Assembly: GCA_016933595.1 (NCBI GenBank)
Contig: JAFGAQ010000060.1
Span: forward strand, 1 to 34,668
DNA length: 34,668 nt
Source: Opitutales bacterium
GTDB taxonomy: Bacteria > Verrucomicrobiota > Verrucomicrobiia > Opitutales > JAFGAQ01
Direction: 5' to 3'
The notes under the pieces were generated by a model that ran no database searches, was not told where the DNA came from, and was given only the letters and a program-made list of their open reading frames with translations. Made by a program: the position numbers and the translations under genes. Of this stretch, positions 1 to 34,668 are shown in pieces. The stretch's first letter is position 1, and each line of letters opens with the position of its first letter.

Positions 1-1559
1 ATCAGCCGTTTTGCCAATGCGACCTCAGTGGGAGTATGAAGCGCCATCTCTGAGCGATCCGCTGACCCTATGGGCTCCATCCATACCCCTCCACTCTTCC
101 TGAGGATTCCATGAATACGCGCTGATACATACAACAAGTATGGAGCCGTATTGCCCTCGAAGCTAAGCATCTTGTCCCAATCAAACTGGTAATCACTCGA
201 TCGGTTCTGGCTCAAATCGGCATATCGCACCGAAGCGATCCCAATTGAAGTGGAAATCGCATCGAGTTCCGCTCCGGAAAGCTCCGGATTCTTCTGCGCG
301 GTAATGGCCCGTGCCCGCTCACATGCCTCATCCAAAAGCTCCCTGAGTTTCACGTTCTCGCCATTGCGGGTCTTGATCGCCTTCCCATCCGGGCCGAGTA
401 TCGTCCCGAATGTGACATGCTTCATCACCGGTAGTTTCCGGCCTCGCTTCTCAAACCACTTTCGAACGGTCAGCTCAAGCTGCTCAAAATGATCTTTCTG
501 CCGCGCATCGGTGACGTTGATGACTTCGTCTGCCGCAAAATGCTCGTGGCGATAGAGTGCGGTCGCCAAATCGGTCGTAGCATAGTTGCTCGCCCCATCC
601 GATTTCCGGATAATGAAGGGTTGGGTGGCAAAGCGAGGATGCTCCGGATGAAAAACCACCAAGGCTCCCTGACTCTCCGAAGCGATTCCATCTTCCTCAA
701 GCTCTGAACAAACCCGTTCAACTTGATCACGGTAAAAGCTCTCGCCTAGGACATGGTCAAACCTCACATCCAATCGCTCGTAGATCTTGATGAACTCGCC
801 ATAGCTGATATCCACAATCGACCGCCAAATCTTAAGATTTTCGGAGTCTCCACCCTGCAGTTTCACCAGCTCAGCCCGCGCCTCATCCAACGCGGATGGG
901 TCAACCTGAGTCAAGGCGCTTCCCTTTCGGTACAGATCCTCAAGAACCGCAATCGGATCCCCGGTAATAGCGTCAAGGTCGACCTGATTCCTTTTCAGGA
1001 TCATGATCAGAATCCCAAACTGGGTTCCCCAATCCCCAATATGGTTATCCCGAACTACCGATGCTCCGCAAAACCCGAGGATCCTACAGATCGCGTCGCC
1101 AATTACAGTCGATCGAATGTGCCCAACATGCATCTGCTTGGCAGTATTCGGAGAGCTGAAATCCACCACCACCTTCTTCCCACCAACAATGGATTTCGCG
1201 GCAATCTCCAAGCGATCGCTGCATCCGAAATAAAGGAGCCAGTCCAGTAACCATTCAGAATCCAGCTCGAAATTGATAAATCCGGGACCGGCGATTTCCA
1301 GCTTACCCCAAGGAACACGCTTGCCTTCAAAATGCCGATGAATCGCATCCAGAAGCTGCTGCGCCATCAAACGCGGGTTCTGCCGCTTCTGTTTAGCCCA
1401 AGCCAAAACCCCGTTAGCCTGATAGTCACCATGTCGGGGATCCGCAATCCGGACATCCGGATCAAAATCCGGCCCGAAGGCCTCCATTCCATCCGCCACC
1501 TCACGTATTCTGGTGATTAACGCTTCCCTAGTGTCCAGTTCCATAACCAATTGACTCAT
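1..1559 (-). CDS. argS: Arginyl-tRNA synthetase, truncated at the left window edge (C-terminus missing)
   Basis: Read by translating the minus strand from ATG at 1559: MSQLVMELDTREALITRIREVADGM...VDFSSPNTAKQMHVGHIRSTVIGDAICRILGF...GASNYATTDLATALYRHEHF. HIGH-type motif (HVGH) in the argS context SPNxAKxMHVGHxRST. Not in the ORF track, presumably because it runs off the edge. Confidence 0.95.
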   Translation of the reverse strand, partial: MSQLVMELDTREALITRIREVADGMEAFGPDFDPDVRIADPRHGDYQANGVLAWAKQKRQNPRLMAQQLLDAIHRHFEGKRVPWGKLEIAGPGFINFELDSEWLLDWLLYFGCSDRLEIAAKSIVGGKKVVVDFSSPNTAKQMHVGHIRSTVIGDAICRILGFCGASVVRDNHIGDWGTQFGILIMILKRNQVDLDAITGDPIAVLEDLYRKGSALTQVDPSALDEARAELVKLQGGDSENLKIWRSIVDISYGEFIKIYERLDVRFDHVLGESFYRDQVERVCSELEEDGIASESQGALVVFHPEHPRFATQPFIIRKSDGASNYATTDLATALYRHEHFAADEVINVTDARQKDHFEQLELTVRKWFEKRGRKLPVMKHVTFGTILGPDGKAIKTRNGENVKLRELLDEACERARAITAQKNPELSGAELDAISTSIGIASVRYADLSQNRSSDYQFDWDKMLSFEGNTAPYLLYVSARIHGILRKSGGVWMEPIGSADRSEMALHTPTEVALAKRL

Positions 1560-1674
1560 GCAAACAAACGAATCGACCTACAGGAATTTCCGCTCGACAT
1601 CAAAAAGAAAATGTACCATAATGTTAAGTTTAACGCCGCATCAGCGCTGATCGTTATCCATTCGTTCGCAGTTA

Positions 1675-3009
1675 ATGAGAAAGAAAATCGTCACTCCGCG
1701 CAAATTTGTTAAGCCACCCTACTCGCTGTTGATCGAGAAAAAAAGAGACGGGTCCGAGTTCACGGAGGACGAGATTCGTTTTCTAGTGGATTCCGTTCTG
1801 GATCAGGAGATTCCCGACTATCAACTGGCATCCTTGCTCATGAGCATTTTCTTTGTCGGAATGTCGGCCCAGGAGACCGCGATCTTCGCCGAAGAAATGA
1901 TGCTTTCGGGTGAGGTTATTGATCTCACGGCCATTGCCAGGCCGAAGATCGAGAAATACTCCACGGGTGGGGTTGGAGACAAAACGACACTGGTTCTATG
2001 TCCCCTTGCAGCCGCCTGTGGGGTCGTGATGCCCAACATAAATGGTTCCGATGAAGAGTTCCTCATCAGTACACGAGACAAGCTGTCGGCCATTCCCGGC
2101 ATGAAGACGAGCATGTCCATGGAACGCTTTGTGAGCCAACTTCAGGATGTGGGATGTGCGATCGTTGGACAGCCGGACGACATCGCCCCTGTCGATGCCA
2201 TCCTATATAATCTCAGGCAGAAAACTGGAACCATCCCAAGCATTCCTCTGATCACCGGGAGCGTCCTAAGCCGAAAACTTGCTGCCGGGGCGGAGAGCCT
2301 CGTCGTTGATGTGAAATGGGGGAACGGTTCCTTCATCAAGGATGTTGAGCAAGCCAAGGTTCTCGCACGCTCCATTACGCGGGTGGGCCGTTCGATGAAA
2401 CGTCGTTGCGTGGCACTGGTAACCGACATGAACCAGCCATTGGGCGATACCGTCGGAACCTCTCTCGAGCTTCTGGAAGCGGTGCAACTGCTAAAGGGTG
2501 AAGGTCCCGATGATTTGAAAGAGCTCGTCCTCAAGCTCGGTATGGAGATTGTCAGATTGTCTGGCGTTGCAGGTAGTACCCTGTCGGCAAAACAGACGGT
2601 TCAACGGCACCTTGAGGATGGATCCGCCCTTCAAAAATTCAGGGAAATGATCCAAGCGCAGGGAGGAAACCCTGCCTTCATCGACGATCCATCCCTCCTG
2701 CCAAAGGCTAAACACGTTCGCAAACTTCCCGCACCGAAGCGGGGCTACGTCCATACCATCAACGCCGGAATGATCGCCCGTGGCGTTCAGATTCTCGCCA
2801 CCGATTCAAAAGGGAAAATCGACCCGGCTGTCGGCGTTTCAGAAATCAAGAAGGTGGGAACCCAAATGAAACAAGGGGAGCCGCTTATCATGATCCACTA
2901 TAACGACGAGGAAAGGCTTGAACCGGCGCTCGATTATTTGCGATCTGCCTTCAGATTAGCACCAAAACGGCCCACTCCACCCGATTTGGTCGTCGAAAGA
3001 GTGGCCTGA
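1675..3009 (+). CDS. deoA: Thymidine / pyrimidine-nucleoside phosphorylase
   Basis: 444 aa ORF; KYSTGGVGDKTTLVLCPLAAACGV phosphate/nucleoside-binding signature, KKRDGSEFTEDEIRFLVD N-terminus and LIMIHYNDEERL C-terminus typical of the deoA/pdp family. Confidence 0.93.
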   Translation: MRKKIVTPRKFVKPPYSLLIEKKRDGSEFTEDEIRFLVDSVLDQEIPDYQLASLLMSIFFVGMSAQETAIFAEEMMLSGEVIDLTAIARPKIEKYSTGGVGDKTTLVLCPLAAACGVVMPNINGSDEEFLISTRDKLSAIPGMKTSMSMERFVSQLQDVGCAIVGQPDDIAPVDAILYNLRQKTGTIPSIPLITGSVLSRKLAAGAESLVVDVKWGNGSFIKDVEQAKVLARSITRVGRSMKRRCVALVTDMNQPLGDTVGTSLELLEAVQLLKGEGPDDLKELVLKLGMEIVRLSGVAGSTLSAKQTVQRHLEDGSALQKFREMIQAQGGNPAFIDDPSLLPKAKHVRKLPAPKRGYVHTINAGMIARGVQILATDSKGKIDPAVGVSEIKKVGTQMKQGEPLIMIHYNDEERLEPALDYLRSAFRLAPKRPTPPDLVVERVA

Positions 3010-3013
3010 CCCA

Positions 3014-3571
3014 TCAGGCACGACCAAGATAGGCACCGGATTCAGTGCTCACTCGAATCCGGTCTCCTTCTTTAACAAACAGAGGAACCTGTACAACCAG
3101 GTCTGTCTCGGTGCGGGCTGGCTTCAAGGTTGTGCTTGCAGAGTCTCCTCGCAGTCCTTCCGGAGACTCCACCACTTTCATTTCGACCGTGGACGGAAGC
3201 TGAACTTGCTTTGGCTTGTCGTCCACAAACAGAATATCGTAGGATGCGGATGGAACGATGTACCGAAGGTCGTCTTCCACAAACGCCATTGGAAGAACAA
3301 CATCCTCGTAGGTTTCATTGTCCAGGAAATGATAACCATCGGCATCCGAATAACTGAACTCCAACCTCCGGTTTTCCACATCCAACACCTCAAGACGATC
3401 AGTGCTTCTAAACTTGGCTGTCGTCGAATTTCCCGTATCCAGATTCCTTAAAGTGGTCTGGACAAATCCAGCCTGTCGGCCTTGGGTGCGATGCATCACT
3501 TCCATCACAAGATGAGGACCACCCTGCAGCAGAACAACATTTCCTTTTCTCAAGTCATTTGGAGTTACCAT
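3014..3571 (-). CDS. efp: Elongation factor P (Arg at position 32)
   Basis: 185 aa; N-terminal KOW-like domain, VESPEGLRGDSAS...KPARTETDLVVQVPLFVKEGDRIRVSTESGAYLGRA matches the EF-P C-terminal OB domains. Loop reads RTQGRQAGFVQTTLRNL. Confidence 0.95.
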   Translation of the reverse strand: MVTPNDLRKGNVVLLQGGPHLVMEVMHRTQGRQAGFVQTTLRNLDTGNSTTAKFRSTDRLEVLDVENRRLEFSYSDADGYHFLDNETYEDVVLPMAFVEDDLRYIVPSASYDILFVDDKPKQVQLPSTVEMKVVESPEGLRGDSASTTLKPARTETDLVVQVPLFVKEGDRIRVSTESGAYLGRA

Positions 3572-3637
3572 GATCGGTCAAGACGGGTTTCATTCGATAT
3601 TCAAGGCGCGAATCGGTAGGAGATCATTTCAGTCTCG

Positions 3638-4159
3638 TCAAGTCTTTCCTGCCGCAAGCAATACCTGCAAGCGCTCGATAAAAGGAACCTGGCTCGCCTT
3701 CAATAATTCTTTCGCTCTTTTCACAGGAGCCATCTCCGCCCGATCAATCTCGGGGACATCCATCCAGACGCCCGATGAAGGGGGCCACTCCATCTTGAAT
3801 GAGTTGCTCGCCACAATCCGATCTTCCTCCCACTCGCCTTCCACCGCCCACGCGTATACGACCTTGCCTCCTTTTTGAATGATCATACCGAGCGACAGAT
3901 AGTCCGCCTCTTTCATGAGCTTCATTCCGGTTTCTTCTTCGAATTCTCTCACTGCCGCTTCAAACGCCTTTTCGCCCTTGTGGAATTCTCCCTTAGGAAT
4001 ACTCCAGTATCCTTCGTTCTTGTGGGTGAATAGCGGACCTCCGGGATGAACCACCAACACACGCAACTCATCGCCATTTCCACGACTGTTATCATACATC
4101 AGAATACCTGCGCTTTGCCGGATCTTAACTTGCTTGCTCTTTCCCACACGGTTTGTCAT
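3638..4159 (-). CDS. NUDIX hydrolase (predicted NTP pyrophosphohydrolase, COG4119-like)
   Basis: Nudix box GEFHKGEKAFEAAVREFEEETGM fits GX5EX7REUXEEXGU; context QSAGILMY...VLVVHPGGPLFTHKNEGYWSIPKGE. The listed ORF extends to 4480, but that extension overlaps fmt and looks non-coding; start taken as ATG at 4159 (MTNRVGKSKQ). Confidence 0.88.
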   Translation of the reverse strand: MTNRVGKSKQVKIRQSAGILMYDNSRGNGDELRVLVVHPGGPLFTHKNEGYWSIPKGEFHKGEKAFEAAVREFEEETGMKLMKEADYLSLGMIIQKGGKVVYAWAVEGEWEEDRIVASNSFKMEWPPSSGVWMDVPEIDRAEMAPVKRAKELLKASQVPFIERLQVLLAAGKT

Positions 4160-4220
4160 AGGGAGGAACACCGTAATTGCCAGAACATAATCAGTCTCGA
4201 TTAACCACCCTAACCAATCC

Positions 4221-5240
4221 ATGTCTGCAGAACCATCCATCCCCATCAAAGCTGTCTTCATGGGATCCGACAGCATCGCAGTTCCATTCCTCGAAGATTG
4301 GCGGATCTCTATGTCCGAGAAGGTTCGACTCGATACCGTCATAACCCAACCCGACAGGCCATCCGGCAGGGGCAAACACGTCGCACCAAACGCGATCAAA
4401 ACATGGGCATCCAGTTGCGGAATCCCGGTCGTCCAACCGGAGAATCCAAGCGTCGATCTCCCGGATATCATCTCGAACAATCAATGGGAACTGGCCATTG
4501 TAATGGCCTATGGACACATCTTATCCAAACCACTGCTAGGCTGTTTTCCCAAAGGGTGTTTCAACTTACACGCATCACTCTTGCCGGAACTCCGCGGGCC
4601 AAGCCCGATTGAAACCTCGATTGCTATCGGATCATCCTGCACCGGTGTCACCCTCATGGAGATGGTCTCCAAACTCGATGCCGGCCCGATCATCGATCAG
4701 GAAACGTGCCCCATCCTCTCCGAATCGGACGGACCCACTCTCCGGTCCGCACTCGCCACATCCTGCATTCCATTGATGAAGCGGAACATGAATCGGCTCG
4801 GCGATCAGTCCTATCCTTCCTATCCCCAGGACGAGTCCAGAGCCTCCTATTGCCGGTTGCTCACAAAAAGGGATGCCTTTCTGGATTTTTCCCTTCCCGC
4901 TAATGCTGTGATCAATCACATTCGTGCATTCCGGTCCTGGCCTGGATCCATCATGGAATTCAACGGTGTTCCCTTAAAAATTGGACAGGCAACCGTTTTT
5001 GACGATCCCGGATGCGAGCTATCGGATGCGGTTCCCGGAACCATGATCTCGGACTCATCATCCATTCGCATTCGGACTGTGGACAAATGGGTCTCGATTC
5101 TCTCCATCCAGAAGCCAGGATCCCGCATGATGCCCACACCGGATTTTCTAAGAGGCTTCCGGCTCCCGGCATCTGTGGAGCTGCCGTTTCAGTCTTCCAT
5201 GCCGCTCGTCGGATCCAAACCCTTCCGTTTCACAAAATAA
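4221..5240 (+). CDS. fmt: Methionyl-tRNA formyltransferase
   Basis: 339 aa; AVFMGSDSIAVPFLE N-terminus, GCFNLHASLLPELRGPSPIETSI and DAGPIIDQE motifs of Fmt. Confidence 0.95.
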   Translation: MSAEPSIPIKAVFMGSDSIAVPFLEDWRISMSEKVRLDTVITQPDRPSGRGKHVAPNAIKTWASSCGIPVVQPENPSVDLPDIISNNQWELAIVMAYGHILSKPLLGCFPKGCFNLHASLLPELRGPSPIETSIAIGSSCTGVTLMEMVSKLDAGPIIDQETCPILSESDGPTLRSALATSCIPLMKRNMNRLGDQSYPSYPQDESRASYCRLLTKRDAFLDFSLPANAVINHIRAFRSWPGSIMEFNGVPLKIGQATVFDDPGCELSDAVPGTMISDSSSIRIRTVDKWVSILSIQKPGSRMMPTPDFLRGFRLPASVELPFQSSMPLVGSKPFRFTK

Positions 5241-5389
5241 TGATCACCGTTCCGTCCCTTCAACATACAGACACTCCAAATTCAAACCCGCATTCGGTTC
5301 CAAATGTCTTGCCGTTTCAGCGCCTCCAATCGTAGTATCATTCTCACGAAACTCCAGACGGAATCCTCTCACGACCCGCTTTCATCAAA

Positions 5390-6016
5390 ATGAACACACA
5401 TGTGCTTCCTTCTATTCCGGGCATCCGGTTGCTCATCGTTCTAGGGCTGTTGGCTCTTTGCTCCAGTTTACCCGCACAGGAATCCTCGCTCCGTTCGCAG
5501 ATTGCCAGTCTTTCCCAACGTTTCGATGATCTCGAACGCCGCCACAGCTTACTGACTCTCGAGATCGACAACCTCAAAGCCGAGAATGCCCGCCTCAGGG
5601 CAATCGTATCCGCCGCAAGCTCCACAGAACAACAGACCCGGATGGATGCTGCCATCACATCGGCAATGGACGTCCAATGGAAACGCACACAATCCTACGT
5701 CCAAGAACAGTTCGATAAACTGCTGACCCTTATCACGCGCAGACTCGACGCCACCGTTGAGGGCATTTCCCGCACATCGCAGATTCAAGCATCCCAGCCC
5801 CCCTCCAATGCCGCAACAACAACGACTGCCACAGTGTTTTCCAACGATTTCCCCAAAGAGGGAGTCCGTTACAAAGTCATGCCGGGCGATACCCTCAGCA
5901 ACATCGCGCAGAAGCATGGAACAACCATTCGTCACATCCAAAACGCCAATAGAATTGCCAATCCTAATGACCTGAAGGCAGGAACCGAGATTTTTGTTCC
6001 CATTCCATCCAAATAA
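5390..6016 (+). CDS. Secreted coiled-coil protein with C-terminal LysM domain
   Basis: N-terminal signal-like segment (LLIVLGLLALCSSLPAQ), heptad-rich SLSQRFDDLERRHSLLTLEIDNLKAENARLRAI, C-terminal LysM YKVMPGDTLSNIAQKHGTTIRHIQNANRIANPNDLKAGTEIFVP. Confidence 0.85.
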   Translation: MNTHVLPSIPGIRLLIVLGLLALCSSLPAQESSLRSQIASLSQRFDDLERRHSLLTLEIDNLKAENARLRAIVSAASSTEQQTRMDAAITSAMDVQWKRTQSYVQEQFDKLLTLITRRLDATVEGISRTSQIQASQPPSNAATTTTATVFSNDFPKEGVRYKVMPGDTLSNIAQKHGTTIRHIQNANRIANPNDLKAGTEIFVPIPSK

Positions 6017-6062
6017 CGCATGGGAATCGAATACAGTATTCAGCAACTTTTCACCTAGCATC

Positions 6063-7031
6063 ATGTCCGAACAAAAAAGCAGACTTGGACGCGGCCTAAG
6101 CGGCCTGATCTCACACGGCACATCACCATCCGGGAAATCTGCAGTGAATACAGTTGAGGTCGCATCACGGCTTCAATCCATTCAAGCAGAACAGAACCAC
6201 GGAGCATCGGATCGAGGGTCCCCAATCGGCGATTACATGGAAATCCCCGTCGGGCAGATCTCTCCCAATCCGTTCCAACCCAGAAAAACAATCGAAGAGG
6301 AGTCATTGGATGGTTTGGCCGAGAGCATTCGCGAGCAGGGATTACTCCAACCCATCGTTGTGCGGAGGCTCGCTTTGGATGCATTTGAGCTCATTGCCGG
6401 AGAAAGGCGAATGCGGGCATTTCAGAAGCTGAAGCTGTCACGCATTCCCGCCCGGATCATTGAGGCAAACGATGCGAAATCCGCCTCGCTCGCCCTTATC
6501 GAGAACTTGCAACGGGAGGGATTAAACCCGATTGAAGAAGCACTCGGTTACGCCAGTCTTGTCAGGGATTTTGATCTCACTCAGGAAAAAGCGGCTGAGA
6601 GAATCGGGAAAAATCGCGCAAGCTTTGCCAACGCACTCCGGTTGCTAAGACTTCCTGCGGAAATTCAGTCTTGGATCGCGAAGGGATTAATCTCAACCGG
6701 GCATGCTAAAGTGATCCTCGGACTCGAATCCAAAGAGGAGCAGCAGGCATTTGCCCGCAAAATACTGGAGGGTGGATGGAGTGTTAGAGAGGCAGAGCGC
6801 CGGATTATAAACTTCCATATATCCGGACGGCAGGCGACCAAATCCGCTCGCGACAACACAGACCCTGCTGTGCACACCGCACTGAAAGACTTGGAGAAAA
6901 AGGTTTCAACCCGACTCAGTGCCGAAACACAGGTTAAGCACAAAGGAAAAAAGGGGCAGTTGATCATCCATTACCATGGCCTTGATGATCTTCAGAGAAT
7001 CATGGAAACAATCGGAGTATCATCCGACTGA
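6063..7031 (+). CDS. parB: ParB/Spo0J family chromosome-partitioning protein
   Basis: MSEQKSRLGRGLSGLIS N-terminus (LGRGL ParA-interaction motif), ISPNPFQPRKTIEEESLDGLAESIREQGLLQPIVVRR, GERRMRAFQKL (GERRxRA CTP-binding motif), HTH region. In-frame upstream start at 5994 judged less likely. Confidence 0.93.
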   Translation: MSEQKSRLGRGLSGLISHGTSPSGKSAVNTVEVASRLQSIQAEQNHGASDRGSPIGDYMEIPVGQISPNPFQPRKTIEEESLDGLAESIREQGLLQPIVVRRLALDAFELIAGERRMRAFQKLKLSRIPARIIEANDAKSASLALIENLQREGLNPIEEALGYASLVRDFDLTQEKAAERIGKNRASFANALRLLRLPAEIQSWIAKGLISTGHAKVILGLESKEEQQAFARKILEGGWSVREAERRIINFHISGRQATKSARDNTDPAVHTALKDLEKKVSTRLSAETQVKHKGKKGQLIIHYHGLDDLQRIMETIGVSSD

Positions 7032-7032
7032 C

Positions 7033-7064
7033 AAAAAAACCGCAGCCTAAACTGCGGTTTTTTT
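7033..7064. terminator. Bidirectional intrinsic terminator shared by parB (+) and rpoC/6S RNA (-)
   Basis: Perfect inverted repeat AAAAAAACCGCAG-CCTAAA-CTGCGGTTTTTTT; GC stem flanked by A-tract on one side and T-tract on the other, so it works on both strands. Confidence 0.92.
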
Positions 7065-7071
7065 GAAATAT

Positions 7072-7245
7072 AGAGTCCCCACATGTGCCGATAAGGTGGG
7101 CTCTTAACCCGGTCCTCACAAGGTGGGGGTATCTTCACAGGCTTCTGCCTTCCGGTTCACGGCTTGACATCATCCCGCAAAGGGCAACCCCCTATTCGGT
7201 TTACATAGGAAAAGAGCACGTGTGTTCGAACACCGCAGGGACTCT
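7072..7245 (-). ncRNA. ssrS: Probable 6S RNA
   Basis: Minus-strand RNA AGAGUCCCUGCGGUGUUCGAACACACGUGCUCUU...AAGAGCCCACCUUAUCGGCACAUGUGGGGACUCU, about 174 nt. Long closing stem (AGAGUCCCUGCG-G-UGU with ACAUGUGGGGACUCU), 6S-like GCGGUGUUCG at the 5' side of a central bubble, apical stem restarting at GUGCUCUU/AAGAGCCCAC. Followed directly by an intrinsic terminator. Confidence 0.78.
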
Positions 7246-7258
7246 GAAATGAGCTCAC

Positions 7259-10200
7259 TTACATGGCATCTTCACTGACCATATCGTATTCGCTTTTCAG
7301 CTCTCCCCCGAGGGTATCGATTCGCAAGTGGCGATAAGAAGGCAATCCGGTCCCGGCAGGAATCAGATTTCCCATGATCACATTCTCCTTGAAGCCCCTC
7401 AGACGATCTACCTTACCCAGCGTTGCGGCTTCAGTGAGAACACGTGTGGTTTCCTGGAAGGATGCGGCTGAGATAAAGCTTTCCGTCTCAAGCGATGCCT
7501 TGGAGATACCCAACAACAGCGGCTCAGCTTCGGCTGGCTTTCCACCGGCTTCAACGATTCGCTCATTGGATTCCATGAAATTGAAACGGTCAATCTGCTC
7601 GCCCCAGAAGAATTCCGAATCACCCGGATCGGTGATCCTCACTTTGCGCAACATCCTGGAAAGGATCACTTCAATGTGTTTGTCGCTGATCGAAACGCCC
7701 TGCACACGGTACACCTTCTGAATCTCGGATAGGAGATACTCCTGCACCGCACTGGGTCCGAGAATCTCGAGGATTTCGTGTGGGTCGGCCGCCCCTTCGG
7801 TGAGGTGCTGGCCACGGGTGACCACATCACCGGGCTGAACAATCATGTGCTTGCCATGGGGGATAAGGTGTTCCTCCTTCTCTCCCGTCTCCGGATCTGT
7901 TACGATCAAACGCCGTTTGCCCCGAACCGTTCCTTCGAGGCTCACAATTCCGTCAATCTTTGCCATCTCGGCGGCATCCTTTGGCCGACGCGCCTCAAAC
8001 AACTCTGCAACACGCGGCAAACCACCGGTGATGTCCTGAGTCTTGGCTGCCTGCCGCGGCGTCCTCGCCAAAATGGTGCCTTCCTCAATGAAGTCACCCT
8101 CGTTGACCGAAATCTGAGCTCCTGTCGGAACGCTATAACTGGCCACGGGATCACCCTTCTCATTACGGATCACAATCTGGGGATTCAGGTCTTCCTTGTG
8201 TTCAATAACCGTGCTTGCGATACGTCCGGATGCATCATCCTTTTCACGCTTAACCGTCACTCCCAAAATCATATCCGTGAAGGAAATGATACCCGTCTTT
8301 TCCGACAAAATGGGAACCACTGTCGGGTTCCACACCGAAAGACGGTCGCCCTTCTTTATGGTCGCACCATCTTCGAAGAGCAAGGCCGCACCCACAACCA
8401 TCTTATGGATTTCGAGCTCGAAATCGTCGTTGTCCAGAATACGGATTGAGCCGGTCTTGTTCGTGACAACACGGCCACCATCCTTGGTCCTGACCCAACG
8501 TAGATCTTTGGAGTATTTAATTTTCCCTCCATTGCGTACCCGAATTTCCGGATCCCGCTTACTCTGATTTGCCACCCCACCAATGTGGAAGGTTCGCATG
8601 GTCAGCTGAGTCCCCGGTTCCCCAATTGACTGGGCAGCAACAATACCAACTGCGCTCCCGATCTCAACAAGATCGTTGGTCGCCGGATCCACACCGTATT
8701 CTTTCGCCGTGATTCCAACCTTCTGCTTGGTCGTCAGCGGCGACATAACGCGAATACGGTCGATGCCCAGCGTTTCTATGCGCTTGGCGGTTTCCTCATC
8801 GATCATCTGCCCGGAGCGAACCAGAATTTCAGAAGGATCCAAAGGATTCAGAATGTCATCGGTCGCAAACCTGCCAACGATACGTTCATAGAGGGACACA
8901 ATATCATCGTTACCATCCCCGATCGCAATCTTCCAAACCCCATCGCGATTCCCGTCATCGATTTCGGCAACCACACAATCCATCGCCACATCACACAGTT
9001 TGCGGGTCAGATACCCGGCATCCGCTGTCTTGAGTGCGGTATCAGCCAGACCCTTGCGGGCTCCGTGGGTCGAAATGAAGTATTCAAGCACCGACAACCC
9101 TTCACGGAAGGAAGCAAGAATCGGCCGCTCAATAATATCTCCGGATGGCTTGGCCATCAAACCACGCATACCGCACAACTGACGCACCTGCTGTTTGTTA
9201 CCACGGGCTCCTGAGTCCATCATGATGTAAACAGGATTGATCTCGTCGCGGCTCCGGCTGGTGGATAGACTCTGGAAGACCTCTGCCGCAACCTTATCGG
9301 TCGCACCACCCCAGATGTCCACGATCTTGTTGTATCGTTCACCCGTCGTCGTGATACCTTTGCGGAACTGACTCTCAACTTCCTCAATCGAAGCACGGGC
9401 ACGCTTAATGATTTCCTGCTTGCTCGGGGGAATGATCATGTCGTCGATACCGATCGAAATACCCGCCTGAGTAGCAACCTTGAAACCGAGCTGCTTCAGG
9501 CTATCCAAGGTCTCGATCGTCTTTTCCTGACCCGTCGTCTTGTAAGTGGCAAGAATAAGGTCGCCAAGCTTCCCCTTGGCCACTGGGTAGTTTACAAAAC
9601 CAACCTCACGCGGCCAAATTGTGTTGAAGATCACACGGCCGACTGTGGTCCGGATAACCTTCCGTTCAGAGTTTCCAACTTCCGTTTCACGGCCATGGTC
9701 CGGATTCTTGAGGTCGATCCAGTCGTGCTTTTTCAGCACACCATCCGCCTCAGCCAACAGCACCTCATCAATGCTTTCGATCAACGGAACACGCTTTCCC
9801 GCCTCAGGCTTTGCCACCGGCTCAAACGTCAGGTAATACGAGCCAAGAACAATGTCCTGTGACGGCGTCAGAATCGGCTTACCACTGGATGGTGAAAAGA
9901 TGTTGTGGGTCGCCATCATCAGCAATTTCGCCTCCATCACCGCTTCAAGTGACAAGGGAACATGGACCGCCATCTGGTCACCGTCAAAGTCAGCATTGTA
10001 TGGAGTACAAACCAACGGATGCACGCGAATCGCATCACCTTCAATCAGAACTGGATCGAATGCCTGGATAGACAAACGGTGAAGGGTTGGCGCACGGTTC
10101 AACAAAACCGGGTGCCCCTTGGTCACTTCCTCGAGAATGTCCCACACCTCGGGTGACCGTTTTTCGATCATCTTGCGGGCCCCACGAACCGTGTGAACAA

Positions 10201-11368
10201 AGCCCAATTCCTTCAAGCGACGGATGATAAACGGTTCAAAGAGAACCAAAGCCATCTTTTTGGGCAATCCGCATTGGCTCAACTTGAGATCCGGACCAAT
10301 CACAATTACCGAACGGCCCGAATAGTCAACCCGCTTCCCAAGGAGATTCTGTCGGAAACGACCCTGCTTCCCTTTGAGCATGTCACTCAAGGACTTCAAC
10401 GGACGGTTTCCGGCTCCTGTAATCGCCCGACCATGCCTACCATTGTCGAAGAGTGCATCCACGGATTCCTGGAGCATCCGCTTTTCGTTGTGGATGATCA
10501 CGTCCGGAGTCTTGAGCTGCATCAGGTTCTTCAAACGGTTATTCCGGTTGATCACCCGACGGTAAAGATCGTTCAAATCCGATGTCGCGAAGCGACCCCC
10601 TTCCAGAGGAACCAAAGGCCGCAAATCTGGAGGAATCACCGGAAGAACCTCAAGAACCATCCAATCCGGACGAGTCCCGGATTCCATAAAGCCTTGGATC
10701 ACCTTCAGTCGCTTCGCGATCTTCTTCTTGATCTGCTTGGAACGCGTTGCATGCATCTGCTCATGCAATTCGGAAACCAAAGCTGGCATATCCAGAGATC
10801 CCAAAACATCGCGGATCGCTTCCGCTCCCATCTTGGCCTCGAAAGCATCGTAGCCATATTCGTCCTGTGCCTGCTGGAACTCCTGCTCGGTCAATAGCTG
10901 CTTCTCCTCGAGAGGAGTCTTTCCCGGCTTGGTGACCATGTAGTTCTCGTAGTAGATCACCCGCTCAAGGTTGCGTGCCGTAACATCCAACATGAGCCCG
11001 ATCCGACTCGGCATGCTCTTGAGGAACCAGATATGGGACACCGGCACGGCAAGCTCGATGTGCCCCATACGTTCACGACGCACACGGGCCACGGTGCACT
11101 CAATACCCGTGCGCTCGTCGATCATGCCCTTGTATTTGATGCCTTTGTACTTTCCGGCTTCGTAATCCCTTACAGGTCCGAAGATTCGCTCACAAAACAA
11201 TCCGCCCGGCTCAGGCTTGAAGGTTCTGTAGTTGATTGTCTCGGGGTTTTTTACCTCGCCCCGGGACCATTGCCTTATCGAGTCCGGAGATGCGATCGAG
11301 ATGGCGACGCTCCGAAGGGAACGGTCTTTGTCGAGACTGAGAGATTCAGCAAATTCCTGGTTACTCAT
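7259..11368 (-). CDS. rpoC: DNA-directed RNA polymerase subunit beta'
   Basis: 1369 aa; [49 protein letters not shown] with the NADFDGD catalytic motif. Confidence 0.99.
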
Positions 11369-11407
11369 GGTGAAATGATTCTTGGATGACGCGATTCAGT
11401 TGATGGC

Positions 11408-14400
11408 TTAGGATCCAGCGTTCAGATCAAACTCGTCCTGTTCCAGACGAATATCGAGGCATAGACCCTGAATTTCCTTCATCAACACATTGAAGGACTG
11501 TGGAGTTCCCGCCACAAGACTGCGGTCTCCTTTGACCAAGGACTCGTATATCTTCGTCCTTCCCTGCACATCGTCCGATTTGACGGTGAGCAACTCCTGA
11601 AGCATGTAGGCTGCTCCATAGGCCTCCAACGCCCATACTTCCATTTCTCCCAAACGCTGACCACCGTACTGAGCCTTTCCTCCAAGTGGCTGCTGGGTGA
11701 TCAAGCTGTAGGGCCCGGTCGCACGTGCGTGGATCTTTTCGGCAACAAGGTGGTTGAGCTTCATCATATAGATGTAGCCAACAACGACACTCTGCTCAAA
11801 GGTTTCTCCGGAACGTCCGTCAAATAGCCTTGCCTTCCCGTGTTCAGGCAACTCGGCTTGCTTCAGGTAGCTCCGGATTTGCTTCTCCGAAATACCGTCG
11901 AATACCGGAGTCGCAACCTTGAGGCCAAGCTTTTTACAGGCCCAGCCAAGGTGGGTCTCAAGAACCTGCCCCACGTTCATTCGCGAAGGCACCCCGAGAG
12001 GATTCAGACATATTTCAATCGGCGTTCCATCGGGCAGAAATGGCATATCCTCCACTGGAACAATCCGGGCAACAACCCCCTTGTTTCCGTGGCGTCCCGC
12101 CATCTTGTCCCCAACCTGGATCTTGCGCTTGGTGGCAACATAAACCTTGACGTTCTTGATGACGCCCTGGTCCACGCTATCCCCCTTTTCGACCGCTTCA
12201 ATCTTGCGTTCACGCTCCCGATCCAACTCGTCGAACTTGGTCTGGAAGTTTCTGACGATTTCCATCACCTTGATCCGGACGGGAGATGGATCGATCTCAA
12301 TGTATTTGGAGACAGCGGCCAAACGGCGCAACAAGGTCTTCGTGATCTTACGATTCTGCGGGATGATCGTCTCACCGGTTTCGCCGTTTCTAACATCCAA
12401 CGGGATCTTCTCGCCAAGCAGAATATTCGACAGTGCTTCCGTGAGCTCTTCCCTACGTTTGTCCTGTTGCGAGCGGTACTCCTCTGTGATCTTTTTGATC
12501 TGGCGCCGGCGATCCGACGGGGACAATTTCTCGCTTTCGCCGTCCACGCGACTGGAAACCTTCACGTCCATCACAATACCCTGAACGCCCGAAGGCACGG
12601 TCAACGACGAGTCTTTGACATCTGCGGCTTTCTCACCGAAAATCGCCCGCAGCAGTTTTTCCTCGGGCGCCAATTCGGTTTCGCTTTTAGGCGTGATCTT
12701 ACCCACGAGGATGTCACCCGGCTTCACTTCCGCTCCCACTCGAATCACCCCATCGTGATTGAGGTTTTTCAAGGCCTCTTCACCTACATTTGGAATATCG
12801 TAAGTGATTTCCTCAGGTCCGAGTTTCGTGTCGCGTGCCGTAACCTCGAATTCCTCAATGTGAATAGAGGTATAGACATCTTCCTTGATCAGTTTTTCGC
12901 TGAGCAGAATCGCGTCTTCGAAGTTGTATCCATTCCAAGGCATGAAAGCTACCAAAACATTCCGTCCAAGGGCTAGTTCGCCTTTGTCCGTGCAAGCTCC
13001 GTCCGCGATAACCTGGCCCGCTGAAACCTTTTCACCTTTCTTGACAATCGGCTTTTGGTTGAAGCAAGTTCCTGCGTTGGAACGCATGAACTTACGCAGC
13101 TCATACACGTAAACGCCTTTCTTAGGATCCGTCTTCAAATAGCGATCCACTTTCGGCATCTTTCCGTCTGCGGTCACAATGATCCTTCGGGCATCCACCG
13201 ACGCTACAATTCCATCGATATCCGCGATGGCCACAGTCTTTGAGTCACGCGCAACACGGGCTTCCAAACCGGTTCCCACCATTGGGGCCTCAGTTTGAAG
13301 CAAAGGAACCCCTTGTCGTTGCATGTTCGAGCCCATCAGAGCACGGTTCGCGTCGTCGTGCTCAAGGAACGGAATAATTCCTGCCGCAATCGAAACCAAC
13401 TGCTTCGGAGACACGTCCATGTAGTCCACCTTGTCACCAGAAAGCTCGAGAACTTGATCCCGGTAACGACACGTAACCCGTCCAACCAGCATGCCGTTCT
13501 CATCGATTTCGGAATTTGCCTGGGCGATCTTATGCGGTTCTTCCTGGTCCGCATTCAAATACTCCACTTCATCGAGCACCTTTCCATTTACCACCTTGCG
13601 GTATGGGGTCTCAATAAACCCGAACTCATTCACCCTTGCATAGGTACTGAAGGAGTTGATCAAACCAATGTTTGGACCTTCAGGAGTCTCAATCGGACAA
13701 ATGCGCCCATAGTGACTGGGATGGACGTCACGAACTTCAAACCCGGCCCGTTCGCGATTCAAACCACCGGGTCCGAGAGCCGAAAGCCTTCTTTTGTGGG
13801 TCAACTCCGCCAATGGGTTGATCTGATCCATGAACTGGCTCAACTGGCTCCTCGCAAAAAAGTCACGGATGACAGTCGTTAATGCCTTCGCATTGATCAG
13901 CTTCTGCGGCGTAATGGTGTCGATGCTCTGATCATACATCGTCATCCGCTCTTTGACCAAACGCTCAGTACGGGCCAATCCCAGACGACACTGGTTCGCG
14001 AGAAGCTCACCAACCGTACGGATACGCCGACTTCCCAGGTGATCGATATCATCCACAAAACCGTCGCCCCTCTTGAGCCGGCTCAGATACTTGGTTGCGG
14101 CTACAATATCCTCAACATTGATGATCCGGGTTTCCAGATCCGTCGACAATCCAAGCTTCTGGTTAATTTTGTAACGCCCAACGCGACCCAAATCATAACG
14201 CTTTGGATCCTGAAACAACCGTTTCAGCAATTGAGTTGCGTTCGCTACTGTAGGTGGCTCTCCGGGACGTAGCCGCTTATAAATATCCTTAAGGGCCTCC
14301 TCACGGTTGCGGGTAGGATCCTTTTTCAGGCAACGCACAATCACGCCCTCATCCACCTCAGTATCGATAACGCGGACATGCTTGATGTCGGCACGCTCAA

Positions 14401-15184
14401 ACGAGCGGATGATCGTCTTGGTCAACGGCTCAAAAGCGCGGGCAAGAACCACACCTTTGTCCGCATCCACAATATCCTCCACCAACACATAATTGGAAAC
14501 GTTTTCCAGATTCAGTGCAGCGGAAACCTCCATATCATGGAGATCATAGAAAAGGTTCAGAATCTCAAAGTCCGAGCTAAATCCAAGCGCACGCAACAAT
14601 GTCGTAATCAGAAACTTACGGCGCCTGCGGCGACGGTCCAAATAGACATAAAGCAAGTCATTCTGGTCAAACTGAACCTCCAGCCAGGTTCCACGGTCCG
14701 GTATGATCCGGAACGAATAAAGCGCCTTGCCACTGGTGTGCATCGCCTTCTCGAAGCAAAGCCCGGGAGACCGGTGCAATTGATTCACAATGACACGCTC
14801 AGCGCCATTGATGATGAAACTCCCGCGCTGGGTCATCATGGGCAACTCGCCCATATATATTTCTTCTTCTTTCGTCTGGTTATCCTCGCTCAACGAAAGG
14901 CTCACATGAAGCGCGATCGTAAAGCTGATCCCTTCACGAATGCACTCAATTTCCGAATGCGGACACTCCGTCAATCGGTATTCCTTGAACTTGAGGACGC
15001 AACGCGAATCATAGCTTTCAACGGGAAACACCTCGTTGAACACTGCCTGAAGGCCCTTGTTCGCCCTTTGGGAAGGGGCTATGTCATGCTGGAGAAACTC
15101 CTTGAAAGACTCGATCTGATGTTCAATCAGATTCGGTGGTTGAATCACTTCCTTAATTCTTCCGAAGCTTATGCGGTCACTCAT
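11408..15184 (-). CDS. rpoB: DNA-directed RNA polymerase subunit beta
   Basis: 1258 aa; [64 protein letters not shown] and C-terminal [18 protein letters not shown]. Confidence 0.99.
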
Positions 15185-15244
15185 AATATGGGCCTTGTTT
15201 GGAAACAGACGGTGTGCTCAGGTAAACGCTAAAAACAACAAAAA

Positions 15245-15276
15245 GCCAGTGGGGAGTCCTTTCGGAACTCCCACTG
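15245..15276 (-). terminator. Terminator-like hairpin (putative attenuator) between rplL and rpoB
   Basis: Minus-strand CCAGTGGGAGTTCCGAAAGGACTCCCCACTGG followed by CTTTTTGTTGTTTTT, located in the rplL-rpoB intergenic region. Confidence 0.75.
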
Positions 15277-15317
15277 GATTTTTGGAAAATAGATCTATGG
15301 TATAATCGATCCAATCG

Positions 15318-15707
15318 TTACTTGATCTCGACTACAGCGCCAGCTGCTTCGAGCTTCTTCTTGATATCAGCAGCATCGTCCTTGGTGGTAGCTTCCTTAA
15401 CCGTCTTAGGCGCACCTTCCACCAGATCCTTTGCTTCCTTGAGGCCGAGACCCGTGATCGCGCGGATTTCCTTGATCACATTGATCTTGTTTGCGCCAAT
15501 CTCCTTGAGGATCACGTCAAACTCAGTCTGTTCTTCCTTGGGAGCTTCTTCAGAAGCCGCCGCAGATGCGGGTGCTGCTGCCACTGCCACCGGAGCAGCT
15601 GCGCTTACGCCCCACTTCTCCTCGAGAGCCTTGACAAGACCTGCAATCTCCAATACGGACTGACTGCTGAGCCATTCGATTACTTCTTCTTTAGTGATAT
15701 TTGCCAT
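15318..15707 (-). CDS. rplL: 50S ribosomal protein L7/L12
   Basis: [44 protein letters not shown]...[32 protein letters not shown]. Start moved from 15737 to ATG at 15707, which has a preceding GGAG. Confidence 0.97.
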
Positions 15708-15815
15708 ACTTACTCCTTGCCCGGTTAGTGAGGCCACGTGTTGGCCCGTTTAAGAGATACTCTCCTAACGAAGGCGTTTGGGTTATAGTGATGATGAAAA
15801 AAATGTTCCAACTCT

Positions 15816-16337
15816 TCAGGCAGCTTCGCCCTTGGAGTCCGCATATGCTTTGAGCACCGTTACCACGCTCTGCGGAACCGCATTGAGAACCGAAACCATG
15901 CGTTGTGCCGGAGTGTTGAGCAAGCCGAGCAGCTGCGCCCTGAGCACTTCCAGCCCTGGCAGCTTCGAGAGCGACTCGATCTCGTCAACACTCATCATGC
16001 GATCGCCCAAGCTTCCGCCACGCATCTCAACCTTGTCTTTGTCCTTATTGAACTTCAACAGGATCTTGGCGACTTCGGATGGGTTGGCCCCGCCAGAAAC
16101 CATTGCAATCTGCCCGGCCAAAATTGGTTTGTAGTCGGGCAGGTTCAACGATTTCGCAGCCTGGTTCAAGATGCTGCTCTTGATGACGTGGAACTCGGCC
16201 TTCTGCGGTGCGAGTCGCGAGCGAAGCTCGGCAGTCTCCTTCACCGTCAAACGGTGAAAACTCGTCAGGAAGACATAGTCTGTACCCTTGAGTCGTTCTG
16301 CGATTTCTTCTACTAAAAATTTCTTTTCCGGTCTCAT
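15816..16337 (-). CDS. rplJ: 50S ribosomal protein L10
   Basis: 173 aa; MRPEKKFLVEEIAERLKGTDYVFLTSFHRLTVKETAELRSRL, in L1-L10-L7/L12 order. Confidence 0.95.
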   Translation of the reverse strand: MRPEKKFLVEEIAERLKGTDYVFLTSFHRLTVKETAELRSRLAPQKAEFHVIKSSILNQAAKSLNLPDYKPILAGQIAMVSGGANPSEVAKILLKFNKDKDKVEMRGGSLGDRMMSVDEIESLSKLPGLEVLRAQLLGLLNTPAQRMVSVLNAVPQSVVTVLKAYADSKGEAA

Positions 16338-16385
16338 GGAATCGATTGTTCAGATGCTAATACAGTTTCGATACGGACAGTGGAA

Positions 16386-17084
16386 TCAACCAACTGTCGC
16401 AGCATACTCTGCTCCGGAAACACGAACTCCTGGAGACATCGTGGCGCTAAGGGTCATGCTCTTGATAAACCGCCCCTTGAATACTTCCGGTCTTGCCTTG
16501 GCAAGAACCTGAACCGCCTCCTTCGCATTTGCGAGAAGGTTCTCTTTCGCGAAAGACCGCTTACCCACGACGATGGACACATTGGCTGTCTTGTCCATCT
16601 TGAACTCAACACGTCCGGCCTTCACTTCCTTAATCGCTTTCGCGACATCATCGGTAACCGTTCCCGATTTGGGATTCGGCATCAAACCGCGAGGACCCAA
16701 AACCCTTGCAACCGGTTTAACCGATGCCATCGCCTTCGGAGTCGCCACCGCAACGTCGAACTCGAGCCAACCGCCCTGAATTTTCGCAATGAGATCCTCC
16801 AGTCCAGCGTATTCTGCCCCGGCCGCCAAAGCTTCCTCGGGGTTTTCCGTAAACACGAGTACCGTTACCTTCTTCCCACTTCCGTGAGGCAGGCTGACGG
16901 TGCCACGCACCATCTGGCTACTCTGTTTTGGATCGACTCCGAGATACGCGGATACTTCCACCGTCTCGTCGAACTTTGCCTTGGGCATTTTGCTCAGAAT
17001 GTCAACCGCATCCGACAAGGAGTAATCCTTGGTGAGGTCGGCAACCTTAACAGCTTCCCGATAACGCTTACTGGTCTTTCTCAT
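16386..17084 (-). CDS. rplA: 50S ribosomal protein L1
   Basis: MRKTSKRYREAVKVADLTKDYSLSDAVDIL...GTVSLPHGSGKKVTVLVF...VLGPRGLMPNPKSGTVT. Start taken at internal ATG 17084; the ORF extends to 17117. Confidence 0.97.
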   Translation of the reverse strand: MRKTSKRYREAVKVADLTKDYSLSDAVDILSKMPKAKFDETVEVSAYLGVDPKQSSQMVRGTVSLPHGSGKKVTVLVFTENPEEALAAGAEYAGLEDLIAKIQGGWLEFDVAVATPKAMASVKPVARVLGPRGLMPNPKSGTVTDDVAKAIKEVKAGRVEFKMDKTANVSIVVGKRSFAKENLLANAKEAVQVLAKARPEVFKGRFIKSMTLSATMSPGVRVSGAEYAATVG

Positions 17085-17113
17085 GGTAGTCCTATTCTTG
17101 CCTTCCCTGGTGA

Positions 17114-17539
17114 TCAATCGACCACTTCTATCCCCATGCTTCTCGCAGTACCCATGATGATACGGGCAGCATGTTCGGGGTCACTGGCGTTCAAATCGTT
17201 TTTCTTTGTCTGTACAATTTCCGCAATCTGCTTGCGGGTCACTTTGCCAACCTTATCCCGGTTCGGCACGGCCGAACCCTTGGGCAATCCTGCGGCTTTC
17301 TTAAGCAAAACAGCTGCCGGTGGACTTTTCAGAATGAAGCTGAAAGAACGGTCAGCGTAGACACTGATCACCACTGGCAGAATCAGCCCGGCCTGTTCTT
17401 TTGTCCTTGCGTTGAAGTCCTTTACGAAAGCCATGATGTTCACCCCGTGCGAACCCAGTGCGGGTCCCACCGGCGGTGCCGGAGTAGCTGCTCCAGCGGG
17501 CAGCTGGAGTTTGATCTCACCTACAATTTTCTTTGCCAT
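17114..17539 (-). CDS. rplK: 50S ribosomal protein L11
   Basis: 141 aa; [40 protein letters not shown]. Confidence 0.98.
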
Positions 17540-17544
17540 TGCCT

Positions 17545-18120
17545 TTAATCCTCTCGCTTTTGTACCTGCCAGTACTCAAGTTCCACTGGCGTAAACCGTC
17601 CAAATATTGATACAGAGACTTTCAATTTGCCCTGCTCGGGACTCATTTCATCGATCTTTCCTGTCAAGTCGACAAACGGCCCGTCCACAATCTTAACTTC
17701 CTCGCCCAACTCAAACTCGATCTTGGGCTTTTCCTTACCTTCAGCTTCTTTTACTTGCCGAAGGATCCGATCCATTTCCTCCGTTTTCAGAGGAACCGGG
17801 TTCTCTCCCCCTACGAAATTGATGACGCCTTGGGCGTCTTTAACAAAGTACCAAGCCTTCTGGTTCAATTTGCCATCGTCGTCATACAGACGCATGTGCA
17901 CGAAAATATAGCCTGGATAAAACCGACGCGTCCGTTGGGACTTCTTTCCGTTTTTGATCTCGCTCACGACCTCAGTCGGCATGAGCACGTCATAAACGCA
18001 ATCCCCCATCTCCTCGACTTTGATAAACTTATCCAGATATGCCTTGGCCTTCGCTTCCTGATTGGAAAGCGTCTGCACTGCATACCATGCCGGACCGGAT
18101 ACTTTTGGGGAACGATTCAT
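17545..18120 (-). CDS. nusG: Transcription termination/antitermination protein NusG
   Basis: 191 aa; [21 protein letters not shown]...[12 protein letters not shown]...[45 protein letters not shown] (NGN + KOW). Confidence 0.97.
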
Positions 18121-18160
18121 TGGATTTGCGGATTTTGAAAGCGGGAGTTCCTTGCCAACC

Positions 18161-18376
18161 TCATTTCACCCGGTTGGTGAAGAAATCAATCCAGTTGACC
18201 AGTGAAAAGTCAGCCACCGCTGTGAATAGACCCAGTATGGCGATACCCACGAGGACCACAATTGTGTAGTTCCACAATTCCTTCCAAGTCGGCCATGAGG
18301 ACTTTTTCAACTCCGATACCGTCTCCCCACCAAAGTGGCGGACTCCCCGGAAAAAGCCTGCGATTCCTTTAAACAT
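18161..18376 (-). CDS. secE: Preprotein translocase subunit SecE
   Basis: 71 aa with one TM segment; ELKKSSWPTWKELWNYTIVVLVGIAILGLFTAVADF, immediately upstream of nusG. Confidence 0.93.
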   Translation of the reverse strand: MFKGIAGFFRGVRHFGGETVSELKKSSWPTWKELWNYTIVVLVGIAILGLFTAVADFSLVNWIDFFTNRVK

Positions 18377-18410
18377 AGTCTGTGAATTTGCCCGATTAAA
18401 CTTTCAAAAA

Positions 18411-18486
18411 TGGCAGGAGAAGAGGGACTCGAACCCCCAACCAACGGTTTTGGAGACCGCTACTCTACCAATTGAGCTATTCTCCC
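18411..18486 (-). tRNA. tRNA-Trp (anticodon CCA)
   Basis: GGGAGAATAGCTCAATTGGTAGAGTAGCGGTCTCCAAAACCGTTGGTTGGGGGTTCGAGTCCCTCTTCTCCTGCCA; cloverleaf with CCA anticodon, GGTTCGA T-loop, encoded 3' CCA. Confidence 0.97.
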
Positions 18487-18560
18487 GTGAAAGGTTGTTC
18501 AATCCGGGACTGGCGACCAAATGGACGCCAGTCCCGTCTCTAAATCCTTGATTGCTTGAA

Positions 18561-19751
18561 TCAGATGATCACTTCGATCACCTGACCGGCACCAATCGTC
18601 CTTCCGCCTTCGCGGATGGCGAAACGCTGTCCCTTTTCCATAGCGATGGCCTTGTGCAACTCGATTTCGATCTGCAAGTTGTCACCCGGCATCACCATTT
18701 CCACACCTTCTGGAAGCTGCACGATACCTGTAACGTCAGCGGTTCCGAAGAAGAATTGAGGACGGTATCCCTTGAAGAACGGAGTATGACGTCCACCTTC
18801 GTCCTTGCTCAGGACGTAGATCTGCGCCTTAGCCTTGGTGTGTGGCTTGATGGAGCCCGGCTTCGCGATCACGTGGCCGCGCTGTATGTCCTTCTTGTCA
18901 ACACCGCGGAGCAAAAGTCCAACGTTGTCACCGGCTTGTCCCTGGTCAAGCAACTTGCGGAACATTTCCACACCCGTTACCACTGTCTTGCGGGTATCAG
19001 CCAAACCGACGATTTCAACTTCTTCGCCAACCTTGACAACACCACGCTCAATACGACCGGTGGCAACCGTTCCACGACCGGTGATCGTGAATACGTCTTC
19101 AACCGACATCATGAACGGCTTGTCCGTTGCACGCTCAGGTTCTTCGATTTCAGCGTCAATCGCGTCCATCAGATCCTGGATGCAAGCCTTACCTTCGTCG
19201 GTAAGGTTCAAAGCAGCCAACGCCGAACCGCGCACCACACGGGCATTGTCACCGTCAAATCCATACTTGCTCAACAAGTCGCGGATTTCCATTTCCACCA
19301 ACTCGAGCAGTTCAGGGTCGTCGAGCAGGTCAACCTTGTTGAGGAACACCACGATTTTTGGCACACCGACCTGCTTTGCGAGCAGGATGTGCTCACGGGT
19401 CTGAGGCATCGGGCCATCGTCAGCACCCACAACCAGAATCGCGCCGTCCATCTGAGCGGCACCGGTGATCATGTTCTTGACGAAGTCCGCGTGTCCCGGA
19501 CAATCGACGTGTGCGTAGTGGCGCTTGTCCGACTCGTATTCGACGTGCGAAACAGCAATCGTCACGATCTTCGATGCATCACGAACAGTACCTCCCTTTG
19601 CGATATCCGCGTAGGACTTGCCTTGGGCCAAGCCCTTACTGGACTGCACCGCCAGAATCCCGGCAGTCAGAGTGGTTTTGCCGTGGTCGATGTGTCCGAT
19701 CGTTCCCACGTTCAAGTGCGGTTTTGTTCTTTGGAATGTTTCCTTAGCCAT
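18561..19751 (-). CDS. tuf: Elongation factor Tu
   Basis: 396 aa; [32 protein letters not shown]...[26 protein letters not shown]...[10 protein letters not shown]. Confidence 0.99.
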
Positions 19752-19799
19752 GAATGGTCGTTTGGAGTTACTACTGTTGGTGAATTCGATTTTCTAAAC

Positions 19800-19875
19800 T
19801 GGAGCCCACGAGCGGAATCGAACCGCCGACCTCGTCCTTACCAAGGACGTGCTCTACCGACTGAGCTACATGGGC
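19800..19875 (-). tRNA. tRNA-Thr (anticodon GGT)
   Basis: GCCCATGTAGCTCAGTCGGTAGAGCACGTCCTTGGTAAGGACGAGGTCGGCGGTTCGATTCCGCTCGTGGGCTCCA; cloverleaf with GGT anticodon, encoded 3' CCA. Confidence 0.97.
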
Positions 19876-20003
19876 CTGAAATTTGGAAAGTGGATACTAT
19901 CGTTCTGTCGAGACTGAAGTGGTTTCAAAAATGAATAAACATCAAAAAATGGAATCTCATCATTCCCCCGTCAATAAAAATCTCTACGATTCCATTCAAA
20001 AAG

Positions 20004-21386
20004 CTAGTTCACAATCGTGAACATCAAGTCGGCTGAAGAGACCACCTGGCCAGCAACCTTGCATTCAGCGGAAGCCATTCCCATTTTTCCAGCTCTGGTT
20101 TTTTTCATTTCCACCTCAATCCGGATTTGGTCACCGGGTTCCACAGAACGCCGGAATTTCACCGCATCACAGCTCATGAACAGGGCAACCTGGCTCGCCT
20201 TCCCGATCATCTTCAAAAACAGGATCCCTGCAGCCTGCGCCATCGCTTCAATCTGCAAAACGCCTGGCATCACCGGCTGGGCGGGAAAATGCCCAACAAA
20301 ATAGGGTTCGTTGATCGTCACGTTCTTGATGGCAACCAATCGATTGCCGTTTATCTCGAGAACCCGGTCCACCATCAGAAACGGATACCGGTGCGGCAAT
20401 GCCTTGAGCACTTCGTGAATCGCCATGCTTGCAATCCCGCTTTCGGCCTCCGCGCTCAAGGTATGGCTTTCAGCAAGTGAGGTGCCTTTCGCCGCAACAA
20501 CCGGACCCGAAGCCACAACAGCAGGAGCAACCACTTCCGCCTGAGGGGTCGCTTGGATGGACTCCGCCATCAAGCGCGCCATCCGGCTGTTGATCGCATG
20601 ACCCGGCTTCACTGCAATCACATGCCCTTTAAAATGGGCACCGGCCAGACTCAGGTCACCGACCAAATCGAGAATCTTGTGCCGCACAAACTCGTTCTCG
20701 AAACGCAAGGGCTCCTTGGAAAGCACCTTGTCATCCTTGATTACCAATGCACTTTCCAGACTACCTCCTTTGATTTTCCCCATTTGAATCAGGGACTCAA
20801 TGTCTTCGTAAAAAGTAAAAGTCCGGGCCGCAGCAATCTCGTTCACATAGGATTCAGGATCCAGATCAATCGAATAGTACTGCGTAAAACGTCCCTTGGA
20901 GTCCGAAAACGTGCACGAAATTCTAAACCCGTCATAAGGCAAAACAACAATCGAACGATCCGCATCCACCACGGACAAAGGCGTTCCAATCGCATGAATC
21001 TGCCTTGGAGCGTCAAGATTCTCTACCCCCGCCTTTCGGATCATCTCCACAAATGCTTTCGATGAACCGTCCATAATTGGAGGCTCACTCCCGTCCAGCT
21101 CGACTATCGCATTGTCCACGCCCATGCCCCGCAAGGCACTGACAACATGCTCAACGGTATGGACTTTGGCGTGCCCGGATACCAGCGTGGTGTTGCGTAC
21201 CAAATCCCCAACGTTCGAACAGTGCGCTTGGATTTCAGGGGAACCAGGCAAATCACTTCTCCGGAAAATGATGCCTTGGTTTGCCGCAGCAGGAAGCAGC
21301 TTCAAATTCACACGCTCTCCCGTGTGAAGGGAGACGCCTTGTGTCTCGATCGCTCTTGAAAGGGTTCTCTGCTTGATATCCATCAT
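20004..21386 (-). CDS. lpxC-fabZ: Bifunctional UDP-3-O-acyl-N-acetylglucosamine deacetylase (LpxC) / 3-hydroxyacyl-ACP dehydratase (FabZ) fusion
   Basis: 460 aa; LpxC motifs (SRAIETQGVSLHTGERVNLKLLPA, VHTVEHVVSALRGMGVDNAIVELDGSEPPIMDGSS, HKILDLVGDLSLAGAHFKGHVIAVKPGHAINSRMAR) followed by FabZ (ALPHRYPFLMVDRVLE, PYFVGHFPAQPVMPGVLQIEAMAQ). Confidence 0.95.
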   Translation of the reverse strand: MMDIKQRTLSRAIETQGVSLHTGERVNLKLLPAAANQGIIFRRSDLPGSPEIQAHCSNVGDLVRNTTLVSGHAKVHTVEHVVSALRGMGVDNAIVELDGSEPPIMDGSSKAFVEMIRKAGVENLDAPRQIHAIGTPLSVVDADRSIVVLPYDGFRISCTFSDSKGRFTQYYSIDLDPESYVNEIAAARTFTFYEDIESLIQMGKIKGGSLESALVIKDDKVLSKEPLRFENEFVRHKILDLVGDLSLAGAHFKGHVIAVKPGHAINSRMARLMAESIQATPQAEVVAPAVVASGPVVAAKGTSLAESHTLSAEAESGIASMAIHEVLKALPHRYPFLMVDRVLEINGNRLVAIKNVTINEPYFVGHFPAQPVMPGVLQIEAMAQAAGILFLKMIGKASQVALFMSCDAVKFRRSVEPGDQIRIEVEMKKTRAGKMGMASAECKVAGQVVSSADLMFTIVN

Positions 21387-21409
21387 TCCTATTTCGTTTC
21401 AACTCCGGA

Positions 21410-22156
21410 TTATTCTTGGACCTCACCTGAAATTGAGGTGCAATCCTCAAAATCCCGGTACATGTCAAGGTTGCTAGCGTTGAATTCAATTTTCACTTTG
21501 CAAGCCAATTCCCGGATATCCCTGCATAGAAACCGGGTCACGCGATAGGAATTGTCGTTCCTCTTCTCCACTTCGAAACCAACCAGCAAATGGATCGCAT
21601 CTTCCAATACTTTGGGATCGGGGCTATTCGACAAATAGAAAGCCCGGTGCGATGATGTCCGGCTCTGAGCCGAATAGGTCTTCACCTCAAGATAGTATGC
21701 CTGCCCCTCCACTTTGACCCTCAAATCCGGATAACCGGAACGTTGCGTCCTACCGGATCGGGTCTTTGGCAAAGCAGCCGATATACCATACACCCGAAAC
21801 GCTTCCATCAGGCAATCTTCAACCTTTGTGCTGATCTCATTCATTCGATCAGCCGAGCAACCACTTTGATTAAATGTCTCAGCCCCGCGGCGAATGACCT
21901 CGCGGAATTTGTCGCGATGCTGTCCATCCCATGGCAAGACACGCTTTCCGAAGGCGTTTTCCACTATGGTTTCGAGCGACAAACGGGCGTCCCGATGTCC
22001 CGTCCCAAAGAGCATATCCTGCACTTCCCCACTGTTTCCACAAAGATACGGGAGCGGTAATCCAGCCAAACCTACACCTGCGACAAGGAAAGCCTTACGA
22101 CACCGCAGCATCCAACACCCGAGCCGCCAGACCCCCCTACGATTGGACTCATTCAT
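21410..22156 (-). CDS. Uncharacterised protein with PD-(D/E)XK-like nuclease motif and N-terminal hydrophobic segment
   Basis: 248 aa; GYPDLRVKVEGQAYYLEVKTYSAQ resembles PD-X(10)-ExK; N-terminal KAFLVAGVGLAGLPLPYL hydrophobic stretch. Family not recognised; call from motif only. Confidence 0.55.
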   Translation of the reverse strand: MNESNRRGVWRLGCWMLRCRKAFLVAGVGLAGLPLPYLCGNSGEVQDMLFGTGHRDARLSLETIVENAFGKRVLPWDGQHRDKFREVIRRGAETFNQSGCSADRMNEISTKVEDCLMEAFRVYGISAALPKTRSGRTQRSGYPDLRVKVEGQAYYLEVKTYSAQSRTSSHRAFYLSNSPDPKVLEDAIHLLVGFEVEKRNDNSYRVTRFLCRDIRELACKVKIEFNASNLDMYRDFEDCTSISGEVQE

Positions 22157-22165
22157 GCTGGTTTA

Positions 22166-22789
22166 TCATGGTTCGGACACAGGAAAGCGATGTCCAACCG
22201 GAAGACCCGATGGTCCTGCATAGAACAGGTCCCCCACCGTTGCACGCGCAACATGGTGAACCTGATCCGTCAATTGATTCAATATCTGTTCAACCAAGGC
22301 CTCAATCAAACCGGATGAACCCGACTCGGCGCGGTGCGCACTGCCCTCCCATAACAGCTGACCCGTCCTTATGTCGACCAGACTTGCGCGGATTCCCACC
22401 TCAACCTGGCTCGCGAAAACCATGTATTTCGACCCATACCGCTCTACCACAAGATACATAACCGCATCCGCCCCGAAAACTTCCCCAAGCTTGTCCAAAG
22501 GGATCCCATGCATCTCATCGGGTACCGTCACCCCATTCTCCTTCATGATCCGGTCAACAACGGCCACAGGATACACATAGTATCCCAATTCACAAAGTGG
22601 CTGAGCGCACATTGCCAACACATCATACGGCGCCTCAATATCCGCGCTGTGGTTAACCGGAGGCAAAACCAGGATCGACCTCGGTTGAAGTTCATAGAAC
22701 AGTGTCATGTCCCGTGGCGGAACAGTCGAACACCCTGCCACAACCAACAGAAATACGCTTGCACACGGAACTGCCCAACGAAATTTCAT
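22166..22789 (-). CDS. DUF799 (GNA1162-like) lipoprotein
   Basis: 207 aa; lipobox VVAGC; RSILVLPPVNHSADIEAPYDVLAMCAQPLCELGYYVYPVAVVDRIMKENGV...LGEVFGADAVMYLVVERYGSKY. Confidence 0.85.
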   Translation of the reverse strand: MKFRWAVPCASVFLLVVAGCSTVPPRDMTLFYELQPRSILVLPPVNHSADIEAPYDVLAMCAQPLCELGYYVYPVAVVDRIMKENGVTVPDEMHGIPLDKLGEVFGADAVMYLVVERYGSKYMVFASQVEVGIRASLVDIRTGQLLWEGSAHRAESGSSGLIEALVEQILNQLTDQVHHVARATVGDLFYAGPSGLPVGHRFPVSEP

Positions 22790-23166
22790 GATTCACTGTC
22801 CTTCACCACCGTAGCCAGGATGAAATCCATGAAAGCTTGCGACTCCGGGAACAGCTGCCCCTCCGTCTCAAAAGCCGATATCGCGGCATCAACCTCTCCG
22901 CTTTCAAGCAATAGCATCCCCCGGTAGGCCCAAAACCCGGGCGGAAGCGCGGCATCACTCGACTCCGCATTAAACAAATCCTGATCCAGCAGGTCCAGGA
23001 CCCGCTCCGGTGGAAACTCACCGGGACGCGTCAGATTGCCATGGACGGCGACTTCATAGTGGCCCCATTGGTACAATGACCGGTTGCTCTCACATCCGAC
23101 CATCAGCATCAGATTGGCGATTAGCCACAGTGCAACAAATCCACCGACTTTCACTCTTGGGACCAT
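22786..23166 (-). CDS. DUF4810-like lipoprotein
   Basis: 126 aa; lipobox LMVGC; SLYQWGHYEVAVHGNL and a TPR-like C-terminus, in the CsgG/DUF4810/DUF799 gene order. Confidence 0.75.
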   Translation of the reverse strand: MVPRVKVGGFVALWLIANLMLMVGCESNRSLYQWGHYEVAVHGNLTRPGEFPPERVLDLLDQDLFNAESSDAALPPGFWAYRGMLLLESGEVDAAISAFETEGQLFPESQAFMDFILATVVKDSES

Positions 23167-23828
23167 GCGCCGGAATCCAAACCATAGGCCAGCGCGTCCA
23201 CCGCTTCCCGAATCGCGAGATCCAGGACCTTGCCATTCAACGTCGAATCATAACTCGCGGTTCCTCCAAAGCCGAGAACCTCGCGGTGGCTCAGTTCATA
23301 CTCTCCAGCCCCATTCACGGAATAGACGACCTCTCCACTGATCACATCAACGACATACAGACTAACCTTGGAGTATGCGATCTGCTTGCGTCCACTCCCG
23401 ACAATCCCGAACAACTGCTGATCCCCGACTTCCTTCCGCCCAAATTCCGAGACATCACCCGTTATGGTATACCGGGCCGCCTTCAACCGCTGTTCCTGGC
23501 CCGCCAAAGCGGCCTCTCCAGAGGTCTCATCCAAGTGATCCCGATCCATCACCGCAAAACGCCCGGACTGTTGAAGATGCGTGATCAGTAAGGTCTTCGC
23601 TTGATCACCCAAGCGGTCGACTCCATCGGAAAAGACTCCCCTCATATAACTGGAACGGTTCGAAAACTGCCCCACAATGACCGATCGCTTCTGTCCGGAA
23701 TACGGCACAACAGAGGACCTGACCTGCGGAGTTTCCACAACCCGGCTGGATTCCGTCGCACACCCCAGCATAAGCATTCCCGCGATTCCCAAACACATGC
23801 TGTATAGAGCCACGCTCAGTTTCTTCAT
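23151..23828 (-). CDS. CsgG/HfaB-family lipoprotein
   Basis: 225 aa; lipobox LMLGC; VIVGQFSNRSSYMRGVFSDGVDRLGDQAKTLLITHLQQSGRFAVMDRDHLDE...YTITGDVSEFGRKE...VSLYVVDVISGEVVYSVNGAGEYE. Confidence 0.85.
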   Translation of the reverse strand: MKKLSVALYSMCLGIAGMLMLGCATESSRVVETPQVRSSVVPYSGQKRSVIVGQFSNRSSYMRGVFSDGVDRLGDQAKTLLITHLQQSGRFAVMDRDHLDETSGEAALAGQEQRLKAARYTITGDVSEFGRKEVGDQQLFGIVGSGRKQIAYSKVSLYVVDVISGEVVYSVNGAGEYELSHREVLGFGGTASYDSTLNGKVLDLAIREAVDALAYGLDSGAWSQE

Positions 23829-23932
23829 AGGATTTCCGGTTTTGCAAAGGGAAGACTTAACCCTCCCTCAATGGTAATAGATAGTGATTTGCATTCACAA
23901 TAACACGCTGACGCAAAAGAGAAAGCACAAAA

Positions 23933-23969
23933 AAGCCCGGAGGAACTCAGGTTCCATCCGGGCCAAAAA
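23933..23969 (-). terminator. Intrinsic terminator downstream of tsf
   Basis: Inverted repeat GCCCGGAGGAAC-TCAG-GTTCCATCCGGGC (one bulge), T-tract on the minus strand (GGGCTTTTTTG). Confidence 0.88.
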
Positions 23970-24011
23970 TAGAATTTCCTAACAGATTAAACGGTCGTCC
24001 TTCCGGCAAAA

Positions 24012-24605
24012 TCACTCTCCCACCTGGAAACGGACAAATCGCTTGATCATCATGTTTTCACCAAGCTTCGCGATCTGGGCAGTCAGAAGATCCTGAATCG
24101 TCTGATCCGGGTTCTTCACAAATGGCTGCTCCATCAGGCAGTAGTCACCAAAGTACTTATTGATCTTGCCTTCGATGATCTTCTGCGCTGCCTGTGCCGG
24201 CTTATCCTTTGCCTGTTCAGCCGCAATCTCGCGTTCCTTCTCCAAAATGGACTCGGGAACCTCATCCCGCTTCACATACAATGGACTCGCTGCAGCGATC
24301 TGCATGCAGATGTCCTTTGCAAAAAGACGGAATTCATCATTCTTCGCGACGAAGTCGGATTCGCAGTTGATTTCAACGAGCACACCGACCTTTCCACCAA
24401 GGTGGATATAGGACTCAACAATCCCCTCAGCGGCATTGCGCCCCGCACGTTTGGCCGCGGCAGCAACCCCACGCTTACGGAGAATCGTCATCGCTTCCTC
24501 AAAATCTCCCTTGGATTCAACCAAAGCCTTTTTGCAATCCATCAGGCCGGCTCCGGATTTTGCCCGCAGCTCGCCCACCATTTTGGCATTAATTTCTTCG
24601 CTCAT
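24012..24605 (-). CDS. tsf: Elongation factor Ts
   Basis: 197 aa; MVGELRAKSGAGLMDCKKALVESKGDFEEAMTILRKRG...EGIVESYIHLGGKVGVLVEINCESDFVAKND. Confidence 0.98.
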   Translation of the reverse strand: MSEEINAKMVGELRAKSGAGLMDCKKALVESKGDFEEAMTILRKRGVAAAAKRAGRNAAEGIVESYIHLGGKVGVLVEINCESDFVAKNDEFRLFAKDICMQIAAASPLYVKRDEVPESILEKEREIAAEQAKDKPAQAAQKIIEGKINKYFGDYCLMEQPFVKNPDQTIQDLLTAQIAKLGENMMIKRFVRFQVGE

Positions 24606-24631
24606 GTCTTACTATTATTCGAAACTTCAGA

Positions 24632-25606
24632 TCACTCGGCGGATTCGTCATCTTCCGCACGCACCACCTTCTTCTTGGAAGGCAACTTTTCAATCACCGG
24701 AGCATCCTCCGTGTCCTCGATGTCCTCTGGAGCCACAATCGGTTCAACAGCGGCCACCTCGGGTTCCTCTGCACCGATCGCATACTCGGCGGCCGGAGCC
24801 GGAGTGCTGGCTTCCTCGTTGTAGCGTTCAATACCTGCGGACAAGGTTACTCCGGAAGCGCGGTCCTCCTCGTAGGCCTCGGCCTTGAAACGTGGAGTGT
24901 AATCCCTCTGATTCATCGACACATCCCGCCTCGATACCCCGTTTTGAATCGCCTCGGAAAGCACTTCCACAATGATGCGGATCGACTTCACGGCGTCATC
25001 ATTCCCCGGGATCGGATGCGTCACCTTTGTGGGATCCGAATTCGTGTCAACAATCGCAACCACAGGAATGCCAAGCATGCGGGCTTCAGCTACCGCGATC
25101 TCCTCGTGCTTGATGTCCACAACAAACAAACACCCCGGCAGACCCTTGACTTCCTTCAAGCCTTCAAAATTACGGAGCATCCGGTCCATCTGACGACGGA
25201 TCGCAGCCGATTCCTTTTTCGGCAGCTTGGCCATCCGTCCGTCAGCTTCCATGTCCAGAAACTTCCGGTACTTGGCCAGACTGGTCTTGATCGTCGCGAA
25301 ATTGGTCAGCGTTCCACCCATCCAACGGTTGGCACAGAAAGGCATACCCGTGCTCACAGCGGTCTCACGGATCAGTTCCTTGGCTTGTTTCTTGGTGCCA
25401 ACCAACAGAATATCCTTACCGGATGCCACCAAATCCTCTACAAAACGACTGGCTTCTTCGAGCTTGTTGTAGGTCTTTTCAAGGTCAATGATGGAGATAC
25501 CATGACGATGGTCGAATACGTATGGCTTCGACTTCGGGTTCCAACGACGCAACTGATGCCCGAAGTGAACTCCGGCATCCAAGAGATCTTTTACTGTAAT
25601 ATTCAT
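24632..25606 (-). CDS. rpsB: 30S ribosomal protein S2
   Basis: MNITVKDLLDAGVHFGHQLRRWNPKSKPYVFDHRHGISIIDLEKT...CANRWMGGTLTNFATI...ARMLGIPVVAIVDTNSDPTKVTHPIPGNDDA; ATG at 25606 preferred over TTG at 25615. Extended acidic C-terminal tail. Confidence 0.97.
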   Translation of the reverse strand: MNITVKDLLDAGVHFGHQLRRWNPKSKPYVFDHRHGISIIDLEKTYNKLEEASRFVEDLVASGKDILLVGTKKQAKELIRETAVSTGMPFCANRWMGGTLTNFATIKTSLAKYRKFLDMEADGRMAKLPKKESAAIRRQMDRMLRNFEGLKEVKGLPGCLFVVDIKHEEIAVAEARMLGIPVVAIVDTNSDPTKVTHPIPGNDDAVKSIRIIVEVLSEAIQNGVSRRDVSMNQRDYTPRFKAEAYEEDRASGVTLSAGIERYNEEASTPAPAAEYAIGAEEPEVAAVEPIVAPEDIEDTEDAPVIEKLPSKKKVVRAEDDESAE

Positions 25607-25785
25607 GATGTTCAAAGCTCCCCCGGTTGAGGGAGAGAAACTATTTTCTTACGGGATGATGTTATGGTTTGAATTTTGATTCCGAACCCGAGGGCAAGCC
25701 TGCAGGCACCGGAAAAAAGGAACATAGGTGACCGCACCTTATCGGGTTTGCAAGAAAATTTTCATTCCATGCAAGCTCCATCCAT

Positions 25786-26820
25786 TCAGAAGGTCTTGAA
25801 CGTGCCTCCGGATTGCCGGACGATGCTCTGCACCCCCGCCTCACGCTTCGGTTTCATTTCAAAACCGATGAAGTGTATCCGCGCACGCTCGGGTAAACGC
25901 TCCTGCAAGCGGGCAATATCACGGGCCAGTTCATTCAAGTCCACCTCTGAGCAACGCTTCGGAAAATTCCTCCCGAAGCCCCCGTCCGATAAAATGAAAA
26001 CCACATCCGGCTCCCACGCAAAAACCTCCTCCATCACAGCTTGGACTCCATCCAGCTCCGGCTTACCCTGTTCCGACTCCACTCGCTTCCAGTGCGCAGG
26101 ACTAACGCCTCTTGTGTAAAATGAATGATCCAACCATTCCAACGCCTTCCGCTTGTTCGAGACCGTCGCCGGTATCATTTCGGCGCTGAACACCTCATAC
26201 CGCCTGATAAACTGAACCACCGAAAAAGTGGTATGCGCATTCAGACTATCAATCAACCGGGCCGTTTCTTCTTTGATTTTCTCAACGGGCACCCCCGCCC
26301 GTGAAGCCTTGTCGATAACAGATTGGGACACATCAAACGCGATCACCACCCGCTCCCCCTGATCCGAAACGCCGAAAAACGAAAGATGAGATGCTTGCTT
26401 CCCCAGTCCCGCCGCCATTCCAGCCAAACCCGCCACACCCGGAAGCTGCGAAGATGGAGGCAACATGTCCGGCGTCATCATGGGTTGAAACGCCTGATCC
26501 GCAACATCCGGCAAATCCGGCAGTCCGTGGGCGGACAGAGCATCCACCGTGATCCGCTCCATTATCAACGAAGGGCTCGCAACCTGTTCAAACGCCGACA
26601 GCGCCACCTGATGCTCAATCTCGCGCTGCGGCAGGTAAATCGTCTTGTGGGCCACAAACTCCGGCTCCTTGCGTTCAGTGGGTACAAATACGACAACAAA
26701 CACCGTGAGCATCAACACGCCGGCCTGAATCATCAAAGCCCACATCAAGGGACGGCCAATCCGCGTGCGTTGCTTCCGCCACGTCTGCAGCGAGACCGGT
26801 TCGTCATTTTGACGCTTCAT
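25786..26820 (-). CDS. Membrane-anchored VWA-domain protein
   Basis: One TM (PLMWALMIQAGVLMLTVFVVVFV), then VVIAFDVSQSVIDKAS (MIDAS DxSxS) and DVVFILSDGGFGRNF. ORF extends to 26898; ATG 26820 (MKRQNDEPVSLQ) preferred. Confidence 0.75.
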   Translation of the reverse strand: MKRQNDEPVSLQTWRKQRTRIGRPLMWALMIQAGVLMLTVFVVVFVPTERKEPEFVAHKTIYLPQREIEHQVALSAFEQVASPSLIMERITVDALSAHGLPDLPDVADQAFQPMMTPDMLPPSSQLPGVAGLAGMAAGLGKQASHLSFFGVSDQGERVVIAFDVSQSVIDKASRAGVPVEKIKEETARLIDSLNAHTTFSVVQFIRRYEVFSAEMIPATVSNKRKALEWLDHSFYTRGVSPAHWKRVESEQGKPELDGVQAVMEEVFAWEPDVVFILSDGGFGRNFPKRCSEVDLNELARDIARLQERLPERARIHFIGFEMKPKREAGVQSIVRQSGGTFKTF

Positions 26821-27028
26821 CTGATTATAAGGATACCGGGATTGGAATGGTCCGATTATCAGCAGCAAACAGCAGCCCCCGCAATTCCAAAAAGGCATTT
26901 GACCCTCCTTTCGCGTTCTGCTATCGTCTGTGTTTCACAACCGGGCATGGCGAGCCTTGCGATTCGCATTCTGTTGAAACAACATTGTTTGCCGCCGGAA
27001 AACTGTATTTCATCCAATAATTGATACG

Positions 27029-28882
27029 ATGCCAACATACCGTAGCCACACCACCACGAAGGGTAGAAACATGGCCGGAGCCCGCTCACTCTGGAGGGCA
27101 ACCGGCCTGAGTAATCAGGATCTCGAGCGCCCTATCATCGCAGTGGCCAATTCTTTCACGCAGTTCGTTCCCGGGCATGTCCACCTCAAGGACATGGGAC
27201 AACTGGTCTGTTCCGCGATTTACGAAGCGGGCGGAGTCGGACGTGAGTTCAACACCATCGCAGTGGACGATGGCATTGCCATGGGACACGGAGGAATGCT
27301 TTACAGTTTGCCCAGCCGTGATCTTATCGCGGATTCCGTCGAGTACATGTGCAACGCACACTGCGCGGATGCTCTGGTTTGTATCTCCAACTGCGACAAA
27401 ATCACACCGGGTATGCTGATGGCCTCCTTGCGCCTCAATATTCCCACGATCTTCATCACCGGCGGACCCATGGAGTCAGGGAAAGCCTCCATCAATGGCC
27501 AGACGCTTCGCCTCGACCTGATCGACTCAATGGTCGCGGCCGCAGATGATACTGTCAGCGACGACGCACTCAAACTCATCGAAAACGAGGCCTGTCCGAC
27601 CTGCGGATCCTGCTCAGGCATGTTCACGGCCAACTCGATGAACTGCTTGCTTGAAGCCATCGGTATGGCGCTTCCCGGAAACGGCTCAATCGTGGCAACC
27701 CATGAGGTACGGAAAGAGCTTTTCATGGAAGCCGGACGACAGATCGTTGAGCTAACCCGCCGCTATTACGAAAAAGATGACGCATCGGTTCTGCCACGAT
27801 CCATCTGCACCTTCGAGGCTTTTGAGAATGCGATGAGCCTGGATATAGCAATGGGTGGTTCCACCAACACAGTGCTCCATTTGCTTGCCGCCGCCCACGC
27901 TGCGGGTGTCGACTTCACGATGGACACTATCGATATGCTTTCCCGGCAAGTGCCAAACCTTTGCAAGGTCGCACCGTCCACAAACAAGTACCACATGGAG
28001 GATGTGAACCGCGCCGGTGGCATCATGGGCATCCTGGCGGAATTGGACCGGGCCGGGCTGATCCACCGCAACATACCCACCGTCCATGCTCCATCCATCG
28101 GAGACGCCATTCAACGCTGGGATATCATGACTTCGGACGATCCTCAAACAATCAAGCGCTATGGAGCCGCACCCGGACGCATCAAAACCCAACACGCTTT
28201 CAGCCAGCGCAGTCAATGGGAGTCTCTCGACAAGGACCGCAAGGAAGGATGCATCCGCTCGAAGGACTCCGCATACAGTCAGGACGGCGGACTTGCCGTG
28301 CTAAAGGGCAATCTTGCACTGGATGGATGCATCGTCAAAACCGCCGGGGTTGATGCTTCCATTCTCACCTTCAAGGGCAAGGCCATCGTCTTCGAAAGTC
28401 AGGAAGACGCGGTTGAAGGGATCATTGATGGCAAGGTTCAACCGGGGCATGTGGTTGTCATCCGTTACGAGGGCCCACGCGGCGGGCCCGGCATGCAGGA
28501 AATGCTCTATCCCACCAGCTACCTCAAATCGAGGAAACTCGATAAGGTTTGTGCACTCATCACCGATGGACGTTTCTCAGGTGGCACCAGCGGGCTTTCG
28601 ATCGGGCACGCATCCCCGGAAGCCGCATCCGGAGGAAACATCGCTCTGGTTGAAGATGGCGACCCTATCGAAATCAATATTCCAGCCCGTTCCATCCGTC
28701 TCGCCATCTCCGACGATGTGCTTTCTGTAAGACGCAAGGCAATGGTGGCCAAAGGAAACCTTGCATGGAAACCGGTCTCGCGCATCCGTCCGGTGAGCGA
28801 AGCGCTTCGCGCCTATGCGTTGATGGCACTCAGTGCCGACAAGGGAGCCGTCCGCGACCTCAACGGTCTGGTCCGACAATAA
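27029..28882 (+). CDS. ilvD: Dihydroxy-acid dehydratase
   Basis: 617 aa; [90 protein letters not shown]. Confidence 0.98.
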
Positions 28883-28910
28883 TACCCGTCCGGAATACGG
28901 GTTCCATTTG

Positions 28911-28946
28911 GCGGCGCAATCGGCAATATTCCGTTGCGCCGCTTTT
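28911..28946 (+). terminator. Intrinsic terminator downstream of ilvD
   Basis: GCGGCGCAA-T-CGG-CAATATT-CCG-TTGCGCCGC followed by TTTTC; 9-bp plus 3-bp stem. Confidence 0.85.
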
Positions 28947-29873
28947 CTATTCAGATCGGGCGATCACCCCGTCAACCAAGCGCCGAATCTCCGCTTCAGA
29001 ATCACGGTGTCCGATCACAACCAGATATCCACCGGATACCGGAGCATCTGCCAGCGGTCGTTGATTCAACTGCCCGGGAGTCCAGTCAAAGTAGAGCATC
29101 CCGGCACCTATTCCTGCAGGCAAAAATCCTTTCGCCCGGTAAACGGATGGACCGATGGCAGTGAAAGCCGTCACCAAGGCACCGCCTTCCACATGCCGCC
29201 CCAAAAGCTTGAATTCACATGCAACATACGCGCCAGGACTAACCGGCAGAACGCCATCCGCCCACTCCGGAGGTACTGCAGGCAGCGAAAACAAGACTTT
29301 CCCGTGCGACACCCGCTCAACCGGAACATCAGGCCGGAGCGCACGGACCGCACGAATGGTTTCCTCGATCTGGTCCTCCGGGCTGATATCGCACTTATTG
29401 ATGACAACGCGGCTTGCACCCATCACCTGCGCATTCAACACCGGTAATGCTTTCTGGAGTTTGATCCACTGCCCTGGCACAACAACCGCCAGCGTCTCCC
29501 TAACCTCAAAAAATGCATCCAGTCGGCTCTCTTTCAGTAGAGTTGGCATTCCATTCGGGTCCGTCATCCCACTGGTCTCAATCACAAGCAGATCCACCTC
29601 AGCGGATCCCGCATCACGCAGTTCAACCAATTTGCGCATGTGCCGGATAAAATCTCCCGATCGGCATCGGCACAGCAAACTCCCCCCTTCCACCGTAATT
29701 AAAGGTAAGCCCGTCGACTTCAACAAAACAGGATCCACCCCTTTACTGGCAAACTCGTTAACCAGGAACACCAGTTTCTGCCCAACAAATGTCGACGCCA
29801 AATGGTTTAAAAGCGTGGTTTTGCCACTCCCAAGGAACCCACTGACCAGCAGAACCGGTATAGGATCGCTCAT
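28947..29873 (-). CDS. CobW/G3E-family P-loop GTPase
   Basis: MSDPIPVLLVSGFLGSGKTTLLNHL (Walker A), VFLVNEFASKGVDPVLL, LLVIETSGMTDPNGM, VVINKCD. The ORF extends to 30128, but that extension overlaps the upstream gene; ATG at 29873 preferred. Confidence 0.88.
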   Translation of the reverse strand: MSDPIPVLLVSGFLGSGKTTLLNHLASTFVGQKLVFLVNEFASKGVDPVLLKSTGLPLITVEGGSLLCRCRSGDFIRHMRKLVELRDAGSAEVDLLVIETSGMTDPNGMPTLLKESRLDAFFEVRETLAVVVPGQWIKLQKALPVLNAQVMGASRVVINKCDISPEDQIEETIRAVRALRPDVPVERVSHGKVLFSLPAVPPEWADGVLPVSPGAYVACEFKLLGRHVEGGALVTAFTAIGPSVYRAKGFLPAGIGAGMLYFDWTPGQLNQRPLADAPVSGGYLVVIGHRDSEAEIRRLVDGVIARSE

Positions 29874-29892
29874 TGCCGCCACTCCACTGAGA

Positions 29893-31263
29893 TCAGCATT
29901 TGCCGGACGCCTTGAGGATCGCCTTGGCCAGCGTCTTGCTGTCGGGAATAATGGACGCGTAGGCAAGCCTACCCTGAATACAAATACTCGGGATAGCATC
30001 CACTCCCAGCTTCCGCATAGCGGCAAGTCCTTCCTTGGTCGTGATCTTGTGCTCGACCACTTCGATGGGATCTCCAACTGCCTCAGCGGCATCACGGGCT
30101 GCAAGCACCATATACTGACATGGAGCACACGCAGCGGAGTTCAAGGTCACCACATCTATCCGGATGCGATCCAGTGAATCATAGTCCGGCAAATCAATAT
30201 CCGGAAGATCCCCCCCGTCCGCATGAGCCTCAAGGGTTCGAACCACATCCCGTTCATACGGATCATGGACCAAACGCGCTACCGCCTCGAGATTCGCCGG
30301 TGGAACGGCATAGGGCAGATCACAACCGGGGGCCAAAATGAAACCGGACGCTCCACCCTTGTCCAGACAATCGATGGCATCCTTCTGGCACTCCAACGGT
30401 GAACCCAGCAACAGTGTCGTCGTGAGCTTCAGGTTTCCGCCAAATGACTTCCCGGCCTTTTGGGCAACCGAACGCAAAACCGCTAGATCAATGTTTTCAT
30501 CCACCGATACATTGTCACAATGGGTCTCACACATCACCTCCAGGTTGCGGGTGGCATCCCCACAGACGAACAGACTCGAAAGCCTCCCCGCTTCGGCAAT
30601 CGCATCAAAAACCCGATTCAAGGGTCCGGATACAAAACGTAAGAAATGCTCAGACGATATCTGACTGATCATGGGATCAACCACAGCCAAAACATCAACC
30701 CCCGCGTCCAGATACGCCTTTGCCATCCGGCAAGCAACATCCGCACAATATGCCATCAACTGGTCCGCCGAATCCTCATCACAGATCAAATCCATGAACA
30801 ACTCGGCACTCCTCAGGTGCAAGGCAAGCGTCAATGGTCCGGTAATGAGTCCATACAACGCCACATCCTTACCAATTCCGGACTTGAGCCGACGGGTCGC
30901 TTCGATCACCACAGGCAAACGACCGGAGTTCGCGTCAAATGCGGGCAACACTCCGATATCCACCGGCATTTGGCCCGCTAACGGATGAGATTTAACCGCA
31001 GGCGGTGTCTCGGAGGCCCACTCCAATTCACATCCCAACATCTCGGCCTCTATCTGTAAATCAAATACAATCGGAACACCATCCGGCTTGTATCGATCAC
31101 AAACGTGCAACACTCCCTTCTCGATCAGGTTTGCATCCCGCAAAAACAACTCCGGATCCGCCCCAATCAAACTCCCGGCATGCACTCCGGCGAAAGGCAC
31201 CCAAGGGATTCGCTCGGGCGTCTCTCCACGTAGGGCCTTCAACAAAATTTCCTTTCCTGTCAT
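29893..31263 (-). CDS. Uroporphyrinogen decarboxylase-like (MtaA/CmuA-type corrinoid methyltransferase superfamily) protein with C-terminal thioredoxin-like domain
   Basis: 456 aa; MTGKEILLKALRGETPERIPWVPFAGVHAG (UroD/MtaA N-terminus), SLFVCGDATRNLEVM, SFGGNLKLTTTLLLGSP, then a C-terminal 88 aa domain IDVVTLNSAACAPCQYMVLAARDAAEAVGD...GVDAIPSICIQGRLAYAS. Confidence 0.85.
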   Translation of the reverse strand: MTGKEILLKALRGETPERIPWVPFAGVHAGSLIGADPELFLRDANLIEKGVLHVCDRYKPDGVPIVFDLQIEAEMLGCELEWASETPPAVKSHPLAGQMPVDIGVLPAFDANSGRLPVVIEATRRLKSGIGKDVALYGLITGPLTLALHLRSAELFMDLICDEDSADQLMAYCADVACRMAKAYLDAGVDVLAVVDPMISQISSEHFLRFVSGPLNRVFDAIAEAGRLSSLFVCGDATRNLEVMCETHCDNVSVDENIDLAVLRSVAQKAGKSFGGNLKLTTTLLLGSPLECQKDAIDCLDKGGASGFILAPGCDLPYAVPPANLEAVARLVHDPYERDVVRTLEAHADGGDLPDIDLPDYDSLDRIRIDVVTLNSAACAPCQYMVLAARDAAEAVGDPIEVVEHKITTKEGLAAMRKLGVDAIPSICIQGRLAYASIIPDSKTLAKAILKASGKC

Positions 31264-31508
31264 GATTCCATTCCGGTTGAAATAACAGCCGACGCCTCGA
31301 TCAAATCGGCGTCTAAATCGTTTGAGACTCTATTCCGCATCCCTCGTGCAGACAAGAACCGGGTTATTCTAACGTTAGATCCTTCTCTCCGCGAGTTCGT
31401 CAATACCGGATGTCATTTCACTCTCCACTCGAAGCCCTCCGCCTCAGCTCTCCCGCTTTGGTATCCAGCGAATTTCACAGAGTTTCAAAAATAGCTCTTG
31501 AATCCGCT

Positions 31509-31540
31509 GCCGCTTTCAACAGAAACTAAGCGGCTTTTTT
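31509..31540 (+). terminator. Intrinsic terminator-like hairpin in the gdhA upstream region
   Basis: GCCGCTT-TCAACAGAAACT-AAGCGGC followed by TTTTTT on the plus strand, with no plus-strand CDS directly upstream. Confidence 0.65.
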
Positions 31541-31584
31541 CCACGGCAGCCCCATCCTGCGGATGTCCAACCTTAACCCATGCT

Positions 31585-31596
31585 GAATCATGATTC
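31585..31596. promoter_or_regulatory. Perfect 12-bp palindrome upstream of gdhA, possible operator
   Basis: GAATCATGATTC, about 83 bp upstream of the gdhA ATG. Confidence 0.3.
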
Positions 31597-31642
31597 CATT
31601 AAGCTAGTCTCCCCGGGACACCTGTCTCGGGAAAAGTGCTGA

Positions 31643-33019
<1,377 letters not shown>

Positions 33020-33057
33020 TCGTTCAAGAATTCTGATTCGTTACAGATTCCCACACA

Positions 33058-33089
33058 AGACCCGGTCATCTATTGGACCGGGTCTTTTT
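33058..33089 (+). terminator. Intrinsic terminator downstream of gdhA
   Basis: AAGACCCGGTC-ATCTATTG-GACCGGGTCTTTTTG. Confidence 0.92.
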
Positions 33090-33111
33090 GTTTTCAACCT
33101 TTGCTCTTCAA

Positions 33112-33363
33112 TTATAATCCTTCGGCCGTGTCCTGAGACAACGGCACTCCTGCCTTCTGAAGATCATAGGCATGCACCAGATTGCAGGAATAGAAACCAT
33201 GGAGCGATACCAACGATCCGATTTCATAAAAACAGAGTCCGTCGCCCATCCTTCTGTCCATGAGCCGCTTATGCAATAGAACCACCACACCACGTAAGGT
33301 CGCGCAATTTTGTTCTCTTCCCATATCATCTCCAGCCCGGATTAGATTTGAAAAAGCGGTCAC
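33112..33363 (-). CDS. Hypothetical small protein (uncertain)
   Basis: 83 aa ORF (possible shorter start at MGREQNCATLRGVVVLLHKRLMDRRMGDGLCFYEIGSLVSLHGFYS). No recognised domain; fills an otherwise empty gap. Confidence 0.25.
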   Translation of the reverse strand: MTAFSNLIRAGDDMGREQNCATLRGVVVLLHKRLMDRRMGDGLCFYEIGSLVSLHGFYSCNLVHAYDLQKAGVPLSQDTAEGL

Positions 33364-33495
33364 ATTCCGTTTTCATATATTCTTTCAACTCCCCAATCAC
33401 CCCATCGACATCACACCCTACAGCGTTGTCGCACGGGACACTGATTGATCCCTAAATCACGCATCCCACCCAAGGATAATTCCGAATATACCATC

Positions 33496-34668
33496 ATGAG
33501 CACACTGGACCTCATTCTGTTCGTCGTCGCTGTCGTCGGCGTCATTTCTCTTGGCATCTGGAAGAGCCAGGACGGAACCACCGACGAAAAAACCGCCAGC
33601 GGTTACTTTCTCGCAGGCCGGGGGCTGACCTGGTGGCTCGTCGGGTTTTCGCTCATCGCTGCGAATATTTCCACCGAGCAGTTTGTCGGAATGTCAGGAA
33701 AAGCAGCCGACTGGCTGGGACTGGCGATTGCCTCCTACGAGTGGATGGCGGCAATCACGCTTATCGTGGTTGCTTTTGTATTCTTACCCAAACTCCTCAA
33801 AACCGGGATCTATACCATTCCCGAGTTCCTCGAATACCGTTATGGAGTGCTTTCCCGAACCGTTATGGCAATAGCAACCATGGTGATTCTGGTCGGGGTT
33901 CCCACCGCTTCTGTAATCTTCTCCGGAGCCAAGGTCATTTCGGTCTTTTTCCAAGACACCACCCTATTCGGACTTCCCCTTGGAAATATCACAGTTGGAT
34001 GCTGGATTATCGGGATTTCGGCGGCAGTCTACGTCTTCGTGGGCGGATTAAAGGCGTGTGCCTGGACAGACCTCATATGGGGAACCGCCCTCATCCTGGG
34101 GGGCGCGATGGTGATGATCCTCGCCTTCAACACATTGTCCACCAAACCCGCCGAAGAGCTTTTCCAAACCAAGGTTGCCAATTCCTCCGCAACGGTGGAA
34201 GACATCGCAAATGCGGGTGCATGGGAACGTTTCATGCTCCTGAATGACGGGAAAGACGGCGAGGCAGTCGCAGTCGATGGGCCCAACGCAAGTGGAGGCA
34301 AGATGCACCTGGTCAGACCAAAAGCCGATCCCGAAATCCCATGGACAGTTCTTATTATTGGACTCTGGATCCCCAACTTCTTCTACTGGGGGCTCAACCA
34401 ATACATCGTTCAACGTTCGCTCGGATCGAAATCGCTCGCGGAAGGTCAAAAGGGGGTCGTTTTCGCGGCTGCTCTCAAGATCATTATCCCCTTTGTGGTC
34501 GTCATCCCCGGAATGCTGGCTTTTAATCTTTTCAACGGGGATCTGCGTTCTCAGGCCGACCTTAAAAATCAGGTAATTCTCCAGGAATTTGACGCCGGCA
34601 GCTATGATCGGGTCATTCCCTTCACTCTCGAGTATGCCCGGATTTCATCTGAAAAAGCATCCGAAATA
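33496..34668 (+). CDS. Sodium:solute symporter (SSS/SGLT-like family), truncated at the right window edge
   Basis: MSTLDLILFVVAVVGVISLGIWKSQ...SGYFLAGRGLTWWLVGFSLIAANISTEQFVGMSGKAADWLGLAIASYEWMAAITLIVVAFVFLPKLLKTGIYTIPEFLEYRYG; SSS N-terminal motif. Read from ATG 33496 to the window end with no stop seen. Confidence 0.93.
   Translation, partial: MSTLDLILFVVAVVGVISLGIWKSQDGTTDEKTASGYFLAGRGLTWWLVGFSLIAANISTEQFVGMSGKAADWLGLAIASYEWMAAITLIVVAFVFLPKLLKTGIYTIPEFLEYRYGVLSRTVMAIATMVILVGVPTASVIFSGAKVISVFFQDTTLFGLPLGNITVGCWIIGISAAVYVFVGGLKACAWTDLIWGTALILGGAMVMILAFNTLSTKPAEELFQTKVANSSATVEDIANAGAWERFMLLNDGKDGEAVAVDGPNASGGKMHLVRPKADPEIPWTVLIIGLWIPNFFYWGLNQYIVQRSLGSKSLAEGQKGVVFAAALKIIIPFVVVIPGMLAFNLFNGDLRSQADLKNQVILQEFDAGSYDRVIPFTLEYARISSEKASEI

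Follow-up and report, generated by a model that had tools for sequence, protein, structure and literature searches.

In many anaerobes, corrinoid methyltransferases determine how methylated compounds are used. MtaA, which together with MtbA represents the methylcobamide:coenzyme M methyltransferases, binds zinc through an HxC motif and a distant cysteine; the use of coenzyme M itself is not expected in bacteria. The MTI enzymes CmuA and MecE, which serve chloromethane and dichloromethane use, act with corrinoid proteins; the cassette that encodes MecE (337 aa) also specifies further URO-D proteins and a pterin-binding MTII, and CmuA is fused to a corrinoid domain (PMC9768040). Phaeobacter and Ruegeria possess a split methionine synthase/RamA-like system that includes DUF1638 (PMC5764234; PMC12478193). 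The text of neither paper mentions URO-D proteins, and that of PMC12478193 does not mention thioredoxin. The HUIPC-motif thioredoxin-like (seleno)protein family NF047660 is listed in PMC13188914.

The window examined here is a stretch of 34,668 nucleotides from an Opitutales bacterium (Verrucomicrobiota; assembly GCA_016933595.1, contig JAFGAQ010000060.1). It carries a gene that joins a URO-D barrel to a thioredoxin domain, followed by a gene for a GTPase:

29893..31263, minus strand: URO-D (MtaA/CmuA-type)/thioredoxin fusion protein, 456 aa, intact open reading frame
30244..31263, minus strand: URO-D/MtaA-like TIM-barrel domain, about aa 1–340, from the Pfam URO-D match
29905..30165, minus strand: thioredoxin-fold domain, about aa 367–453, from the family profile, AlphaFold2 and PDB fold matches
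28947..29873, minus strand: CobW/COG0523-type GTPase, 308 aa, with the motif GSLLCRC, from Pfam cobW

The first-pass annotation, made from the letters alone, had read the frame at 29893–31263 as a UroD/MtaA-like protein fused to a thioredoxin-like domain, and Pfam, a family profile, AlphaFold2 and full-length relatives all support this reading. Since the fusion recurs full-length in many independently assembled, divergent relatives (44–59% identity) as well as in one same-genus relative at 95%, it lies far beyond chance; an assembly or frame-joining artefact is ruled out by the same independent relatives. Comparison of the whole gene with that of the same-genus relative gave a dN of 0.025 and a dS of 0.261, and the AlphaFold2 model of the entire protein, built from an alignment from which a row from the plasmid collection was left out, has a mean pLDDT of 91. 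Promoter and terminator scanning stayed near chance level, and PADLOC gave no defence-system match. The fusion is real and conserved, and it represents a variation on an enzyme type already known, not a new type. The joined form itself seems to be undescribed, as term searches of an open-access literature collection found no paper describing a URO-D/thioredoxin fusion.

To define the extent of the fused family, 388 genomes of the phylum were searched, yielding 32 near full-length matches besides the window (44–56% identity) and a handful of partial matches (45–57%); the next homologues had 33% identity or less and covered essentially the barrel only. Among the genomes compared from the window's own family, the fusion was present only in the same-genus genome. 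When one genome per species was scanned, more than 580 relatives were identified, and the best 80 of these, the set analysed further, are all full-length fusions. According to the phylum names in the sequence records, which are mostly metagenome bins, these 80 derive from Verrucomicrobiota, Planctomycetota, Hydrogenedentota, KSB1, Zipacnadia, WS1, Bacteroidota, Clostridia and others. No viral relatives were found, and a single record, from Subdoligranulum (OY725850, 48%), is labelled as a plasmid. In this record a radical-SAM-like protein is encoded directly after the fusion (L061, 1558–2566), an arrangement also seen at one locus from the phylum (L039, reverse complement, 2881–3799), where the radical SAM scan was below cut-off. 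One genome with a full fusion additionally contains a second, partial copy of the barrel (G185:C6:83183–83836; aa 138–352, 57% identity), which may be a pseudogene or a contig artefact.

The barrel matches Pfam URO-D over aa 4–334 (E 1.5e-58, 198.9 bits, cut-off 23.9). The best-fitting curated subfamily is TIGR01463 (mtaA_cmuA; E 8.6e-46), although the score of 156.7 bits is below the curated cut-off of 235.4, and we therefore refer to the barrel as MtaA/CmuA-like without assigning it to TIGR01463; the MtaA_Meth model scored 134.1 of 400 bits. Both by sequence profile (E 3.3e-38) and as the top Foldseek match (E 1.9e-21, TM-score 0.89 over the target), the closest solved structure is 4ay7, the methylcobalamin:coenzyme M methyltransferase of Methanosarcina mazei. 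The earlier placement of the N-terminal part in the UroD/MtaA/CmuA superfamily is thus upheld by Pfam, by the higher rank of TIGR01463 over the hemE model and by 4ay7, and these matches place the barrel on the MtaA/CmuA side of URO-D rather than with hemE. Relative to the same-genus protein, aa 1–340 have a dN/dS of about 0.10, indicating purifying selection. Two motifs correspond to the zinc site of MtaA:

30559..30570, minus strand: FVCG (aa 232–235) at the zinc-motif position, with the His of HxCG replaced by Phe and Cys234 kept, in the alignment of 60
30322..30333, minus strand: APGC (aa 311–314), containing the second MtaA zinc-ligand Cys, kept, aligned to APGC of 4ay7

F232, C234 and G235 are invariant in the alignment of fused proteins (60/60), and P312, G313 and C314, as well as the acidic pair D255-E256, are likewise found in every one of the 60 sequences. 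The fused family therefore departs from the 'HxC ... C' feature of TIGR01463 by having Phe in place of His throughout, with both cysteines retained. In unfused MtaA-like homologues encoded at the same loci or in the same genomes (L067, L074, L141, G243 and G044), HxCG and the distant Cys are retained, and the alignment indicates that the zinc motif varies in other URO-D groups. Judged by the alignment, the His-to-Phe change (FxCG) is a new feature that is constant in the fused family; this change and the downstream cobW gene are two features absent from the first-pass annotation. With the canonical His ligand missing, zinc binding by the fusion is not certain. Loss of the His and acquisition of the thioredoxin domain go together and probably, as the simplest explanation, share one origin, so that their correlation counts as a single event.

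The C-terminal domain contains two motifs characteristic of thioredoxins:

30118..30129, minus strand: CAPC (aa 379–382), thioredoxin-type active site, in the alignment of 60
29989..29991, minus strand: P425, the cis-Pro position in ...IPSICI, with Cys428 after it, in the alignment of 60

Single-sequence matches to this domain were weak and below cut-off, both for Pfam Thioredoxin_3 (aa 369–447, E 0.0036) and for the NCBIfam HUIPC thioredoxin-like model (aa 375–449, E 1.1e-6, 28.6 of 105 bits). A family profile, in turn, matched solved thioredoxins over aa 364–448 (1nho, E 1.8e-5; 1fo5, 1.9e-4; 1ilo, 0.0057). In the AlphaFold2 model, aa 367–453 follow with high confidence the beta-alpha-beta-alpha-beta-beta-alpha order of the thioredoxin topology, and when folded alone the domain reached a pLDDT of 90, with PDB fold matches that are nearly all thioredoxins (1ilo, TMt 0.73; 1v98_B, TMt 0.70). 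C379-A-P-C382 straddles the start of the first helix; C379, P381 and C382 are present in 60/60 aligned proteins and A380 in 59, while P425 is invariant and C428 occurs in 56 of the 60. The domain accordingly has the fold, the CxxC at a helix start and the cis-Pro loop of a thioredoxin. Over aa 362–455, comparison with the same-genus relative gave a dN of 0.0095 and a dS of 0.193 (dN/dS about 0.05), and this low ratio, together with the invariance of CxPC and cis-Pro, argues that the domain is under selection and is not decoration. On the basis of the model, the C-terminal domain is a thioredoxin fold, and redox activity is predicted for the CxPC pair. The first-pass annotation had recognised a thioredoxin-like C-terminus with CAPC and a cis-Pro region, in agreement with the profile, the fold matches and the conservation; its boundary (the last 88 residues, about 29893–30159) was right to within a few residues, and the structure prediction that it recommended returned the expected fold. 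No stand-alone thioredoxin of the same subfamily was detected at E 1e-5 among the 388 genomes of the phylum, in which all 18 matches to the HUIPC model NF047660 are frames at fusion loci, none of them above cut-off. In-frame TGA codons in three distant URO-D matches, considered as possible signs of Sec-encoded relatives, turned out to be the normal stop codons with which these genes end.

The gene for the CobW-type GTPase starts 19 bases past the stop codon of the fusion, on the same strand. Its product matches Pfam cobW (E 2e-29, 102.9 bits, cut-off 20.7, in a scan begun at the codon after the ATG), contains the Walker A sequence GFLGSGKTT and is below all equivalog cut-offs. A same-strand CobW gene is located within 300 bp of the fusion in 60 of the 71 related loci with enough sequence, the window's included, making it by far the most constant neighbour of the fusion; these partners carry the motif GS[ILV][FLV]CxC in 65/68 cases and Walker A in 67/68. 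In the window, the pair is flanked by genes that by eye resemble those for dihydroxy-acid dehydratase and glutamate dehydrogenase, and the window contains no corrinoid-binding protein, as had been stated. Further away, a 460-aa open reading frame on the minus strand (20004–21386) reads by eye as an LpxC-FabZ fusion.

Amongst the 80 loci that represent the best of the more than 580 relatives, a stand-alone corrinoid protein is encoded within 5 kb of the fusion in 30, another URO-D protein in 18, RACo in 12, DUF1638 in 12 and a homocysteine S-methyltransferase (PF02574) in 8; half of the 80 loci, some of which are on short contigs, have no corrinoid-related gene within 9 kb. The gene order corrinoid protein, URO-D, fusion, CobW, DUF1638, RACo is found at three loci (L065, L070 and L140), and the same run occurs with one more URO-D gene at L068 and with a further unfused MtaA-like gene at L067, which derives from the cultured Pelagicoccus mobilis KCTC 13126. 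Three other loci (L116, L129 and L135) have the order corrinoid protein, (URO-D), fusion, CobW, homocysteine methyltransferase, and L102 has corrinoid protein, RACo, DUF1638, fusion, CobW, homocysteine methyltransferase, with formate-THF ligase upstream. In a Clostridia bin (L133), MtaB is encoded two genes upstream of the fusion, the sole case of MtaB; the CobT-like and MtaB genes upstream of this fusion (about 6026–11353) suggest a methanol-using variant.

At the genome level, a stand-alone corrinoid protein was found in 31 of the 33 tested fusion genomes of the phylum versus 7 of 31 without the fusion (Fisher p 3e-9, a value inflated by shared ancestry, since the comparison group comprises chosen genomes from the window's order and most fusion genomes come from other parts of the phylum). 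Matches were sorted by eye, using E-value and open frame length. Together with the gene neighbourhoods, this co-occurrence ties the fused family to corrinoid chemistry, as the first-pass annotation had proposed. The two fusion genomes without such a protein are G226 and the window's own, for which the recommended search for corrinoid proteins was only partly rewarded: a full MetH (1337-aa frame) was the only corrinoid protein recovered, and no stand-alone partner was found in the assembly, whose incompleteness (77.65% complete) may explain the missing protein. Searches for RACo and DUF1638 gave no match in the source genome or in the same-genus genome. The latter (G001) encodes in a row a corrinoid protein (220 aa), a homocysteine methyltransferase (294 aa), a Met_synt_B12 protein (255 aa) and a URO-D protein (382 aa), whose sequences suggest a split methionine synthase together with a methyl-loading enzyme of its own. 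This run (L145, 1902–5310; G001:C356) was not found in the window's assembly.

The fusion protein combines two domains, conserved strictly together, with a CobW partner and, in relatives, with corrinoid and methyl-transfer genes. We propose, with confidence that is evenly balanced, that it functions as an MtaA/CmuA-type methyltransferase that depends on zinc and links corrinoid-bound methyl groups to a thiol sulfur, the attached thioredoxin serving as a dithiol module. A methyl-corrinoid protein of the stand-alone type and a thiolate inside the barrel would be the two partners in the transfer, the substrate and direction being our suggestions. From what is known of the family, zinc would be held by Cys234 and Cys314, with Glu256 or another group substituting for the lost His, and the bound metal would activate the thiolate. 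The CxPC pair might reach the mouth of the barrel, where it could reduce the thiol substrate when this is present as a disulfide or mixed disulfide, or keep the zinc cysteines reduced, and CobW may mature the fusion by delivering metal through GTP hydrolysis. Such direct action of the redox module on the catalytic domain or its corrinoid/thiol substrate, suggested in the first-pass annotation, is likewise a proposal. Against the overall reading stand the failure to find a stand-alone corrinoid protein, RACo or DUF1638 in the source genome, the lack of the latter two in the same-genus genome as well, the half of the 80 loci (some on short contigs) with no corrinoid-related gene within 9 kb, and the loss of the canonical His ligand. 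In the source lineage the methyl group would probably pass to homocysteine to give methionine, given that one run in the same-genus genome encodes a corrinoid protein together with a homocysteine S-methyltransferase, an activation protein of the MetH type and another URO-D protein.

This same run, and the presence of PF02574 genes near the fusion-CobW pair in relatives, would also fit a role for the fusion on the donor side of a methionine synthase that is split and independent of folate; the fusion would demethylate a methylated thiol or thioether and load the corrinoid protein, leaving a separate homocysteine S-methyltransferase to make methionine. We consider this unlikely, though worth keeping in view: a second URO-D protein, often present in such runs, could fill the donor-side role, and the source genome also has a full MetH. 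Rather improbable in our judgement is a catalytic thioredoxin domain, in which a CxPC cysteine replaces the His as zinc ligand and/or serves as methyl (or sulfur) acceptor. The constancy of Phe in fused proteins as opposed to the HxCG of unfused homologues, the invariance of both thioredoxin cysteines and selection on the thioredoxin part at least as strong as that on the barrel all speak for this; however, Phe could simply accompany Glu256 or water as ligand, the resolving cysteine C382 suggests ordinary disulfide chemistry, and the probable common origin of His loss and fusion reduces their association to one correlated event. The fuller version, in which a thioredoxin cysteine both takes the place of the missing His and accepts the methyl group or sulfur, so that the thiol substrate is the protein's own attached domain, we hold to be improbable. 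It is quite improbable that the thioredoxin domain functions in metal delivery, handing zinc to the barrel with the CxC-bearing CobW and having no role in the catalytic cycle: the constancy of CobW as neighbour and of its CxC motif would suit this, but CxPC and cis-Pro constitute a redox signature, and no thioredoxin is known to us to shuttle zinc in such a role. Finally, a heme uroporphyrinogen decarboxylase with a decorative C-terminal domain, for which superfamily membership and the alignment of Asp68 with the conserved Asp of hemE could be cited, can be set aside as extremely improbable, because the source genome has a separate hemE (G000:C293, E 2e-103), the hemE model TIGR01464 scores only 67.7 bits on the fusion (E 8.6e-19, cut-off 302.95) and the MtaA cysteine motifs are present, in accordance with the earlier view that the true heme UroD is unlikely to need such a domain. 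The condition that the first-pass annotation had named as refuting, namely that this be the genome's only hemE, is therefore excluded by the genome search that it advised.

Methyl transfer between a corrinoid protein and a thiol, assisted by an attached dithiol module, is hence the reading that we prefer. The widespread fusion, the changed zinc site, the thioredoxin module and the near-constant CobW point to a thiol-linked step of methyl transfer in Verrucomicrobiota, Planctomycetota, Hydrogenedentota and others, and make the fusion a concrete candidate client for its group of CobW-type GTPases.

Compared with known systems, the fusion resembles MtaA and MtbA (4ay7/4ay8) in its URO-D barrel, for which they are the best sequence and fold match, and in keeping the Cys of xCG and APGC, with an acidic pair VDE where 4ay7 has VEE; it differs in scoring far below their family cut-offs, in having Phe for the His ligand and in the attached thioredoxin domain. 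The downstream gene shares its GTPase domain with COG0523/CobW proteins, such as the CobW-related selenoprotein NF041053 and ZigA-type zinc chaperones, but has GS[ILV][FLV]CxC rather than the CxCC motif usual in this group. For the C-terminal domain, NF047660 is the best-matching thioredoxin subfamily, from which the fusion is distinguished by a Cys where Sec stands and by its low score. The stand-alone corrinoid protein, homocysteine methyltransferase, RamA-like protein (RACo) and DUF1638 encoded around the fusion in relatives recall the Phaeobacter/Ruegeria system. CmuA and MecE belong to the same URO-D branch as the fusion but, as described in PMC9768040, are without a thioredoxin part.
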